A stretch of 64,000 nucleotides of DNA from Croceimicrobium hydrocarbonivorans. GTDB taxonomy: Bacteria > Bacteroidota > Bacteroidia > Flavobacteriales > Schleiferiaceae. Where the stretch lies: positions 3,355,501 to 3,419,500 of the forward strand of contig NZ_CP060139.1 of assembly GCF_014524565.1 (NCBI RefSeq). Direction: 5' to 3'. The notes beneath the pieces were generated by a model. The model did no database searches and was not told the origin of the DNA. It worked only from the letters and a program-made list of their open reading frames with translations. A program made the position numbers and the translations under genes. Shown here piece after piece: positions 1 through 64,000 of the stretch (the first letter of the stretch is position 1; each line of letters begins with the position of its first letter).

Positions 1-1
1 C

Positions 2-1075
2 AATCCCATCACCGAGGCTTTTAGCTTGGAAGCCGGGGCTTTATACGAGCAAAATGATGTGGGTAATGACTATCAGGTCTTGAATAATGCAAGCAGCGGC
101 TATGTGATTGATAGCAGCCTCACCAATAATTTCGAATACGATCAAGGGGTGTTTGGGGTCTACAGTACTGCAGCCTATGAAGGCAAGAAATGGGGCTTAA
201 AATTAGGTTTGCGTTATGAGCACACCCTTTTAAACACCTTACTCACTACTACCAACGAAGCTAATAGGCAAGAATATTCCAATTGGTTTCCAACGGTGCA
301 TAGCTCCTATAAAATATCCCAGCGCTTCTCTATGCAGGCGGGTTATTCGCGCCGCATCTTTCGTCCGCGTTTATGGGATTTAAACCCCTTCTTTAATATT
401 CGCAACAACTATAATATTCGTCGGGGTAATCCTGAATTGCAACCTGAGTTTGGTGATTCCTATGAATTAACCGGAATCTGGATTTTTGAGAATTTATCTT
501 TAAATACCAGTTTGTACCATCTGTATACCACGGATGTAGTGGATCGAGTGAGCTTCTTTGAGAATAATGTGAATACCACTATGCCTGTGAATGTTGGGAG
601 CCGCAATCAAACCGGTTTGGAGATAAATGGAAAATACAATCCGGTAAAATGGTTGGGGATTAATGGCGATTTCAACTATGGTTATTTCAGTCGGGAAGGG
701 GTCTTTCAGGATCAGGATTTCAGCTTCCAGGGTGATAAGTGGAATACCCGCATTACCGGAAAGATTAAGCTACCAGCGGGTTTTGATGTGGAGCTGAGTG
801 GCAATTATGAATCGGCCTATAAAACCGTGCAAGGGGAGCAAAGTGGATTTGCATTTGGAGATATTGGCCTTCGCAAGAAATTATGGGATGGCAAGGGTGT
901 AGTGAATTTAAGTGTACGCGATATTTTTGCTTCCCGCATTCAGGAGAGTAGGGTGTATCAGAATGATTTCTATGCCTACAGCTTTTCGCAGCGAGGAAGA
1001 TTTATAACCTTAGGATTTAGTTACAGCTTTGGCAAGGGCGAGGCCATGTCGTACAACGGCGGTCGCCGACATTAA
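2..1075 (+). CDS. TonB-dependent receptor, C-terminal barrel part (5'-truncated by window)
   Basis: The reading frame is open from the first bases of the window, so only the last ~357 residues are visible. They are rich in alternating aromatic beta-strands and contain a stretch with NPFFNIRNNYNIRRGNPEL followed by QPEFGDSYELT, the usual mid-barrel signature of the outer-membrane beta-barrel (OMP_b-brl_3) receptors of Bacteroidota. The chain ends in a strand-rich ITLGFSYSFGKGEA segment. Such proteins import siderophores, metals or oligomers across the outer membrane with energy from TonB. The substrate cannot be told because the plug is outside the window. The next gene, a PepSY-type membrane protein 23 bases downstream, hints at a metal or siderophore role, which is an inference. 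Confidence 0.85.
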   Translation, partial: NPITEAFSLEAGALYEQNDVGNDYQVLNNASSGYVIDSSLTNNFEYDQGVFGVYSTAAYEGKKWGLKLGLRYEHTLLNTLLTTTNEANRQEYSNWFPTVHSSYKISQRFSMQAGYSRRIFRPRLWDLNPFFNIRNNYNIRRGNPELQPEFGDSYELTGIWIFENLSLNTSLYHLYTTDVVDRVSFFENNVNTTMPVNVGSRNQTGLEINGKYNPVKWLGINGDFNYGYFSREGVFQDQDFSFQGDKWNTRITGKIKLPAGFDVELSGNYESAYKTVQGEQSGFAFGDIGLRKKLWDGKGVVNLSVRDIFASRIQESRVYQNDFYAYSFSQRGRFITLGFSYSFGKGEAMSYNGGRRH

Positions 1076-1098
1076 TAGATTTAGCTTTAGAAATTAAG

Positions 1099-1602
1099 AT
1101 GAAAGTGCATCAGAAAATGCGGGTTTGGCACCGCTATTTAGGATTTTTCCTAGCCGGAATTATGGCGATCTACGCCATCAGTGGTATTGTGCTCATTTTT
1201 AGAGATACCGATGCTTTTAAGAAGGTAGAGCATTTTGAAGAAAAGCTAGCCTCAGAACTAAATGCAGAGCAATTGGGTGAAGCCTTGAAGATGCGTCGTT
1301 TCCGTGCGGATAAGGAAGAAAATGGTATGATTTATTTCCGCGATGGCGAGTACAATCAAGCTTCTGGAGAAGTGAAATACACTAAGAAGGAGCTCCCTTT
1401 CTTTTTAGATAAAATGACGCATTTGCATAAGGCAACCAGCAGTAGACCTTTAGCCTTCCTAAACATCTTCTTTGGGATTAGCCTGCTCTTCTTTGTGGTA
1501 TCTGCTTTTTGGATGTACTTCCCCGGTACGGATATCTTTAAGAAAGGATTGATTTATACGGCGGTAGGATTGGTCTTTGCTTTGGTTTTGTTGTTCGTTT
1601 AG
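1099..1602 (+). CDS. PepSY-associated TM helix protein
   Basis: 167 residues. An N-terminal helix (about residues 12-33, YLGFFLAGIMAIYAISGIVL) follows the motif MRVWHRYLG typical of PepSY-associated transmembrane proteins. A soluble periplasmic-type segment (35-105) follows, then THLHKA and two further hydrophobic helices (about 116-140 and 147-167). This layout matches short PepSY-TM proteins that are encoded beside TonB receptors and are thought to help in reduction or uptake of iron complexes in the inner membrane. It lies 23 bases after the receptor on the same strand, so co-transcription is likely. It is much shorter than the ~380-residue full PepSY reductases. The protein ends within its last helix and is followed directly by a repeat island. 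Confidence 0.75.
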   Translation: MKVHQKMRVWHRYLGFFLAGIMAIYAISGIVLIFRDTDAFKKVEHFEEKLASELNAEQLGEALKMRRFRADKEENGMIYFRDGEYNQASGEVKYTKKELPFFLDKMTHLHKATSSRPLAFLNIFFGISLLFFVVSAFWMYFPGTDIFKKGLIYTAVGLVFALVLLFV

Positions 1603-1613
1603 CTTGCGTTGCT

Positions 1614-1911
1614 TCACCGCCCGCTGCGCTCGAGAAACAGAGGACACAAAGGTGCACAGAGAGAATCTTTGCGAAACTTAGCGCTCTTAGCTTCTTTGCG
1701 GTTAGTCTCACCGCTCGCTGCGCTAGAGAAACAGAGGACGCGGAGCTGCACAGAGAGGATCTTTGTGAAACTTAGCGCTCTTAGCTTCTTTGCGGTTAGT
1801 CTCACCGCCCGCTACGCTCGAGAAACAGAGGACGCGGAGCTGCACACCTGTCTACCGGCAGGCAGGGAGAATCTTTGCGAAACTTAGCGCTCTTTGCATC
1901 TCTGCGGTTAA
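1614..1911. repeat. Three tandem copies of a ~95-bp intergenic repeat
   Basis: Copies begin at about 1614, 1709 and 1803, each opening with CACCGCYCGCT. Each then has GAGAAACAGAGGAC, a GCACAGAGAG block, CTTTGYGAAACTTAGCGCTC and TTTGCGGTTA. The third copy carries a ~20-bp palindromic insert (1847-1866) and a diverged end. The pieces CACAGAG, CTTTGCG and TTGCGGTTA resemble a family of noncoding repeats that is widespread in Bacteroidota intergenic DNA. A diverged relative sits at 9823-10008. Frames that happen to stay open across these copies (for example 1609-1887 plus and 1614-1805 minus) are periodic by-products, not genes. The 395-bp gap between the flanking genes holds only this and the heptad array. 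Confidence 0.85.
1847..1866. repeat. Nested palindrome-like insert in the third repeat copy
   Basis: The sequence CCTGTCTACCGGCAGGCAGG interrupts the third copy of the 95-bp repeat exactly where copies 1 and 2 read straight through from GCACA to GAGAG. It is a near-perfect inverted repeat around ACCGG. A diverged version (CCCGCCTACCGGCAAGCAGG) occurs at 9853-9872 in the second repeat island. The presence/absence difference between adjacent copies suggests it is a mobile or separately amplified small element. Confidence 0.7.
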
Positions 1912-1947
1912 ATAGGAAGCTATACAAAGTTTCTTGTCCCCAAAAAC

Positions 1948-2006
1948 TCTAACGTCTATTGTCTAAGGTCTAACTTCTATCTACTAACGACCAACTACTA
2001 ATTACC
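1948..2006. repeat. Heptad repeat array 1 (NTAGNNN-type, reading minus strand)
   Basis: On the minus strand the DNA reads in 7-base units such as TTAGTAG, TTGGTCG, TTAGTAG, ATAGAAG, TTAGACC, TTAGACA and ATAGACG. The array begins inside the stop codon of the BtuG-like gene (stop at 2002-2004) and runs away from it. Three other arrays with the same unit and orientation lie at 10057, 12045 and 12683. The unit supplies TAG codons in all three frames. Confidence 0.75.
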
Positions 2007-3003
2007 ACTCCCTAACCAATCCATTCGGCAAAGCCCCCGCTCTAAATTCATCAAGCAGAGCTCCGCTAGCACGGTCAATGCGGCGCACCGAATGCGGTTG
2101 CACAAATTGACGGGCATCGAAGAGGTATAAGGAAGAGGAAGGCGCGTGAAAATCCAGACCATAGAAGTTTTGACATTCCAGGCTGGTGATGATCTCACTT
2201 TGAAAGCTTCCATTGAAATGATGGGATCGAATATGTTCGCCATCATAACTGAAGAACTCAGAATGATTGGAATTAAGTACCAAACTCCCACTTTCTATCG
2301 CTATTTGATCCACTAAAATTCGATTGGAGTCAGGATCTGCCCAGCGCTCTATACGGCCATCGGCGAAAGCCAAATACAGAGCATTTTGGAATACAATTAG
2401 ATCTTCTAAATCTTGACTGAAACTGGCTAAGCTATAAAGGCTGTCGCCTGAAGGATCATAGGCTTCCAACTTTCGTTTTTGGGCCAGGAGCAGTTTATCC
2501 TGCCAGTCTAAGATTTTAAAGGAGGGCTTCGCACTATTGAATTCAGCCAGCAGATTTCCCTCAATATCATAGTGGCCGATCGCATTTAAATACAGATCAT
2601 TAAGCCATAAGCTCTGCTGCCAGAAATAGAGATTTCGTGGGGCACCCTTAGCTTCAATCGATTTGATTTCTCGCCAGTACTCATCACAAATCAAAAGTTT
2701 ATTGGAGCCATTCAGCACTAGGTAATAGCGATCCTCGATTTTATGGACTTCCTGTAAAACGTCGCCCAAAGCTTTGTTATTGGCACTTTGAAAAAGTCCG
2801 TCCGCATAGCGTTCTTCTTCAGGATCATACTGACCTAAGCCGGCATTGCCCCACATGAAATTGCCTTCATTGACAATGACCACAGAAGTGGAATCCGGAA
2901 CTACCACACTGCCATTTACCGCCTGTGGACCAAATTCCTTTTGGCAAGCGGCAGAGAGGAGGGCCAGAACAATAAAGAGACTTAGCTTTTTTCCCATCGC
3001 CAT
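2002..3003 (-). CDS. btuG: BtuG-like surface lipoprotein, YncE/DUF5074-type beta-propeller
   Basis: 333 residues with a lipoprotein signal (LALLSAAC, Cys at ~20). The rest is repeated short beta-strand blades of the kind found in YncE/DUF5074 beta-propellers, for example VVIVNEGNFMWGNAGLGQYD near residues 42-61. In Bacteroides, DUF5074 lipoproteins (BtuG) sit on the cell surface, bind cobalamin very tightly and form a lid on BtuB. Here the gene directly follows a BtuB-like receptor, overlapping its 3' end by 22 bases, in an operon headed by a B12 riboswitch, which strongly supports the same role. Two in-frame ATGs are close together (3003 and 2997); the second, giving MGKKLSLFIV, is equally plausible. 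The symbol is assigned by family and context, not by a verified match. Confidence 0.8.
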   Translation of the reverse strand: MAMGKKLSLFIVLALLSAACQKEFGPQAVNGSVVVPDSTSVVIVNEGNFMWGNAGLGQYDPEEERYADGLFQSANNKALGDVLQEVHKIEDRYYLVLNGSNKLLICDEYWREIKSIEAKGAPRNLYFWQQSLWLNDLYLNAIGHYDIEGNLLAEFNSAKPSFKILDWQDKLLLAQKRKLEAYDPSGDSLYSLASFSQDLEDLIVFQNALYLAFADGRIERWADPDSNRILVDQIAIESGSLVLNSNHSEFFSYDGEHIRSHHFNGSFQSEIITSLECQNFYGLDFHAPSSSLYLFDARQFVQPHSVRRIDRASGALLDEFRAGALPNGLVREW

Positions 3004-4886
3004 TGTATTCCAAATCTATAATTCAGGCCGGGCTCTGGTCGCCAAGCAATCACTTGATAGTCGATATCCGCCAAATTATGCAGACTAAAACTGAAACGAA
3101 TTTGATGAGCGGAGCGAATCCATCGATAGCTCAATTGTAAATCTTGTAATGTATAGCCCGGCAAATAATAGGAGTTGGCTTCATCTAGAAAGTAACGGTC
3201 GGTATAGTTAACTTGATAGTTAAGATCCCATCGCTTGTATTTTAATTGTACACCCGCATTTAAGCTATGGGAAGGATTATAAGCCAGGTATTTACCATTG
3301 AGCTCCGGTTCTTGCTCATTCTCCAGATTTTGGCTTTGCAAATACTGATAGCCGAGCTTAAAGCTAGTATGCCAGTCTTGCCAGCTTTTATTGAGATTTA
3401 GGCTTCCTTCGAAACCATAATTCTGGACTGTTTTTAAATTTTGGGGTTGCCAAATGCCTCCATTGGGCGTCCATTGAATCCAATTATCGACATAGATCCA
3501 ATAGATATCTCCCTGCCATTGCATTTGCCAATCGGCGATGGAGTCGTGGCCTTCTAAACCCCATTCGGCGGTATAGCTTTTCTCCGCCTTTAAATCGGGA
3601 TTGCCAGCTTGCACCCAATACAGATCGTTTAAGCTGGGCATGCGGTAATTGCGTCCAAAGCTGAGGTAGCTGTTTAAGGCAGGTTTCCATTGATAAGCAG
3701 TGCTAAAGCTACCTGTGAGTGGTGCTATTTGATCATCATAATGCTCGGCTCGTAATTGGAGAGAGCTCCACCATAATTCCTTCCACTGATATTTAGCCCG
3801 GCCATAAAGGGCGCTGGAGAAACGATTTTTGAAACCCTCATAGGAATCGGATTGGGCTTCATCGTAGCGACTTTGTAGGGCAGCTTCCCACTTTAGTTTT
3901 TGACTGGCCAAGGGTTTAAATCGCACTTGAGCTTGTAAGGATTGGTAATCATTGCGATCGGGCCTTTCGGCGGAAGCCAACTGAAAGCGATTACTGGAAC
4001 GCACCCAGCCGATTTGCACATAGAGATGATCATTATTGGCATAATTCCGCTGAAAATCCCCAGTAAGGTAGAAATTGTCATCGGCCATCCGATCGTAGAG
4101 CGCACCATTGTTAAGGGAGTTCGGGGGTATCTGACGATAGGTCTGATTGTACCAAGCTTTTAAACTTATTAGATTACGTAGTTCCGGTCGCCAAAATAAG
4201 TTTTGCTTAAGATGTAACTGTTTGAAATCAGCATTCTGCCATTGATGATTCCGCATAGTTTCGCCCGGATTGCGGTATTGGAAGTCGTTCTTTAAACTAC
4301 CAAAAGAAACTGCAGTTTGAGCCTTTAGATTTTGCGGTCCATATTCGCTGGAGTAGTCATATTGCTGTCGGCCAAAACTCCCCCCGGTAATACGTAAATC
4401 TTGCTTAAAGCTTTGCTTGTAATCAGGATAGGAGTTGATGAGTAATCCGGCGCCTAAATTTCCTGCACCGTAAGAATGGGCGCCTGTACCATAGCTCAGT
4501 TCCAAATTATCACCACCATGACTTTGAATTAAACTCAAGTCCATTAAACCTAAATTGGGCGGACTGATATCCAGGCCATTCCAATACACTTTGGAGTGAT
4601 TGGCACCGGTACCCCGAATACTCAAGGTGGCCACCCCATTGGCACCATAAGACTTAATAAAGAGGTTTGTCTGCTCCTTGAGGGCTTCAGCCAGATTGAA
4701 GGCCTGGAACTTTTTAAGGCTATCGCTTCCCAATTGAACCAGGCGATGTCCTTCTTCCGGTGTAATTCGCAAGAAATGCGTGACCACCGTAACCTCATTG
4801 ATCATGAATCGGGTTGCATTCGAATCCTGAGCCTGCAAAGCACCGAGGCTGATGAATAAAGCTATAAGGCAGGCTTTGATTCTCAT
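2982..4886 (-). CDS. btuB: BtuB-like TonB-dependent cobalamin receptor
   Basis: 634 residues with a signal peptide (cleavage after ALQAQ, ~20). The plug domain spans roughly 30-150, containing VATLSIRGTGANHSKVYWNG and LDISPPNLGLMDLSLI. The 22-stranded-type barrel follows, with the typical late motif NYRMPSLNDLYWVQAGNPDL near residue 405. It has no N-terminal carboxypeptidase-regulatory domain, which is usual for vitamin B12 and siderophore receptors and unlike SusC proteins. It lies third in the riboswitch operon. Its start overlaps the upstream stop as ATGA, and its end overlaps the BtuG-like gene. It should carry cobalamins through the outer membrane using TonB energy. Other corrinoids or cobinamide are possible substrates. 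Confidence 0.85.
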   Translation of the reverse strand: MRIKACLIALFISLGALQAQDSNATRFMINEVTVVTHFLRITPEEGHRLVQLGSDSLKKFQAFNLAEALKEQTNLFIKSYGANGVATLSIRGTGANHSKVYWNGLDISPPNLGLMDLSLIQSHGGDNLELSYGTGAHSYGAGNLGAGLLINSYPDYKQSFKQDLRITGGSFGRQQYDYSSEYGPQNLKAQTAVSFGSLKNDFQYRNPGETMRNHQWQNADFKQLHLKQNLFWRPELRNLISLKAWYNQTYRQIPPNSLNNGALYDRMADDNFYLTGDFQRNYANNDHLYVQIGWVRSSNRFQLASAERPDRNDYQSLQAQVRFKPLASQKLKWEAALQSRYDEAQSDSYEGFKNRFSSALYGRAKYQWKELWWSSLQLRAEHYDDQIAPLTGSFSTAYQWKPALNSYLSFGRNYRMPSLNDLYWVQAGNPDLKAEKSYTAEWGLEGHDSIADWQMQWQGDIYWIYVDNWIQWTPNGGIWQPQNLKTVQNYGFEGSLNLNKSWQDWHTSFKLGYQYLQSQNLENEQEPELNGKYLAYNPSHSLNAGVQLKYKRWDLNYQVNYTDRYFLDEANSYYLPGYTLQDLQLSYRWIRSAHQIRFSFSLHNLADIDYQVIAWRPEPGLNYRFGIQWRWEKS

Positions 4887-5830
4887 TTTTGAATTTGAAT
4901 GTGGAAGCTTTGCGCTTGATGCGAACCCAACTGAGCTTCTAAGATATAGAGTCCATTGGGGAATTCATCCAAACCGATTTGCTCGTCATTTGCATCCTTT
5001 AGAAATTGCCCTTGAAGGTTGTACAATTTTAAGCTTATTGCTGAAGGGACGGCAATTTTGTCTTGGGCCGGATTGGGATAAGGCACAAACTGCGCGAGTT
5101 TTTGATTTTCTAAAGCTAAACTGCTGGGATGAAGCAAAGCCAGGGCATCCAGATCGAATCCACCCGAAGCGAAGTCGGTGGGGTAGGGATCATTAATAAT
5201 GCGACCTTGGGCATCGCGTGTGGCCCAATTACCTTGAATGCTGCCAATCACATCTACTATTCGGATATAGCGGATACTGTCTTGCAAGCTGATTTCGGCT
5301 AAATCGAAAGGTAGCCCAAAGTCGGCACGGTACTTCCCCGCCAAATTATGCACCTTAGTTGGATCACTAGCTCCAAAGGCACCGGTTTGTAAATTAGTGT
5401 CCAAAAGGCTTTGAGCAGGAAAGCGTTCAAAATTCTGCCCGTCGGAGCTTACTTCTACAAAGGCGAATTCCAGGAAAACATCACTAAAGCTATTTTCGAA
5501 AATAGCGAACTCAGCACCCGGTCCATCTACAATAGCTGGGCTGATAGAATAGGTCGCCATGCCGCTATCCCCCAGGCTAATTACCTGTCCATTGGCATGT
5601 CCGAGGGCATCTGCACTATCACCATGACTAACCAGACCCAGGCTTTTATTGGCAATGTCGAGATAACCCCTTTGAATTAGCACCGATTGTGCCCAAGATG
5701 CAATCAGACTGCTGTCTTTATGAATAGCAGTGGATCCGGGCTGACCGGCAGCTGGGGCATAGGGCCCTGGCGACTGCGCTTGCAATCCCAGGGCTATGCT
5801 AAAGATTATATAGAATGCGAGGCGGCGCAT
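4883..5830 (-). CDS. T9SS-exported surface protein of the B12 operon
   Basis: 315 residues. There is a signal peptide (to ALGLQAQ, ~19), a ~210-residue beta-rich domain, then a T9SS type-A sorting tail beginning FVPYPNPAQDKIAVP at ~249. The domain has features such as DGPGAEFAIFENSF (~103-116), FAFVEVSSDGQNFERFP (~122-138), LAGKYRADFGLPFDLAEI (~163-180), YIRIVDVIGSI (~188-198) and FASGGFDLDALAL (~220-232). I recognise this as a family of secreted or surface proteins in several phyla but know of no biochemical function. Its position between a riboswitch-proximal protein and btuB, with TAATG and ATGA overlaps on its two sides, makes a role in corrinoid capture at the surface likely. That is an inference from context only. 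Confidence 0.75.
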   Translation of the reverse strand: MRRLAFYIIFSIALGLQAQSPGPYAPAAGQPGSTAIHKDSSLIASWAQSVLIQRGYLDIANKSLGLVSHGDSADALGHANGQVISLGDSGMATYSISPAIVDGPGAEFAIFENSFSDVFLEFAFVEVSSDGQNFERFPAQSLLDTNLQTGAFGASDPTKVHNLAGKYRADFGLPFDLAEISLQDSIRYIRIVDVIGSIQGNWATRDAQGRIINDPYPTDFASGGFDLDALALLHPSSLALENQKLAQFVPYPNPAQDKIAVPSAISLKLYNLQGQFLKDANDEQIGLDEFPNGLYILEAQLGSHQAQSFHIQIQK

Positions 5831-6939
5831 TAATGGATAATCAGCCTTTGGCTTTTTCCATTTAATTGCACAAAGTAGAGACCGGCAGCCCAGTCGCTTA
5901 AATCAAGTTGGGCTTGCCCATCAAAAGTTTGACTTACTACTAAGGCTCCTTGTTGATTGTAAACTTGTAAGTCGCCATTCTGCTCACTACTGATGTTTAA
6001 ATAATCATTCGCAGGATTAGGGTAGATAGCGAATTGCAGCAGTTCTGTTTCATCTAAACCAATACCCGAATCTGAAGCCGGAACGCGTGGACGCAGGGCA
6101 GGGGCGAAATCAGTATAAGAACAACCAAATAGCTCACCGGCCTTTACATAGCTGCCAATACCCGCATTCATATACCAGTTTCCAACATTTGTGGCGCTCC
6201 AGGTACTCCAATAATTAGGTTGCCCACCTAATCCGGACCAGTTTTGATAGCTGATATCATTGAGGAAAGAGCCAGCATTAACGGTCAAAGTAGCAATGGT
6301 TTGATCCAAATCTTGAAGGATTTGCGAAGCTTGTACTGAATCGTTAAAGAGGTATCCGAATACCACTTGCCCTGAATCGGCTAATTGAAAGTCGATGAAT
6401 AAGGCCATGCTATCGCTGCCACTGCCAATCCATTGGTCTACCTGAGAAAAGTCGAAACTCTCCGGATTAAAAGCCGCGATGGGTACTCCTGGTACTGCGG
6501 CCGGACTAAAGTCAGTATAGCTAAGGGCAAACCATTCACCATCCACCAAGGGAGTAGCCAAACCGGAATTCATAACCAGGCTGGCGGTATCGCTACCACT
6601 CCAGGTACTCCAATAATCAGGCTGACCACCAACACCGGAATGTTGACCGTAAATCACATCATTTAGAAAACCACCGGCAGCGGCAATGCTGAGGTTCGCA
6701 TCCGCAGCAGCTACAGCATTAAGCAGGTCTTCTCCTGTTTCATTACCTGAATAGGCATAGCCCCAAGCGTAGGAGGAGTCGGTAGTTCCATCATTAAAGT
6801 CGATTACCAATAAGGTAGAATCGGTTCCGGAACCAATCCAGAATTGTACTTCTGAAAAAGAAAATTGAGCTGAAAGGGGCTGGACCAGAAGGTTTAAGAT
6901 CAGCAGCCCGAGGAATAGTTTTTTGCTCATGAAAATCAT
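5830..6939 (-). CDS. T9SS protein with two tandem copies of an unassigned domain, first gene of the B12 operon
   Basis: 369 residues with a signal peptide (cleavage near PLSAQ, ~25). Two ~130-residue repeats follow. Copy 1 (~28-155) has FWIGSGTDSTLLVIDFNDG and GVGGQPDYWSTWSG. Copy 2 (~165-285) has QWIGSGSDSMALFIDFQLA and GLGGQPNYWSTWSA. Each copy ends in SYTDFxPAxxPxVP. A T9SS type-A sorting tail (FAIYPNPANDYLNISS to the C-terminus) follows. The shared ILQDLD/DLLNAVAAAD helix and the GGQPxYWSTW core are the best conserved parts. I cannot assign the domain. Being first after a cobalamin riboswitch and upstream of btuB, it is a candidate secreted corrinoid-binding protein. The start could instead be the in-frame ATG at 6930 (MSKKLFLGLL). 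It ends with a one-base TAATG overlap into the next gene. Confidence 0.75.
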   Translation of the reverse strand: MIFMSKKLFLGLLILNLLVQPLSAQFSFSEVQFWIGSGTDSTLLVIDFNDGTTDSSYAWGYAYSGNETGEDLLNAVAAADANLSIAAAGGFLNDVIYGQHSGVGGQPDYWSTWSGSDTASLVMNSGLATPLVDGEWFALSYTDFSPAAVPGVPIAAFNPESFDFSQVDQWIGSGSDSMALFIDFQLADSGQVVFGYLFNDSVQASQILQDLDQTIATLTVNAGSFLNDISYQNWSGLGGQPNYWSTWSATNVGNWYMNAGIGSYVKAGELFGCSYTDFAPALRPRVPASDSGIGLDETELLQFAIYPNPANDYLNISSEQNGDLQVYNQQGALVVSQTFDGQAQLDLSDWAAGLYFVQLNGKSQRLIIH

Positions 6940-7049
6940 GAATTAAAGGTTGAACAAAAAACTTCCAGGGAAAAGTAAAGCGAGTTGTTACCATTTTTCA
7001 ATGGGCATCCAAGCCTTATTGCCTTTATCCTGAAAGCAAATAAGTAAGT

Positions 7050-7212
7050 GCTGATGGCAGGTCTTCTGACTTATCTCCTTTTTAACGCCTTCCCGCTAAG
7101 GCAGTGGCTAATGCTAAAAAGTATTGAGAATTACAGCTTCAGGAAAAGTCCCGGATTTACACCGGATTCCCTTTTAACTCTAATGGTTGAACCATTACAG
7201 ACCAAAAGCGCC
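7050..7212 (-). promoter_or_regulatory. Cobalamin (AdoCbl-type) riboswitch
   Basis: Read on the minus strand, the segment carries the signature blocks in order. The 5' part contains GGGAATCCGGTGTAAATCCG and the paired GCTGTAAT, then GCCACTG, then CGGGAAGGCG. Near the 3' end is the B12 box AAGTCAGAAGACCTGCC (7056-7072). These match the conserved core of cobalamin riboswitches. It ends about 110 bases before the start of the first operon gene at 6939. I saw no clear intrinsic terminator in that leader, so control of translation initiation is the simpler guess. A small hairpin at about 6991-7004 could take part. Confidence 0.92.
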
Positions 7213-7213
7213 G

Positions 7214-7221
7214 CAAAAGTA
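7214..7221 (-). promoter_or_regulatory. -7 promoter element of the B12 riboswitch operon
   Basis: On the minus strand the eight bases read TACTTTTG, a perfect TAnnTTTG box of Bacteroidota housekeeping promoters, followed by CGGC as in other promoters of this window. Transcription would start about 5-8 bases on, right at the 5' edge of the riboswitch. A matching -33 element was not evident. The box lies in the 16-base gap between the umuD stop codon and the riboswitch. Confidence 0.65.
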
Positions 7222-7227
7222 GGTGAT

Positions 7228-7653
7228 TTATTTAAGTTTCTTGATGAGTCCGGTAACTACTCCCCAAATCCGAAAATCCATAAAAGTGGTGATGCGCAAA
7301 GGCTCAAAGGCCGGGTTTTCGGGCTGAAGGTAATAGGCATCTGATTTCTTAATCAGGCGCTTAACCGTATAATCGCCATTAATAACGGCTAGGATTATTT
7401 GCCCTTCTTTAGCTTCCAATTCTTTGTCAACAATTAGGAGATCGCCATCATCAATTCCGGCCCCTACCATAGACTGACCGCTTACCCGAACGCAAAAAGT
7501 AGCTTTAGGATTAGCCACTAATTCGTGAGAAAGGTTGATGGTATCCGGAAAATACTCCGATACATAGGACGGATCACCAGCGGCCACCCCCACATCAAAG
7601 AAGGGGATTTCGATTCCGTTTTCAGTATTGATTGCGTAGATGCTCAGGGACAT
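7228..7653 (-). CDS. umuD: UmuD-like S24 self-cleaving protein (orphan, no umuC)
   Basis: 141 residues, the normal UmuD length. The self-cleavage pair Ala25-Gly26 lies in VGVAAGDPSY. The catalytic Ser61 is in VSGQSMVGAGI and the Lys98 general base in GDYTVKRLIK. UmuD is cleaved on a RecA filament and then joins the Y-family polymerase UmuC for translesion synthesis. In most genomes umuC follows directly. Here the next thing downstream is the B12 riboswitch, so the gene is separated from its usual partner. No LexA-type box was recognised upstream. Protein identity is confident; participation in a polymerase V in this strain is unknown. Confidence 0.85.
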   Translation of the reverse strand: MSLSIYAINTENGIEIPFFDVGVAAGDPSYVSEYFPDTINLSHELVANPKATFCVRVSGQSMVGAGIDDGDLLIVDKELEAKEGQIILAVINGDYTVKRLIKKSDAYYLQPENPAFEPLRITTFMDFRIWGVVTGLIKKLK

Positions 7654-7754
7654 AGCTAAAGCTTAAGCTGTTAAGGTACTGGAAATGGAAACAGGGAAAT
7701 TTAAAGTTTAGATACTTTATTAACCATGCAATGTTGGAACAGGACAATAGCTTT

Positions 7755-7838
7755 GGATCGAATTGCAAATTCGATCCAGACTTATTGGGTAGAATTTATA
7801 ATTCTACTCTCTACTGGGTCGAATTTATAATTCGACCC
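7755..7838. repeat. Three tandem short palindromes sharing GAATT-N3-AATTC
   Basis: Three hairpins lie about 30 bases apart at 7755-7777, 7787-7809 and 7816-7838. Each has 10-base arms and a 3-base loop around the core GAATT(TAT or GCA)AATTC. The first and third are perfect and the second has one mismatch. The last two are inside the 3' end of the lipoprotein gene that stops at 7782, and the first lies just after it. They look like a small repetitive palindromic element family, with no neighbour that would explain them. Confidence 0.75.
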
Positions 7839-8651
7839 TAAATCTTCCTCATATATCTGCTCCAAAACCTCCACATAAGGTCTTTGATGGTAAAAGCCCT
7901 CTGCAAAAGCTTTTCGCGCCGCATCCATTTCTTTTTGCGCTTCTGAATTTTGGTTTTTTTCCATCAGCAGTCGGGCTTTGTGATAGTGGCCATCTGCCAA
8001 TTGCGGAAAGAGTTCCAGCACCTGATTGATTTCGGCCAGAGCCTGATCCTTTAGATCGAGTTTTTCCCAGGCTAGGGCCCGGTACAAATGTGCATAAACA
8101 TCAACCCATTCCGGACCGGGATCGGCGCTAATGCGGTTGATATAGCGACTTAGAAAATCCTGAGCCTTTTGGTAGTCTTTTAAACCATAGTAAGCGATGC
8201 CTCGCATATAGTCATGATCTTGCGCTTGCGAATTGCCTACCATTCCCATAATGGAGTCCTGAAGATTAAAGTCGGCAATCGCACTTTCGTAATCACGATA
8301 AAAGTAGAGGTAGAGATAGCCTCTGAAGCCTGCCCAGGGATCGGGTTTTAAATCTACCGCCTTGCCGTAGAGGTAATGCATTTCATTGGCGATGCCTCTT
8401 TTAACTCGGGGGGTACCCATTTCGCGCCAAATGTCACCATTATTGGGGTCTAGTTCCAAAGCTTCTAAAAGGTGAAAATCCGAAGCGGGGGAACCCTGAT
8501 AATGATAGCCAGAACCTCTTTGAAGATGTTCGGCATATAAGGGCTTTTCTTCCTCACTAAAGTCACGATGATACCATTGATGATCGCTACTGCAAGCTCC
8601 GAGAATAATAAGGGGGAGGAGTTTAAGGGAGGTAGTCCACAATTTCACCAT
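7782..8651 (-). CDS. TPR-repeat lipoprotein
   Basis: 289 residues with a lipoprotein signal (LLPLIILGAC, Cys at ~20). Helical TPR-like units follow, for example a run containing HYLYGKAVDLKPDPWAGFRG, then YESAIADFNLQDS, YMRGIAYYGLKDYQKAQDFL and ALAWEKLDLKDQALAEINQV. TPR lipoproteins usually scaffold protein complexes at the envelope; no specific partner is visible. The start overlaps the end of the upstream lipoprotein gene by 29 bases, so the two are surely co-transcribed. The last ~14 codons (YKFDPVESRIINST) are made of palindromic repeat DNA, which suggests the original C-terminus was altered by repeat insertion. Confidence 0.75.
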   Translation of the reverse strand: MVKLWTTSLKLLPLIILGACSSDHQWYHRDFSEEEKPLYAEHLQRGSGYHYQGSPASDFHLLEALELDPNNGDIWREMGTPRVKRGIANEMHYLYGKAVDLKPDPWAGFRGYLYLYFYRDYESAIADFNLQDSIMGMVGNSQAQDHDYMRGIAYYGLKDYQKAQDFLSRYINRISADPGPEWVDVYAHLYRALAWEKLDLKDQALAEINQVLELFPQLADGHYHKARLLMEKNQNSEAQKEMDAARKAFAEGFYHQRPYVEVLEQIYEEDLGSNYKFDPVESRIINSTQ

Positions 8652-9726
8652 GGCTGATTTTTAAGGTTAGATAGGCATAGGCATCACGCTTCTCTTCCCG
8701 GATTAGGGTTGGGGTCCAGGAACCAGGACCAGAAAAGATTTTAAATAGTGCCTGAACCAATTTGGGCTCTGCTTCAATTTTTTGATAGTCGAAATCATAG
8801 GCTTCCGCGATGAAGCGGCCGGCTACACCTTCGCAAGAAATGACAAATCGAAAAGTGAGCATGCCTTCGAAATTTTTCAGCAAGCTCGGATCCAAATGCT
8901 CTTCGATATGAGCTGTCAAAGATGGCTTTCCAGCAGTGAAATGCGCATCGGGATCTCCATTGTAATAGTCAACGATTTCTGATTCTGATCCACAAAGTTT
9001 AAAGCCTTCCTGACTGCCGAGGCTTTTTTGCGGATCAATCCAGGCCACGCGCTTTTTACCATGATTGGCCCGTTTTTGAAACTCGGCAATTGGCATTTGC
9101 TCAATCAATTCAGAGAAGAATTCTCCATCTTCGCTTTGTTCCCATTTCGACCATAGTCCTAGTCCTTTAATATAAATTTCCCAGGCTTTCCAGCTTTGTA
9201 GCGTGCTGTCTTGCTCTAGGTTTCGATAGGAACGATTGTAGAGGAATTTGTTGCCAGGTCGCCCCTCAATAAGGGTATCGAGCATTTCGTATTGATGACT
9301 AATGTACTGATGCTCTTGCTCCTGATATTGATAGTTTTCACGGTAAAAACCGCCAGCATTTTTCTCCCAGTACTTTACCAGTCCGGATTCAATTTCCACT
9401 CTAGTAGTATCGAGACCCCGCATATACCAGGCGGAGTCTACAAAGAGCTGAGCATCTTGATAATGATAGTATTGCCAGCCCTTTAGTTCGTAGGCGGCAT
9501 CGTAATTACTAATCTTGATTACTTGATTGTCTAATAGCTGATAGCCCGTATAAAGAATACGGGTCCTTTGTTCCAAATTGGGATCCTTAGGGATATAGTG
9601 GTGGTAATACTTATTTACAAAACCCTCTTTGAAGATTTTCGTAGGGGGGAAGTTCTCCAGAACGGGCTGAGGCTGAAAATCACAGGCCCAGAAGAACAGC
9701 GGTAAAAGGAATAGGGTTTTTCGCAT
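8623..9726 (-). CDS. Lipoprotein with a TonB-C-like terminal domain, function unknown
   Basis: 367 residues with a lipoprotein signal (LLPLFFWAC, Cys at ~15). The first ~240 residues are rich in Tyr, Gln and charged residues in short beta-strands (for example YHHYIPKDPNLEQRTRILYT), resembling MORN-type or repeat antigen proteins but with no clear match. Residues ~270-365 (FEGMLTFRFVISCEGVAGRF followed by SWTPTLIREEKRDAYAYLTL) resemble the TonB C-terminal/energy-transducer-like fold often found at the end of Bacteroidota lipoproteins. It is the first of two overlapping lipoprotein genes. I assign no function. Confidence 0.65.
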   Translation of the reverse strand: MRKTLFLLPLFFWACDFQPQPVLENFPPTKIFKEGFVNKYYHHYIPKDPNLEQRTRILYTGYQLLDNQVIKISNYDAAYELKGWQYYHYQDAQLFVDSAWYMRGLDTTRVEIESGLVKYWEKNAGGFYRENYQYQEQEHQYISHQYEMLDTLIEGRPGNKFLYNRSYRNLEQDSTLQSWKAWEIYIKGLGLWSKWEQSEDGEFFSELIEQMPIAEFQKRANHGKKRVAWIDPQKSLGSQEGFKLCGSESEIVDYYNGDPDAHFTAGKPSLTAHIEEHLDPSLLKNFEGMLTFRFVISCEGVAGRFIAEAYDFDYQKIEAEPKLVQALFKIFSGPGSWTPTLIREEKRDAYAYLTLKISHGEIVDYLP

Positions 9727-9822
9727 GCTTCGGCTTCTCTAGGCCTAAACTAAGGGTTTTCGAATGGAAGGGAAGGGTTTGGAAACTTGTAGATGTGTTA
9801 AAATTGAAGAGGTAGAGGGTAT

Positions 9823-10008
9823 TTGCGGTTTGTTTCACCGCCCGCTTCGTTACCCGCCTACCGGCAAGCAGGGAGGAATTTCGAGCTGTTTTGCGGCTTT
9901 GCCTTGCGGTTAGCTTCACCGCCCGCTTCGCTTGAGTCGCAGAGGGCGCAGAGTTTCACAGAGGGGTTTTGCGAACCTTTGCTTCTTTGCTTCTTCGCGG
10001 TTTCACCT
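9823..10008. repeat. Second, diverged island of the CACAGAG/TTGCGGTT intergenic repeat
   Basis: Two partial units beginning with CACCGCCCGCTTCG (about 9838 and 9918) are followed by GCAGAGGGCGCAGAG, TTTCACAGAGG, TTTTGCGAACCTTTG and TTCGCGGTTTCACC. The pieces match the order of the island at 1614-1911. Unit 1 carries the nested CCTACCGGCA palindrome at 9853-9873. The whole 9727-10100 gap is repeat DNA plus the heptad array, and no credible gene lies in it. Confidence 0.75.
9853..9873. repeat. Second copy of the nested CCTACCGGCA palindrome
   Basis: CCCGCCTACCGGCAAGCAGG is a diverged version of the insert at 1847-1866. It again sits inside a unit of the larger intergenic repeat. Confidence 0.6.
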
Positions 10009-10056
10009 TCCACATTTCAATTTTGTAAGAATCACCAGTATCCCTTGTCCTTAAAA

Positions 10057-10089
10057 CCACGAACTACGAACGACCAACTACTAAATACA
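10057..10089. repeat. Heptad repeat array 2
   Basis: On the minus strand it reads TTTAGTAGTTGGTCGTTCG and continues in 7-base steps (TAGTTCG, TGGTTTT). It shares the exact run TTAGTAGTTGGTCGTT with array 1. It lies 11 bases downstream of the stop codon of the minus-strand GNAT gene and about 50 bases after the larger repeat island, the same arrangement as at 1614-2006. Confidence 0.65.
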
Positions 10090-10100
10090 TATTTCAGCCC

Positions 10101-10742
10101 CTAGGCCTCTACTCTCACCCTCAAAAAATCCTCCATCATAACCTGTACATCCGCGGCAATGCTGAAATCCGACCACGGAGTTTTTAGTTTTTGCAAGGCG
10201 ATTTGTGTTGCCCTTTGAAATTGACTTTGAGCTAGATAGCCAAAGAGAACATCGGTTTCATTTTGATAGCTTGAGGAGACACGATGACTGAGGTCCGCTT
10301 TTTCCAAGTGGAAGCCCAATTCTAAAAGGTGAGCCTTACGGGATACCCCATCATTAATGGTAAAGGCGATATTTTGGATATCACTTTTTGCAGCAGATTT
10401 CAAGATAAAATAGCGCATGGCCGCACTTAATCCACGACCTCGGTAATCTTGGTCGGTAGTTAGTTTGTCGAGCAAGAGCACTGGATACTCTAAATTCTGT
10501 TGCAGGCGAATATCGAATAAGCGTTCAATTTGCTCCTTGCGAAAGGCGATGCTCAATCGAAAGCTGGAAATTGGAATTCCATTTTGACTGGCGATGTATA
10601 GGATTAGCGCATTCTCATCATCGCTATTCCATTCTAAAAAGCGATCATCACTAACTTGGGTTTTGGATCCTTTTTGATAGGCTTTTTTTCGAAGATCAGA
10701 AATGGCCTGGGCCTGGGCAGAACTCGCAATTTTTAACTTCAT
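10101..10742 (-). CDS. GNAT-family N-acetyltransferase
   Basis: 213 residues. The acetyl-CoA-binding core is visible as LLDKLTTDQDYRGRGLSAAM (~112-131, the R/Q-x-x-G-x-G/A signature being YRGRGLSAA). NIAFTINDGVSRKAHLLELG follows (~139-158), the usual GNAT motif B with a conserved late aromatic/Leu-Gly. A C-terminal extension of ~45 residues is helical and has no clear match. The substrate is unknown. It reads as a single gene, with a promoter region of about 100 bases upstream and a repeat array downstream. Confidence 0.75.
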   Translation of the reverse strand: MKLKIASSAQAQAISDLRKKAYQKGSKTQVSDDRFLEWNSDDENALILYIASQNGIPISSFRLSIAFRKEQIERLFDIRLQQNLEYPVLLLDKLTTDQDYRGRGLSAAMRYFILKSAAKSDIQNIAFTINDGVSRKAHLLELGFHLEKADLSHRVSSSYQNETDVLFGYLAQSQFQRATQIALQKLKTPWSDFSIAADVQVMMEDFLRVRVEA

Positions 10743-10845
10743 GAGGCATCAGCTTGGTACAGGTATATAATCCGGCTGAAGATAAATTGCGAATGTTAGC
10801 TAAAGAGTAAGAGGGGGTTACCCTATTAGTAATTTTAGGGTGGAC

Positions 10846-11190
10846 TTATTTTTCCTTCAAAGTTTTAAGATGCTGGATGTAATTCTGTAACAATCCATCG
10901 ATTTGTTTGGCAGCTACTGGATTGGCGGAATGAACATGATATTTCAAATTGCTTAGATCCAAACCGGATTCATAAACTAACCATTTTGCGGCAGCATAGC
11001 CATCGGGAGCGAGTTTACCATCTGAATCCAATCCTAGATCATTATCAAAACTTATAAAATCAGGTAGACCATTTTGCTGGATATACCTTACAAAAGCATC
11101 ATAAGTGCGAACAATATCAAACTCTTGCTCCAGGTTTTTGGGGTAGACCATGTCAATGCTACGGATATCGTCGAGAAAAAGCTTTTTCAT
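10846..11190 (-). CDS. Cyclic-phosphate processing receiver (cREC) domain protein
   Basis: 114 residues, a single domain. The chain starts MKKLFLDDIR (acidic pocket of a receiver fold). It continues with FISFDNDLG (~48-56), DGYAAAKWLVYES (~63-75) and YHVHSANPVAAKQI (~84-97). These match the cREC family of stand-alone receiver domains predicted from comparative genomics to act on cyclic phosphate ends of RNA or nucleotides; experimental function is not established. It lies 19 bases after the PhyH gene on the same strand, so the two are probably co-transcribed. Confidence 0.75.
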   Translation of the reverse strand: MKKLFLDDIRSIDMVYPKNLEQEFDIVRTYDAFVRYIQQNGLPDFISFDNDLGLDSDGKLAPDGYAAAKWLVYESGLDLSNLKYHVHSANPVAAKQIDGLLQNYIQHLKTLKEK

Positions 11191-11209
11191 GAAAATGATT
11201 AGGCTAGAA

Positions 11210-11950
11210 TTAGATGCTTAGCGGGCTTATAGAGTCAATCCTAAGATACTCTAACCATTCCAAGGGCTTGGCAAGGTTCGCAGAATTAAACTCCAGGTGA
11301 ATCACTCTTCTTGCTTGCTTTGAACTACTTCTGCTAGAGGCATGCATTAATAATGGACTCATGATATGGATGCCACCTTTTTGCACTTCACAAACTTGCT
11401 CTCCCTTAAGATTGGCTTCAGCTGAGCGAAAACGATGAATTCCCTTTTTATGTGATTTAGGAATAATCCGCAGAGCACCATTTTCAGCTCCGGTATTATC
11501 TAAATGGATTCTGATAGTAATGGTGTTTTCCAATATTTCTAGTGGAGGTTCTACGCCGTATTGCCCCTTTTTTAAGGTCCAGTGTCGATATCCTGTAACC
11601 GATGCTTTTTCCTTTACGGAGATGCTCAAATCTTGATGATAGGCAACAAACCAATTCGACTGACCGGCTTTATCAAAATAGATGGCCTTGCTTAAGAAGT
11701 AATCAGCACTAGCTAATTGTAAAAATATTTGCGAGAAATAAGGGGTGAAAATCAGATCACTTAATCCAGGAACTTGAATCAGCAATTGACGGATCGCAAA
11801 TAGGTTTTCATTTTCAATTAAAGTTCCAGGCTCGGGCTTAGCTTGTTCCAAGAGATCAATCATCGCATTGATTTCAGATGCATTGAAAACACCGGGGATT
11901 ATACTAGATCCTAGCTCTTCAAATTCTTTCTTATGATTGATGATATTCAT
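11210..11950 (-). CDS. Phytanoyl-CoA dioxygenase (PhyH) family Fe(II)/2-oxoglutarate oxygenase
   Basis: 246 residues. The 2-His-1-carboxylate facial triad is visible as His105-x-Asp107 in YHQDLSI and His203 in LLMHASSRS. Arg215/216 in QARRVIHLEF is the likely 2-oxoglutarate anchor. ENTITIRIHLDNTGAENGAL (~141-160) is the typical core strand. Such enzymes hydroxylate small molecules or lipids; the substrate cannot be deduced. It is the upstream gene of a pair with the cREC protein. The intergenic region upstream (11951-12044) shows nothing recognisable besides the heptad array beyond it. Confidence 0.8.
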   Translation of the reverse strand: MNIINHKKEFEELGSSIIPGVFNASEINAMIDLLEQAKPEPGTLIENENLFAIRQLLIQVPGLSDLIFTPYFSQIFLQLASADYFLSKAIYFDKAGQSNWFVAYHQDLSISVKEKASVTGYRHWTLKKGQYGVEPPLEILENTITIRIHLDNTGAENGALRIIPKSHKKGIHRFRSAEANLKGEQVCEVQKGGIHIMSPLLMHASSRSSSKQARRVIHLEFNSANLAKPLEWLEYLRIDSISPLSI

Positions 11951-12044
11951 TGTAATGTGATCTGAAGGCTAAATATACTCCTGCTAAATATTGTTTTATC
12001 TCCAATTCCATCCTCCGGATTAAGTGACAACCATTTTTAGGCGG

Positions 12045-12112
12045 CATCGTATCGTCTAACTACTAACTACTAACTACTAACTACTAGCTACTAGCTACCA
12101 ACAACCAACTAC
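12045..12112. repeat. Heptad repeat array 3
   Basis: On the minus strand the DNA reads TAGTTGGTTGTTGGTAGC, then repeated TAGTAGC and TAGTAGT/TAGTTAG units, then GACGATACGATG. The array starts within the TAG stop codon (12109-12111) of the TlpA-like gene and extends about 65 bases downstream of it. TAG occurs in all three frames within the first 30 bases. Confidence 0.75.
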
Positions 12113-12639
12113 CTTTCACTCAAAACCTTGTTAATTTCTTCCTTCATCAAATCATAGATCTCCCAGGCTTTTTCAGGATCCGTATGTCCTCCCGATTTTT
12201 GATAGCGCACTATCCCATTTGCATCCAAAATCAAATTGCTCGGGTAGCCAAAAGCCAGTCTGTATTGATTGATAAAATTTCGATCCATTTGAAAGTGCTC
12301 GAAATCAAAGGGCTGTAGAATTAAGAATTGACTCCATTCTTCTTGGGAGTCGAAGGTGATGGCCAAGAATCGGATTTTTTGACCTTTAAAATCTTCCTTG
12401 AGTTTATTAAGAGCGGGAATTTCTGCTAAGCAGGGAGGGCAGGAGCTGTACCAGAAACTCAGCATATAGATAGTGTCTGATTGAAATAAAAGGCTGCTGT
12501 CTCCCTCAAAATTGATGAATTGATCTACCGGGAACTTCTGGTTTAACCAGGGATATTCCGGCGCTTCTCTGGTATTACTTTGGGCGAAGCTTTGGCTAGT
12601 GAAGCAGATAAACGCGAAGAGGTAAAAAGAATATTTCAT
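12109..12639 (-). CDS. TlpA-like thioredoxin-fold protein, secreted
   Basis: 176 residues with a signal peptide (cleavage near QSFAQ, ~20). A thioredoxin/AhpC-TSA fold follows with the active site Cys67-Pro-Pro-Cys70 in SFWYSSCPPC, then FLAITFDSQEEW (~95-106) and the cis-Pro loop YPSNLILDANG (~133-143). CPPC is the common active site of TlpA/ResA-like reductases that act on disulfides in the periplasm. It is not next to cytochrome genes, so its partner is unknown. It is monocistronic as far as can be seen, flanked by heptad repeats on both sides. Confidence 0.8.
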   Translation of the reverse strand: MKYSFYLFAFICFTSQSFAQSNTREAPEYPWLNQKFPVDQFINFEGDSSLLFQSDTIYMLSFWYSSCPPCLAEIPALNKLKEDFKGQKIRFLAITFDSQEEWSQFLILQPFDFEHFQMDRNFINQYRLAFGYPSNLILDANGIVRYQKSGGHTDPEKAWEIYDLMKEEINKVLSER

Positions 12640-12682
12640 GAAGCATGATTGGCTTTGCGAACAAGATCATGAAAAATACTTA

Positions 12683-12758
12683 ATCTATCGTCCATCGTCT
12701 ATCGTCTATCGTCTAACTACTAACTACTAACTACTAACTACCAGCCCTCCTAACTACT
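12683..12758. repeat. Heptad repeat array 4
   Basis: On the minus strand it reads TAGTTAGTAGTTAGTAG units followed by four exact-period units TAGACGA, TAGACGA, TAGACGA, TGGACGA. This is the clearest evidence for a 7-bp period. It lies between the divergent TlpA-like and aminotransferase genes, the only one of the four arrays not directly behind a convincing gene. A short antisense frame ending at 12750 is discussed under rejected items. Confidence 0.75.
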
Positions 12759-12819
12759 TCCATTCTCCCCCTTTGCCATCTCTACTGCCCGTCGTACTTT
12801 AGCGGCCAAATAATAATCC

Positions 12820-14019
12820 ATGCCGGCAATTTCCTTAAAGGGCCAAACCATGCCCGAATCGCCCATCCGTAAATTGGCACCCTTCGCCGAAGCGGCTAAG
12901 TTTCAAGGTAAAGAGGTTTTCCATCTCAATATTGGTCAGCCTGATATTAAAACTCCCCCTGAGGCCATTGAGGCGGTTCGTAAAGCCGACCTCGACGTTT
13001 TGTCTTACAGTCCATCCGAAGGTTTTGCCTCTTATCGCAAGGCATTGGCGGCTTATTATGCTAAGAATGGCATTCATATTAATTCAGAGGACTTAATCGT
13101 AACCACCGGTGGTTCGGAGGCCATTCTATTCGCCATGGGAGCCATTTGTGATCCCGGTGATGAGGTGATTATTCCCGAGCCTTTTTACGCTAATTACAAT
13201 GGCTTTAGCATTAATGCTGGAGTGCATGTAGTACCGGTTACCGCCCAAATTGAGGATGGCTTTGCATTACCTCCCATCGAGGATTTCGAAGCTTTGATTA
13301 CGCCCAATACCCGGGCGATTATGATCTGTAATCCAGGCAATCCAACCGGATATTTATATAAGCCTTCTGAATTGGAGGCCTTGCGCGATTTGGTAATCAA
13401 GCATGACTTGTATTTGATTGCTGATGAGGTATACCGCGAGTTTGCCTACGATGATAATTTCCATCAGTCTATCCTCAATTTGGAAGGATTGCAGGAGAAT
13501 GCCATTGTAATTGATTCGGTGTCCAAGCGCTACAGTATGTGTGGAGCCCGTATTGGTTGTGTGATATCTCGTAATAGCGCATTAAATGCCACCATGCTCA
13601 AATTTGCCCAGGCGCGATTAAGTCCGCCCACCATGGCGCAAATTGCTGCTGAAGCTGCCTTGGAGGTAGATCCATCCTACTATGAAGAAGTAAAAGCAGA
13701 GTATACCCGTCGACGTGATATTTTGGTAGACGGTTTAAATAGCATTGAAGGCGTATTTTGCCCGAAACCGGCCGGAGCATTTTATGTGATTGCCCAATTA
13801 CCAGTGGATAATGCTGAGCGCTTTGCACAGTGGTTACTCTCAGCCTTCTCGCATGACAATAAAACCTTAATGGTTGCACCGGCAGAAGGCTTTTACGCCA
13901 CTCCGGGAATGGGGCAAACCCAGGTTCGTTTGGCCTATGTTTTAGAGCAGGAGAAATTGGTTCAGTGTGTTGAATTAATGCGTTTAGCTCTACAGGAGTA
14001 TCCTGGAACCCACTATTAA
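12820..14019 (+). CDS. Pyridoxal-phosphate aminotransferase, class I/II
   Basis: 399 residues. The N-terminus MPAISLKGQTMPESPIRKLA followed by HLNIGQPDIKTP is characteristic of a Bacteroidota aminotransferase family. NPGNPTGYLY (~170-179), DEVYREFAYD (~200-209) and the Schiff-base lysine in SVSKRYSMCGARIG (~235-248) are in place. The late Arg for the substrate carboxylate (QVRLAYVLE) is present. It probably transfers amino groups between aspartate or aromatic amino acids and 2-oxoglutarate, but exact specificity is open. Upstream in-frame TAA codons at 12811 and 12814 fix the start at or after 12820. The stop overlaps the murB start by one base (TAATG). Confidence 0.88.
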   Translation: MPAISLKGQTMPESPIRKLAPFAEAAKFQGKEVFHLNIGQPDIKTPPEAIEAVRKADLDVLSYSPSEGFASYRKALAAYYAKNGIHINSEDLIVTTGGSEAILFAMGAICDPGDEVIIPEPFYANYNGFSINAGVHVVPVTAQIEDGFALPPIEDFEALITPNTRAIMICNPGNPTGYLYKPSELEALRDLVIKHDLYLIADEVYREFAYDDNFHQSILNLEGLQENAIVIDSVSKRYSMCGARIGCVISRNSALNATMLKFAQARLSPPTMAQIAAEAALEVDPSYYEEVKAEYTRRRDILVDGLNSIEGVFCPKPAGAFYVIAQLPVDNAERFAQWLLSAFSHDNKTLMVAPAEGFYATPGMGQTQVRLAYVLEQEKLVQCVELMRLALQEYPGTHY

Positions 14020-15038
14020 TGATCGAAATTCTCAAAGATCAGGATCTTGGTCCTTTTAACACCTTTGGCTTGGCCGAGCAGGCACGCTATTTTGTGCGTA
14101 TTGCTAGCGAAGCTCAGTTGGAGGAATTGGTGGAAAATCCAATTTTTAAGGAGCAAAAGGTCTTATGGTTAGGGGGCGGATCTAATATGTTGCTTACAGG
14201 TCCTTTTGAAGGTTTGGTGGTAAAACTCGAATTAAAAGGTCGGGAGGTAGAAATGCTCTCCGATTCTGAAGCTCGGGTTTGGGCAGCGGGAGGCGAAAAC
14301 TGGCATGAATTGGTGCAGTGGACCGTTGGTCAGGATTTAGGTGGATTGGAGAATCTATCTCTGATTCCCGGAAATGTGGGTACCGCACCCATTCAAAATA
14401 TTGGCGCCTATGGAGTGGAGCTTAAGGATCATTTTGAATCCCTTCGAGCCTTTGATTTAGAAGAAAAGACATGGCGTAGCTTCAATCGGGAAGAATGTCA
14501 GTTCGGATATCGTCAGTCTGTATTTAAAGGAGAAGCCCGCGGACGTTATGTAGTTACTGGGGTTAGCTTTCGCTTGAGTAGGCAGAATCATCAATTGCGT
14601 ACCGATTATGGTGCGATTCAGCAAGAACTGGAAAAGAGGGGAGAAGAGCCTTCCATCCGAAGTATTTCGGAAGCGGTAATTGCTATTCGTCAAAGTAAAT
14701 TGCCCAATCCTGCGGAGATTGGCAATAGTGGGAGCTTCTTTAAAAATCCGGTGGTGAGTAAGGAAGATCACCAAAGAATTCAAAAGCAATACCCCGAGGT
14801 GGTGGCTTATCCGGCTGGAGTCGAGCAGATGAAATTGGCCGCAGGCTGGTTAATCGAGCGTGCAGGCTGGAAAGGCTATCGAAAAGGAGATGCCGGGGTG
14901 CACAACAAACAGGCCCTGGTTTTGGTTAATTATGGTAAGGCACGCGGGGCAGAAATTAAAGCCCTGGCAGAAGCCATTCAAGCATCGGTATATACTACCT
15001 TTGCCGTGGCTTTAGAAGCCGAAGTGAATATCATTTAA
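14019..15038 (+). CDS. murB: UDP-N-acetylenolpyruvoylglucosamine reductase MurB
   Basis: 339 residues, type I MurB. The FAD-binding parts are NTFGLAEQARYF (~14-25), VLWLGGGSNMLL (~49-60) and NLSLIPGNVGTAPIQNIGAY (~112-131). The catalytic Ser is in NSGSFFKNP (~240-248) and a late Glu is present. It reduces the enolpyruvyl group of UDP-GlcNAc-enolpyruvate with NADPH to make UDP-MurNAc for peptidoglycan, in the cytoplasm. Translation is probably coupled to the upstream aminotransferase through the TAATG overlap. The next gene follows 12 bases later. Confidence 0.95.
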   Translation: MIEILKDQDLGPFNTFGLAEQARYFVRIASEAQLEELVENPIFKEQKVLWLGGGSNMLLTGPFEGLVVKLELKGREVEMLSDSEARVWAAGGENWHELVQWTVGQDLGGLENLSLIPGNVGTAPIQNIGAYGVELKDHFESLRAFDLEEKTWRSFNREECQFGYRQSVFKGEARGRYVVTGVSFRLSRQNHQLRTDYGAIQQELEKRGEEPSIRSISEAVIAIRQSKLPNPAEIGNSGSFFKNPVVSKEDHQRIQKQYPEVVAYPAGVEQMKLAAGWLIERAGWKGYRKGDAGVHNKQALVLVNYGKARGAEIKALAEAIQASVYTTFAVALEAEVNII

Positions 15039-15050
15039 AAGAAGATTGAG

Positions 15051-15278
15051 ATGCAAGTTTTTTTAGTGGCGGCACTTTTGTTGGGATTGGGATTTGCCGG
15101 AATCGCCATTAAGATTTGGGCGAAGAAAGACGGTGAGTTTTCGGGAACCTGTGCCAGTAATAGTCCTTTCTTAAATGAAGATGGAGAGTCTTGTGCTTTC
15201 TGTGGTGCTGCTCCTCAAGACAAGTGTAAAAAGGATGATTCAGAGGGTGAAGCCCGCATCAGCACTCAGCCTATTTAA
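15051..15278 (+). CDS. Small Cys-rich membrane protein, NqrM-like
   Basis: 75 residues. One N-terminal transmembrane helix (residues 2-23) is followed by GEFSGTC and four cysteines at 34, 48, 51 and 59 (SC-x2-C, then KC). The plan (short helix, basic linker, four Cys) is that of NqrM, which supplies iron for the Na+-translocating NADH:quinone reductase, and of the small secreted or membrane proteins found near nqrF and apbE in Bacteroidota. apbE, the flavin transferase for the same complex, is on the other strand 0.9 kb away. No nqr subunit gene is in the window, so the function is inferred. Confidence 0.55.
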   Translation: MQVFLVAALLLGLGFAGIAIKIWAKKDGEFSGTCASNSPFLNEDGESCAFCGAAPQDKCKKDDSEGEARISTQPI

Positions 15279-15374
15279 GTCGGAATAAGGTCCATTTCTG
15301 GACAGATCAGCGAAAAGAGATTACATTTAGGGCCCTATTTAAATTGGGCTTAGAATTCTATTATTTGAATCTGA

Positions 15375-16208
15375 ATGATCCGTTTCCTGAAAAAACTGAT
15401 TAAGTGGTGCACGCCTCAAGGCATGGTCTTTCTCCAAGAGAAATTAGAGGCCCAGCGACTTCAATCCGATAGCCGATATAAGCAGTTTCAGGAGGACTTC
15501 TATTCTAAGCAAAAAGCCCATCATTTAGTCCTCTTTAAAGATGCTAGCCTTAATGTATATGGTCAAGGAGCGGAGGATTTACTGCTGCGTTCCTTTATTG
15601 CAAATGCCGAATCAAAGCCAGGCTATTATGTAGATATTGGCGCCTTTCATCCGGTGCAAGCGTCCAATACTAAATACTTTTACGATCGTGGCTGGCGGGG
15701 GATAAATATCGAGGCTAATCCTAAAAGTGCCGAGCTATTTGCGAATATGCGTCCACGGGATATCAATCTCAATATTGGGGTTTCGAATGAAAATGGAAGG
15801 ATGGACTTCTACTTCTTCGGAGCAGAGCACAGCATTAATACCTTCAATAAAAATCAGGCGGAAGCCTTCTCACAGCATTTTCAATTGCCAATTAAAGAGG
15901 TGATTAGCATGGAAGTACGTCATATAAATGAGGTGCTGCAGGAAAATATTCCCTCCGGTCAGGAAATAGATTTTATCAGTATTGATATCGAAGGAATGGA
16001 GCGCAAAATCCTCGAAGCCATCGACTTCAAAATGTTCCAGCCCAAGTATATCCTTATCGAAGATATTAGCCTTGAAGGGGATGAGCTCGATTTTAAAAAC
16101 TGGCTAAAATTGCAAGATTCCTGGCAGCATCAATACCTTTTAGCGCAAGGATATCAATTGCTGGGTAAAAGCCCATTAACTCTGCTTTATAAGAAAGGAG
16201 AGGCCTAG
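15375..16208 (+). CDS. FkbM-family SAM-dependent methyltransferase
   Basis: 277 residues. The SAM-binding motif I is YYVDIGAFHPVQASNTKYFY (~76-95). It is followed by GINIEANPKSAELF (~102-115), INLNIGVSNENGRMDFYFFG (~120-139) and IDFISIDIEGMERKILEAID (~196-215), the FkbM core. These enzymes O-methylate sugars or small molecules, often in surface polysaccharides. There is a helical N-terminal extension of ~65 residues. The gene ends tail-to-tail with apbE, overlapping by four bases. The preceding ~100-base gap shows only a weak GCCC/GGGC inverted repeat. Confidence 0.85.
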   Translation: MIRFLKKLIKWCTPQGMVFLQEKLEAQRLQSDSRYKQFQEDFYSKQKAHHLVLFKDASLNVYGQGAEDLLLRSFIANAESKPGYYVDIGAFHPVQASNTKYFYDRGWRGINIEANPKSAELFANMRPRDINLNIGVSNENGRMDFYFFGAEHSINTFNKNQAEAFSQHFQLPIKEVISMEVRHINEVLQENIPSGQEIDFISIDIEGMERKILEAIDFKMFQPKYILIEDISLEGDELDFKNWLKLQDSWQHQYLLAQGYQLLGKSPLTLLYKKGEA

Positions 16209-17224
16209 TTCAGCACTCGCTTTTCAAATCCTTCCGACTGATATACTTGCCAACCTTCTTTTCCGGCTTCGGTGTATATCAGATAGACTTCCATTTTACC
16301 GGGATGACTTTTAAGGTAGTTTAAGCAGCCTTTTAAGCCCATGCTCATAAAGGCCGTGGCATAGGCATCGGCTTCCATACAGGTAGGTGCCAATACCGAT
16401 ACACTGAGTAAATTGTTTTTCGCAGGATAGCCCGTTTTGGTATTAATGGTATGGGCATAGCGCATTCCACTGAGGCTATCTACCCAAAACTTGCGGTAAT
16501 TTCCGGAGGTGGCTAAGGCGAGGGAATCCATCCCCAAAATAAACTGGAAGCGATCTTGCTGATCAATATCTTCAGTGGGCTTATCCACACCAATGCGCCA
16601 AGCTTCTTCTTTAAGGTTATGCCCCAGGCAGCGTACTTCACCGCCTACTTCTACCATATAATTGCTAATTCCGCGGGCTTCCAGCATTTCGCAGAGTAAG
16701 TCTACAGTATAACCTTGAGCAATGGCATTATAGTCAAGCTCCATTCCACTGGGTATAGCCCAAGGAGAAGAGATGGGGCTTAAGCGTTCCAATCCTATAT
16801 AGGCCTTAATGCTGTCTACTTCGGAGGTATCTACTGCTCTACGAGCATCGGGCCCAAAGCCCCAAAAACGAACCAGTTTACCAACGGTAGGGTCGAAATA
16901 ACCGCCCGAGGCTTCCCAAACTTCTACCGATTTGTTGTGTACGATTTGGAAGATATCGTCGGTTGCTATGGTGTCTCCACGATTTATCCGACTGATCAAT
17001 GAATTGTCTTTATAGGTGCTTAAGGAAAAGTCTACCGCCTCGAAATGCTGCTTTAGAATTTCATCCATATTGGCAATATCATCGCCTTTGTACAAATAGC
17101 TGATATGGAAGGTAGTTCCTTGTGCATAACCATTGTAATGACTTTCTTGAAACTGATTAGGATCGCTGCAACTTTGAAGAAGGATAAGAAGCAGGAAGAA
17201 ACCGGCAAAGCGCATAATTTTCAT
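16205..17224 (-). CDS. apbE: FAD:protein FMN transferase ApbE
   Basis: About 339 residues with a lipoprotein signal (LLLILLQSC). Visible parts are STYKDNSLISRIN (substrate/FAD region), DPTVGKLVRFWGFGPDA, LDYNAIAQGYTVDLL, YMVEVGGEVRCLG and the late Thr/Asp metal site in MEADAYATAFMSMG. ApbE covalently attaches FMN to Thr in target flavoproteins such as NqrB/NqrC, in the periplasm. I place the start at the ATG 17224 (MKIMRFAGF); a TTG three codons upstream is possible. It lies about 20 bases after a sodium symporter on the same strand, so the two probably form an operon. Confidence 0.92.
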   Translation of the reverse strand: MKIMRFAGFFLLLILLQSCSDPNQFQESHYNGYAQGTTFHISYLYKGDDIANMDEILKQHFEAVDFSLSTYKDNSLISRINRGDTIATDDIFQIVHNKSVEVWEASGGYFDPTVGKLVRFWGFGPDARRAVDTSEVDSIKAYIGLERLSPISSPWAIPSGMELDYNAIAQGYTVDLLCEMLEARGISNYMVEVGGEVRCLGHNLKEEAWRIGVDKPTEDIDQQDRFQFILGMDSLALATSGNYRKFWVDSLSGMRYAHTINTKTGYPAKNNLLSVSVLAPTCMEADAYATAFMSMGLKGCLNYLKSHPGKMEVYLIYTEAGKEGWQVYQSEGFEKRVLN

Positions 17225-17244
17225 TTTGGGCAAAATTAAGGGCT

Positions 17245-18681
17245 TTAGGCCTTCCGCGAAAGCATCGCCAAAAATAGAAACATCAATAATCCATTGATGA
17301 TCAAATGCTCAAAGCTCATGCTGTACTGATACCATTCTTTGGCATAGTACCTAATCCCAAAAGCCAGTAGGGGCGAGGCAATGGCAGCCAGAGGTACCCA
17401 TTTGTCTTTTACGGATCGCTTGGTGTATAATCCAAAAGCATAGAGGCCTAAAAGTGGGCCATAGGTATAGCCAGCCGCAGTAAAGAGCTCATTGATTACA
17501 CTATCATCATTAAGCTGACGGAAGATTAAAATCACCAGAAAGAGTACAAAGGAGAAGCCGAGGTGCACCATTTTTCGGGTGCGTTTCGATTGTTTGGCCT
17601 CCATTTTTTCAATGCGTAGAATATCCACACAAAAAGCAGTAGTTAGTGCTGTGAGCGCAGAGTCGGCACTGGAATAAGCTGCGGCCACCAAACCCAGGAT
17701 AAAGAGGATTAATACCGTAGTTCCGAGGGTACCACTTAAGGCAACTTGAGTATAGAGTTGATCTGGCTTGCTAAAGCTGATCGCCTGGGCATCGGCAAAG
17801 TCGTAAAGCAGGACCCCCAGGGAAAGAAAGATAAAGTTGACCACGACCAGAGTAAGGGCCAGCCAAAACATATTTTTTCGAGCATCACCCAGGCTACGGC
17901 AGCTGAGGTTCTTTTGCATCATATCCTGATCCAAGCCCGTCATAACAATGGTTATAAACATTCCACTCAGGAAGTTTTTAAAGAAGTAATTACCGGATTT
18001 CCAATCATCGAAAAAGAAGATTCGCGAATAATCGGAGTCATTGATATAGCTCAGCAATCCACCCTCTGGAATTAGCTTTTGCTGAATGGTGACAATAGTG
18101 ATGATCACCGCGGCCAGCATAAAGGTGGTTTGCAAGGTATCAGTCCAAATAATGGTTTTAATACCACTGCGGAAGGTGTAAACCCAAATCAAAATGATGG
18201 TAATAACCACGGTTAACCAGAAGGGAATTTCCAGCGAATCAAAAATGGCTGTTTGCAATACAATGGCGATGAGGTACAGTCGAAAAGCTGCGCCAATCAC
18301 CCTTGAGATCAAGAAGAAAATGGAGCCGGTGGTATAGGAATTTCTGCCAAAACGCCCTTCTAAATAGGTATAGATACTGGTTAATTGCAGGCGGTAATAG
18401 AGAGGGAGCAGCACTTGAATAATCACCAAATAACCCGCCACATAGCCCAATACCACTTGCATATAGGCAAAGGAATTATTAGCCACTAATCCCGGTACGG
18501 ATAAAAAGGTTACCCCGGATAAGGAGGCCCCCACCATACCAAAGGCCACCGCATACCATGGACTTTGCCGATTGCCTAAGAAGAAAGCCTGATTGTCGTC
18601 GCTCTTGCCAGTAAAATAGCTGATCAAGATTAAGAGACTGAAATAAGCGACGATTAGGCCAATGAGCAAAGTTGCATCCAT
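17245..18681 (-). CDS. Sodium:solute symporter (SSS family)
   Basis: About 478 residues with 12-13 hydrophobic helices. The family signatures are visible: FGMVGASLSGVTFLSVPG (~47-64, helix 1 region of the Na+ site) and LGLVAAAYSSADSALTALTT (~325-345, with the Ser/Thr cluster of Na2). The substrate is unknown. The start is taken as the ATG at 18681 (MDATLLIGL); a GTG at 18696 would add five residues. It is the upstream gene of apbE (gap ~20 bases). The divergent recR promoter lies only ~50 bases away. Confidence 0.88.
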   Translation of the reverse strand: MDATLLIGLIVAYFSLLILISYFTGKSDDNQAFFLGNRQSPWYAVAFGMVGASLSGVTFLSVPGLVANNSFAYMQVVLGYVAGYLVIIQVLLPLYYRLQLTSIYTYLEGRFGRNSYTTGSIFFLISRVIGAAFRLYLIAIVLQTAIFDSLEIPFWLTVVITIILIWVYTFRSGIKTIIWTDTLQTTFMLAAVIITIVTIQQKLIPEGGLLSYINDSDYSRIFFFDDWKSGNYFFKNFLSGMFITIVMTGLDQDMMQKNLSCRSLGDARKNMFWLALTLVVVNFIFLSLGVLLYDFADAQAISFSKPDQLYTQVALSGTLGTTVLILFILGLVAAAYSSADSALTALTTAFCVDILRIEKMEAKQSKRTRKMVHLGFSFVLFLVILIFRQLNDDSVINELFTAAGYTYGPLLGLYAFGLYTKRSVKDKWVPLAAIASPLLAFGIRYYAKEWYQYSMSFEHLIINGLLMFLFLAMLSRKA

Positions 18682-18725
18682 GGAGGAATTTTTCACAAAT
18701 AAAATAAAATGCCTCTAAGCGCCTT

Positions 18726-18733
18726 TATCTTTG
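18726..18733 (+). promoter_or_regulatory. -7 element of recR promoter
   Basis: TATCTTTG fits TAnnTTTG exactly and is followed by TCGC. The last G is only 5 bases before the recR ATG (18738), so the transcript would be leaderless or nearly so. No convincing -33 TTG is seen. Confidence 0.5.
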
Positions 18734-18737
18734 TCGC

Positions 18738-19364
18738 ATGGACTTTTCATCAAAATATTTGGAAAAAGCGGTATTGGAAATTTCGGGCCTACCTGGAATT
18801 GGACGAAAAACCGCTTTGCGTCTGGCTTTACACTTATTGCGTTGCGATGAAAACGAGGTGGAAGCCCTGGCCGGAAGTCTGATGGATTTAAAGCAAAAAG
18901 TAAAGCGCTGTAGCTCCTGCGGGAATCTCAGTGATCGGGAGCGCTGCGAAATTTGTGAGAATCCGGTCCGTGAACAAGCTTTGGTATGTGTGGTGGAAGA
19001 TATTCGGGATGTGATGGCCATTGAGAATACCGGTCAGTACAAAGGTGTTTATCAGGTATTAGGAGCCCTTATTAGTCCTATGGATGGAATTGGTCCCGGA
19101 GGTTTAAACTTGCAAAGCCTTTTGGATAAGGTAGAAGAAGGCAAGGTTCAGGAAGTGATTTTCGCTTTGAGCGGCACCATGGAAGGGGAGACCACCGGTT
19201 TTTATATTTACAAGAAACTGAAAGATAAAGGCTTAAAGCTGTCTTCCATTGCCAGAGGTATTGCCGTTGGTGATCAATTGGAATATGCAGATGAGCTAAC
19301 CCTGGCGCGTAGTATTCAGCACCGTTTGCCTTATGAGCAATCCTTACAACAAAATCGTTCCTAA
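18738..19364 (+). CDS. recR: Recombination mediator RecR
   Basis: 208 residues. There is an N-terminal helix-hairpin-helix ([17 protein letters not shown], ~18-34), a four-Cys zinc finger with CSSCGN and CEIC (~56-73), and a Toprim domain with [17 protein letters not shown] (~81-97). The C-terminal [22 protein letters not shown] is in place. RecR with RecO/RecF loads RecA on gapped DNA in the cytoplasm. Its stop overlaps the next start by one base (TAATG), coupling a DNA-repair gene to two membrane glycan genes. This looks like a conserved transcription unit rather than a functional link. Confidence 0.96.
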
Positions 19365-20731
19365 TGCTGAACTCCTTTAAGGGCCTGGCGCTCTTTATTG
19401 TTGCTTTGGTTTGTCGCCTTCCCTTTTTATGGGCCGGCTATGGCAAGGAGTTCGATGCCTGGAGTAATGCGCTCAATGCTCGGATAATTTCTGAAACCGG
19501 AGTTTATGAGGTTTCGCGTTTGCCGGGACATCCTTTGCAGGAGATTTTATTGAGCCTTTTATACCCCATTAATCACAGCTATTTCCTTTACAATTTTCTC
19601 AGTGCCTTAATTACGGCCCTGGCGGTTTGGGCTTTTTATGAAATCCTAAAACTGCATCGTATTCCTAAAGCCTGGTATTGGGCCTTAAGCTTCAATTTTA
19701 TACCGGTTTTCTTTATCGCGGGTACCTACACTATTGATTACAATTTTGCCCTGGCTTTTATCCTTTTAGCTTATCGAAGTTTACTCTTAAAGCAATATGC
19801 CCTTGCGGGACTCTTTATTGGATTGGCTACCGGGTTTCGAATAAGTTCCCTGGGTTTTGCCTTGCCCTTTGCCTTGATGTTGGGTTGGCGAAATTGGCGC
19901 CCCATATTGCGAATGGGAATTGTAGCGGCATTGATTTCCGCCACAGCTTATAGCCTTCCTTTTTCAGAATACGGACTGGCATTTCTCGATTTTCATAAAC
20001 CACCCTTTCCGGGCTGGGCTTCAGTTTTATACAAATTGGGCCTTGGTATCTTGGGCTTGCCCTTATTGATCTATTTCTTGATTTCTATCCCAGACTTTTT
20101 TCGCCGCAAGGCCCAGCATTTTAGTCCTGATCATTTACAAGCCTTAAATCTTCACAGCTTTTTGATTTTGGTCATTGCCATGCAATTAGCGGTATTTATG
20201 CGATTACCTTTCAAGGCTGAGTTCTTTATTCCGGCCGTTCCCTTTATCCTGCTTTTCTGGGCAACTTATACTAAGGAGAGCAAAGCACGATGGATCGCCT
20301 ATATGAGTCTCTTTTCATTACTCTTTTTTGGTTTTGATTATAAAGATGAGTGGCGAGGAGCAAGGCCCACCGTGGGTTCAATAGAATTTGAGGCCGGAGG
20401 GAAAACTATTTACTGTTCCCCATTACAAGGACCATTATTGATCGATCAGGGGAAACGAAAGGTGCGATCCCAAACGGTGGAGCGTTCCATCCTCGCCTTG
20501 CAAGATGAGGCACCAGCTTTGGTGATTGCCGGCTGGTATTGGCCTGAATTAGTATTTAAATATCGGGAGAGCCAGCATATTATTGAACATTATTCAAGTG
20601 AGGAAGAGCTGGATTCAGCGCGAGCGGCTGGCTTGCGAATTTTATATTTGCCGGAAATCGGTCAGCAGAATGTACTAATGGAAGGACATTCTAAGGCCGA
20701 AGAATGGGGAGAAGCCCTTTTGGAACCATGA
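19364..20731 (+). CDS. Multi-pass membrane protein, GT-C glycosyltransferase-like
   Basis: 455 residues with about 10 hydrophobic helices in the first 330 residues and a soluble ~120-residue C-terminal domain. The first extracytoplasmic loop contains GYGKEFDAWSNALNA (~27-41), with an acidic pair where GT-C enzymes that use polyprenyl-phosphate sugars have their catalytic Asp. The fold is therefore probably that of a mannosyl- or arabinosyl-type transferase, though no exact family is recognised. It overlaps recR (TAATG) and the next glycosyltransferase (ATGA), so the three are translated together. Confidence 0.65.
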   Translation: MLNSFKGLALFIVALVCRLPFLWAGYGKEFDAWSNALNARIISETGVYEVSRLPGHPLQEILLSLLYPINHSYFLYNFLSALITALAVWAFYEILKLHRIPKAWYWALSFNFIPVFFIAGTYTIDYNFALAFILLAYRSLLLKQYALAGLFIGLATGFRISSLGFALPFALMLGWRNWRPILRMGIVAALISATAYSLPFSEYGLAFLDFHKPPFPGWASVLYKLGLGILGLPLLIYFLISIPDFFRRKAQHFSPDHLQALNLHSFLILVIAMQLAVFMRLPFKAEFFIPAVPFILLFWATYTKESKARWIAYMSLFSLLFFGFDYKDEWRGARPTVGSIEFEAGGKTIYCSPLQGPLLIDQGKRKVRSQTVERSILALQDEAPALVIAGWYWPELVFKYRESQHIIEHYSSEEELDSARAAGLRILYLPEIGQQNVLMEGHSKAEEWGEALLEP

Positions 20732-22680
20732 AGCTTAGCATCGTAATCGTTAACTACAATGTGCGCTACTTCTTAGAGCAGTGCCTGAAATCGGTCTATA
20801 AGGCCCTGGATGGCATTGAGGCGGAAGTATTTGTAGTGGATAATGATTCGAAGGACAGTTCGGTGGAAATGGTGCGAGAGCAATTTCCGCAGGTGCAACT
20901 CATTGCAAATTCGGATAATCCCGGTTTCTCCAAAGCCAATAATCAGGCGATTCGACTTTCAAAGGGAGAATATGTTTTGCTGCTCAATCCGGATACAGTG
21001 GTAGAGGAGCATACCTTTCGTAAAAGCCTAGAGTTTATGGATGCCCACCCCGATGCTGGTGGTTTGGGCATTAAGATGATAGATGGCAAAGGGAATTACT
21101 TACCCGAATCCAAGCGTGGACTGCCCACTCCCTGGGTGGCCTTTTACAAGATCTTTGGATTAACGGCCATATTTCCGCGTTCGAAGAAATTTGCTCGCTA
21201 TTATATGGGTCATCTTTCGGAAGATGAAAATCAAGAAGTAGAGATTTTAGCCGGGGCTTATATGCTCATGCGAAAATCGGTTTTGGATGAGGTGGGCCTC
21301 TTGGATGAAGATTTCTTTATGTATGGCGAAGACATTGATCTGAGCTATCGAATCCTGAAAGGTGGCTATAAGAACTATTATCTGGCGGATAGCACTATAA
21401 TCCACTATAAAGGGGAGTCAACCAAAAAGGGCTCCTTGAATTATGTGCGGGTCTTTTATAAGGCTATGGTGATTTTCACCGAGAAGCATTTCAGCAGCAG
21501 CTATGCCCGCTTTTATTCCCTCTTCATTAATCTGGCCATTTACCTCCGTGCAGGGGCGGCCGTACTGGGGCGAATTGTAAAAAGACTGAGCACCCCGGTG
21601 GTGGATGTGCTTTTTCTCTACGGCGGACTCTATTATATCAAAGAATACTGGGAGCATAATCACCGCTTTATTCAGGGTGGTGAATATCCACCTGAATTAA
21701 TGCAAATCGCGGTACCCGCCTATATAGCCTTTTGGGTGGGGAGTTTGTATTTAAGTGGAGTCTACGATAAGCAAGTTCGGATTGTTCAGATATTAAGAGG
21801 CTTGATATTAGGAACGGTAGGCATTTTGGTGGCCTATAGTTTAATACCGGAGGCCTGGCGTTTTTCCCGTGCGATCATCATTTTAGGCGCCCTTTGGGCG
21901 GGCTTATCATCCTTACTCTGGCGCTATTTATGGTCTTTAATCAGCAAGAAAGCCATTTTGGTTTCCGCGAAGAAAGATCTGCGAATTCTCTTAGTTGGGG
22001 AAGGAGAGGAACTGGAACGGGTACATAAATTATTGAGAGCTAATCAGCCATTGCTTAGCTTTTGCGGATGGGTTAGTACGCATAGCGAACATGCTGAGCC
22101 TTACGTTGGGAGTACTGAAGATTTACCGGATTTGGTGCGGGTGTTTCAAATCGACGAAATCATTTTTTGCTCGGCTAGCCTTCCGGCGGAGGCCATATTC
22201 AGAGCTATGCGTAATCTGCAAGGCTTTGATTTGGAATTTAAGATTGCTCCGGGCGAAAGTCAGTTTATCATCGGCAGTAATTCCATTCATTCTCAAGGAT
22301 CCTGGTATACTCAGGATTTTAATAGTGTAGATAAACCGGAGAATCGTCGCGCCAAGCGAATTTTGGATTTTACGCTTGCCCTTGGCCTTTTAATTACAAG
22401 TCCACTTCTAGCTTGGTTTTTCAAAAAGCCATTTCAGTTTATAGCTAATGTTTTGCAAGTACTCATTGGTAGAAAAACCTGGGTGGCTTATGCCGAAAAT
22501 GGAAGAAGCAAGGAGCTGCCGCAATTGGCTCCTGGGGTCTTAGGATTGGATTTGGCCTTGCAAAGCAACCGAAGAGATGAGGCCATTCAGCGACAGCTTA
22601 ATCAACTCTATGCCAAGGACTACGACTGGCAAAAGGATATGGCCTTTATCTGGCAATACCGCAAATCGCTCGGAAAATAA
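20728..22680 (+). CDS. GT2 glycosyltransferase fused to a degenerate polyprenyl-phosphate sugar-transferase-like region
   Basis: 650 residues from the ATG at 20728, which overlaps the upstream stop as ATGA. Residues 1-230 are a GT-A family 2 transferase: LSIVIVNYNVRYFLEQCL, EVFVVDNDSKDSS, NPGFSKANNQAI, LLLNPDT (DxD-like) and FFMYGEDIDLSYRI. Membrane helices follow (~270-430). Then comes a nucleotide-binding-like stretch (LRILLVGEGEELERVHKLLR, ~440-460) and ESQFIIGSNSIHSQG. The final ~110 residues start RRAKRILDFTLALGLLITSP, the membrane hairpin that normally opens a PF02397 sugar-phosphate transferase. The catalytic core is missing or shrunken, yet the typical LNQLYAKDYDWQKDMAFIW end is kept. 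The fusion probably acts in capsule or exopolysaccharide assembly. Confidence 0.8.
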   Translation: MKLSIVIVNYNVRYFLEQCLKSVYKALDGIEAEVFVVDNDSKDSSVEMVREQFPQVQLIANSDNPGFSKANNQAIRLSKGEYVLLLNPDTVVEEHTFRKSLEFMDAHPDAGGLGIKMIDGKGNYLPESKRGLPTPWVAFYKIFGLTAIFPRSKKFARYYMGHLSEDENQEVEILAGAYMLMRKSVLDEVGLLDEDFFMYGEDIDLSYRILKGGYKNYYLADSTIIHYKGESTKKGSLNYVRVFYKAMVIFTEKHFSSSYARFYSLFINLAIYLRAGAAVLGRIVKRLSTPVVDVLFLYGGLYYIKEYWEHNHRFIQGGEYPPELMQIAVPAYIAFWVGSLYLSGVYDKQVRIVQILRGLILGTVGILVAYSLIPEAWRFSRAIIILGALWAGLSSLLWRYLWSLISKKAILVSAKKDLRILLVGEGEELERVHKLLRANQPLLSFCGWVSTHSEHAEPYVGSTEDLPDLVRVFQIDEIIFCSASLPAEAIFRAMRNLQGFDLEFKIAPGESQFIIGSNSIHSQGSWYTQDFNSVDKPENRRAKRILDFTLALGLLITSPLLAWFFKKPFQFIANVLQVLIGRKTWVAYAENGRSKELPQLAPGVLGLDLALQSNRRDEAIQRQLNQLYAKDYDWQKDMAFIWQYRKSLGK

Positions 22681-22722
22681 ATCTGCTGGGCGATAAGCCC
22701 TGTTTTAAGCTCATAGATTTCA

Positions 22723-22730
22723 TACCTTTG
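22723..22730 (+). promoter_or_regulatory. -7 element upstream of the E2 gene
   Basis: TACCTTTG is a perfect TAnnTTTG box followed by CGGC. A T-rich -33-like TGTTTT lies about 17-20 bases upstream (22701-22706). The predicted start leaves a leader of about 30 bases before the ATG at 22767. Confidence 0.6.
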
Positions 22731-22766
22731 CGGCCTTAAAAAAGCTATTTAATCACCTCTCGAATT

Positions 22767-24122
22767 ATGGCAGAAATCGAATTGATCATGCCCAAAATGG
22801 GCGAAAGTGTAGCCGAGGCAACCATCATCAAATGGTTAAAGGAAGAAGGCGACACAATCGAAGCGGAAGAGTCTGTACTGGAAATTGCAACCGACAAGGT
22901 AGACAGCGAAGTACCTGCTCCGGAAGATGGGGTGCTTATCAAGAAGCTCTTTAATGAAGATGATGTAGTTCAGGTAGGGCAGGTAATTGCCATTATTCAA
23001 ACTGAAGGTGGTGCCGCTGCAGCTCCTTCTGCTCCAGCATCTGAAGCCCCTGCTCAAGAAACTAGCTCTGCACCAGCTGCGGCTCAGGAAGCGGAGAAAA
23101 TGGTTGCTAATGGTGTAGCTACCGCCGCGATTGAAATTCCTCGTAGTGCTAATGGTAAGTTCTTCTCTCCTTTAGTGCGCTCTATTGCCAAGGAAGAGAA
23201 TGTTAGTTTGGGAGAATTGGAAAACTTAAATGGTAGTGGCTCCGAAGGTCGCGTTACCAAAGCCGATATCCTGGCCTATGTAGAAAATCGTGGATCTGCT
23301 CCAGCCGCAGCTCCTAGTGCTCCGGCACCGGCAGCGAAAAGTGCTCCCGCCGCCGCACCTGCTGCGAAATCAGCGCCAGCTCCCAAGCCCGCAGCTCCGG
23401 TATCAATCGGTGCTAATGATGAAATTATTGAGATGGACCGTATGCGCAAGATGATTGCGGATCATATGGTGATGTCTAAGCATACTTCTCCTCACGTTAC
23501 TTCTTTCGTAGAAGCTGATGTTACCAATTTGGTAAACTGGAGAAATAAAGTTAAAGGAGAATTCCTAAAACGCGAAGGCGAGAAAATCACTTTTACTCCG
23601 CTTATTATTGAGGCCCTGGTGAAAGCCATCAAGGATTTCCCCATGATCAATGTAAGTGTTGATGGGACCAATATCATTAAGCGCGGTAATATCAATATTG
23701 GAATGGCCGCCGCTTTACCTAGTGGCAACCTTATTGTACCGGTAATTAAGAATGCCGACAATTACAATTTGGTGGGCTTAACCAAGCAGGTGAATGATTT
23801 GGCTCGTCGTGCTCGTGAGAACAAATTAAGTCCCGATGAAATTTCTGGAGGGACCTATACCTTAACCAATGTGGGAACCTTTGGTAATGTATTAGGAACA
23901 CCTATCATCAACCAGCCTCAAGTAGCTATTATGGCCGCTGGGGCTATCATTAAGAAACCAGCGGTGGTTGAAACTCCTGAGGGAGATATGATCGCTATTC
24001 GTCATAAAATGTTCCTTAGCCATAGCTATGACCACCGTGTGGTAGATGGCGCTTTGGGAGGAATGTTTGTTCGTCGGGTAGCAGATTACCTCGAGCAGTT
24101 CGATCCCAATCGCGAATTTTAA
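22767..24122 (+). CDS. 2-oxoacid dehydrogenase E2 (dihydrolipoamide acyltransferase)
   Basis: 451 residues. The N-terminal lipoyl domain carries the lipoylated Lys44 in EIATDKVDSEV. An Ala/Pro-rich linker follows, then a peripheral E1/E3-binding domain (~132-172, with FSPLVRSIAKEENVS and GRVTKADILAYV). A second Ala/Pro linker leads to the acyltransferase domain (~215-451) with its active site SHSYDHRVVDGALGG (His423, Asp427). The single lipoyl domain and the sequence MAEIELIMPKMGESVAEATI are closest to the branched-chain or general 2-oxoacid E2s of Bacteroidota. The acyl group (branched-chain, pyruvate or 2-oxoglutarate) is not decided by sequence. E1 and E3 are not adjacent. Confidence 0.92.
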   Translation: MAEIELIMPKMGESVAEATIIKWLKEEGDTIEAEESVLEIATDKVDSEVPAPEDGVLIKKLFNEDDVVQVGQVIAIIQTEGGAAAAPSAPASEAPAQETSSAPAAAQEAEKMVANGVATAAIEIPRSANGKFFSPLVRSIAKEENVSLGELENLNGSGSEGRVTKADILAYVENRGSAPAAAPSAPAPAAKSAPAAAPAAKSAPAPKPAAPVSIGANDEIIEMDRMRKMIADHMVMSKHTSPHVTSFVEADVTNLVNWRNKVKGEFLKREGEKITFTPLIIEALVKAIKDFPMINVSVDGTNIIKRGNINIGMAAALPSGNLIVPVIKNADNYNLVGLTKQVNDLARRARENKLSPDEISGGTYTLTNVGTFGNVLGTPIINQPQVAIMAAGAIIKKPAVVETPEGDMIAIRHKMFLSHSYDHRVVDGALGGMFVRRVADYLEQFDPNREF

Positions 24123-24125
24123 GTT

Positions 24126-24893
24126 ATGGAATTAAGCCTCAAACGACCTATTTGCTTTTTTGATCTGGAAGCAACCGGAACCTCGGTAACCAAAGATCGA
24201 ATTGTGGAGATCAGCATCTTAAAGATCTACCCCAATGGGAATCGCGAAAGCCGCACCTGGCTGGTGAATCCGGAAATGCAAATGTCGGAAGAGGTAATAG
24301 CCATTCACGGCATAACGAATGAGAAGGTAGCTAAAGAGCCTACCTTTAAAGAATTGGCGCACCGAGTTCTTGATATGATCAAGGACTCGGATCTCGCCGG
24401 TTATAATTCCAATAAATACGACATTCCCCTCTTAGTAGAAGAATTCCTTCGTGCTGATATCGATTTCGATATGGGGAAAAGAGTCGCCGTAGATGTCCAA
24501 AATATCTTCCATAAAAAGGAGCAGCGTACGCTTAGCGCTGCCTATCAATTTTATTGTGGAAAGGTTCTGGAAAATGCGCACTCGGCCGAAGCCGATACAG
24601 AGGCCACCTATGAAATTTTGAAGAGCCAATTAGATCGTTATGAGGATCTTCAGAACGACATGAGCTATTTGGCTGAGTACAGTAACCGTTTTAAGGCGGT
24701 AGACTTTGCGGGCTTCATTATTTACAATGAAGATGGAGTAGAATGCTTCAGCTTTGGTAAGTACCGCAATCAACCAGTAGAGCAAGTTTTAGAAAGAGAC
24801 CCAGGCTATTATGGTTGGGTTCAAAACGCTGATTTCCCGCTCTATACCAAAAAGGTGCTCACCTCCATTAAATTGCGAAAACTGCAGTCGTGA
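24126..24893 (+). CDS. DEDDh 3'-5' exonuclease with ExoX-like C-terminus
   Basis: 255 residues. The exonuclease motifs are FFDLEATGTSVTKDRIVEIS (~11-30, with Asp/Glu), AGYNSNKYDIPLLVEEF (~91-107) and HSAEADTEATYEIL (~151-164, His and Asp). This is the DEDDh set of DnaQ-like nucleases. The last ~60 residues (FSFGKYRNQPVEQVLERDPG to the end, ending YYGWVQNADFP) match the small C-terminal domain seen in exodeoxyribonuclease X and DUF3820-like proteins. It probably trims DNA 3' ends in repair. It starts 3 bases after E2 and overlaps the next start as GTGA. Confidence 0.85.
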   Translation: MELSLKRPICFFDLEATGTSVTKDRIVEISILKIYPNGNRESRTWLVNPEMQMSEEVIAIHGITNEKVAKEPTFKELAHRVLDMIKDSDLAGYNSNKYDIPLLVEEFLRADIDFDMGKRVAVDVQNIFHKKEQRTLSAAYQFYCGKVLENAHSAEADTEATYEILKSQLDRYEDLQNDMSYLAEYSNRFKAVDFAGFIIYNEDGVECFSFGKYRNQPVEQVLERDPGYYGWVQNADFPLYTKKVLTSIKLRKLQS

Positions 24894-25498
24894 AGATCAT
24901 TTGCATAGGTCGGAATTACGCGGATCATGCTCGTGAATTAGCAAATCAGATTCCCACCGAACCGGTAATTTTCATGAAACCGGATAGTGCTATTTTGCCT
25001 AAGGGAAACGCTTTCTTTATTCCGGACTTTAGTCAAAATGTGCAACATGAGCTGGAGATAGTAATCCGTATTGATCGACTGGGAAAACACATCGAAGAAC
25101 GATTTGCCCATCGTTACTATAGTGAGTTCACTTTAGGCTTGGATTTTACTGCCCGTGATTTGCAATCTGAGCTGAAATCTAAGGGCTTGCCTTGGGAAAA
25201 AGCAAAGGCATTTGATGGTTCAGCCTTCCTTGGACCCTGGAAAAAGGTAAAAGATTTCAATCTTTCTCAATTAAATTTTAGCCTGTATCGAAATGGTGAA
25301 ATGGTGCAGGAAGGAAAGAGTAGTGATATGCTTTTTTCGATTGATAAATTAATCGTTGAAGTTTCTAAGTACTTCACACTCAAGATTGGAGACTTGATAT
25401 TCACCGGAACTCCTGCTGGAGTAGCAGCCGTTCAACCGAACGATAATTTGGAGCTTTTTTTAGAGGAGCAAAGTCTGGCAAGCTTGCGCGTTAAATAA
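24890..25498 (+). CDS. Fumarylacetoacetate hydrolase (FAH) family protein
   Basis: 202 residues. IICIGRNYADHARELAN (~3-19), VIFMKPDSAI (~27-36) and VQHELEIVIRI (~52-62) are present, with the metal-binding Glu pair. LGLDFTARDLQ (~86-96), PWEKAKAFDGSAFLGPW (~104-120) and GDLIFTGTPAGVAAV (~170-184) complete the FAH core. Members hydrolyse or decarboxylate C-C bonds in 2-oxo acid catabolism, and small ones such as this are often acylpyruvases or oxaloacetate decarboxylases. The start codon is GTG, overlapping the previous stop. It follows E2 and the nuclease in one transcription unit. Confidence 0.87.
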   Translation: MKIICIGRNYADHARELANQIPTEPVIFMKPDSAILPKGNAFFIPDFSQNVQHELEIVIRIDRLGKHIEERFAHRYYSEFTLGLDFTARDLQSELKSKGLPWEKAKAFDGSAFLGPWKKVKDFNLSQLNFSLYRNGEMVQEGKSSDMLFSIDKLIVEVSKYFTLKIGDLIFTGTPAGVAAVQPNDNLELFLEEQSLASLRVK

Positions 25499-25526
25499 AA
25501 AAAGGGCGCAAAGAATAATTACCAAA

Positions 25527-25555
25527 TTGTTAATCGTAGTGACTTATTATATTTG
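25527..25555 (+). promoter_or_regulatory. Bacteroidota-type promoter of the large adhesin gene
   Basis: A TTG (25527-25529) is followed 18 bases later by TATATTTG (25548-25555), a full TTG/TAnnTTTG pair. The start would be near 25560, about 29 bases before the ATG at 25589. This is the cleanest two-part promoter in the window. Confidence 0.7.
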
Positions 25556-25588
25556 TGCAACGTCAAAAACTGCACAAATACTACCTTT

Positions 25589-28500
25589 ATGAAGAAGTTG
25601 CTACTTCTCTTTTTTGGATTCCTGCTAAGTGCGAGCTTATCAGCCCAAATCGATACTCTATTTATTGAAACTTTTGACCCCGGAGATTCTATTACTACTT
25701 TATCTCTCGGAACGGCTACCACAATATGGAAAGACACCAACAACGTCTCCATCAGTGGCAACCAATCTTATCACGGAAAGGTGCAGGCACCTGCCACTGG
25801 TTCAAACAGTTCAGAAGTTGTTTTTCGTACTAACTCATTTAGTACCGTAGGTAAGACCTTCGTATTCTTAAACTTCTATCACATTGCCAAGATTAACCAG
25901 GTGAACTCCGGCTTGATTCGTATTTCTACGGATAACGGTGTTACTTGGACTGCCTTGAATAATAACAATGTGATTTACCTCGGAACCAGTAACTGGCGTT
26001 CATCATCAAACTTCCAGGAAGCATCTTACAATATTCCTAACCAAGGTATTAACCACTGGTTTGCAGGAACAGATCCTCCCGTACAAAACTCTTGGTGGCA
26101 ATCCGAGCGTTTCGATATTTCGAACTTAGCGATTGATGCCAACGGGAATGGTTACCCCAATGTGCAGATTGAATTTTCATGTTTTGAGGTATTAAATCCT
26201 AGTCCTTTTGGCCGTAGCTACGGTGATGGTTGGTGGGTTGATAACCTGGTTATTACCGGTTCTAACTGTGAGCTTTTCCCTCCATTATTTCATTTTAACT
26301 ATACCCCGATTCCTTGTTTCCCAATTCGCCCAACCGGCGCAATTACTCAGGAGCCTTCCAATAACTACAAGGTTGGTGCTCGGGTAACTGATACTGTTGC
26401 AGGTGGTGCCACCCATCCAACCTGGGTGAGTGGAATTGATAGCGTAACTGTATTCTATCGGGTAATTAACTCGATGGGTACCAGCGCTTGGCAGAACTTT
26501 AATATGACCCTTACCAGTGCTAGTAACTTCGAATATCAAGGTACCTTCAACAGTGTGCAGTTGGGAGATACCATTGAATATTATTTTAAGGCTTGGGATT
26601 TAGCTTGTCCAAATACAGCGCGTTTCCCAGACTCACTGGCTAATCCACAAAATGCTTATATCCGTTTTTGGCCACAAGCCGGTTTACCCTTTAAATGCGG
26701 TGCGCCTGATTGTGGAACTCTACCAGGAACTATTAAAACCTTCCCATGGGTTGAGAATTTTGAAGGCCCGGAATGGGTAGCTGGAACCGGTATTGGTGAT
26801 AACGGAACCACCCACCGTGGAAACTTCCCGAATGAGCAAACCGGAATGAGATACTGGAACTTACAACCACCAGAAAATACGGCAGGTTATGGTTGGAGTA
26901 TTCGCACCGGTACTACCGGAACTCCATTTACCGGTCCAAACGGTAACCATACTCCAGGAGGCGCAAAGTACCTTTTTGCCGAAGCGTCCCAGGGACTGCT
27001 AAATACGGGAACTACCCTTATTACCCCTTGTATCGATTTGACTAATGTTACTAAATGTTATGCATTGGAATTTTATTACCATTTCTTTGGTGAAGACATG
27101 GGGACCATGCGTGTTGATATTGATACAGGTACCAATAATGCAGCTTGGTATAATGGTTACTATTTTATCCGTAAGGAGCAGCAGAAAGCTCAATCTGATC
27201 CTTGGAAACGTGCTTTGATTCCTTTGAAAGAATTTAATGGTCAGTTTATCCGAATCCGTTTATTATCGGTAAAGCAGACCAGTAAAATGGGGGCTGCTGC
27301 CCGTGGAGACATGGCCATTGATGACCTGCGAATTTTTGAACCTACTCCAGTAGATGCAGAAATCCTTGAGGTTACCGCACCGGTTGAAGGACTTTGTTCC
27401 TATGGATCAGCGGAATCCATTGAAGTGGTAATCCGAAATAATGGTTGTGACAGCTTATTGAGCTTGCCTTTGCAGATTCAAACCAATACTGGTGCTGTTC
27501 AAAGTGAAACCCTTACTCTGGCCTTAGGAACTGGAGATACAGGAACCTATACTCTGACTACCACCTCCAATATGTCAGCTCTTGGAACTTATGATATCCA
27601 TGTTTGGGCTAACCATCCAATGGATACCATTCCTGATAATGATACGGCCTCAAGTGCTACCATAACGCACGTAGCCTCTTACAATACCTATCCATTGGTA
27701 ATGGATTTTGAAACGGTAACACCGAATACCTCACAAACTGGCACGACCTTATTTACAACTGAAACCGGCTTAGACCCTGCTTTTGTATGGAAGGTTGGTA
27801 ATGGATATACCTTTACTCGTGGTACCGGACCAAAATATGGTCACTATCAAAAAGGCCAGTACTTCTATACTGAGGCAACTGGTAGTACAGGTAATGTATC
27901 CACTTACATTGTTACCACTCAGTGTATGGACTTTACTGCTATGCCGAATGCTACTTTAGACTTCTATTATCATATGGTAGGAGCTAATGCTGATGGTATC
28001 GAGATTGAAGTAAATGAACCAGGTGTTGATGCTCCGGATGTTTGGAATCCATTAGCAGGAAGCCTCGTTAGCACTTATTCAGGAAACTATCCTCTTTCTA
28101 ACTACGATTACAAACGAGTTAACCTTTCCGCTTACAATAACAAGCAGATTAAAATTCGTATCAAAGCTTCTCGCACTGGTGTAGGTGATCTAGCTGACAT
28201 TGCTATCGATAAGCTGATGATTTACAATCGTATTGCTTCTGATGTTGGGGTTGAGTTTATTAATAACCCTCCGCTGTCATGGCCAGCTAACCAGGTGTTT
28301 AATCACCCGACTGCAATCGAGCAGGTGGTAGTTCGAAATTTTGGAACCAGCACGGCTACCGGCGTAACAGCTACCTTGGCTATTACCCCTAAGTGTGGTG
28401 CTAATGCCGGTGTTACTACTACCTATACCAGTACAACTACTACCAACATTCCAGCGAATAGCAGTGCTACTCTTACTATGCCGAATATTGATGTGATCAT

Positions 28501-30484
28501 CCCTGCTGGTGAATGTGAGATTTGCGCTTATGCTAACCTGGCGGGTGATACCTATTCATTTAATGATACGGTTTGTAGAACTGTAACCGGTTTGGGTACT
28601 TATGATCTCGATTTCTATGATGATTTCGATAATTGTGATTATGATGAATATGGCTTCTTTAGCTGGTCTCCCAATAATAACTCAGGCTATTACCTCCAAT
28701 GGGAGCGTGGAGAAGCACCGGCAAACAGCCAGTTCTCTTCACTTCAAGCGAGCGATAATATCTGGGCTACTGGATTAAGCACTGGCTACTATATTGATGG
28801 AAAGCAAGAGGTATTGCGTTTACCAAGCTTGGATAACTTCGATACCATTGTATCTGCAACTATTGCCTTCTACCAAAACTTGGATATGGGTAATAATGCG
28901 GCAGGTACTGTTCAGATTAGCCGTGGTGGTTGGAATGAATTAGGAGGTAACTTGGCAACCTTCTCTAATATTGGTCAGAACTGGTATACCGGCTATTTCG
29001 GTACTATTCAAGGACCTGCTGGTACAGGTGTAACTAAAGGATTTACTGGAAGCTCTGTAAACGGTGCGAACCCTTCAGGATGGGCTTACTCTGTATTCCC
29101 AATGTCGCAGTTGAACTACGAGCCTAATGCTGTTCCTTTCCGTTTCTACTTCAGTTCTACCGCAGGTGCTAACACCGCGCGTAACTTAGAAGGTTGGGCA
29201 ATTGATGATTTTGAAGTGTACATTCCACCTCAAAACTCTGCCTCTCCAGAAGATTGGGTATTTACCAATCCTCTCCAGATTCCAACTTTTGCACAGCCTT
29301 TAGACATCTTTATCCGTAATACCGGAGCCAAAGTTCTGGACTCTAGCCAAGTTAAGGCACAATGGTTTGACGATGTAGCGGGTACGAACCTTACTTGGGA
29401 CGGACCATTCGAATGGGCCATTTCACCACGCTTCTTTATCGAAGGCAGCCGCTTCCGTTATGATTACACCGATTCTATTCCAGGATCAGTAATCACCACC
29501 GGATTGCATAAAATGTGCTTAATCAGTCAACGTCCTAATAACAAAGTGGATAACCGTCCAAGTGATGATACCGTTTGTTATACTGTAGCTGTATTGCCAG
29601 AATATGAATTCGATATTGCTAATGGTGATACTGCTTACTGTAATAATTTCGAAGACAATAATGGTGCTTTACCTTTCATTGCCCTGAATACAGAAACTTA
29701 TGCTCGTGGTCAATGGAGCTGGGAGCGTGGTACTCCAACTCAGTTCCCTGGAGCCTACAGTGGTAATGGATGTTGGATGACTGGCTTGGATAGTAACTAC
29801 CGTTCTCGTGATCAATCAGGATTATTTAGCCCTGTATTTGTGATCGATACCAGCACTGCTTATGAAATGAGCTTCATGCACAAGTTTGAAACTGAGAAGT
29901 ACCACGATGGTGGGGTAGTTGAAGTTACTCTAGATGGTGGTCGTAGCTGGCAAGTATTAGGTTTCGCCAATGAAACCAACTGGTACAATACCGAGTATGT
30001 TACGGCACTGGATATTATTAAGCCAGGTTGGACAGATACCGCTGACTGGGATACCGCTAGCTATGTATTCGAATTCGATACTGCTGCAAACCGCGCTGTA
30101 TTCCGCTTCCGTTTCGAGAGTGACTGGTCTATTCAGGATAAAGGTTGGGCTATCGACGACTTCTGTATGACTACTACCAAGAAGAAGGCAACCTTCCGTA
30201 TTGGAAACAGAGAGTACAATCCTGTACCTAACTCTTATATTGGTGAGTTAAGTCCTAACCCAACTAATGACATTACCCACTTACCGCTCTTCAATGCGGA
30301 GGCGAAGGATGTCAGCGTCACGATTGTGAACGTACTAGGACAAGCCATGATGCAGAAGGACTACCACCTTGAGCGCGGAAGTGCCTCACTGGTATTCGAA
30401 ACCTTCGACTATACTCCAGGTATTTACTTCGTAAACTTGAGTATCGATGGTCAGCGTGTGACTCGCAAGCTGATTGTGAAATAA
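25589..30484 (+). CDS. Large T9SS-secreted multi-module surface protein
   Basis: 1631 residues from the ATG at 25589. A further in-frame ATG at 25553 lies upstream but gives no signal peptide start. There is a signal peptide (to LSASLSAQ). At least five MAM/jelly-roll-like modules end in WWVDNLVI, MAIDDLRIF, IAIDKLMIY, WAIDDFEVY and WAIDDFCMT. Between them are CARDB-like spacer domains (SAESIEVVIRNNGCDSLLSL; TAIEQVVVRNFGTSTATGVT). The C-terminus is a T9SS type-A tail (IGELSPNPTNDI to the final RKLIVK). It should be exported by the Por system and displayed at the surface, perhaps for adhesion or gliding. It has its own promoter and a strong terminator, so it is monocistronic. Confidence 0.88.
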   Translation: MKKLLLLFFGFLLSASLSAQIDTLFIETFDPGDSITTLSLGTATTIWKDTNNVSISGNQSYHGKVQAPATGSNSSEVVFRTNSFSTVGKTFVFLNFYHIAKINQVNSGLIRISTDNGVTWTALNNNNVIYLGTSNWRSSSNFQEASYNIPNQGINHWFAGTDPPVQNSWWQSERFDISNLAIDANGNGYPNVQIEFSCFEVLNPSPFGRSYGDGWWVDNLVITGSNCELFPPLFHFNYTPIPCFPIRPTGAITQEPSNNYKVGARVTDTVAGGATHPTWVSGIDSVTVFYRVINSMGTSAWQNFNMTLTSASNFEYQGTFNSVQLGDTIEYYFKAWDLACPNTARFPDSLANPQNAYIRFWPQAGLPFKCGAPDCGTLPGTIKTFPWVENFEGPEWVAGTGIGDNGTTHRGNFPNEQTGMRYWNLQPPENTAGYGWSIRTGTTGTPFTGPNGNHTPGGAKYLFAEASQGLLNTGTTLITPCIDLTNVTKCYALEFYYHFFGEDMGTMRVDIDTGTNNAAWYNGYYFIRKEQQKAQSDPWKRALIPLKEFNGQFIRIRLLSVKQTSKMGAAARGDMAIDDLRIFEPTPVDAEILEVTAPVEGLCSYGSAESIEVVIRNNGCDSLLSLPLQIQTNTGAVQSETLTLALGTGDTGTYTLTTTSNMSALGTYDIHVWANHPMDTIPDNDTASSATITHVASYNTYPLVMDFETVTPNTSQTGTTLFTTETGLDPAFVWKVGNGYTFTRGTGPKYGHYQKGQYFYTEATGSTGNVSTYIVTTQCMDFTAMPNATLDFYYHMVGANADGIEIEVNEPGVDAPDVWNPLAGSLVSTYSGNYPLSNYDYKRVNLSAYNNKQIKIRIKASRTGVGDLADIAIDKLMIYNRIASDVGVEFINNPPLSWPANQVFNHPTAIEQVVVRNFGTSTATGVTATLAITPKCGANAGVTTTYTSTTTTNIPANSSATLTMPNIDVIIPAGECEICAYANLAGDTYSFNDTVCRTVTGLGTYDLDFYDDFDNCDYDEYGFFSWSPNNNSGYYLQWERGEAPANSQFSSLQASDNIWATGLSTGYYIDGKQEVLRLPSLDNFDTIVSATIAFYQNLDMGNNAAGTVQISRGGWNELGGNLATFSNIGQNWYTGYFGTIQGPAGTGVTKGFTGSSVNGANPSGWAYSVFPMSQLNYEPNAVPFRFYFSSTAGANTARNLEGWAIDDFEVYIPPQNSASPEDWVFTNPLQIPTFAQPLDIFIRNTGAKVLDSSQVKAQWFDDVAGTNLTWDGPFEWAISPRFFIEGSRFRYDYTDSIPGSVITTGLHKMCLISQRPNNKVDNRPSDDTVCYTVAVLPEYEFDIANGDTAYCNNFEDNNGALPFIALNTETYARGQWSWERGTPTQFPGAYSGNGCWMTGLDSNYRSRDQSGLFSPVFVIDTSTAYEMSFMHKFETEKYHDGGVVEVTLDGGRSWQVLGFANETNWYNTEYVTALDIIKPGWTDTADWDTASYVFEFDTAANRAVFRFRFESDWSIQDKGWAIDDFCMTTTKKKATFRIGNREYNPVPNSYIGELSPNPTNDITHLPLFNAEAKDVSVTIVNVLGQAMMQKDYHLERGSASLVFETFDYTPGIYFVNLSIDGQRVTRKLIVK

Positions 30485-30505
30485 GATTATCACGGATATG
30501 ATAAG

Positions 30506-30533
30506 AAGCCCCGGTTTACGCCGGGGCTTTTTT
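30506..30533 (+). terminator. Intrinsic terminator after the adhesin gene
   Basis: AAGCCCCGG, a six-base loop TTTACG, CCGGGGCTT and a run of six T. A perfect 9-bp stem with a T tail, 22 bases after the stop codon. Confidence 0.9.
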
Positions 30534-30570
30534 GTTGGCTGACGCTTCGACACAATAGCCTAATCAACAG

Positions 30571-30634
30571 TGACTTAAAGTCAGAGAGCTTAGAATGTTT
30601 CAGACAGGTAGTCAGCTAAATAGCCAAATTTGGC
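30571..30634. promoter_or_regulatory. Two perfect palindromes upstream of clpB (candidate operators)
   Basis: TGACTTAAAGTCA (30571-30583) and GCCAAATTTGGC (30623-30634) are perfect palindromes. Their centres are about 52 bases apart, close to five helical turns. Neither is a CIRCE element. A weak -7-like TTAATTTG lies at 30643-30650. The 190-base gap between the terminator and clpB holds nothing else I recognise. Confidence 0.35.
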
Positions 30635-30675
30635 CTTGGTCTTTAATTTGATTGTTCAGGAGAAAAAAGCAAGCA

Positions 30676-33291
30676 ATGGACCTGAGTAAATTCACCATAA
30701 AATCCCAACAGGCCGTGCAACATGCACAGGCCCTGGCAATGGAAATGCAGCACCAGGCAATACAGGCTGGTCATATATTAAAAGGAATTCAAGAAGCTGA
30801 CGCGAATATTCTCGATTTCTTTTTGTCAAAAATGAGCGTCAATAAGGATGGCTTTAATTCGGCATTAGGCGGAATTTTGAAATCCTATCCCAAAGTAGAA
30901 GGAGCTAATCAGTATCTGGATCAAAGCGCCAATCAGGCATTATTAAAAGCCATGAACAAGGCGAAGTCTTTAAAAGATGATTACATCACTCTAGAGCATT
31001 TGATCTTTGGTATTTTGGATGGTTCTGATACCGTGGCTCGAATGATGAAGGATAGCGGCTTGACCAAAGAGGGTTGGGAAGCAGCTTTAAAGGAGCTGAG
31101 GAAAGGCAATCAGGCCAATTCGGCTTCCTCGGAAGAGCAATACAATGCCTTGGACAAATACGCTAAGAACCTTAATCATTTGGCAGAGGAAGGGAAGCTG
31201 GATCCGGTAATTGGTCGGGATGAAGAGATTCGTCGTGTTCTTCAAATCTTATCTCGAAGAACCAAAAACAATCCTATACTTATTGGCGAACCCGGTGTAG
31301 GTAAAACCGCAATTGCCGAAGGCATGGCGCATCGAATTATTAAAGGGGATGTCCCGGAGAATCTCAAGGACAAAAAGATTTACAGTCTTGATATGGGAGC
31401 CCTGCTGGCAGGTGCTAAGTACAAGGGTGAATTTGAGGAACGACTGAAAGCAGTAGTAAAAGAGGTCACCGAAAGTGATGGTCACTTAGTGCTCTTTATT
31501 GATGAGATCCACACCTTGGTTGGTGCGGGTGGAGGAGAAGGTGCTATGGATGCTGCCAATATCCTAAAGCCCGCCTTGGCCAGAGGAGAACTTCGCGCTA
31601 TAGGAGCGACCACTCTTAATGAGTATCAAAAGTATTTTGAGAAGGATAAAGCCCTGGAGCGTCGTTTCCAGAAGGTCTTGGTAACTGAACCTGATACGGA
31701 ATCAGCAATTTCCATATTACGCGGTATTAAAGAACGCTATGAAACTCACCATAAGGTGCGGATTAAGGATGAGGCAATTATAGCTTCAGTTGAATTATCC
31801 CAACGCTATATTTCCGATCGCTTTCTTCCTGATAAAGCCATTGACTTGATCGATGAGGCGGCTTCTAAACTGCGAATGGAGATTAATTCCAAACCAGAAG
31901 AGATTGATATCCTCGATCGCAAGATCATGCAATTGGAGATAGAATTAGAAGCGATCAAAAGGGAAGGGGATAAGGACAAGGAAAATCTTATTCGCGAAGA
32001 ACTGGCCCAATTAAATGAGGAGCGTGATGGCCTGAATGCGAAATGGAGTTCTGAGAAATCTATTGTAGAAGGAATTCAGCAGGCTAAAGAGGAGATTGAA
32101 CATTTACGCCTCAGCGCAGAGCAAGCTGAAAGAGCCGGTGATTATGGTAAAGTTGCGGAGATCCGCTATGGTAAATTGCAGGAGGCCGAAGCTAAATTGA
32201 AGAAATTCGAGGCGGAAGCAGAGGATTTGCAGAACCGTGATGCTCTTATTAAAGAAGAAGTAGATTCTGAGGATATTGCTGATGTGGTAAGTCGCTGGAC
32301 CGGTATTCCCGTTAGTAAAATGCTGCAATCGGAACGTGAGAAGTTATTGCGACTAGAGCAGGAGCTACACAAAAGGGTAGTGGGCCAGGAAGAGGCCATT
32401 ATGGCGGTAAGTGATGCGGTACGACGCAGCAGAGCTGGTTTACAGGATCAGAATCGTCCGATCGGAAGCTTTATCTTCTTTGGTACCACCGGAGTAGGTA
32501 AAACAGAGCTGGCCAAGGCCCTGGCGGAATTCTTGTTTGATGATGAAAATGCCATGACTCGCATTGATATGAGCGAGTATCAGGAGCGTCATTCTGTAAG
32601 CCGCTTGATTGGTGCACCTCCCGGATATGTGGGATATGATGAAGGTGGGCAGCTTACCGAAGCCGTGCGCCGTAAACCTTATTCCGTGGTACTACTGGAT
32701 GAAATTGAAAAGGCGCATCCCGATGTATTCAATATCCTCTTACAGGTATTGGATGAAGGTCGACTCACGGATAATAAGGGTAGGGTTGCCAATTTCAGGA
32801 ATACGCTGGTGATTATGACCTCGAACATGGGTTCCAATTTGATTATGGAACGCTTCAGTGAAATAACTGGGGCCAATAAATTTCAGGTTTATGAAGATAC
32901 TCGTGCAGAGCTCATGCAATTGTTACGTCAAACGGTAAGGCCTGAGTTCTTAAATCGGATTGATGAAAGCATTATGTTCCTTCCTCTGGAGAAAAAGGAT
33001 CTGATGCAGATTGTACGATTGCAATTAAATAGAGTGAAAAAGCAATTGGCAGATCAACAAATTACTTTGGAGGCAACTGATGCGGCAGTGCAGTATTTAG
33101 CAGATGTGGGATATGACCCGCAATATGGTGGTCGTCCGGTGAAGAGAGTGATTCAAAAACGAGTGCTGAATGAATTATCCAAGAAGATTCTATCCGGAGA
33201 AATTCATAAAGACGAGGTCATCCTCCTGGATTTGGATGAACAAGAATCGCTGGTATTCAATAATGCCACTATCGATCTGAATTTAGATTAA
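30676..33291 (+). CDS. clpB: ATP-dependent disaggregase ClpB
   Basis: 871 residues from the ATG at 30676, the usual ClpB length; a TTG eight codons upstream is unlikely. There is an N-domain with two Clp repeats (~5-145). AAA-1 has Walker [14 protein letters not shown] (~203-215) and Walker [15 protein letters not shown]. The long coiled-coil middle domain spans ~395-530. AAA-2 has [13 protein letters not shown] and [16 protein letters not shown]-terminal D2-small domain contains [11 protein letters not shown]. ClpB with DnaK rescues aggregated proteins after heat stress. The middle domain separates it from ClpA/ClpC. Two upstream palindromes may be regulatory. It is followed by a bidirectional terminator. 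Confidence 0.96.
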
Positions 33292-33302
33292 AATTTAAGC
33301 AT

Positions 33303-33335
33303 AAAAAAAGGCGGCTCCTTTCGGGCCGCCTTTTT
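33303..33335. terminator. Bidirectional intrinsic terminator between clpB and the subtilisin gene
   Basis: A run of seven A, then GGCGGC, a nine-base loop, GCCGCC and five T. It works as a T-tailed hairpin on either strand and lies between two convergent genes. Confidence 0.88.
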
Positions 33336-33352
33336 ATTTATTTCAAAGTGAT

Positions 33353-36300
33353 TTATTCTTTCACCAATTGCATGGTAGAACGGAATTCATCATTAGTGAT
33401 TTCTAAAAGATAAACACCCGCAGCACGATCGCGGATATCAATTTCCATTTCGTTTCCACTATTGGTATTAAATGGAGCTTCCCAAATCAAAGCGCCACTT
33501 AAATCGCTAATGCGAACCATAGTATGGATTTGGATTGGATGGGCACTACTTAAATGATACAAGCCATTAGCTGGGTTAGGGTAGATACGTAATCCTGAAG
33601 CTAAAACTTCCTCATTCATTCCAATACCAGAACTGTCAACTACAGAGAAATCATCAATGGCAATATCACTACTAAAGCCACTTCCAGTTTTTCCGCGATA
33701 TCGAATACTGATGGTTTTACCTACATGTGCGCTTAAGTCAACAGTTAAGGGCTGCCATTGCGAACCTTGGTTTCCAACCACAGCTGGCGCTACATCAAGA
33801 TACCAACGATAACCATCGTATAAATCTACCGCCAATCTTCCCATTTCAGTACCATTCATATGATAGTAAATGGTGGCATGCGGACGAGCGGTTGATGATA
33901 GATCAATACAAGGAGTAACAACCATGGCCTCTGCACTGTCACAATCACCCGAAGCTTCTAGGTATAAGTATTGACCATTGCTGGTACCTGGATTGAAATC
34001 CAAATTAGGACCGGTACCGGAACTGGTGGTTGGACCACTCCAGGTTCGGAAATCAATGAAGTCACCGACCAGGTTTTGATAATTATACCAGCCATCAGTT
34101 AGAGGGCATGTAACTGCCTCGCAAGTAATGTTTTCCACACATCTGGTGAAGCTTTCAAAATCCTGGCTGTAAGGGACTTGTACGGTGGTTGAAGCGCTAC
34201 CGACAATACGGAAATTAGCTTTTAAAGAATCATTAAAGGCATTTCCATCGCCACTAGTCTTGGCCCAGAACTCATAGTTTAAGTTCACATTATTAAGCAG
34301 GTTCACCCGATTGTTCTGGAAATTATAAATCAAGGTATCACCAGGATTTAAACTGCGATTAATGGTTTCAACACTTGCTCCGCTAGTACCGATACGACGG
34401 AATCCTACGTCGATACCACTTACTGTATTAGTTCCGGTATTGCGAATTAATAATACAGGAATGTCACTGTCACCAGTGCTTACACAGTTAGGTAATTCTG
34501 CTTTTCCGGGGTTCAGAACTTGCTCCAAAACAATATCGGTAGGTACTGCACAATTAAATACACCAGGGCTTTTCTCAATGGCATTTGAGCGGAAACCTAC
34601 AGAGGTATCATTAACCACAGAGGCTACTGCAAACCAATCCACTACGGTAGGATTATGAGATATCCAGGCATCAGACACTGTTACATAGTCTACTGAGTCC
34701 ATGTATTTAGCGCCAAGTTTGTACACTACATAGCCACTAGCACCATTCACATCATTCCAATCTAAATGCACGCTATCTGGACATGCGGCGATAATGTTAA
34801 TAGGAGCTGGAATTTGTATGATGGTCATTGGACCTACCATAACGGTATCGTTTGCATTGCGTACTCTTATGAATACATTATCGCTTACTACATTGGGAAC
34901 CACCCAATTTACCTGGCGAGCATTTGCGGTTGTGTTAACCATAAACCAGTTTGTGCCACCATCTAATGAGTATTCAACTGTATGACTGGTATTGGCTGCA
35001 TTATCCCAACGGATTAACTCTGAATGTCCCGTTGGGAAGGCCATACCTTCATTGGGATAGGTTAAAATCAACTCGGTGCTTTCGTAATAGGCAATTACGA
35101 AAAAGCGCTGATCTCCACCGGTAGGAACATTATATCCTTTAATTTTCACAGAGGCACTACCAGCTGCTGGATTATCCAATGTCACTTGCTCGATATTGTT
35201 TAAGGAATCGCGTTGACGAGTAGCCAGGCTGTTCAAGGTAGTGGCATTAGGCGCGGGGTTTAAAACCCAAGGCTGGTAAGTGTTCCCACCAATCGTAACT
35301 TCCATGTCTAAATCATTTACCAAATCGCGAGCTGCGGCAGGTGATGCTTGGCGATCCGGCCAAATAACCATGAAGCGAGCTTGAGCTGTATTGGCAGGGA
35401 TATTGAAAGTGAAAGTAGCGGAATCACCAGTGCCTACACTATCGGTAGTAAACCAGCCATTTTCCAATACTTCATAAGCACGACGAGCATTAATACGTCC
35501 GTAGCCATAACGGTAATCCGGTCCTGCATTTCCCAAATCATCGGCAGTATTCATCAATACGCCTTTTAATAAAGAACCATGTGCTTCTGAACCTCCGTTT
35601 AAGTCTTTATAAGCTTGCATTAATACCGCTAAAGTTCCAGTCACTCCAGGGCAGGCCATAGAAGTACCCGTTTTAATTTCGTAGCCATTAGGTCCTCGTA
35701 GATCAGAGGTAGAATTTACATCTGTTCCCACCGCACAAACATCCGGCTTAATACGGCCATCAGTTGCGGGTCCGCGACTGCTAGAATTGGCTAATCCATC
35801 GGTGTGAGTAACATTCCCTACGGTAACTACATTCTTAGCTTGTTTATGTCCACCGGTAATATTTCCCCAGCCGATTCCGGCTCCGTAATTATTGCTACAA
35901 GTTTGGCTGCCATTATTACCAGATGAAAAAACATGTAACATATTGGGGTTGTCATAGGCATCTTTATCCAATTGCTGAGACCAGGTGCTGTAGCCACCAT
36001 TACAACCATTGGAGAAGGAGTTTGAGGTTAAGCGCGCATTAATACTGCTGTATAAATTATCAGCATCATTTAAATTAACGGGATATTCGTGATAAAACAT
36101 GTCCACTCCTGGAGCCATTCCTCTTGCTTGAGGATCTCCGTTCCCAGCACCTGCAATGGTACCCGCGGTATGATCACCGTGATCAGAACCTGCTGATAGA
36201 GGAGAGCCACTCGTAAAGCGACCTTTAAAATCGATATGATCGACAATACCACCCGCATCATTATGCGCCACCATAATTCCGCTTCCGTCATAATTCAATC

Positions 36301-36961
36301 CACCATTGAATTGTGCTTGCTGTAAAAAGTTTACTCGGTGGTTGGTTCCAGCCTGATAGTTTTCAGGTTCTCCCGGAGCATACTTCTCCTCGATATACTG
36401 AAGACAGCCCATATCAAGAAGTAGGTCCATTTGCTCTGGATCGAGTACGATTTCAAAGCGACGGTCACTTTCTTTCTGATCGAGAATCTCAATGCCCTGA
36501 CTTTGTAAGTTTTGAAGCACATTCAAATGGCTGATTCCTGGGAAGTATTGTACCCACAGAATTAAACTTTGACCATCTGCGGCCCAGGCCCACTCATTAT
36601 AATTATGAGTATAGAGAGGTTTAGATAAACGCCAGGCATCTTTCAAATTGAAAACTCTACCCCCGGCATTTTCCAAATTGGCTTTTGCTTGAGCATAGTT
36701 TGCTTGGCTTACCCGAGCAAAGGCGGCATTATGAGGGATATAATCAAGGGTTTCAAAACCAAATAAATCCTGTCCAACCTTCAAATTTGTATGCTGAACA
36801 AGGACATAACGGTAAGAGCTAAAGCTGATATTTCGACCATTGTCAATGGCATCGGCTCCAACAGTTTCGTTTAGAAATAGAATTGGTTTTTGACTTTCGG
36901 TATTTTGGGCAGAGAGGATTTGGCCACAAAATAGTAGTCCGAGAAGTATCAATTTCTTCAT
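33353..36961 (-). CDS. Secreted subtilisin-like serine protease with T9SS tail
   Basis: 1202 residues with a signal peptide (to QILSAQ). A prodomain-like stretch comes first, then an S8 peptidase domain with catalytic Asp235 (VAHNDAGGIVDHIDF), His261 (GSDHGDHTAGT) and Ser434 (GTSMACPG). A beta-sandwich P-type region, a fibronectin-like part (~735-800), a CARDB-like spacer (~815-920), and a MAM-like module ending IAIDDFSVV (~1110) follow. The T9SS type-A tail begins LRIYPNPANGLYHLSS (~1127). It is likely an extracellular or surface protease for protein degradation. The HGDH in place of the common HGTH is a conservative change at the residue after the catalytic His. Confidence 0.92.
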   Translation of the reverse strand: MKKLILLGLLFCGQILSAQNTESQKPILFLNETVGADAIDNGRNISFSSYRYVLVQHTNLKVGQDLFGFETLDYIPHNAAFARVSQANYAQAKANLENAGGRVFNLKDAWRLSKPLYTHNYNEWAWAADGQSLILWVQYFPGISHLNVLQNLQSQGIEILDQKESDRRFEIVLDPEQMDLLLDMGCLQYIEEKYAPGEPENYQAGTNHRVNFLQQAQFNGGLNYDGSGIMVAHNDAGGIVDHIDFKGRFTSGSPLSAGSDHGDHTAGTIAGAGNGDPQARGMAPGVDMFYHEYPVNLNDADNLYSSINARLTSNSFSNGCNGGYSTWSQQLDKDAYDNPNMLHVFSSGNNGSQTCSNNYGAGIGWGNITGGHKQAKNVVTVGNVTHTDGLANSSSRGPATDGRIKPDVCAVGTDVNSTSDLRGPNGYEIKTGTSMACPGVTGTLAVLMQAYKDLNGGSEAHGSLLKGVLMNTADDLGNAGPDYRYGYGRINARRAYEVLENGWFTTDSVGTGDSATFTFNIPANTAQARFMVIWPDRQASPAAARDLVNDLDMEVTIGGNTYQPWVLNPAPNATTLNSLATRQRDSLNNIEQVTLDNPAAGSASVKIKGYNVPTGGDQRFFVIAYYESTELILTYPNEGMAFPTGHSELIRWDNAANTSHTVEYSLDGGTNWFMVNTTANARQVNWVVPNVVSDNVFIRVRNANDTVMVGPMTIIQIPAPINIIAACPDSVHLDWNDVNGASGYVVYKLGAKYMDSVDYVTVSDAWISHNPTVVDWFAVASVVNDTSVGFRSNAIEKSPGVFNCAVPTDIVLEQVLNPGKAELPNCVSTGDSDIPVLLIRNTGTNTVSGIDVGFRRIGTSGASVETINRSLNPGDTLIYNFQNNRVNLLNNVNLNYEFWAKTSGDGNAFNDSLKANFRIVGSASTTVQVPYSQDFESFTRCVENITCEAVTCPLTDGWYNYQNLVGDFIDFRTWSGPTTSSGTGPNLDFNPGTSNGQYLYLEASGDCDSAEAMVVTPCIDLSSTARPHATIYYHMNGTEMGRLAVDLYDGYRWYLDVAPAVVGNQGSQWQPLTVDLSAHVGKTISIRYRGKTGSGFSSDIAIDDFSVVDSSGIGMNEEVLASGLRIYPNPANGLYHLSSAHPIQIHTMVRISDLSGALIWEAPFNTNSGNEMEIDIRDRAAGVYLLEITNDEFRSTMQLVKE

Positions 36962-37107
36962 AGAGATAATTTTAGGGTCCGTAAATATACTCCATAATCA
37001 TTAACATTTCTTTTACATAGAATAGAGATTTGGGTCAAAGCCAATTAGCAGGAACTATCACCTCATAAGAATATAAGCATGAACCTTAGCCTTTGATTCT
37101 GGATTAG

Positions 37108-37115
37108 TAGATTTG
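37108..37115 (+). promoter_or_regulatory. -7 element upstream of the PIG-L gene
   Basis: TAGATTTG fits TAnnTTTG and lies 23 bases before the ATG at 37139. A TTTG at 37092 is too close to be a proper -33 box, so support rests on the -7 box alone. Confidence 0.4.
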
Positions 37116-37138
37116 AATTCCAATTTTTAAAGCACCAA

Positions 37139-39631
37139 ATGCGTAAAATAGTATTCTCGCTGGCCTTGAGTTTGTATTCAATTCTGAGTATTGCTCAAGC
37201 GACCGCTTCCTCTGCCATATTACACCATGTTCATCAATTGCAAAACCCCTTAAGGGTACTCTATTTAGCCGCTCATCCGGATGATGAAAATACCCGCATG
37301 ATTTCATGGTTGGCGAATGATATTGGTGCCCAAACTGCCTATTTGAGCCTTACACGAGGTGATGGTGGTCAAAATTTGATTGGAACAGAGCTGGGAGCTG
37401 AGCTTGGGATTTTACGTACCCAAGAATTGATGCAAGCTCGAAACCTGGATGGTGGACAACAGTTTTTTAGTCGGGCGGTAGATTTTGGATACAGCAAGAA
37501 TCCTGAGGAAACTTTCGAGCATTGGGATAAAGAACAAGTTTTAAGTGATGTAGTGCGAGTAATTCGTTATTTCCGCCCTCATATCATAATCACCCGCTTT
37601 CCACCGGATTCCAGAGCTGGTCATGGTCATCATACTGCCAGTGCGATGTTGGCTTTGGAGGCCTTCGACAAAGCCGCCGACCCTAAAGCTTTTAAGGAAA
37701 CCAATTTGGAGGCCTGGCAGGTAAGTCGGATTTTCTGGAACCACAGTTCTTGGTGGGAACCAAAATTAGATAGCATCGCAGCCAATGATCCTACTTATTA
37801 TGTGGTAGATGTTGGCACCTACGTTCCTGAATTAGGCTTGTCTTGTAATGAATTGGCGAGTTACAGTCGTAGTCAGCATAAAAGCCAGGGTTTTGGAGTG
37901 GCTGTGGATCGTGGTAGCCAGAATGAGTATTTGAAACTCATGAAAGGAGAGGCTCCTGAATCCAGCATTTTTGCGGGTTTACCCATGAATTGGAAGGATT
38001 ATGGTTACCCTGATATTGCAGAAGGACTGGCGGCCATCGAAGCCAATTTCGACCCTCAGGCTCCTTATAAATCTTTGGAGGCCATTTTGGATTTGCATGC
38101 AAAGCTTCGCATGAACGCAGGTAAACGAATTTTAGAAAGTCGCTATTTAGTCGATCAACTTAATCAATTGGCTGCTGAATGTATTGGCTTGAAATTGGAA
38201 ATTCTGGCTGAGAATGAATACGTGGTGGGAGGCGAAAAGCCTAAATACACGGCTAGAGCCATTCAACGCAGTCCCTTGCCCATTCAAATCGAAAAACTAT
38301 CAGAATGGAAGTCTGAGTATAAAGCGAAAACCGGTCCGGTAGATTTAAGCACTAATGTATTGATGGAAGCTCCTCTGCAAGGGGATATTCTGGATGATGA
38401 AATGGTGAGCTCCCAACCCTATTGGTTAAGAGCGCCCTATGAAGATATGTTCTCTACTCCGGTAGCCGATTGGCAATTAAAGCCCGAAACTGCTCCTTAT
38501 GGAGGTGCCCAGGTATCGGTGTATTACAAGGAAAAGGCATTTAGTCTCTATGTTCCTGTTCGCTATAAATTTTCGGATCGGGTGGATGGTGAAATTGAAA
38601 GACCTTTAATGATAGTGCCGGAGCTCACGGTAAAGAGTAATACTGCTAAACTCTTTTTCCTGGATGATCAGGCACAAGAATTGAATCTGGATTTTAGAGC
38701 ATTCAAAGCCGGAAAATACAGCATTAGCTTAATGACCGAAGGATGGGAGATTAGTCCTTCAAGCTTTGAATTGAATTTTGAAGCCAAAGGAGATTGGCAA
38801 ACCCAAAAGCTCAGCATTAAACCCAAAATGGGAGCCGGGCCTACTTCACTAATTGTTTTGCAACAAAAAAAGGAGGGCGAAGAGACTCAATTAATACCCT
38901 TGCAAAATTTAGTGGAGATCGATTATCCCCATATCGACAAACGCATGGTTTTGGAAAACCCGGGCATCAGTCTATACCCCTTAAATCTTAAAAAGAAAGG
39001 CGAGAAAGTAGCCTATATAGTTGGGGCGGGTGATAAGGTGCCGGAAGCCTTAGTACAGATGGGCTATGAAGTCACCATCCTCGATGAGCAGAGTATGCGC
39101 GAAACCGATTTAAGTCAGTTTCAGGCTGTACTATTAGGTATCCGCGCATATAATACCCAAGATTGGTTATGGCAGCGGCAGGAGCAATTAATGAATTATG
39201 TGAAAGCAGGAGGGAATGTGATTGTACAATATAATACCCGCGCTCGAAATTTCCAGGGGACAGATTTTGCCCCATATCCCTTCAGCATTTCCCGCGAGCG
39301 GGTTACGGAGGAAAAGGCAGAAGTTCGTTTTACCGATGCCGAACATCCGCTACTCAATCGTCCTAATAAAATCGTGAAAGCAGATTTTGACAATTGGGTT
39401 CAAGAAAGAGGACTGTACTTTGCCGATTCTTGGGATGAAGCTTATACCACTCCATTGGCCTGGCATGATAAGGGAGAACCCGATCGCTTAGGTGGATTAT
39501 TAATTGCAAACTATGGCCAGGGCGCCTTTATGTATACCGGAATTTCATTCTTCCGAGAATTACCAGCCGGTGTATCCGGAGCCTACAGATTATTAGCCAA
39601 TATGATATCCTATGAAACTGGAAACCCCTGA
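37139..39631 (+). CDS. PIG-L family deacetylase with C-terminal ThuA/GATase1-like domain
   Basis: 830 residues with a signal peptide (to LSIAQ, 20). The N-terminal LmbE/PIG-L domain (~35-290) carries the zinc motif AHPDDE (45-50), TRGDGGQN (~72-79) and GHGHHTASA (161-169). A beta-rich middle (~350-620) resembles the NPCBM/Ig-type regions of long PIG-L proteins. Residues ~630-830 form a class I amidotransferase-like fold (KVAYIVGAGDKVPEALVQMG, then AVLLGIRAYNTQDWL and YVKAGGNVIVQYNT), as in ThuA-type proteins. It probably deacetylates N-acetyl sugars in the periplasm. It is followed by a tiny membrane peptide and a sodium symporter, suggesting an uptake-and-processing unit for an amino sugar; that link is inferred. 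Confidence 0.85.
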   Translation: MRKIVFSLALSLYSILSIAQATASSAILHHVHQLQNPLRVLYLAAHPDDENTRMISWLANDIGAQTAYLSLTRGDGGQNLIGTELGAELGILRTQELMQARNLDGGQQFFSRAVDFGYSKNPEETFEHWDKEQVLSDVVRVIRYFRPHIIITRFPPDSRAGHGHHTASAMLALEAFDKAADPKAFKETNLEAWQVSRIFWNHSSWWEPKLDSIAANDPTYYVVDVGTYVPELGLSCNELASYSRSQHKSQGFGVAVDRGSQNEYLKLMKGEAPESSIFAGLPMNWKDYGYPDIAEGLAAIEANFDPQAPYKSLEAILDLHAKLRMNAGKRILESRYLVDQLNQLAAECIGLKLEILAENEYVVGGEKPKYTARAIQRSPLPIQIEKLSEWKSEYKAKTGPVDLSTNVLMEAPLQGDILDDEMVSSQPYWLRAPYEDMFSTPVADWQLKPETAPYGGAQVSVYYKEKAFSLYVPVRYKFSDRVDGEIERPLMIVPELTVKSNTAKLFFLDDQAQELNLDFRAFKAGKYSISLMTEGWEISPSSFELNFEAKGDWQTQKLSIKPKMGAGPTSLIVLQQKKEGEETQLIPLQNLVEIDYPHIDKRMVLENPGISLYPLNLKKKGEKVAYIVGAGDKVPEALVQMGYEVTILDEQSMRETDLSQFQAVLLGIRAYNTQDWLWQRQEQLMNYVKAGGNVIVQYNTRARNFQGTDFAPYPFSISRERVTEEKAEVRFTDAEHPLLNRPNKIVKADFDNWVQERGLYFADSWDEAYTTPLAWHDKGEPDRLGGLLIANYGQGAFMYTGISFFRELPAGVSGAYRLLANMISYETGNP

Positions 39632-39725
39632 TAAGCTCAAGTGGCGCCAGATCTACAGTGGGGTACTCATGTTTCTCTTTCTGCAGATCGTATTTTATTA
39701 TCTAATTACCGCATACTACGCCTAG
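39612..39725 (+). CDS. 37-residue single-pass membrane peptide upstream of the sodium symporter
   Basis: ATG at 39612 to TAG at 39723-39725. The product MKLETPDKLKWRQIYSGVLM continues with a hydrophobic helix (FLFLQIVFYYLITAYYA) at the C-terminus. It overlaps the last 20 bases of the PIG-L gene and ends on the base immediately before the symporter ATG. The amphipathic Lys/Trp/Arg start and single helix are typical of short transporter-associated peptides. It resembles, in position and layout only, the small subunits that precede some sodium symporters (DUF4212-like, but half that length). Confidence 0.6.
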   Translation: MKLETPDKLKWRQIYSGVLMFLFLQIVFYYLITAYYA

Positions 39726-41444
39726 ATGAGCACGCTGGATTGGATTGTTCTTTTTGGAACCTTGTTTGCCATAGTAGCCTATGGTACCTGGCGCACACGT
39801 AAGTCGCGCGATCTAAACGATTATCTGCGGGGTGGTAATGAAATGCGCTGGCTTACCATTGGCTTATCCGTAATGGCCACCCAGGCTTCGGCCATCACCT
39901 TTTTAAGTGCCCCTGGATTAGGCTATGAGTCTGGTTTACGCTTTGTGCAGTTCTATTTCGGATTGCCTATTGCCTTAGTGATAATTTCCGCCTTCATTAT
40001 CCCCATTTATTATCGCCTCAAGGTTTATACTGCCTATGAGTATTTGGAGTCGCGATTCGATTTAAAAACCCGTCTTTTGGCCGCCTTACTTTTCTTGGTA
40101 CAAAGAGGTCTGGCTGCCGGATTAACCATTTTTGCTCCGGCCATTATTCTTTCTACTATCCTGGGCTGGAACCTTCAGTTCACCAATTTATTTGTGGGCT
40201 TCTTGGTGATTGTATATACCGTTACCGGAGGTTCCAAAGCCGTAAGTATTACCCAAAAATTACAGATGGGAATTATCCTTTCGGGGATGGCCCTGGCATT
40301 TATACTCTTAGCCATCCGCATTCAAGATTATGTGGATTTAGGTACGGCCTTCAAATTGGCCGGATCAGCAGGTAGAATGGAAATCTTGGACTTTGATTTC
40401 GATCTCAAAGAGCGCTATACCGTTTGGAGTGGTTTAACCGGAGGTTTGTTTTTAGCCTTGTCCTATTTTGGAACCGATCAGAGTCAGGTGCAGCGCTATC
40501 TCAGTGGTAAAGACATCCGCGAAAGCCGTTTAGGTCTGATGTTTAATGCCTTGCTTAAAATCCCAATGCAGCTCTTTATCCTCCTTACTGGGGTTTTAGT
40601 ATTTGTATTCTATCTCTATGTGAAACCACCGGTTTTCTTTAATGAGGTGGCATTAGAGCGTTTGGAGCAAACAGAATATGCCGATGAATTGCGGGATATT
40701 GAGAGGCGCTACGATCAAAACTATTTCGAACTGCAAGCCAGTAGATCCGAATATGAGATTGCTTTGGAGCAGGATAACTTCCGTAATGAGACGGTTTCCC
40801 GCGAGGTTTTCCTGAAGCGATTGAATGAGGATAAAGAATTAAGAGCTGAGGTAAAGGATTTGCTTTTAAAGGCCGATCCGAAATTTAAGGTTAAGGACAC
40901 CAATTATGTCTTCCTCAATTTTGTGATGGACTATTTGCCTGTGGGGGTGATCGGACTCATTATCGCCTTGATATTTTCCGCAGCTATGTCGAGCACCTCT
41001 AGTGAATTGAATGCCCTGGCTACTACCACTTCGGTAGACTTTTATAATCGACTTTTCCATAAGGAAGCCACCGAAAAACAACAATTGTGGATTTCCAAAG
41101 CACTAACGGTGTTCTGGGGTCTATTGGCAATCAGCTTTGCCTTGGTCGCCAATCTCTTTGATAATTTGATCGAAATGGTGAATGTGCTGGGATCGCTCTT
41201 CTATGGAACCATATTGGGGATATTCCTGGTAGCCTTTTTTATCAAGCGTATTAAGGGTGGAGTGGTATTTTATGCAGCTCTAATTGCGGAGGCTGCGGTG
41301 CTTATCATCCATTTTGCACAAGTGTACAACTGGCCCTTCCTAGGTAATTTACAGGTGGAATACCTCTGGTATAATGTAATTGGCTGTGGCTTGGTAATGC
41401 TCTTTAGCTTTTTATTTCAGGCCCTTGGTCCTAAGAAGGCTTAA
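39726..41444 (+). CDS. Sodium:solute symporter (SSS family)
   Basis: 572 residues with about 13 helices. LSVMATQASAITFLSAPG (~48-65) is the Na+-site helix and AAMSSTSSELNALATTTSV (~419-437) the late Ser/Thr cluster. Between ~305 and ~395 there is a long charged, soluble insert (RLEQTEYADELRDIERRYDQ onward) that ordinary SSS proteins lack; it looks like a coiled coil facing the cytoplasm or periplasm. It has the same family as the gene at 17245 but is clearly a different paralog. It probably takes up the product of the neighbouring PIG-L protein. Its stop overlaps egtD tail-to-tail by four bases. Confidence 0.88.
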   Translation: MSTLDWIVLFGTLFAIVAYGTWRTRKSRDLNDYLRGGNEMRWLTIGLSVMATQASAITFLSAPGLGYESGLRFVQFYFGLPIALVIISAFIIPIYYRLKVYTAYEYLESRFDLKTRLLAALLFLVQRGLAAGLTIFAPAIILSTILGWNLQFTNLFVGFLVIVYTVTGGSKAVSITQKLQMGIILSGMALAFILLAIRIQDYVDLGTAFKLAGSAGRMEILDFDFDLKERYTVWSGLTGGLFLALSYFGTDQSQVQRYLSGKDIRESRLGLMFNALLKIPMQLFILLTGVLVFVFYLYVKPPVFFNEVALERLEQTEYADELRDIERRYDQNYFELQASRSEYEIALEQDNFRNETVSREVFLKRLNEDKELRAEVKDLLLKADPKFKVKDTNYVFLNFVMDYLPVGVIGLIIALIFSAAMSSTSSELNALATTTSVDFYNRLFHKEATEKQQLWISKALTVFWGLLAISFALVANLFDNLIEMVNVLGSLFYGTILGIFLVAFFIKRIKGGVVFYAALIAEAAVLIIHFAQVYNWPFLGNLQVEYLWYNVIGCGLVMLFSFLFQALGPKKA

Positions 41445-42379
41445 AGTCGAATCCAAAGTTGATCCTCATAGAAATTTTGACTGTCGCTAAAGCGCTGTTC
41501 AATCTTAAAGCCATGTTTTTCGGCTAATTGCTGTAAATCGCGGGGGCTGTATTTTCGACTGGTCTCCGTATGAATAGCTTCATGGCGGTCGAAATGAAAG
41601 CTCCTTCCAGCTTTTTCAATGTAGATATCCTGAGTTTCCAGAGATAGGAGATAAGAGCGGCTTTCGCCACTATGCGGATCATAGTTATTATAATGGCGGA
41701 ATTTGCTCAGGTCAAACTGCCCACCTAATTCATCATTAATGCGACGCAGGATATTGAAGTTAAAGGCAGCGGTGATACCCATACTATCATTGTACGCGGC
41801 TAAAATTTTATTGGGATCCTTTTTAAGATCGATTCCTAATAGGAGATGATCTCTAGGTTTTAAGCTTTGATGCAGGTGGCTCATAAAGACATCCACATTA
41901 TCGCGGCGGAAATTTCCAATATTACTACCCAGAAAAAGCACGCATAAGGCCTTATCATCCATTTGGGCCAATCGGCTTAAAGCCGAAAAGTACTCATCAG
42001 CCATAGGCTCAAATTCAAGCTCTGGAAGCCAGTGGTTCAGATTGGTGCTGATTATTTCCAAGGCATTGGAAGAGATGTCGATAGGATGGTAGCTAAATTC
42101 TTTTTTTGCATCCAAAGCGGCTTCCAACAAATAGCGAGTTTTGGTGCCATCACCAGCCCCTAGTTCGGCCAAGCGAAATCCTTGTTTGGGTAAATGGGCA
42201 CAAATCTGCGGCGATTGTTCTTTAAGAATTTCGGCTTCGGCGCGACTCAGATAATACTCATCCAATTGCATAATCTGCTGGAAGAGGCGGTCGCCCTCGC
42301 TATTGTAAAAGTATTTGGAAAGTAAATATTTGTCATTGGCCTCTAGGCCTTCGATTACTTCTCTTAGGAAATCACTCAT
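41441..42379 (-). CDS. egtD: L-histidine N-alpha-methyltransferase EgtD
   Basis: 312 residues. The family markers are KYFYNSEGDRLFQQIMQLDE (~22-41), YYLSRAEAEIL, LAELGAGDGTKTRYLLEAAL (~71-90, SAM motif), LGSNIGNF (~153-160) and LLLGIDLKKDP. EgtD trimethylates histidine with SAM to hercynine, the first step of ergothioneine synthesis in the cytoplasm. It overlaps the 3' end of egtB by 8 bases, and the two are made from one mRNA with egtB first. EgtA, EgtC and EgtE are not seen, as expected for the shorter bacterial route. Confidence 0.92.
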   Translation of the reverse strand: MSDFLREVIEGLEANDKYLLSKYFYNSEGDRLFQQIMQLDEYYLSRAEAEILKEQSPQICAHLPKQGFRLAELGAGDGTKTRYLLEAALDAKKEFSYHPIDISSNALEIISTNLNHWLPELEFEPMADEYFSALSRLAQMDDKALCVLFLGSNIGNFRRDNVDVFMSHLHQSLKPRDHLLLGIDLKKDPNKILAAYNDSMGITAAFNFNILRRINDELGGQFDLSKFRHYNNYDPHSGESRSYLLSLETQDIYIEKAGRSFHFDRHEAIHTETSRKYSPRDLQQLAEKHGFKIEQRFSDSQNFYEDQLWIRL

Positions 42380-43559
42380 TTTGATGGATGTCTTTTGCCA
42401 GCCTTAAGCCGGTGAATTGCCAACGGAACCAGGGATGAAAAAAATTGCGGTAGGTCTCGCGTGAATGGCCCTCAGGACTGGCAATGGAAGCCCCTCGTAA
42501 TACCATTTGGTTGACCATAAACTTGCCATTGTATTCGCGAGCCGGACCTTCATATTCCTGATATCCCGGATAAGGTAAATAGGCACTATTAGTCCATTCC
42601 CAACGATCGCCCCAGCTAAATTGTTTGTTGGCAATTTCCCACTCCGCTTCAGTGGGCAGACGCAATCCGCACCAGCGACTATAAGCATAAGCCTCATAAA
42701 AACTAATGTGGGTAACAGGGGAGTCCAAAGGAAGCTGTTCTAAACTGCTCAAGCTAAATCGGTACCATTGCCCGTCTTTTTGTACCCAATACAATGGGGC
42801 TTCAATCTTTTCTTGCATACGCCAGGCCCATCCATCCGAATGCCAATAATCAGGCTTTTGATAGCCGCCCTCCTCCATAAATTCGAGCCACTCAGCATTA
42901 CTGACCAAGCCTTTGGAGATAGCATAGGCATTGAGGTAAACCTTATGCTGGGGTCCTTCATTGTCAAAATGAAAGTCGGGACCATTCGTTCCCATTTCAT
43001 AAATCCCACTTTGCTGATGAATCCATCCTTTTTCTGTAGCATTTGGATTTCGATCTTCCTTAAAACCGGGATCATAGACCGGATAAAAGGCCTGTTGTGC
43101 CAGGGCTTTCTTAAAGTCGGTTAGAAATAGCTCTTGATGCTGTTGCTCATGATTTAAGCCCAATTCGAGAGTATCCAAAATGCCAGGGTCTAAATCAGGT
43201 CCATTTAAAAGCACTTCAATTTTGGCATCGATCTTTTGCCGGTATTCCCGCACTTCATTTAAGGAGGGTCGGGTTAAGGATGCACGTGCAGCGCGATCTA
43301 CCCTCGGACCTAGGGCCTCATAATAACTATTGAAGTAATAGCTGTAATGCTCATCAATGGCTTGAAATTTAGCTCCTTCTATGGCCTGAATCACCAGGTA
43401 TTCGAAAAACCAGGTACAATGACCAAGATGCCATTTGGGAGGACTGGCTTCAAAAGTACTTTGGGCCAAATAGTCTTCTTCCTGAAGTGGAGCCATGAGT
43501 TGCAGGCTGTGCTGTCGTATTTCTTGATAGCGAATACGCAGCTTTTCTTGTCTGTTCAC
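42372..43559 (-). CDS. egtB: Ergothioneine biosynthesis sulfoxide synthase EgtB
   Basis: 395 residues. The N-terminal DinB-like domain has PPKWHLGHCTWFFEYLVI (~35-52) and the non-heme iron motif HEQQHQE (~136-142, H-x3-H-x-E). The C-terminal FGE-sulfatase/SUMF domain (~175-390) contains YEMGTNGPDFHFDNEGPQHK, GLRLPTEAEWEIANKQ, WEWTNSAYLPYPGYQEYEG and NFFHPWFRWQFTGLRLAKD. EgtB joins hercynine to a sulfur donor (gamma-glutamylcysteine or cysteine) using O2. With no EgtA in sight, cysteine as direct donor is a reasonable guess. Immediately downstream is egtD. Confidence 0.92.
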   Translation of the reverse strand: MNRQEKLRIRYQEIRQHSLQLMAPLQEEDYLAQSTFEASPPKWHLGHCTWFFEYLVIQAIEGAKFQAIDEHYSYYFNSYYEALGPRVDRAARASLTRPSLNEVREYRQKIDAKIEVLLNGPDLDPGILDTLELGLNHEQQHQELFLTDFKKALAQQAFYPVYDPGFKEDRNPNATEKGWIHQQSGIYEMGTNGPDFHFDNEGPQHKVYLNAYAISKGLVSNAEWLEFMEEGGYQKPDYWHSDGWAWRMQEKIEAPLYWVQKDGQWYRFSLSSLEQLPLDSPVTHISFYEAYAYSRWCGLRLPTEAEWEIANKQFSWGDRWEWTNSAYLPYPGYQEYEGPAREYNGKFMVNQMVLRGASIASPEGHSRETYRNFFHPWFRWQFTGLRLAKDIHQNE

Positions 43560-43608
43560 TAGCTGAATTATGATAGGGTAATTTAGCTTTTGTGAATTTT
43601 ATCAGCAA

Positions 43609-43635
43609 TAAAAAACCGCCCAAATGGCGGCTTAA
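43609..43635 (-). terminator. Intrinsic terminator downstream of the small lipoprotein gene
   Basis: On the minus strand: AAGCCGCC, loop ATTTG, GGCGG, then a T-rich tail TTTTTTATT. It begins just after the small lipoprotein stop and separates it from egtB. Confidence 0.75.
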
Positions 43636-43638
43636 ATT

Positions 43639-43797
43639 TTAATCCTGTCCGATAATTATTTCGTCTTCTGGTGGGATGTCATTACTAGTGTCGGTAACAA
43701 TGGGTTGAGGTTCTTGATAAAGTTCCTCCCGATCGTCATTTTTAGAGCAGGCTGCCGCAATAAGGAGCAAGGCCGCTACTGGAATGAGCTTTTTCAT
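43639..43797 (-). CDS. 52-residue lipoprotein
   Basis: Reads MKKLIPVAALLLIAAACSKN then a short acidic tail (DDREELYQEPQPIVTDTSND ending EIIIGQD). The lipobox IAAAC puts the lipidated Cys at 17. It lies between a T-tailed hairpin downstream and a perfect inverted repeat 10 bases upstream. Small acidic lipoproteins of this kind are common in Bacteroidota and mostly uncharacterised. The intact signal and the framing regulatory sites argue that it is a real gene. Confidence 0.65.
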   Translation of the reverse strand: MKKLIPVAALLLIAAACSKNDDREELYQEPQPIVTDTSNDIPPEDEIIIGQD

Positions 43798-43806
43798 CTT
43801 TTTAGT

Positions 43807-43823
43807 TTTAGTTAGCAACTAAA
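43807..43823. promoter_or_regulatory. Inverted repeat upstream of the small lipoprotein
   Basis: TTTAGTT-AGC-AACTAAA, 7-base perfect arms, ends 10 bases before the ATG. It could be an operator or a leader hairpin; no known regulator site matches. Confidence 0.3.
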
Positions 43824-43914
43824 TTAGATGAAAGTCCAGCGGGCTACTTGTCAATCCTTGTTGGTAAAGGCTTAAGCTTTAGTTAAATAGTGCACTTTGT
43901 AAGGTTTGCTGAAT

Positions 43915-46296
43915 TTAAAATTGCACAATAATACCAATCGAAGGAATGCGAGTGCCATTGCCGTTTTCCAATAATTTGGTGTCGTAGCGCTGTTGATTAG
44001 CTGGAGCACCGGGGTTCAAAATGATAGGATTTCCCTGAGCATCTCGGTTTAATGCCAAAAGAGGTTCACCATCAACGGCCTGTCCTAGTAAATTCTGAAC
44101 ATCGAAGTAAACGTTCAAGGACCAGGATTCGAAGAACCATTTTTTGTCAACGCGGATGTTCACCCGATTGAAATTATCAAAACGCAATTCATTAAATCGA
44201 CTCCAATCGGGCAGACCGCGGCGATTGAGATCATATACCTGAACTAGGGAGCTAGTGGCAATATCGGTTGGGGTATAAGGCGCACCACCCAAGAATTGAT
44301 ACTGCATGCCTATTTCCCAGTTCTTGCCAAATTTCTTACCCCCGGTTAGGGTGATGATATTTTGATTATCCCAGGAGGAGGGCACTAAATTTCCTGCGGC
44401 ATCTTCAAACTCTGATTTAACCAAGGTATAAGCCAGGGTTCCAAACCAACCATCGTAAAGCTTTTGCTGATAGAGGAATTCCAAACCATAGGCACGCCCC
44501 TGAGAACTGGAAACCGCCGGTTCATTGCCAATCACCCCAAAGTCACTACCCAGGTTTGCCAGAGTAATACCACGTTCTGTTAAGAAAGGATAGTTGGCGT
44601 AAATCTTATAAAAGCCTTCCAGACTGATCTTAGCATTAAAGGGTAGGTAATAAGCAAAGCCCGCTACCATATGCTGTGTACTGATATAGGTCAAATCTTT
44701 ATTTACCAGGCTATAATTGGTATCGCGGAATCCTAATGAGGTATAAGGCGGTAATTGGTAGTAGATGGAGTAATTGGCATTAAAGCTCAGCTCCGAATTG
44801 ATATTATAGGTAAAGGCCACCTTGGGTGAAATCTGCGAAAGGGGATTGGCAGTTTTAGCATTAAAGCTATTTCCCTCTAATCTTAAACCCAAGTTCAAGC
44901 TGATTTTTTCATCCCAGAAACTGCGGTTGGCATTGCTGAATATATAATATTGGTACAAGCGTAAATCGGTTTCATAATTACGAGCTTCGGCCTCAGGTGG
45001 AACGCGTAAGTCTACCTCGCTGGTTTGGTATTTAATTTCTTCGAAACCTAATCCATTGGTCAGGCGCCAGCCATTGCTGCGACGGAAATTTTCGATCCGT
45101 AGTTTATTCTCAATTTCCTGACTTTGATAATCCAATAATTGCTGACCATTCACTTCATCATTATCCTCGTATTTATAGGCAACATTATTGAGCATAAAGC
45201 GACTCAAAATAAAGTTGGTATAAGACTTCTCACCAAAGTGGGTAAACTTGGCACCTACCGAATAATTCCATTGCTCATTCACCGGTAAAAAGGCCAATTG
45301 AAATTGCTGGGTTTCCGTTTCATTGGCATCCAAATTCAATTTGAATTGATCGATGGCACCCAAGCCAATAAAGGTGAGCTGGTTTTTCTCATCAAACTTG
45401 TGTTTGATCTTTACCTGAAAGTCATTGTAAGTGGGAAGGAAAGGAAGTTCCAATACCGAAAATAAAAACTGCAAATAGGAGCGACGGGCGGAGGCTAAGA
45501 AGGTGGTTTTTTCACTTAAGGGGCCTTCCAGAGTTAAACCCACTTCGGAGGCACCCACCTGAAAGATACCGCCAATTTTATCGCTACGACCATCTTTAAG
45601 TTTAATGTCCAGCACCGAACTCAGGGCATTGGCTTTTTCTACCGGAAAGGCCGAGGTGTACAGGTCTACCTCTCGAATAAAGTTCACATTAAGCAAACCT
45701 ACCGGTCCACCGGAACTGCCTTGGGTAGAGAAGTGATTGATGCTGGGGATTTCAATTCCATCCAAAAAGAAGCTGTTTTCATTGGGCGCCCCACCACGAA
45801 TAATGATGTCATTCCGGAAATTAGGGGTGGACGCTACTCCCGGCAAGGATTGAATTACCAAAGAGATATCCTGATTACCACCAGGATTACGCTGAATTTC
45901 ATTTATTCCCAGAGTACTAACGGAAACCGGACTCTCATCCTTACGGGTGATGCGATCTTGAGCGGTTACACTTACTTCCCCCAGAGTTTGATTGCTTTCC
46001 GAAAGGGCGAAATTGATCACAATAGGACGAGAGCGACTCACCTGAACCTCATACTCGGTTTTGTTGGTATAGCCTACAAAGGAGGCGGTAACATTATAAA
46101 GTCCTGGTTCTAGCTCCAGCACATAATTACCATCTACATCGGTACTGGTACCGGTAGTAGTGCCTTCTATAACCACATTTGCGAAGGGGAGGGGCTCATT
46201 ATTAATCTCATCGTATACCCGTCCTTTAATTTGGCCCTTTTGGGCAGATAAGCCAGAACTTAAAGCTAAAGCAAAGCAGAGGAAGCGTACTTTCAA
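43915..46296 (-). CDS. TonB-dependent receptor with carboxypeptidase-regulatory N-terminus
   Basis: 793 residues. The start appears to be TTG: the signal peptide MKVRFLCFALALSSGLSAQ requires it, and no in-frame ATG lies nearby. CarboxypepD_reg-like domain (~22-100, GQIKGRVYDEINNEPLPFAN and GNYVLELEPGLYNVTASFVG). Plug (~115-235, with GVASTPNFRNDIIIRGGAPN and GIEIPSINHFSTQGSSGG). Then the barrel. The protein ends in a terminal aromatic residue (SIGIIVQF), as in most outer-membrane barrels. There is no SusD partner, so a SusC-type glycan transporter is unlikely. The substrate is unknown. Confidence 0.88.
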   Translation of the reverse strand: MKVRFLCFALALSSGLSAQKGQIKGRVYDEINNEPLPFANVVIEGTTTGTSTDVDGNYVLELEPGLYNVTASFVGYTNKTEYEVQVSRSRPIVINFALSESNQTLGEVSVTAQDRITRKDESPVSVSTLGINEIQRNPGGNQDISLVIQSLPGVASTPNFRNDIIIRGGAPNENSFFLDGIEIPSINHFSTQGSSGGPVGLLNVNFIREVDLYTSAFPVEKANALSSVLDIKLKDGRSDKIGGIFQVGASEVGLTLEGPLSEKTTFLASARRSYLQFLFSVLELPFLPTYNDFQVKIKHKFDEKNQLTFIGLGAIDQFKLNLDANETETQQFQLAFLPVNEQWNYSVGAKFTHFGEKSYTNFILSRFMLNNVAYKYEDNDEVNGQQLLDYQSQEIENKLRIENFRRSNGWRLTNGLGFEEIKYQTSEVDLRVPPEAEARNYETDLRLYQYYIFSNANRSFWDEKISLNLGLRLEGNSFNAKTANPLSQISPKVAFTYNINSELSFNANYSIYYQLPPYTSLGFRDTNYSLVNKDLTYISTQHMVAGFAYYLPFNAKISLEGFYKIYANYPFLTERGITLANLGSDFGVIGNEPAVSSSQGRAYGLEFLYQQKLYDGWFGTLAYTLVKSEFEDAAGNLVPSSWDNQNIITLTGGKKFGKNWEIGMQYQFLGGAPYTPTDIATSSLVQVYDLNRRGLPDWSRFNELRFDNFNRVNIRVDKKWFFESWSLNVYFDVQNLLGQAVDGEPLLALNRDAQGNPIILNPGAPANQQRYDTKLLENGNGTRIPSIGIIVQF

Positions 46297-46328
46297 TTTT
46301 GTCGATTTTTTGTTGATGATTTAGCATC

Positions 46329-46355
46329 AAAAAACCCCGACCAGCGGCCAGGGTT
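46329..46355 (-). terminator. Intrinsic terminator of the SRPBCC/GyrI-like gene
   Basis: On the minus strand: AACCCTGGCC, loop GC, TGGTCGGGGTT with G-U pairs, then a run of T. It lies 23 bases past the stop at 46378 and isolates the receptor gene. Confidence 0.8.
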
Positions 46356-46377
46356 CATGAACAAAGGCAATTTTTTT

Positions 46378-47394
46378 CTAAAGTATCGGATAATAAACTT
46401 TAGTTAACCATTTGCTGGTATCGGGTTCCGTTTGCGGATCGGTTACATAAAACTCTAAGGCTAATGGAGCCAATTCAATATCGTTCATAGCGGCATGCTC
46501 ATGGATCTGAACGTGAGCCTGTCCGGTTAATTCATAAGGACCATAGTAGTTGATTTCCAAACCTTTGCTACTACCCAAAATGCGTTTATCCACTTCATCA
46601 CTAGATTCGAGTTCGGTTTGAGCAGGAATGCAGAATTCGATGGTAGCACGACGAGTTTCCTCATCCCATTCATGATAAATGGCAAAGGGAGGGCCACTGA
46701 TAATACTATCGGCTGAAGCACCGAAGTAGGCTAAAATGCGACCATAGTTACGAGCAAAAAGAGCCGAACCTTCATCGGCCATTTTCGCCATGTCCATTGA
46801 TTCGGTTACACTGAAGTAAACAATGGAATCCTTTTCCACTTCATTCACTGGTCTTTCCACGATTTCGCTTTTCTGACTTTCTACGATGTATTTAATATTG
46901 GATAAGCCGGTTTCGAAGGAGTTTCCAACCTGGCCATCCATGAGTAAACCAAAGATTCGGCTAAAGAAGGAGAGTTCCCCATGGAATCCCCAGGTTACTT
47001 CCGTTCGATTATTGGCTACTTCATTAAAGATCCAATAGCCATGAGCAGGATCCATTCCCTCAAAATTTATTTGGGTTTGGATGGAATCCATCCCGGAAAC
47101 GGAAAGAATCTGCTGATTACCATTACCAGAGTTCTCGGAAGTCCAGCTGTAACTAGCCCCTTCGCCTTCGGTATCATCGGTATATTTAAATACCATGGTG
47201 CTGTCACCTGCTAACCAGGGTGACCAGGCTTCCCAATTACGGAAGTCATTTACTTGTTCAAAAACCGCGCGTTTCGAGCCATTGATATTAATGGTTCTAT
47301 GCACATCGAAATTAGAAGGCAGGAATAGTGAAATCAGCAAATACAAGCCAACTAAGCCCGCCAGGACGAAGAGTACAATTTTTAGAATTCGCAT
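46378..47394 (-). CDS. Membrane-anchored SRPBCC (polyketide cyclase-like) + GyrI-like domain protein
   Basis: 338 residues. There is an N-terminal transmembrane helix (~4-24). An SRPBCC/START-like domain follows (~30-185): HRTININGSKRAVFEQVNDF, WEAWSPWLAGDSTMVFKYTD, GYWIFNEVANNRTEVTWGFH. A C-terminal GyrI/AraC-effector-binding-like domain spans ~195-330 (FAIYHEWDEETRRATIEFCI, QAHVQIHEHAAMN). Both halves are ligand-binding folds. The fusion is seen in Bacteroidota proteins annotated as transcriptional activators, but no DNA-binding part is visible here. It may sense or bind a hydrophobic small molecule at the membrane. It is monocistronic, with its own terminator. Confidence 0.75.
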   Translation of the reverse strand: MRILKIVLFVLAGLVGLYLLISLFLPSNFDVHRTININGSKRAVFEQVNDFRNWEAWSPWLAGDSTMVFKYTDDTEGEGASYSWTSENSGNGNQQILSVSGMDSIQTQINFEGMDPAHGYWIFNEVANNRTEVTWGFHGELSFFSRIFGLLMDGQVGNSFETGLSNIKYIVESQKSEIVERPVNEVEKDSIVYFSVTESMDMAKMADEGSALFARNYGRILAYFGASADSIISGPPFAIYHEWDEETRRATIEFCIPAQTELESSDEVDKRILGSSKGLEINYYGPYELTGQAHVQIHEHAAMNDIELAPLALEFYVTDPQTEPDTSKWLTKVYYPIL

Positions 47395-47523
47395 GTTGAT
47401 TTTTTTGATGGATGGGCAATTTAGAAATTCTGCCTGTGTAGTTACCTAAATAGATTGCCTGATGTTAAAATATTGTGGGAAAACCCTTGCATTAAGCCTA
47501 TAGTAGAAAGGAACAAAAAGAAA

Positions 47524-47531
47524 TACCTTTG
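47524..47531 (+). promoter_or_regulatory. -7 element of guaA promoter
   Basis: TACCTTTG, then CCGC and the ATG at 47536, only 5 bases after the last G. The same arrangement occurs at recR. The guaA mRNA is therefore predicted to be leaderless or to have a very short leader. Confidence 0.5.
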
Positions 47532-47535
47532 CCGC

Positions 47536-49065
47536 ATGCAAGAAAAGATTCTGATTCTCGATTGCGGTTCGCAATACACGCAATTGATCGCCCGTAGGGT
47601 TAGGGAGTTAAATGTTTACTGTGAGATTCACCCTTACAATGCTATTCCTGAGCTAGAAGACTCAGTAAAAGGCTTAATTGTAAGTGGTAGTCCTTTTTCG
47701 GTAAATGATGTGGATTCTCCTGAAATCGACCTTAGTGCCTTCCGTAACAAAATGCCGGTTTTAGGAGTATGTTATGGAGCGCAGTATTTAGCTAAGCTGG
47801 ATGGCGGTAGAGTGGAAGCCTCTGATACCCGTGAATACGGTCGGGCTCACCTCGAAGAAATTCAGAGTCAGTCTCCCTTAATGCAAGGTATGCCTGCTAA
47901 TTCTCAAGTTTGGATGAGTCATGGCGATACCATTTTAAAAACTCCGGAGAATTTCGAAATCATTGCCAGTACTCGCGATGTGCGGGTTGCGGCTTATCAT
48001 ATTCAAGGTGAGGATACCTATGGTATTCAGTTTCACCCGGAAGTTTATCACAGTACCGATGGTTTACAACTCATCCGCAACTTCCTGGTAGACATTTGCC
48101 AGTGTAGTCAGGATTGGACTCCTATCTCTTTTGTGGAGGATACCATCGAGCAAATGCGGGCCAAGCTCGGAAATGACCGCGTGGTTTTAGGCCTAAGTGG
48201 TGGGGTAGATAGTACCGTTACCGCGGTATTATTGTCGGAAGCGATTGGCGATAATTTGCATTGCATTTTCGTAAATAACGGACTCCTGCGTAAGAACGAA
48301 TTCGAAGGAGTACTAGAGCAATATAAAGGCATGGGCCTTAATGTGAAGGGTGTAGATGCCTCCGATCGTTTCTTATCGGCTCTAGCCGGAGTAAGCGATC
48401 CTGAGCAAAAGCGCAAGATCATTGGTCGCGTGTTTATCGAGGTATTTGATGATGAAGCTTCAGCCATTAAAGAAGTGAAATGGTTAGCTCAGGGTACTAT
48501 TTATCCAGATGTGATTGAATCCGTATCCGTTAAAGGTCCATCTGCCACAATTAAGTCACATCACAATGTGGGAGGCTTACCCGATTTCATGAAATTGAAA
48601 GTGGTGGAGCCCATGAATACCTTATTTAAAGATGAGGTACGCCGAGTAGGATCAGCCTTAGGTATTCATCCTGATTTATTGGGTCGTCATCCATTCCCGG
48701 GTCCCGGTTTGGCCATTCGCATTTTAGGGGATATTACAGCTGAAAAAGTTCGCATCCTTCAAGAAGTAGATGCCTTGTTTATCAATGGATTGCGCGAACA
48801 TAATTTGTACGACTCTGTATGGCAGGCCGGTGCTATTTTATTACCGGTACAGTCGGTAGGCGTAATGGGCGATGAGCGTACTTATGAACAAGTGGTGGCC
48901 TTACGTGCCGTGGAGAGCACTGATGGCATGACTGCAGATTGGGTACATTTGCCTTATAACTTCCTGGCGGAGGTTTCAAATAAAATAATTAACCGGGTAA
49001 AAGGCGTTAACCGGGTGGTGTACGACATTAGTTCCAAACCCCCCGCAACTATCGAATGGGAATAA
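47536..49065 (+). CDS. guaA: GMP synthase (glutamine-hydrolysing)
   Basis: 509 residues from the ATG at 47536. An upstream in-frame TTG at 47455 adds 27 residues and is unlikely. The class I amidotransferase has [12 protein letters not shown] with the nucleophile Cys (~77) and [11 protein letters not shown] (His/Glu of the triad). The ATP-pyrophosphatase has the P-loop [17 protein letters not shown] (~220). The C-terminal dimerisation domain contains [15 protein letters not shown] and ends KPPATIEWE. It converts XMP to GMP in the cytoplasm. The last 10 bases overlap the start of the LysM gene. Confidence 0.97.
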
Positions 49066-51266
49066 TCACGAAGCATTTCAGGTATTTTCTTTTTTTCTGC
49101 TTAATAAGCCTCAACCTTTTTGGGCAGGGCAAAGCGCGTATTCATGAGGTTCAAGCCAAAGAAACCCTCTATGGCATTGCACGTCAGTATAACTTCACCA
49201 TTGATGATTTAATCTTTTTCAACCCTGATTTAAAGGATCAGGATTTGAAGGTGGGAATGAAGTTAGTAATTCCCAGCGATGAGCGGATTGCAGCGATCAA
49301 GGCAGAACGTGAAAAGGCTGTCCAAGATAGCTTGCTTTATACCTACCATAAGGTGCAGAAAGGGGAGACACAATTTTCGCTTTCCCAGCAGTACGGCATC
49401 AGCATCGAAGAAATGCGGAAGCTCAATCCTACCATGGAAGAGCAAGGTGGATTGCGAATCGATCAAATTGTTCGCATCCCTCGTGATCCGGAAAAGCATC
49501 AGGATTTTCAAAATGAAATGGCGGCCTTGGATACTGGCACCTTTAAGGTGGAAGGAGATTGGTTTTACCACCGAGTGCAGCGCCAGGAAACAGCCTGGTC
49601 CTTATCGAAGCGCTATAAGATTAGTCTCGACAGTTTATATCTCTTAAACCCTGAGGCCAGTTCTGGCTTATTGCTCAATCAATGGCTCAAATTGCCTAAG
49701 AATCGCAAGCAATACCGACCGGTATTGGTTAACCCGAACTTACCCGAAGTGGTGGAGGGTAGTAAAAATGAGAAGCAACAAAGAGAGGAGCTAGAGCGCA
49801 TTGAAGATAATGTGGATACCACTTATGTAGAAGGAGACCTGGCAAACAGCAATTATTTCCTCTACAAAGTGAAAAGTGGTGACACTTTCTTTAGCCTCAA
49901 GCAACGCTACGATGTAAGTCAGGAAGAGCTTTTGGCACTTAATAAAGAGCTGCAGCGAGGTTTGGTTGTAGGTAAATACATCGTAGTTCCCAAGAAGAAT
50001 GGATCTCGTGAATTGACCTGGTTAGAGAAAATCCTCAACGACAAGCGCGAAACGGAGAAGAATACCGCGGTAGTGAACGGTGAGAAAGTTAAGCCCGTGC
50101 TGCGTAGCAGAGAGATTAGCAAAGAAGAGAATCGCGATACCAATTTAATCGATATCAATAAGCAGTATCGCATTGCAATAGTATTACCCTTCCGCAGCGA
50201 TCTCTATGCAGATACGCTTTCTGTGAGTGCATTTAAGCCACATCGCGACAGCGAAATGGCTACCCAATATTACCTGGGATTTTTGATGGCCGCAGATTCA
50301 TTGCGTGCAATGGGAATGAATATTCGTTTGCGGGTTTTCGACAGCCACGCCAATATGAAGGATATTCCTAAACTGGCCCGCAGTATTGATTCTATGCAAG
50401 CTGATTTAGTGGTTGGACCCGCCTATGGTCGTTTGGTAGAAGCTATGGCCGATGCCTTGCGCGAGAAGGATATTCCGGTAATTAGTCCTTTAAGTGCCGG
50501 AGTTGAGGTTAAAAATCGTCCTAATCTCTATCAGGTAATACCGCCTTCCAATAGCAAGTATATGCGCATTGCCAATATGATTAATGAGCACTATGCTGAA
50601 GCCCATATCATTTTTGCCCATTGCGGCTCGGAGGCCGAAAAGCAACAGGTACAGCTCATTAAGGCACACTTGAATCCAAGGAGCAAGAATTTTATTACCT
50701 CCATGGTGAGTTGTGAAGAATTGCAAAGCCGCTGGGATCTTAAGGATCGTATGACCGAAAATGAGGGAACCAAGGTGGTGGTTTTATTAGGTGAGGATCC
50801 GGTATTCCTTAGTGATATCATTTCCAAGCTCTATGTTATTCGTGATACCAGTATTACGGTGGTTGGCAGCCCCAGATTGCTAAACTATCCTACTATGGAG
50901 CTCAGTTATTTGAATGCCTTGCATTATCACACCTATGAGTTTAGAGATATCAATTATTCAGATAGCGTCACTCGTAGCTTTGTGAAAGATTTCAGAGCGA
51001 AGAATAATGCCGAGCCAAGTCCATTTGCTTTCCAGGGCTATGATGCAGGATTATACTTCTTACCAAAGTTATGGCGCTTTGGATTTCAGTTTCCTTATCA
51101 TTTGAAGGCGGAGAAGAAAAGTAGCACTGGCTACGAGTGGGAACAAATGCCTGAGGGCGGATGGGAGAACACTCATGTTTACATTAGTCGCCTACGGAAT
51201 TTCAAAAGCCAAAGACTGGACACCAAGCCTTTGATGCCTGAAAAGGCCGAAGGTTTAAGTGAGTAA
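49056..51266 (+). CDS. Four-LysM protein with a PBP1-fold (substrate-binding-like) domain
   Basis: 736 residues with a signal peptide (to SLNLFGQG, ~25). Four LysM modules follow (about 28-72, 94-142, 167-216 and 266-313), each ending in LVIP/RIP/KLP/VVP. After a linker, a periplasmic-binding-protein type 1 domain (~375-715) starts [16 protein letters not shown] and includes [39 protein letters not shown] and [14 protein letters not shown]. LysM modules bind peptidoglycan; the PBP1 fold resembles LpoA, which activates a penicillin-binding protein in E. coli. A cell-wall regulatory role is an inference. The start overlaps guaA by 10 bases, so translation is coupled. Confidence 0.85.
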
Positions 51267-51318
51267 GTTCACAGATAAAGCGCTTCTTAGAGACTAACTT
51301 AGATGAAAATTCTAAGTG

Positions 51319-51939
51319 ATGTTACGTTTAAAGATTGGCGCTCTGATGATCGTTTTTTTGCTGCTGGGCGCCTGTACCAAGGAAGATACCTTGACGAAGC
51401 AAAACACCAATACTACAGATCCGACAATTACCGAATCTGAATCTTCCTTGCTCTTTATGTTGGAAGAAGAAAAGCTGGCCCGCGATACCTATATGTACCT
51501 CGATAGCTTGTATGGTTATCTGCAGATATTTAAGAATATTGCTTCCAGTGAACAGAAACACATGGACTTTGTGGCCAATCTATTAGATAGCCGTTCTGCA
51601 TCCTATCAAATTCTAAATCCTGGTCAATTTGCAGATACCAGTCTACAGGCTTTATACAATAATTTTAGGATTAAAGGTCAATTGGGCTTAGCTGATGGCT
51701 TACATATTGGGGCTACTATCGAGGATCTGGATATCTATGATCTGCAAAACTTTATTGAGGATAGTCAGGATGCAGATCTGATCGATCTCTATCAAACCTT
51801 GATTTGTGGATCAGGTAATCACATGCGAGCCTTCGTATCCAATATGGAACAGCAGGGCCTCAGCTATCAAGCTCAATTTTTAAGTCAAACAGAGGTAGAT
51901 AGCATTTTGGCCGGTAGCCATACCCATTGTGGACCTTAG
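51319..51939 (+). CDS. DUF2202 ferritin-like lipoprotein
   Basis: 206 residues from the ATG at 51319; a GTG just upstream adds one residue. There is a lipoprotein signal (VFLLLGAC, Cys at ~18). The four-helix core has LLFMLEEEKLARDTYMYLDS (~43-62) and IASSEQKHMDFVANLL (~70-85). LQNFIEDSQDADLIDLYQTL and GSGNHMRAFVSNMEQQG follow, the Glu/His pattern of DUF2202/ferritin-like proteins. The function in the periplasm, perhaps metal or peroxide related, is unproven. It ends 3 bases before the MoxR gene, tail-to-tail. Confidence 0.85.
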   Translation: MLRLKIGALMIVFLLLGACTKEDTLTKQNTNTTDPTITESESSLLFMLEEEKLARDTYMYLDSLYGYLQIFKNIASSEQKHMDFVANLLDSRSASYQILNPGQFADTSLQALYNNFRIKGQLGLADGLHIGATIEDLDIYDLQNFIEDSQDADLIDLYQTLICGSGNHMRAFVSNMEQQGLSYQAQFLSQTEVDSILAGSHTHCGP

Positions 51940-51942
51940 CTT

Positions 51943-53412
51943 TTAAAGTTCACCGCTCCTCAAATAGGAACTGAAGAGGTCCGCGAAATTGAAGCCATCC
52001 TCTAAGCGCTCCTTATTTAATCGTGAATATTCGGAGAGGGCCCACAGAACCAGCTCCATTAAAAAGTAGCGATCCTCTTTTGCCACATTGCTTTGGTAGG
52101 CATCCATCAAATTATTGAGTGGGCCGATGCCTTCCAGAGCTTTTTGGTATTCGGCATCGCTCCATTCAAATAGCATATCCAAAGTTTTACCTTGAGCAAA
52201 CCAGTCGATCAGCGCTTTATAAGGATTATTCTGATCACTGGATTTAAGATCTTCCAGAGCAGGGAAGTATTCGGGTAGAATGCTCTTAACTGCCGCTCCA
52301 ATCAAGTTTTCGGCTACAATTCCCGCTCCTTCTTGTTCTCCTTCATACACCAATTCTACTTTACCCGTAATGGCAGGGATAATGCCCATAAAGTCCAATA
52401 AGCGCACTTGGGTTTGCTTACTGCCATCAATAAGTGCGCGACGTTCGGCAGTACTTACCAGGTTCTCCAAGGCCGAGATGGTTAAACGGGTAGAAACCCC
52501 GCTCTTCGCGTCGATATATTCGTTTTCACGTGCTTCAAAGGCGATTTGCTCTAGGAGTTCCAAAGCTGGATCAGGAATAGCCACACGTTCACTTTGCTCC
52601 AATTGCAATTTGGCTTCCTGACGGGTAATCTCCCTCGCGGTTTTACGGTCCTTGGGATAATGCGTTAAAATCTGACTACCAATACGGTCTTTCAAGGGGG
52701 TTACAATAGAACCACGGTTGGTATAATCTTCAGGATTGGCGGTGAATACAAATTGCACATCCAGAGGTAAACGAAGCTTAAAGCCACGAATCTGAATATC
52801 GCCTTCCTGCAAAATATTAAAAAGCGCTACCTGAATGCGCGCCTGAAGGTCGGGTAGTTCATTGATCACAAAAATGCAGCGGTGAGCACGCGGGATCATT
52901 CCAAAGTGGATGCTTAATTCATCCGAATATGAAACCTTGAGATTGGCGGCTTTAATTGGATCTACATCACCAATAAGGTCTGCAATACTCACATCGGGAG
53001 TGGCCAATTTCTCAAAATAACGATCTTCACGATGCAGCCATTTTATTGGACTGTCATCACCCATTTCGGCAATGCGACTTTTAGCCCAACGGGAGAGGGG
53101 AGCCATAGGATCATCATTTAGATCACTGCCTTCCAGCACAGGGATGTACTCATCCAAGAGGGCCGTCATTTGGCGTGCTAAGCGGGTTTTTGCCTGTCCG
53201 CGTAAACCCAGGAAATTAATATTATGACCGGCAAGTAAAGCTCTTTCCACATCCGGAATAACCGTGTTTTCATAGCCATGTATGCCTTCGAACACCTTTT
53301 CTCCAGCTTGTAATTTGCTGATTAGGTTTTGGCGAATCTCAGTTTTTATGTTGCGACTTTGATAGCCGCTTTTCTTTAAATCACCTAAGGTTTTAATCTT
53401 GGAGTAGTCCAT
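51943..53412 (-). CDS. MoxR/ChlI-type AAA+ ATPase
   Basis: 489 residues. The P-loop NFLGLRGQAKTRLARQM (~75-91) has RGQAKTR instead of the usual GxxGxGK. The Walker B region reads RCIFVINELPDLQARIQVAL (~177-196), with Asn in place of the usual Asp before Glu. A sensor I-like VQFVFTANPEDYTNRG follows. The family is usually annotated as magnesium chelatase or sigma54-interacting ATPase, though no chlorophyll genes exist here. It works with the VWA protein encoded one base upstream; MoxR/VWA pairs act as chaperones that insert cofactors or remodel targets. The altered P-loop is a feature of this subfamily, so ATP binding needs testing. Confidence 0.8.
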   Translation of the reverse strand: MDYSKIKTLGDLKKSGYQSRNIKTEIRQNLISKLQAGEKVFEGIHGYENTVIPDVERALLAGHNINFLGLRGQAKTRLARQMTALLDEYIPVLEGSDLNDDPMAPLSRWAKSRIAEMGDDSPIKWLHREDRYFEKLATPDVSIADLIGDVDPIKAANLKVSYSDELSIHFGMIPRAHRCIFVINELPDLQARIQVALFNILQEGDIQIRGFKLRLPLDVQFVFTANPEDYTNRGSIVTPLKDRIGSQILTHYPKDRKTAREITRQEAKLQLEQSERVAIPDPALELLEQIAFEARENEYIDAKSGVSTRLTISALENLVSTAERRALIDGSKQTQVRLLDFMGIIPAITGKVELVYEGEQEGAGIVAENLIGAAVKSILPEYFPALEDLKSSDQNNPYKALIDWFAQGKTLDMLFEWSDAEYQKALEGIGPLNNLMDAYQSNVAKEDRYFLMELVLWALSEYSRLNKERLEDGFNFADLFSSYLRSGEL

Positions 53413-53413
53413 C

Positions 53414-54517
53414 TTAGTTTATTCTACGCTTGCGATTGTTTTCGTAATCCTGAAATATAAAGTCACCCAGGCCATTGAGCCCGGTATAAAAGGCCTTACC
53501 CTTATTGGCTTGGGTAAAGTGTTCTACAAATTGTTGCAGATAAGGGTCCTGGGCAATCATAAAGGTGGTGATGGGAATGCCGGCTCGGCGGCAAGCCGCT
53601 GCACGATTGTAACATTTGCCAACGATATAATCATCCAGGCCAAAGCTGTTCTTATAATAGCTTCCATCGGGTTCATGCAAACAGCTGGGCTTTCCATCCG
53701 TAATCATGAAAATTTGCTTGTTGCTGTTTTTCTTTTTCCGCAATAGGTCCATGGCTAAATCTAGGCCAGCTACCGTATTGGTATGATAGGGCCCTACCTT
53801 TAAATAGGGCACTTCTTCCAATTCAATTTGCCAGGCATCATTGCCAAATACAATAATGTCCAGCGTATCCTTGGGGTAGCGAGTTTTAATAAATTCGGCG
53901 AGAGCTAGTGCCACGCGTTTGGCAGGAGTAATGCGATCTTCACCGTAAAGAATCATGGAATGACTGATGTCGATCATCAAAACGGTGCTTAGTTGAGCCT
54001 TGTAAAATTGCTCATTCACCACCAGGTCATCCTGACTCATCCTCAGATCATCAATGCCATTATTAGCATAGGCATTTTTCAGACTCTGAGGCATATCAAT
54101 TTGCTCCAGGCTGTCGCCAAATTGATAGGGGCGGTGGTCACTGCTGTTTTCATCACCGGGACCCGCATGTTTGGTTTGATGATTTCCTGTTTGGCTTTTT
54201 TTGAGTTTACCAAAGACTTGCTCCAGGGCTCGATGCCGGATGGCACGCTCCGTTTTGGCAGTCATGGCTAAACCCGAACCACCACCATCATCAATCTCTT
54301 CTCGAAGGAAACCTTTCTTTTTAAGGTCTTCGATAAAGTCGTCGATTGTATAATCTTTGGTACTCAGCTCGTACTCCTGATCCAGAGCACGCAGCCAATC
54401 TATAGCCTCGTCCACATCGCCACTGCTGTGCAAGAGGAGTTCTTTAAACACTTCCAGCAGGCGATCAAAAGTACTTTGACTTTTGCCTTTGTACTTACTA
54501 AAACGCAATCCTTGCAT
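53414..54517 (-). CDS. VWA-domain protein, partner of the MoxR ATPase
   Basis: 367 residues. A helical N-terminal part (~1-165) is followed by a von Willebrand A domain (~175-355) with the metal-ion site DISHSMILYG (DxSxS) at ~182. ITPAKRVALALAEFIKTRYP and IFMITDGKPSCL (later Asp) complete the site. The gene is immediately upstream of the MoxR gene with one base between them, a fixed pair in this phylum. VWA partners bind the substrate that the AAA ring acts on. There is no signal peptide, so it is cytoplasmic. Confidence 0.85.
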   Translation of the reverse strand: MQGLRFSKYKGKSQSTFDRLLEVFKELLLHSSGDVDEAIDWLRALDQEYELSTKDYTIDDFIEDLKKKGFLREEIDDGGGSGLAMTAKTERAIRHRALEQVFGKLKKSQTGNHQTKHAGPGDENSSDHRPYQFGDSLEQIDMPQSLKNAYANNGIDDLRMSQDDLVVNEQFYKAQLSTVLMIDISHSMILYGEDRITPAKRVALALAEFIKTRYPKDTLDIIVFGNDAWQIELEEVPYLKVGPYHTNTVAGLDLAMDLLRKKKNSNKQIFMITDGKPSCLHEPDGSYYKNSFGLDDYIVGKCYNRAAACRRAGIPITTFMIAQDPYLQQFVEHFTQANKGKAFYTGLNGLGDFIFQDYENNRKRRIN

Positions 54518-54588
54518 AAGGGGAAATTCCTACAATTAACCCGAAGATGCAAGGAAGGTTTCAAGCTTTTGATGATGAGCTGATGCCT

Positions 54589-54843
54589 TTAATTTATAGA
54601 ACCCACCACGCGCTCCATAAATTGGTTGAGCGCTTCTTTGCGAGGAGTTCCGGCCTTAATGGCTTTGTGTACTTCCAATGCTCCATAGAAATTAGACATG
54701 AGCTCACCAATGGTTTCCAGTTCTTCGTCTTTCAATCCTTTGGCATCGGCCATGTGCTCTAAGAGTTCGATACTTTCATGAACCCAATCTTCGTCATTGG
54801 CTTCAATAAAATCTACGGCATGTTTGATTATAGGTAGGCGCAT
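54589..54843 (-). CDS. DUF6952 family protein
   Basis: 84 residues, short and acidic, all helical: MRLPIIKHAVDFIEANDEDW then ELLEHMADAKGLKDEELETI and ELMSNFYGALEVHKAI. This matches a small Bacteroidota-specific family without known function. A -7-like box TACTTTTG (54860-54867, minus strand) and an inverted repeat lie 17-39 bases upstream. It is on the same strand as the VWA/MoxR pair but 71 bases ahead of it. Confidence 0.8.
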   Translation of the reverse strand: MRLPIIKHAVDFIEANDEDWVHESIELLEHMADAKGLKDEELETIGELMSNFYGALEVHKAIKAGTPRKEALNQFMERVVGSIN

Positions 54844-54859
54844 TTTCTTTTCGTTTTGA

Positions 54860-54882
54860 CAAAAGTAATATAATGTATTACT
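54860..54882 (-). promoter_or_regulatory. -7 box of the DUF6952 gene overlapped by an inverted repeat
   Basis: TACTTTTG on the minus strand (54860-54867) shares bases with AGTAATA-N5-TATTACT (54864-54882), a perfect 7-base inverted repeat. This arrangement is what a repressor site would look like. The region is the divergent promoter region with the OsmC gene. Confidence 0.4.
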
Positions 54883-54948
54883 ATGTGTTTTATGAATTAA
54901 TAAGAATTAACTATTAATCGATATTGTACCTTGCGGCAAAATCTTCGA

Positions 54949-55359
54949 ATGGGAACAATAAGCAAGGTACGCTATCAGGGCGCTCTGCGCAATGACTTAG
55001 AGCACTTAGCCTCCGGGCAAATTATGCAGACTGATGCGCCTCTGGATAACAATGGATTGGGACAGGCATTTTCACCTACCGACCTATTAGCCACCTCATT
55101 GGCATCTTGTGCCCTTACGGTGATGGGAATTCGAGCCCGTCAGGAAGGCTTTGATCTGGAAGATTGTCAGGCTACGGTAGATAAAGTTATGGCCAGTGAG
55201 CCTCGTAGGGTGGCGGCAGTTCAAGTACGGATCCAACTTAAAGCCAATTGTTCCGAAAAGATGCAACGAATTTTGGAGGGGATAGGTCGCAATTGTCCGG
55301 TAGCTAAAAGCCTGGATCCGCAGCTTGAACAAAGCTTTGTATTTGAATGGCGGGATTAA
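54949..55359 (+). CDS. OsmC family protein
   Basis: 136 residues from the ATG at 54949. The domain is compact: an N-terminal beta part, then SPTDLLATSLASCALTVMGI (~43-62) with the conserved Cys, and a later helix with the second Cys in GRNCPVAKSLD (~113-123). OsmC/Ohr-type proteins use two Cys to reduce organic peroxides. Both Cys are present, so it may be an active peroxidase. Its mRNA may begin near the TACCTTGCGG at 54927, a box one base short of the usual TAnnTTTG. Confidence 0.85.
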   Translation: MGTISKVRYQGALRNDLEHLASGQIMQTDAPLDNNGLGQAFSPTDLLATSLASCALTVMGIRARQEGFDLEDCQATVDKVMASEPRRVAAVQVRIQLKANCSEKMQRILEGIGRNCPVAKSLDPQLEQSFVFEWRD

Positions 55360-56636
55360 GGGATTAACAAGCTACACTGGCTACTTGTACCATCCTTAAA
55401 ATAGATCTGAACTTTGTAGAGTCCGGAGCGTAAATCGTGTACGGAATAGCGCTCCATTCTAAAGTACTCCTTCATTTGATTTCCTCGCAAATCGTAAATC
55501 ACTATGCGAACAGGCTTCGCAACACTCTGTATTTTGAAATAATTTTCGCTGGGATTTGGGAAGAGTTTAATGGCGTGCAAACCATTGTTTTGGAGTCCTA
55601 TGTTTTGCCCCTTACGGTATACATCCTTGAAACTCATTTCGGCAAAGAGATAGCCACCAGCCTTGCGAATGCTTTTTACGGCATTGGTTCCAAAAGGATC
55701 TGTGGGTAAATGGGCTTCTTGAAGATTCCAATTTGCACCGGCATCAGCCGAATATAGAATTCCCGCTTTTTCATTAGATCCCTTTGATTTTAGGCCTAGC
55801 CAGATTTCATTCCCCTCGGCATAAATGCAACTGACTCCGCGTTTTTGACCAAAGGCACCATTTCCTAAAATACTCTGCAGAGCAATGCTATTCCAGCTAT
55901 TGCCGCGGTCATCACTGGAGTACAAAGTCCAATCCTGATTGGCATCCGTAGTTGCCATATAGATCTTCTGGGGGGTGCATAAAAGAATACTGGCTAAGGT
56001 GAGGTTGGGGAGATTGCTATTACTGGTTTGCACAAAAGAACCCCTTGGCTGACTCAAATAGTAAAAGCTACCGCCGATAGAAGCCCAAAGCGTATCATTA
56101 TATACATCGAAACCATTCATGAAATTGCCATTGGCAAAGGCATCCTCATGGTATTCGGTGGAATCTTTATGTCGCCAATAAAAGGAGGTAGGAGTGTTCA
56201 GCTGATAAAAGATATAGTCACCCAATTGCTGGGCCTTAATTACTCGGGCGCGATAAGTCTGACTAATGGCACTGTAGGGCATGCCTAGGGTATCGATGAT
56301 CCAATTTTGCCCTTGATCAATACTGTAATACTGAATGCCTCCAGCGGCAGCCGAAACCATGGTGGAGACAAACAGCTTTTGATTATGACTGTAAAATTGC
56401 ACGGGTATCCCATTAAAGGCAGATTGCGCCAAGGTATCCCAGGTCGCACCATAATCATCTGAATATTGCAAACCACTTAAATAGGTATGCGCATAGAGTC
56501 GACCTTGAAAATGCGTAAAAGCATCAATGGCTTCAATATCAGGGTTGTTGAGAGCATTGGTGATTCCACAAGAATCCCACTGAGCATGGGTGAAGAAAGA
56601 GCTTATAAGGAGACTGCTGAGTAGAATTTGGCGCAT
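55356..56636 (-). CDS. T9SS-secreted BNR/sialidase-like beta-propeller protein
   Basis: 426 residues with a signal peptide (to SSFFTHAQ, ~18). Repeated Asp-box-like motifs are spread along the chain: YSDDYGATWDTL (~59-70), YSIDQGQNWIID, YSSDDRGNSWNSI and YSADAGANWNLQ. These are typical of BNR/F-box propellers such as exo-sialidases and photosystem-assembly-like proteins. A T9SS type-A tail starts AIKLFPNPSENYFKI (~358). No sialidase catalytic triad is evident, so a binding role is more likely than enzymatic. It overlaps the OsmC end by four bases, convergently. Confidence 0.85.
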   Translation of the reverse strand: MRQILLSSLLISSFFTHAQWDSCGITNALNNPDIEAIDAFTHFQGRLYAHTYLSGLQYSDDYGATWDTLAQSAFNGIPVQFYSHNQKLFVSTMVSAAAGGIQYYSIDQGQNWIIDTLGMPYSAISQTYRARVIKAQQLGDYIFYQLNTPTSFYWRHKDSTEYHEDAFANGNFMNGFDVYNDTLWASIGGSFYYLSQPRGSFVQTSNSNLPNLTLASILLCTPQKIYMATTDANQDWTLYSSDDRGNSWNSIALQSILGNGAFGQKRGVSCIYAEGNEIWLGLKSKGSNEKAGILYSADAGANWNLQEAHLPTDPFGTNAVKSIRKAGGYLFAEMSFKDVYRKGQNIGLQNNGLHAIKLFPNPSENYFKIQSVAKPVRIVIYDLRGNQMKEYFRMERYSVHDLRSGLYKVQIYFKDGTSSQCSLLIP

Positions 56637-56700
56637 CTTACAATTTTTCTAGCAAAGCTAAGTGGCACTCAGAGCCCTGTCTATAGGGCAAATGTCCTAT

Positions 56701-57774
56701 TTAATCGAAGAGCCGGTATTGGCCTTTGCGCATTCTTCGGAATGACTGATAATTATAATCGCTTAGTTCCCTTCCGGCAAAATAGCGCTTGCGGGCTAGT
56801 AGGATGCTTTGTTTGATTTGTTCTGCCATTTCACCATGGCCATGCATTCTTCGGCCAAACTGGGAGTCATTTAGTTGACCATCATGACTGGCTGCTACTA
56901 GATTATAGACTTTTTGGTAGCGATCGGGATAATGCTTTTCCAGCCAAGCCAGGAATACATCTTTAACCTGACCATTGAGCCTGAGAATGGTATAGCTGAT
57001 GTTTCGCGCTCCTGCATCGGCCACCTTTTCGGCAATGTTTAATACTTCATGACTGTTTAATCCAGGGATTATTGGCGCTATAAGTACCTGTACAGGAATG
57101 CCTAAATCACTTAGTTTTTTGATAAGCGCCAATCGACGTTTAGCAGTTGCGGTGCGAGGCTCCATTTTTCGGCGCAAATCTTCGTCCAGGCTATTCAGGC
57201 TAAAAGCCACATGGACCAAATTGAGTTTATTGAGCTCAATTAGCAGATCCAAATCACGCTCAATCAGAATGTTCTTGGTGACTATGCCAACCGGATTGCG
57301 ATATTCTAAAAATACCTTCAATAAACTTCGAGTAATCTCCAACTTTCGCTCCAAGGGTTGGTAGCAATCGGTATTGCCGGATAGCATAATGGCTTCGGGC
57401 TGCCAGGAGCTTTTTTCAAAATGACGCGCTAATAGGTCGGCGGCATTGCGCTTCACCAGAATTTGTCTTTCGAAATCGAGGCCGGCATCCAAGGCCCAAT
57501 AAGTATGGGTATTGCGGGCATAGCAATAGGAGCAGCCGTGTTCGCAGCCTTGATAGGGATTTAAACTCCATTTATGTCCAATGTCAGGGCTTACTACCGC
57601 ATTCACAATGCTTTTAGCATTTACAGTAGTATACTGGGTCGCTTCATCGGCCCAAGGGTTTTCACCATTTTGATGCTGCCACTCCTGAAATTCGGGATCT
57701 TCTATATACTCTCGCGATTCAAAGGGATTATGAACTTTATCCTGGCTGCCTCTGCCACGGCGTTCAGGCTTCAT
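56701..57774 (-). CDS. PA0069-family radical SAM protein
   Basis: 357 residues. The [4Fe-4S] motif is C77-EHG-C81-SY-C84 in NPYQGCEHGCSYCYARN. It is followed by IMLSGNTDCYQPLERKLEIT, GIVTKNILIERDLDLL, VAFSLNSLDEDLRRKMEPRT and VLIAPIIPGLN. The CxxxCxxC plus PYQGCEHGC sequence marks the PA0069/Rv2578c family, related to spore photoproduct lyase. In several Bacteroidota and Proteobacteria it accompanies the imuA-imuB-dnaE2 mutagenesis cassette. Here only the S24 repressor gene, overlapping by 11 bases upstream, is present. Confidence 0.92.
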   Translation of the reverse strand: MKPERRGRGSQDKVHNPFESREYIEDPEFQEWQHQNGENPWADEATQYTTVNAKSIVNAVVSPDIGHKWSLNPYQGCEHGCSYCYARNTHTYWALDAGLDFERQILVKRNAADLLARHFEKSSWQPEAIMLSGNTDCYQPLERKLEITRSLLKVFLEYRNPVGIVTKNILIERDLDLLIELNKLNLVHVAFSLNSLDEDLRRKMEPRTATAKRRLALIKKLSDLGIPVQVLIAPIIPGLNSHEVLNIAEKVADAGARNISYTILRLNGQVKDVFLAWLEKHYPDRYQKVYNLVAASHDGQLNDSQFGRRMHGHGEMAEQIKQSILLARKRYFAGRELSDYNYQSFRRMRKGQYRLFD

Positions 57775-58561
57775 TTTTTAACCTGAATTTCAATTCCTGA
57801 AGCTCTGTTTTCAGTTCATCAATACCCTGCATCATCTTTTGATAATGCATATCCTGTAAGTCCTTTTCGCCGGGCACCTGAAAGCTTAGAATTCCTTTGG
57901 CCCGCCAAACTTCCAAAATCTCCAAGGCATCCAAATAATAAGGCTTGTACTCGGTATTATCAGATTTAAGCAATAAGCGATTCTTGGAGCTCAGCTCATT
58001 TTCAATTCGCTTGTAAACGATGCCATCATTAAGGGTGAGTAAAATGTAGCAGGCATTATTCTTCAGGGTTTCCCAGTTTTCTTCGAACTCACCAATAATG
58101 TAAGATCCCGGTTGAACCGGCAACATGGAGTCTCCTTCAATTTGAAAAATCCGCAGGGTACCGCTTTGCTGTAATTCAGGGAGAGGAAGGCTAATTGATT
58201 TTAAGCCTTCGATATATTCTGTGTCCGCATAACCTTGCGTATAACCAGCGGCAGCCTTTTGGGGAATCAAACTAATTAACTCTCGGCCGGAAGGCTCAAC
58301 CGCCACAGGTAATATGCGAAGAGGATAATCACTGCGAATGGGACTGGGACTCTTTTGATCCAGCTTTTTATAGAGTAGGGCTTCCAGAGAAACTCCGAAG
58401 AGATGGCAAAAGAGCTGCAAGGTATCCAAACGGGGTTCCGAGCGAGCATCCTCATAAGCGCCAATTAAGCTTCGATTAACATTGAGCTTTTCGGCAAGCT
58501 GAGCTTGAGTCCAGCCCTTTTGCTTGCGTAAAATCCGAATATTAGGTCCAAGTTGTTTCAA
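57764..58561 (-). CDS. XRE-family repressor with S24 (LexA-like) self-cleaving domain
   Basis: 265 residues; the start is a TTG (58561) because no in-frame ATG lies upstream. A helix-turn-helix (~5-60) has KGWTQAQLAEKLNVNRSLIG and AYEDARSEPR. The S24 domain has Ala105-Gly106 as cleavage pair (QKAAAGYTQG), Ser145 in EGDSMLP and Lys184 in VYKRIENE. A helical tail of ~60 residues follows. It should be a DNA-damage responsive repressor that cleaves itself on RecA filaments and so controls itself and the downstream radical SAM gene. Confidence 0.88.
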   Translation of the reverse strand: MKQLGPNIRILRKQKGWTQAQLAEKLNVNRSLIGAYEDARSEPRLDTLQLFCHLFGVSLEALLYKKLDQKSPSPIRSDYPLRILPVAVEPSGRELISLIPQKAAAGYTQGYADTEYIEGLKSISLPLPELQQSGTLRIFQIEGDSMLPVQPGSYIIGEFEENWETLKNNACYILLTLNDGIVYKRIENELSSKNRLLLKSDNTEYKPYYLDALEILEVWRAKGILSFQVPGEKDLQDMHYQKMMQGIDELKTELQELKFRLKNEA

Positions 58562-58683
58562 GAGAAAAAGATTTGTTGCTAAAATAAAAAGAATGCTAAA
58601 AATATAAGAATACTTTAATTTTTATTTTCAACATTTGACTCGAACAATTGATCTTTGTACTTGTCAATTTCCAAAAACATCTC

Positions 58684-59535
58684 ATGCGTAAGATTATTCG
58701 AATTAGCGATGCCATGACGGCCCACATGCCCGGACTTAAAACCTGGCGTGCTTTGCCGGTACCTGGCATTTCGCAGCTCGACCCCTATATATTCCTTAAC
58801 CATCATGGTTATGAAGAGTTTCCTGCCAATAACCAAGGATTGCCATTTGGTCCGCATCCCCACCGAGGCTTTGAAACCCTCACCTTTATTGTTGAAGGTG
58901 AATTGGTGCATCAGGATAGCCAAGGTTTTTCCAGCCGAATTTTAAAGGGCGGGGTGCAATGGATGACTGCCGGAGCCGGGATTATCCACTCTGAAACTTC
59001 TTCGGATGAATTTTTGGAAAAAGGCGGCCCAATGGAGATTTTGCAATTGTGGATCAATTTACCAGCTGCCCAAAAAATGAGTCCGGCTCATTATCAAGGT
59101 TTCCAAAAAGAGGAAATTCCAGAACTTAGAATAGGAGAGGGCTTCAAACTCAATTTAATATGTGGTACTTACGATGGTTCTGAAGGACCGGTACAAAGTC
59201 CTTATCCTCAGTTTATGAGCACTTTGGAGGCTCCTGCCGGAAGCAGACTTCATTGGGATTCTAAGACAGAGCAAATATTCTTTTACTTGGTCAAAGGCTC
59301 TATTAAGGTCAATGGACGAGAAATGAATAAACGTCAGCTAGCACAATTTGAAGGCAGTCCCGGTTCCATGGATATCGAAGTTCTGGATGATGCCTACATC
59401 ATATTAGGCGAGGCGGAACCCATCAATGAACCGGTTGTTTCCTATGGTCCTTTTGTGATGAATTCCGAAGCGGAAATCCAACAAGCGATTATGGATTATC
59501 AAGCTGGAAAAATGGGCCGTTGGACAGAGTCCTAA
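58684..59535 (+). CDS. Pirin family bicupin
   Basis: 283 residues from the ATG at 58684; the longer open frame upstream is not supported. The pirin signature is FGPHPHRGFETLTFIVEG (His58, His60 metal ligands), then GGVQWMTAGAGIIHSE (~97-112) and the C-terminal cupin with EQIFFYLVKGSIKVNG. Pirins are iron-containing proteins; some oxidise quercetin and others act as redox cofactors. The physiological role here is unknown. The gene ends tail-to-tail with the next lipoprotein, overlapping by four bases. Confidence 0.92.
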   Translation: MRKIIRISDAMTAHMPGLKTWRALPVPGISQLDPYIFLNHHGYEEFPANNQGLPFGPHPHRGFETLTFIVEGELVHQDSQGFSSRILKGGVQWMTAGAGIIHSETSSDEFLEKGGPMEILQLWINLPAAQKMSPAHYQGFQKEEIPELRIGEGFKLNLICGTYDGSEGPVQSPYPQFMSTLEAPAGSRLHWDSKTEQIFFYLVKGSIKVNGREMNKRQLAQFEGSPGSMDIEVLDDAYIILGEAEPINEPVVSYGPFVMNSEAEIQQAIMDYQAGKMGRWTES

Positions 59536-60044
59536 TTTCGACCCGGAGGTAAGACCCCACCGGCCTCGATCCAAAGGGAATCCAAACGTCGTATATAAGT
59601 TTCCCAGCCCGGAATACTATCCATCAAGTTGAATTGAATGGCATGTGCCGTATTGTCTTTCTTTAAGTATAGGTCAATATTGCAACCATCCGAAGGTAGA
59701 TTTCCCGATTGATGATTCAATTGTTGGAAAGCTGCCATATCCAAATTATAGTACAGGCTGTCTAACCAGGCCAGTCGTACGTAAAAAGCTGTATCGATCA
59801 GGGTATCGTAGGGAGCTTGGCCCCAGCCTTGAATGCGTTGGTATAAATGGATGCTATCGCGGCTAATCCGCATGGTGTCTGCTCGGGAATTCCAGCCACA
59901 GGTGATAGCATATTGCACTTCGATACTGGGAATGATCACTGTGTCGTTTAGATCAGGACTGGATCCTTGATTTTCTTCCTTCCGGCAATTTTGTAAAACG
60001 AAAAGCAAGAGGAAGAAGAAGCTAAGTCGGATTGCATTCTTCAT
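59532..60044 (-). CDS. Lipoprotein, function unknown
   Basis: 170 residues with a lipoprotein signal (FFLLLFVLQNC, Cys at ~20). The short body contains VQYAITCGWNSRADTMRISR (~44-63) and a Cys-containing GNLPSDGCNIDLYLKK (~114-129), a possible disulfide pair. The pattern (beta-strands around a later IQFNLMDSIPGWETYIRRLD) is common among Bacteroidota lipoproteins but I recognise no family. It is divergent from the PorE-like gene, about 45 bases away. Confidence 0.6.
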   Translation of the reverse strand: MKNAIRLSFFFLLLFVLQNCRKEENQGSSPDLNDTVIIPSIEVQYAITCGWNSRADTMRISRDSIHLYQRIQGWGQAPYDTLIDTAFYVRLAWLDSLYYNLDMAAFQQLNHQSGNLPSDGCNIDLYLKKDNTAHAIQFNLMDSIPGWETYIRRLDSLWIEAGGVLPPGRN

Positions 60045-60090
60045 ATTTGCAGGATTCTTGTTTAGGAAGGTATACTCTAATTACGTTTAT

Positions 60091-61977
60091 ATGCATCGCC
60101 TCGTTTGTTTTCTCCTTTTCTTTTTCTCTATAGGTCTGCTTCAGGCGCAAAACCGCGATGCTCAGAAATACATGGCCAAAGCCAGAGACTATGTTAAGGA
60201 GAACGAAATGGATAAAGCCTTAAAAGCCCTTGATGATGCTTTGGAAGAGGATCAATCCTTTGTAGATGCTTATCTTTTTAAAGCAGATATTTATAATCAA
60301 TTGGGAAATTCGGACAGTGCCTTGGCGCAGTATCAGAAAGTTCGGAATTATGACTTTCCCTATTACCTCGATTTTTTTCAAGGTCGCCAGCTCTATGGCA
60401 TGAAGCGCTATGAGGAATGCATTCCTTTTCTAGAGGCTTATTTACAGCATCCCCGCGCCAATAGTCGCTATAAGGAGGAAATTGAAAGAATGATTGCCAG
60501 CTCCCAATTTGCCCTGGAAGCTCTTAAAAAGGTAATGGAATACGATCCAAAGAATTTGGGTCCGAATGTCAACACAGAAGAGCTGGAGTACTTCCCCAGT
60601 ATTTCGGCCGATTCCCGCACTTTAGTCTTTACGCATCGATCCGAGAACGGCCAAAAGCTGGATGAGGATTTTTGGTTTACCCGCAGAGATAGCGCTGGGG
60701 CCCCTTGGTCGGAAGCGCAAATGCTCCGTGGGCAATTAAACACCCCTGGAAATGAAGGAGCACAAAGCCTAAGTGCGGATGGGGAACTAATCTTCTTTGC
60801 TGCCTGCGAACGTCCTGGTGGATTGGGGAGCTGTGATATTTATGCCTCTTTCTTGGGACCCAATGGACAATGGTCTAAGGCTATAAACTTGGGCCCCGCC
60901 ATTAATTCGCATTTATGGGAAAGTCAACCTTCCATATCTCCGGATGGTCGCACCCTCTATTTCGTGCGAGGCCGCAGTGGTACTGATCCTAATATGGATA
61001 TCTATTACAGTGAGTTTAATGGTAAGGCCTGGACTAAAGCCCAAAAAGTTCCGGGTAAGGTGAATACGCCTTCTCAGGAAACTTCTCCCTATATCCATTT
61101 TGATAATGAGCATTTATACTTCAGTAGCAATGGGCATCCCGGGATGGGGGATTTAGACTTTTTCGTTTCCGAAAAGCAAGCCGATGGAAGTTGGGGGGAA
61201 CCGCTCAATCTGGGGCATCCCATTAATACCTCTTTTCAGGAATTCAGCTTAATCGTTGGGCCGGATGGGCGTACAGGCTTCTTTAGTTCTGATGCCATGG
61301 AAGAAGGCTTTGGCAAATTAGATCTCTATGAATTCAGGTTGCCCGAAGCGGCACAGGCCCGACCCATTGCCTATGTAGAAGGGAAAGTGATTGATAAGGA
61401 AACTCGTAAAAGTTTACGTGCACCGCTAAAGTTTATCGACTTAAGTGATAGTGGCAAGGTTGTACTGGGGAGCAGCAATAAAGAAGGAGCCTTTTACGCA
61501 GTGCTTCCGGCCCGCAGTGATTATGGCTTATCAGTAGCTCTTAAGGGCTATCTCTTTTACTCTCGCAATTTTGCATTGGCGGAACAAAGTAAGGAAGAGG
61601 CCTTGCATCTTTTAGTGGAATTAGTACCGATTGCCAAAGGCCAAAAGGTAATATTGGAGAATATCTTCTTTGAGTTTGATTCCTTCCAACTCACGGATCG
61701 CAGTAATCAGGAATTACGAGAGATGGTGCGCTTTCTGGAGCTAAATCCAGATTTGCGAATTCGATTAGAGGGACATACCGACAATCAGGGATCGGATGCC
61801 TATAATACCGAATTAAGCACGCAAAGGGCCAAGGCAGTATATGATGCATTAGTGGCCTTGGGAATCGATGCCAGTCGGATGGAGTATCAAGGAAAAGGAA
61901 GTAAGGAACCTTTGCTAGCTAATGATACTGAGCAGAATAGAGCAAGGAATAGACGAACCGAGCTTCATATCCTATAA
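60091..61977 (+). CDS. PorE-like OmpA-family protein (TPR, PD40 propeller, CRD, OmpA)
   Basis: 628 residues from the ATG at 60091. There is a signal peptide (to LLQAQ, 20). TPR-like helices follow (~22-130). A TolB/PD40-type beta-propeller spans ~175-425 (YFPSISADSRTLVFTHRSEN, EGAQSLSADGELIFFAACER, QPSISPDGRTLYFVRG, TSPYIHFDNEHLYFSSNGHP). A carboxypeptidase-regulatory-like domain lies at ~430-505. The OmpA C-terminal domain (~520-628) has NIFFEFDSFQLTDRSNQELR and LEGHTDNQGSDAYNTELSTQ. This order matches PorE, a T9SS component that binds peptidoglycan. PorE of P. gingivalis is a lipoprotein, whereas this signal lacks a lipobox, so it could be a paralog. Confidence 0.85.
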   Translation: MHRLVCFLLFFFSIGLLQAQNRDAQKYMAKARDYVKENEMDKALKALDDALEEDQSFVDAYLFKADIYNQLGNSDSALAQYQKVRNYDFPYYLDFFQGRQLYGMKRYEECIPFLEAYLQHPRANSRYKEEIERMIASSQFALEALKKVMEYDPKNLGPNVNTEELEYFPSISADSRTLVFTHRSENGQKLDEDFWFTRRDSAGAPWSEAQMLRGQLNTPGNEGAQSLSADGELIFFAACERPGGLGSCDIYASFLGPNGQWSKAINLGPAINSHLWESQPSISPDGRTLYFVRGRSGTDPNMDIYYSEFNGKAWTKAQKVPGKVNTPSQETSPYIHFDNEHLYFSSNGHPGMGDLDFFVSEKQADGSWGEPLNLGHPINTSFQEFSLIVGPDGRTGFFSSDAMEEGFGKLDLYEFRLPEAAQARPIAYVEGKVIDKETRKSLRAPLKFIDLSDSGKVVLGSSNKEGAFYAVLPARSDYGLSVALKGYLFYSRNFALAEQSKEEALHLLVELVPIAKGQKVILENIFFEFDSFQLTDRSNQELREMVRFLELNPDLRIRLEGHTDNQGSDAYNTELSTQRAKAVYDALVALGIDASRMEYQGKGSKEPLLANDTEQNRARNRRTELHIL

Positions 61978-62104
61978 AGCGGAATTCCCTGTAAATCGAT
62001 AGGTAAAACCCCCTTTTCACTCAGACTCTGTGGGACTTAAGCGCACAAATTCGCATATTTGTAGCTGACATTTGTTGTAAAAACTATCTTATCCCACTCA
62101 TTCT

Positions 62105-63646
62105 ATGAAGAAAGTTGGCCCCTTGGCCTTACTGATTTTCATTGTTTTCGCTTGTAATAAAGAGCTTGACTTTGATATGATCAATGATATTGAAGTGAAG
62201 AGCTCCGCTACAGTTCCTCTGGCAAACCTTACTTTAAGTATTGAAGATTTGGTTTCCGACATTGAAGACTCCACCTTGGTGGTAGACCCCAGTAATGCCC
62301 TCCGTATTTTTTATCGTCAGGATTCGGTATTTACTTATTCTATTGATGACATCTTAACCATTCCGGATCAGGATCCATTACCTCTTCCAGTAGACAAAAC
62401 TCAGCCAACATTTGATTTGGATGTAGCCTTAGGAACCATTGCTGGTGCCCAATTGTACGATGCTACTTTCGAGAGTGGGAAAATTGAGTTTACAGTTAAC
62501 AGTAATGATACGGTTCAGGCGGATACTCGCTTCCGTTTTACTTACCGAAATGCCACCTTAAATGGTGCTACCTATGTTGACACTTTTACTCTTGCAGCAG
62601 GTACAGCTAGCCTTATTGATTCCTCTGATTTGGACGGTTTGGTATTTGACTTTACCAATGGTGGAAACTCGGTAAATGCTTTAAGCATTGGTTTAGAGCT
62701 TATTGATACCGCCAATGTAAATCAGGGTAATATAATTGTGTGTGGAGTAGCCATGCAAGATTTAAGAGTGGCCGTGGCCAATGGTTATTTTGGAGATCGT
62801 GTTCAAGCGGCTCCTCCCGGTGATTTTGATTTTCAGATTAATGGCTTAGAGCGTTTTACAGGTGGTTTCTATTTAACTGATCCTCGTTTGAAGCTTATCA
62901 CTAGATCCACCGTAGGCTTACCTATCGAAATTGTAACCGAGTTTATCGGAGAAAACAACGATCGTCAACGTGTGTACTTGAATAATGATCCCTTCTTAAT
63001 TCAAGCTTCACCGGCACCAGGCGTGGTAGCAGTTTCCAATTTGAGTTTGGATCCTACCAATTCTGATATCACCGAATTTTTAGCCAATATTCCTCAGAAG
63101 ATTTATTATTCAGGGAGTATTCAAGTTAATCCTGATGGACCTTCTGCAAATCCGAACTTCATTTCTAACACTTCTAATGTGGTAGTCGACTTTGAAGTAG
63201 ATGTTCCAATGGAATTCCGTTTGGAGGATATGCGTCTCGATCAAACAGTGGAAGATATTGGTGCCGATTTAGAGAATCTGGACAATTTAGATGAGTTAAC
63301 CGTTTTCTTCCAATCCGAAAACCGTTTACCATTCGATCTTAACTTAAAGGTTTCCTTTATTAATGCCTTGGGAGACAGTATCAACGGTTTCGATTTACCA
63401 TTATTAAGCGCAGCACCGGTAGACGGAAATGGTCGGGTTACCGGTCCAAGCATCGAAGAAAACCCAGTGGTATTTGATCGTGATATGATTGAGGATTTCT
63501 TGCAAACTCGCGACCTGCGTTTTGTAGCCTCAGTGAATACCACCAATAATGGTCAAACCAGTGTGAAATTATATTCAGACTACGACCTTAAGATTAAAGC
63601 GGCCATGCAGGCGAAGGGTAACTATCAAATCTCCAACGACCAATGA
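62105..63646 (+). CDS. Large lipoprotein paired with a DUF5723 protein
   Basis: 513 residues with a lipoprotein signal (LIFIVFAC, Cys at ~17). Repeated beta-sandwich-like segments follow, for example VPLANLTLSIEDLVSDIEDS, RFRFTYRNATLNGATYVDTF, FSSFI-free regions with IYYSGSIQVNPDGPSANPNF, and a late FDRDMIEDFLQTRDLRFVAS. I recognise no named domain. It is coupled to the following DUF5723 gene by an ATGA overlap, a combination that suggests an envelope complex. It is not a T9SS cargo (no sorting tail). A near-match -7 box CATATTTG is at about 62054. Confidence 0.7.
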   Translation: MKKVGPLALLIFIVFACNKELDFDMINDIEVKSSATVPLANLTLSIEDLVSDIEDSTLVVDPSNALRIFYRQDSVFTYSIDDILTIPDQDPLPLPVDKTQPTFDLDVALGTIAGAQLYDATFESGKIEFTVNSNDTVQADTRFRFTYRNATLNGATYVDTFTLAAGTASLIDSSDLDGLVFDFTNGGNSVNALSIGLELIDTANVNQGNIIVCGVAMQDLRVAVANGYFGDRVQAAPPGDFDFQINGLERFTGGFYLTDPRLKLITRSTVGLPIEIVTEFIGENNDRQRVYLNNDPFLIQASPAPGVVAVSNLSLDPTNSDITEFLANIPQKIYYSGSIQVNPDGPSANPNFISNTSNVVVDFEVDVPMEFRLEDMRLDQTVEDIGADLENLDNLDELTVFFQSENRLPFDLNLKVSFINALGDSINGFDLPLLSAAPVDGNGRVTGPSIEENPVVFDRDMIEDFLQTRDLRFVASVNTTNNGQTSVKLYSDYDLKIKAAMQAKGNYQISNDQ

Positions 63647-64000
63647 AAAAGTTAGGATTGTTTCTTTTGGGCCTGGGATTTTCAATCGGCCTTTCCGCAC
63701 AAAGCGATATGATGTTGTACAATTTCAATGCGATTCCGCAAGTACATCATACCAATCCCGCTTATCCCCAACAAACCAAATGGTATATCGGTTTACCAGC
63801 CATTTCAGGTATTAGCACCCATTATCATAATTCGGGTTTTGCCCTGGTTGATATTTTCGAAAAGGGAACCGATATCAATCAAAACTTGGCGGAGCTCAGC
63901 AATAATTTAGATGAGCGCAGCCAGCTTAACCTTAATAACCGCGTTGAGTTATTAGGTGTAGGTTTTAAAACCGGTAAGGGCTTTGTGACTTTGGGCGCTA
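63643..64000 (+). CDS. DUF5723-like outer-membrane protein (3'-truncated by window)
   Basis: About 119 residues are visible. The signal peptide is MKKLGLFLLGLGFSIGLSAQ. It is followed by SDMMLYNFNAIPQVHHTNPA, the typical opening of the DUF5723 family (short Met/Leu-rich strand, then NPA). The rest is beta-rich with NNRVELLGVGFKTGKGFVTL. The frame is open to the last base. It overlaps the upstream lipoprotein stop (ATGA), so the two are co-translated. Family members are predicted outer-membrane barrels related to PorV-like or porin-like proteins. Confidence 0.75.
   Translation, partial: MKKLGLFLLGLGFSIGLSAQSDMMLYNFNAIPQVHHTNPAYPQQTKWYIGLPAISGISTHYHNSGFALVDIFEKGTDINQNLAELSNNLDERSQLNLNNRVELLGVGFKTGKGFVTLGA

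Follow-up and report, generated by a model that had tools for sequence, protein, structure and literature searches.

Organization of the locus

The gene under study is located on the forward strand of the window, by which we mean the whole stretch of 64,000 nucleotides that was analyzed, and extends from an ATG at position 20728 to a stop codon at 22678-22680. A second in-frame ATG at 20704 lies within the upstream gene; the start methionine encoded at 20728 is common to most close orthologues. The upstream gene ends at 20731, and the two reading frames thus share an ATGA overlap. Its product had no match in a Pfam search at E ≤ 0.001 and, since the gene adjoins the fusion gene in only part of the relatives, it was left out of the mechanism proposed below. 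The following features were assigned:

19364..20731, + strand: upstream gene, 455 aa, hydrophobic by eye, overlapping the start of the fusion gene
20728..22680, + strand: CDS of the GT2-pseudoPGT fusion protein, 650 aa (open reading frame list; shared start Met)
20728..21537, + strand: GT2 (GT-A) catalytic domain, residues 1-270 (PF00535; invariant columns; structure matches)
21496..21945, + strand: linker helix and predicted four-helix membrane bundle, residues 257-406 (AlphaFold2 helices; invariants; match to WbaP 8t53)
21961..22248, + strand: Rossmann-like DUF (CoA_binding_3-like), residues 412-507 (PF13727; fold matches)
22264..22320, + strand: putative equivalent of the domain-swapping β-hairpin of WbaP, residues 513-531, FIIGSNSIHSQGSWYTQDF (alignment to intact PGTs)
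22354..22425, + strand: re-entrant membrane helix remnant, residues 543-566, KRILDF...SPLL (alignment to intact PGTs)
22405..22446, + strand: deletion point, residues 560-573, 14 aa (alignment to intact PGTs)
22447..22677, + strand: C-terminal PGT remnant, residues 574-650, NVL.G..TWVAY ... LYAKDY....D (alignment; PF02397 in distant homologues)

The N-terminal domain is an intact GT2 domain, matching PF00535 with 83.3 bits at a cut-off of 23.3. Across 39 orthologues V37-D38-N39, N87-P88-D89 and E201-D202 are invariant, and we take D38, N87-P88-D89 and E201-D202 to be the DxD-like motif and the acidic catalytic residues of GT2. Structural comparison yielded Z values of 21-26 among the matches listed. 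As a search with the full-length model returned GT2 structures among the matches listed, the C-terminal half was folded and searched alone.

The C-terminal half as a large PGT without its catalytic block

The C-terminal half follows the order of segments of WbaP: a four-helix bundle, a Rossmann-type DUF, a hairpin segment, a re-entrant helix and a C-terminal segment. The bundle region includes a YWExNHRF loop from residue 307 and an RFSRA motif from residue 378, and the succession of bundle and CoA_binding_3 DUF, as in large PGTs, was recovered in the AlphaFold2 model and by its comparison with 8t53 (Foldseek and VIA-align). Both the four transmembrane helices and the CoA_binding_3-like DUF are absent from the first-pass annotation, a note made from the sequence alone. 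PF13727 reached 21.0 bits with the fusion protein, under its cut-off of 25; it lay above the cut-off in the homologues L086, L087, L088, L092 and L093, and a scan of L071 and L036 gave no match. The hairpin segment was mapped via WbaP numbering, assuming that the 476-aa chain is numbered as in PMC10942596. Its alignment to intact PGTs is nearly indel-free, and AlphaFold2 predicted short strands there, with a pLDDT of about 50 or less in monomer models. The re-entrant helix, with KRILDFTLALGLLI starting at residue 543, has the basic start and the Ser-Pro break (KR..D..SP aligned to intact PGTs), and the C-terminal remnant matches the NVLKGDMSxVGPRP ... YIENxSLxxD segment of intact enzymes.

The relation of this half to PGTs is beyond chance. 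TIGR03025 matched the fusion protein over positions 3-278 of 445 (6.1e-21; 75.2 bits, below the family cut-off of 295.55), and a profile-profile comparison of 37 remnants with eight intact PGT domains, one of which (L004) was badly cut and was excluded from later steps, gave a probability of 98.7 (E 1.8e-16). With the half alone, WbaP (8t53; 3.1e-8) was the sole Foldseek match at E ≤ 0.001. A phmmer search of the half against PDB sequences returned nothing; the profile retrieved WbaP entries at 1e-6. PF02397 had no match to the fusion protein at E ≤ 1 or to the remnant alone at E ≤ 10. The same profile matched five of the seven half-bearing homologues scanned, at best over profile positions 94/97-176/178, i.e. 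the C-terminal part; L086, L088, L092 and L093 were above the cut-off, L087 (21.2 bits) was below it, and L071 and L036 gave no match. Taken with the PF00535 match, the TIGR03025 and 8t53 results confirm a GT2 fused to a sugar-phosphate-transferase-like half, which the first-pass annotation had proposed, naming structure prediction as a check.

Alignments and structural modeling established the C-terminal half as a predicted large monotopic PGT (Lg-PGT, WbaP type) minus one block, the one carrying the catalytic Asp-Glu dyad that is named for monotopic PGTs in PMC10942596. The re-entrant Pro and the NVL motif are 14 residues apart, compared to 77, Asp-Glu included, in the intact enzyme of the same genome; the stretch from KR (residue 543) to the protein end has 108 residues, compared to 188 in that intact large PGT. 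The block is likewise missing from the alignment in all 24 pseudo rows inspected. A motif search for the dyad, of imperfect sensitivity (positive in 42/53 intact PGTs), was positive in 0/114 homologues and 0/41 pseudo tree rows and revealed no hidden dyad elsewhere in the C-terminus of the homologues. As the block holding the dyad is gone, the half is expected to be non-catalytic, and judging from these alignments the loss of catalysis is near certain. This supports the earlier view of a catalytically dead half derived from an initiating sugar-phosphate transferase, and intact catalytic residues, named there as what would refute it, did not turn up. The core of 'about 60 residues' given there is better read as the size of the loss (77 minus 14), since 108 of 188 residues remain from KR onwards.

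Age, spread and selective constraint

The half is present in 165/198 genomes of the window's class and in 119/296 genomes of the phylum; the window's own genome is part of both samples, and some of the genomes searched also contributed rows to the search profiles. In a tree, 41 pseudo halves group together to the exclusion of 53 intact enzymes (support 0.999). Tree and alignments clearly indicate one internal deletion, common to homologues across the phylum, by which the block was removed in a common ancestor; an ancestral form with GT2 and a complete PGT core was not found within the phylum. Three long PGT frames were checked by Pfam, two being PF00953-PF02397 fusions and one carrying an unassigned N-terminal extension. 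Repeated duplication of a neighboring PGT as the origin is unsupported, since all 41 sampled pseudo halves are one group.

In the closest pair, omega is 0.013-0.064 across all segments, indicating purifying selection; for the remnant it reaches 0.14 and 0.25 in two pairs that are more distant and nearly saturated. Across its 26 codons, the hairpin segment has a dN below that of the GT2 domain in four further pairs and above it in the closest pair (0.016 and 0.008, respectively). DUF and remnant are highly variable, with a mean entropy of 2.53 for the DUF compared to 1.29 for GT2. The 30 best-scoring phylum loci cover almost the entire family profile. Shorter versions occupy or adjoin the same gene slot, namely two of 548 aa (L035, L037), which lack the C-terminal remnant, two of 388 and 387 aa (L048, L049) and two of 287 aa (L047, L050). 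The feature is thus larger and older than first described, and the term 'decayed' does not hold for an ongoing or local event, given a deletion common to phylum homologues, the PF02397 matches in five of the seven half-bearing homologues scanned and an omega well below 1 in every segment of the closest pair. A recent pseudogene or frameshift is excluded by the open frame in aligned orthologues and the low omega, a sequencing or assembly artefact by the same structure in many separate genomes. A single tblastn with the half (E ≤ 1e-10) gave no plasmid-borne copies. As a separate observation, a few class genomes (G368, G364, G404, G400) have stops inside the half.

Linkage to and co-occurrence with an intact PGT

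An intact large PGT was initially found within 5 kb at 76/114 loci, in 76/76 cases on the same strand. The longest-ORF filter had dropped 4/118 loci, and three of the four recovered ones also have an intact PGT, giving 79/118, a lower bound because contig ends truncate some of the loci. By class, the linkage amounts to 79/109 loci of other classes, all same-strand, and to 0/9 loci of the window's class; loci of the window's order that keep the half have no intact PGT within the flanks examined. In the other classes both genes commonly belong to a single cluster that often also contains a small GT2 gene, and the fusion gene and the linked PGT are most often separated by one gene. The window genome encodes an L001-type PGT at G000:C1:3467798-3469210, about 90 kb from the fusion gene, and PGTs of this type from the window's order (18 sequences) are sister to 22/24 sampled operon PGTs (joint support 0.989). 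Nearness to a PGT is independent of the half, because G037 and G052 are GT2-only and have a different Lg-PGT type 3-5 kb off on the same strand. Pseudo halves and their adjacent PGTs branch similarly (Spearman 0.88, 24 pairs); this was not taken as evidence for contact, as shared descent alone would produce it.

The L001-type PGT was identified in 119/119 phylum genomes with the half and in 39/177 without. For the class, the values are 155/165 and 9/33, the genomes without matches being partly deduced by subtraction; among the relatives they are 41/42 and 2/16, with one genome ambiguous and with G041 and G054 scored as half-bearing despite a missing remnant. As genomes are not independent, the phylum was also counted by family, a partial remedy only, in a tally that omits ten genomes: the PGT occurs in 33/33 families with the half and 9/18 without (p 1.6e-5), or 33/33 and 11/18 (p 2.7e-4) if two borderline PGT matches are counted. 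As a control we took a different Lg-PGT type encoded by the window genome, which was found in 38/165 class genomes with the half and 17/33 without; the control was searched with a single protein at 1e-60 and the L001 type with a profile at 1e-90, so that their frequencies should not be compared in absolute terms. The 39/177 overstates the PGT without the half: the 1e-20 threshold for the half misses some fused genes, and 12 genomes scored half-less (G064, G078, G081, G101, G163, G181, G218, G265, G293, G329, G337, G344) have GT2 frames of 611-1035 aa, all with the PGT. Two of the 39 are borderline PGT matches, G311 (6.8e-91) and G244 (1.5e-101). Exceptions occur in both directions. In ten class genomes, five of them 95-97% complete, the half is present and no PGT matches at 1e-90, and the PGT is kept and the half absent in G042 and G055 and, by frame length, in G146, G180, G204, G307 and three f32 genomes. 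As some lineages keep the PGT without it, the half is not strictly needed by the PGT or the GT2 domain. Linkage and co-occurrence together point to one PGT type as a likely partner; the co-occurrence could also mirror a shared pathway rather than contact.

Proposed role and alternative explanations

WbaP dimerizes via its hairpin and helix 3, according to PMC10942596. Alignment and modeling identify the parts retained in the fusion protein, i.e. bundle, DUF, swapped segment and both PGT-domain ends, as the putative counterparts of those that dimerize in WbaP. In our preferred reading, the gene product is a membrane-bound elongating glycosyltransferase whose pseudo-PGT half would pair with an intact Lg-PGT of one type, as WbaP protomers pair mutually. 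Such pairing would place the GT2 domain where the Und-PP-sugar is made, and there it might add the next, or an early, sugar. We infer, at about even chances, that the pseudo-PGT is the docking part by which an elongating GT2 attaches to its cognate initiating PGT; the wider proposal that, throughout the phylum, it heterodimerizes with one cognate PGT and couples initiation and elongation in one membrane machine is more tentative and falls somewhat short of even. The 'membrane anchor or regulatory domain' of the first-pass annotation was too vague in this respect, leaving out that the retained parts correspond to those that dimerize in WbaP and that one PGT type is a likely partner.

Membrane helices, re-entrant helix and hairpin segment are also what would be retained if the dead half only tied the GT2 domain to the membrane and paired GT2 protomers via the hairpin, contacting no PGT. 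Such an anchor or homodimer would also fit the lack of linkage in the window's class and the existence of GT2-only orthologues, two of which have a different Lg-PGT nearby. We consider this rather unlikely, as an anchor alone leaves unexplained the same-strand linkage at 79/118 loci, the fact that one PGT type accompanies the half almost without exception, and the opposite trend for another Lg-PGT, and as the orthologues that occupy the same gene slot with GT2 only suggest that the domain manages without this anchor. A regulatory sensor, in which the DUF would bind a nucleotide or nucleotide sugar and gate the GT2 domain, the missing PGT core being a by-product, is suggested by the Rossmann-like fold matches of the DUF and by the regulatory role given to the WbaP DUF in PMC10942596; with the DUF among the least conserved parts of the protein, it appears improbable.

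It is still less probable that the half is a functionless relict under lineage-by-lineage loss. The shorter versions of 548, 388, 387 and 287 aa and the faster change of the remnant would agree with this, but omega is far under 1 in the closest pair, most class genomes retain the half, and the 30 best phylum loci span nearly the full profile. Conservation of the re-entrant helix and the C-terminal segment could finally be taken to mean that the half still initiates glycan synthesis with an unusual active site. The dyad block is absent, its motif occurring in none of the homologues and in most intact PGTs, and the genome encodes four other proteins matching full-length PF02397, so that this explanation is hardly credible.

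In the course of evolution, the parts of an initiator that serve in pairing appear to have been retained, while its chemistry was lost and a working transferase was added. To our knowledge, it is not settled in the field by what means elongating glycosyltransferases locate the scarce lipid-linked product that the initiating enzyme makes, and the fusion protein offers a test case for physical channeling, with the L001-type PGT as a likely partner. If the docking model is true, a dead large PGT would serve as docking platform, possibly a general route for channeling Und-PP-sugars in bacteria. The fusion gene may also be a marker for an uncharacterized, widely conserved glycan pathway. Automatic annotation, with a GT2 match and a PGT match below cut-off, would mask the arrangement.

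Comparison with known systems

PGT networks have reportedly been addressed by O'Toole et al. 2021. Among the matches listed (titles and abstract starts) in a search of the open-licence literature for PGT fusions, pseudoenzymes and inactive sugar transferases, the fusion was not described. With the GT2 family (PF00535; neighbors 6p61, WrtF, GalNAc-T2, TarS and TarP) the protein shares the GT-A fold and the usual motif positions, and it differs from its members by the extra 375-residue pseudo-PGT half. The best structural match of that half, the Lg-PGT WbaP of Salmonella enterica (PDB 8t53), has the same segment order; compared to WbaP, the catalytic Asp-Glu block is deleted and a GT2 domain is added N-terminally. 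Similar to the Bi-PGTs named in PMC10942596, a second functional domain is joined to a monotopic PGT; there, the added domain is fused to a monoPGT catalytic domain, whereas here the PGT catalytic block is absent and only the GT2 domain is expected to be active. In the EpsZ-EpsW system of Myxococcus xanthus, a dedicated partner has likewise been put forward as acting on the dimer of a large PGT, EpsW being a response regulator suggested in PMC12802240 to aid dimerization of a hairpin-less PGT. Unlike EpsW, the partner proposed here would be a pseudo-PGT itself, fused to a glycosyltransferase.

Results

Structure of the fusion protein

The gene of the GT2-pseudoPGT protein is a real open reading frame with a four-base overlap with the preceding gene.

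Window 20728-22680, + strand: GT2-pseudoPGT open reading frame

An intact GT2 glycosyltransferase domain (residues 1-270, Pfam) is fused, as stated in the first-pass annotation, to a half derived from a phosphoglycosyl transferase (PGT), in which residues 293-562 match positions 3-278 of the 445 of TIGR03025 (6e-21). Both the whole protein (mean pLDDT 84.8, pTM 0.72) and the half alone (82.4, 0.45) were modelled with AlphaFold2. Common to the two models are membrane helices, a Rossmann-like fold, short strands where the hairpin would lie, and a helix at the expected re-entrant helix site, followed by a small C-terminal remainder. The sole PDB match of the half alone at E <= 0.001 was WbaP (8t53, 3.1e-8), to which VIA-align aligned 324 residues (Z 11.6) with a high rmsd of 10.9, so that the domain placement differs from that of WbaP or is uncertain. 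The motif YWExNHRFxxGGEYP in the first membrane hairpin (residues 307-321, window 21646-21690) is nearly invariant among the window's relatives and was not seen among the other-class sequences compared.

The PGT remnant aligns to intact PGTs from the window genome and related genomes on either side of a single gap (probability 98.7 and E 1.8e-16 in hhalign), at which the window protein has 14 residues compared to 77 in the genome's own intact enzyme. The lost stretch runs from the GP.F..Q.R segment through the DELPQ segment, which carries the catalytic Asp-Glu dyad. Just past the gap, NVLKGDMS.VGPRP of intact PGTs corresponds to NVLQVLIGRKTWVAYA; distant homologues retain more of the original sequence, e.g. 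VLTGKNSFVGPE...GKKGLTGLW...LDIFYAKNQNIWLDIEIL. In Pfam scans of seven homologues that bear the half, five matched PF02397 (four above cut-off; best stretch positions 94/97 to 176/178) and the other two, L071 and L036, did not. A motif search for the dyad, which finds 42 of 53 intact PGTs, was negative in all 114 homologues (last 170 residues) and all 41 pseudo halves. The degenerate core first suspected from the sequence is borne out by the missing block and by this check for the catalytic residues. Judged by its sequence, the half is catalytically dead.

Distribution and age of the half

The GT2 gene occupies a slot beside what we take to be recR, upstream of a presumed dihydrolipoamide acyltransferase gene. 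GT2-only versions of 287 aa reside in the same slot in L047 and L050, and versions of 387 aa (L049) and 388 aa (L048) precede the same downstream gene. Two 548-aa versions in this slot (L035:4420-6066, L037:4622-6268) end about at the start of the re-entrant helix, retaining the membrane bundle and the CoA_binding_3-like domain (DUF), with the PGT remnant absent. With a GT2-part profile, E <= 1e-50 was reached in 215 of the 296 phylum genomes, the frames being mostly of 610-760 or 280-430 residues among the matches listed; together with the GT2-only versions, this marks the GT2 as the constant part. In genome G293 the GT2 orthologue (C49:20517-21287) lies within a 1035-aa open frame that has no half-profile match at 1e-20.

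Full-protein searches gave matches in 58 of 59 related genomes, in some of them to paralogous GT2s only. The half profile (E <= 1e-20) matched 119 of 296 phylum and 165 of 198 class genomes, both counts including the window's own genome, and each of the 30 top-scoring phylum loci covers the family profile almost in full (L097 in two pieces). Among the named loci are Flavobacteriales, Cryomorphaceae, Schleiferiaceae, Owenweeksia, Phaeocystidibacter, Schleiferia and Thermaurantimonas, plus a few under other labels; L100, from a Flavobacteriales MAG, is the closest, at 95% identity across the half. In a tree, 41 pseudo halves split from 53 intact PGTs with a support of 0.999.

The closest congener pair, the only one clearly unsaturated at synonymous sites, gave omega values of 0.013 (GT2), 0.015 (helices), 0.030 (DUF), 0.018 (hairpin) and 0.064 (remnant). 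Four other pairs, with dS mostly saturated, had a hairpin dN (0.033-0.067, 26 codons) lower than GT2 dN (0.053-0.116) and a remnant dN reaching 0.24-0.41; the closest pair has the reverse order (hairpin 0.016, GT2 0.008). Recent decay of an initiating enzyme is rejected by the wide spread, the well-supported split and the low omega in the closest pair.

Neighbouring genes

Apart from the window itself, 118 phylum hits were examined in regions of about 15 kb around the gene, some of them cut short by contig ends. An intact PGT lies within 5 kb in 76 of the 114 loci with a callable gene, always on the same strand (76/76) and most often separated by one gene; three of the remaining four loci have one as well, which brings the total to 79/118. 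Chance linkage is roughly 1.5% per locus, assuming 3.7 PGTs per 3.6 Mb. Within the window's class, all nine loci lack an intact PGT near the gene. At L210 the PGT comes first, followed by a small GT2, the GT2-pseudoPGT, AccA, a thioesterase and a flippase-like gene. A small GT2 is directly upstream in 54/114 loci; AccA-like genes occur in 92/118 and flippase-like genes in 37/118.

In the GT2-only genomes G037 and G052 the GT2 gene has a same-strand neighbour at 3-5 kb that encodes a different large PGT (278 and 262 bits with A7, the profile of the PGT type to which L001, an intact large PGT encoded in the window genome, belongs). This counts against a strict linkage reading.

L314:7685-8851 and 13331-14749: GT2-only locus with different large PGT
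L049:4448-5611 and 3-1025: GT2-only locus with different large PGT

The cluster's intact PGT is fused to Glycos_transf_4 (PF00953, MraY/WecA type) in proteins of about 828 aa at L254:10844-13327 and L257:9805-12291, the two loci on which the Pfam assignment is based; polytopic and monotopic PGT families are thus united in a single protein. PGT frames of 827-834 aa also occur in L262, L264 and G151. PorZ-like genes, assigned by Pfam in L246 (2980-5346) and by BLAST in 12 further loci, neighbour the GT2 genes in 13/118 phylum loci, 12 of which fall among the 15 loci with the PGT one gene downstream; through these type 9 secretion neighbours, the glycan might possibly be connected with the way type 9 cargo is attached.

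Window 19364-20731: 455-aa hydrophobic protein
Window 25553-30484: 1643-aa protein, MAM domains and Por secretion tail

The former overlaps the GT2 start, adjoins the gene in part of the relatives only and has no Pfam match; by eye it resembles a GT-C or lipid-linked sugar transferase. The latter is probably a type 9 secretion cargo.

Proposed partner PGT

Of 24 operon PGTs sampled from the 76, 22 form one clade (0.973), outside which those of L284 and L291 fall. Its sister is a PGT type that occurs in the window's order and includes L001 (joint support 0.989).

Contig 3467798-3469210: L001, outside the window, some 90 kb away from the GT2 gene at 3376228-3378177

Around L001 lie genes for an oxidoreductase and a symporter, and others whose products have no evident role in glycan metabolism. 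A7 scores in related genomes split cleanly (>= 457 or <= 285 bits).

Genomes with an L001-type PGT (A7, E <= 1e-90 in the phylum sample), with and without the half
Phylum: 119/119 with, 39/177 without
Class: 155/165 with, 9/33 without
Relatives (G013 in neither count): 41/42 with, 2/16 without

The single exception among the relatives is a genome 70% complete. Since the genomes are related, per-genome p-values should not be read literally; at family level the counts are 33/33 versus 9/18 (p 1.6e-5), or 11/18 with two borderline hits (p 2.7e-4). The PGT type of L002, the window genome's other large PGT, occurs in 38/165 class genomes with the half and 17/33 without, so the co-occurrence is not something that large PGTs show in general.

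Discussion

According to passages in PMC10942596, two elements hold the WbaP homodimer together: the end of helix 3, and the hairpin Asn251-Gln268, which adds the missing part to the sheet of the partner protomer. This hairpin corresponds to about residues 514-531 of the window protein (residue 532 aligns with WbaP 269), and pseudo and intact proteins alike carry the segment with few indels. Membership of the half and the PGT in a shared pathway would yield the same co-occurrence pattern. A docking half for one intact PGT type would be the simplest reading because the segments equivalent to the pairing parts of WbaP are kept, the catalytic block is lost, a transferase is fused, and linkage and co-occurrence are observed; we infer that the half pairs with the L001-type PGT.
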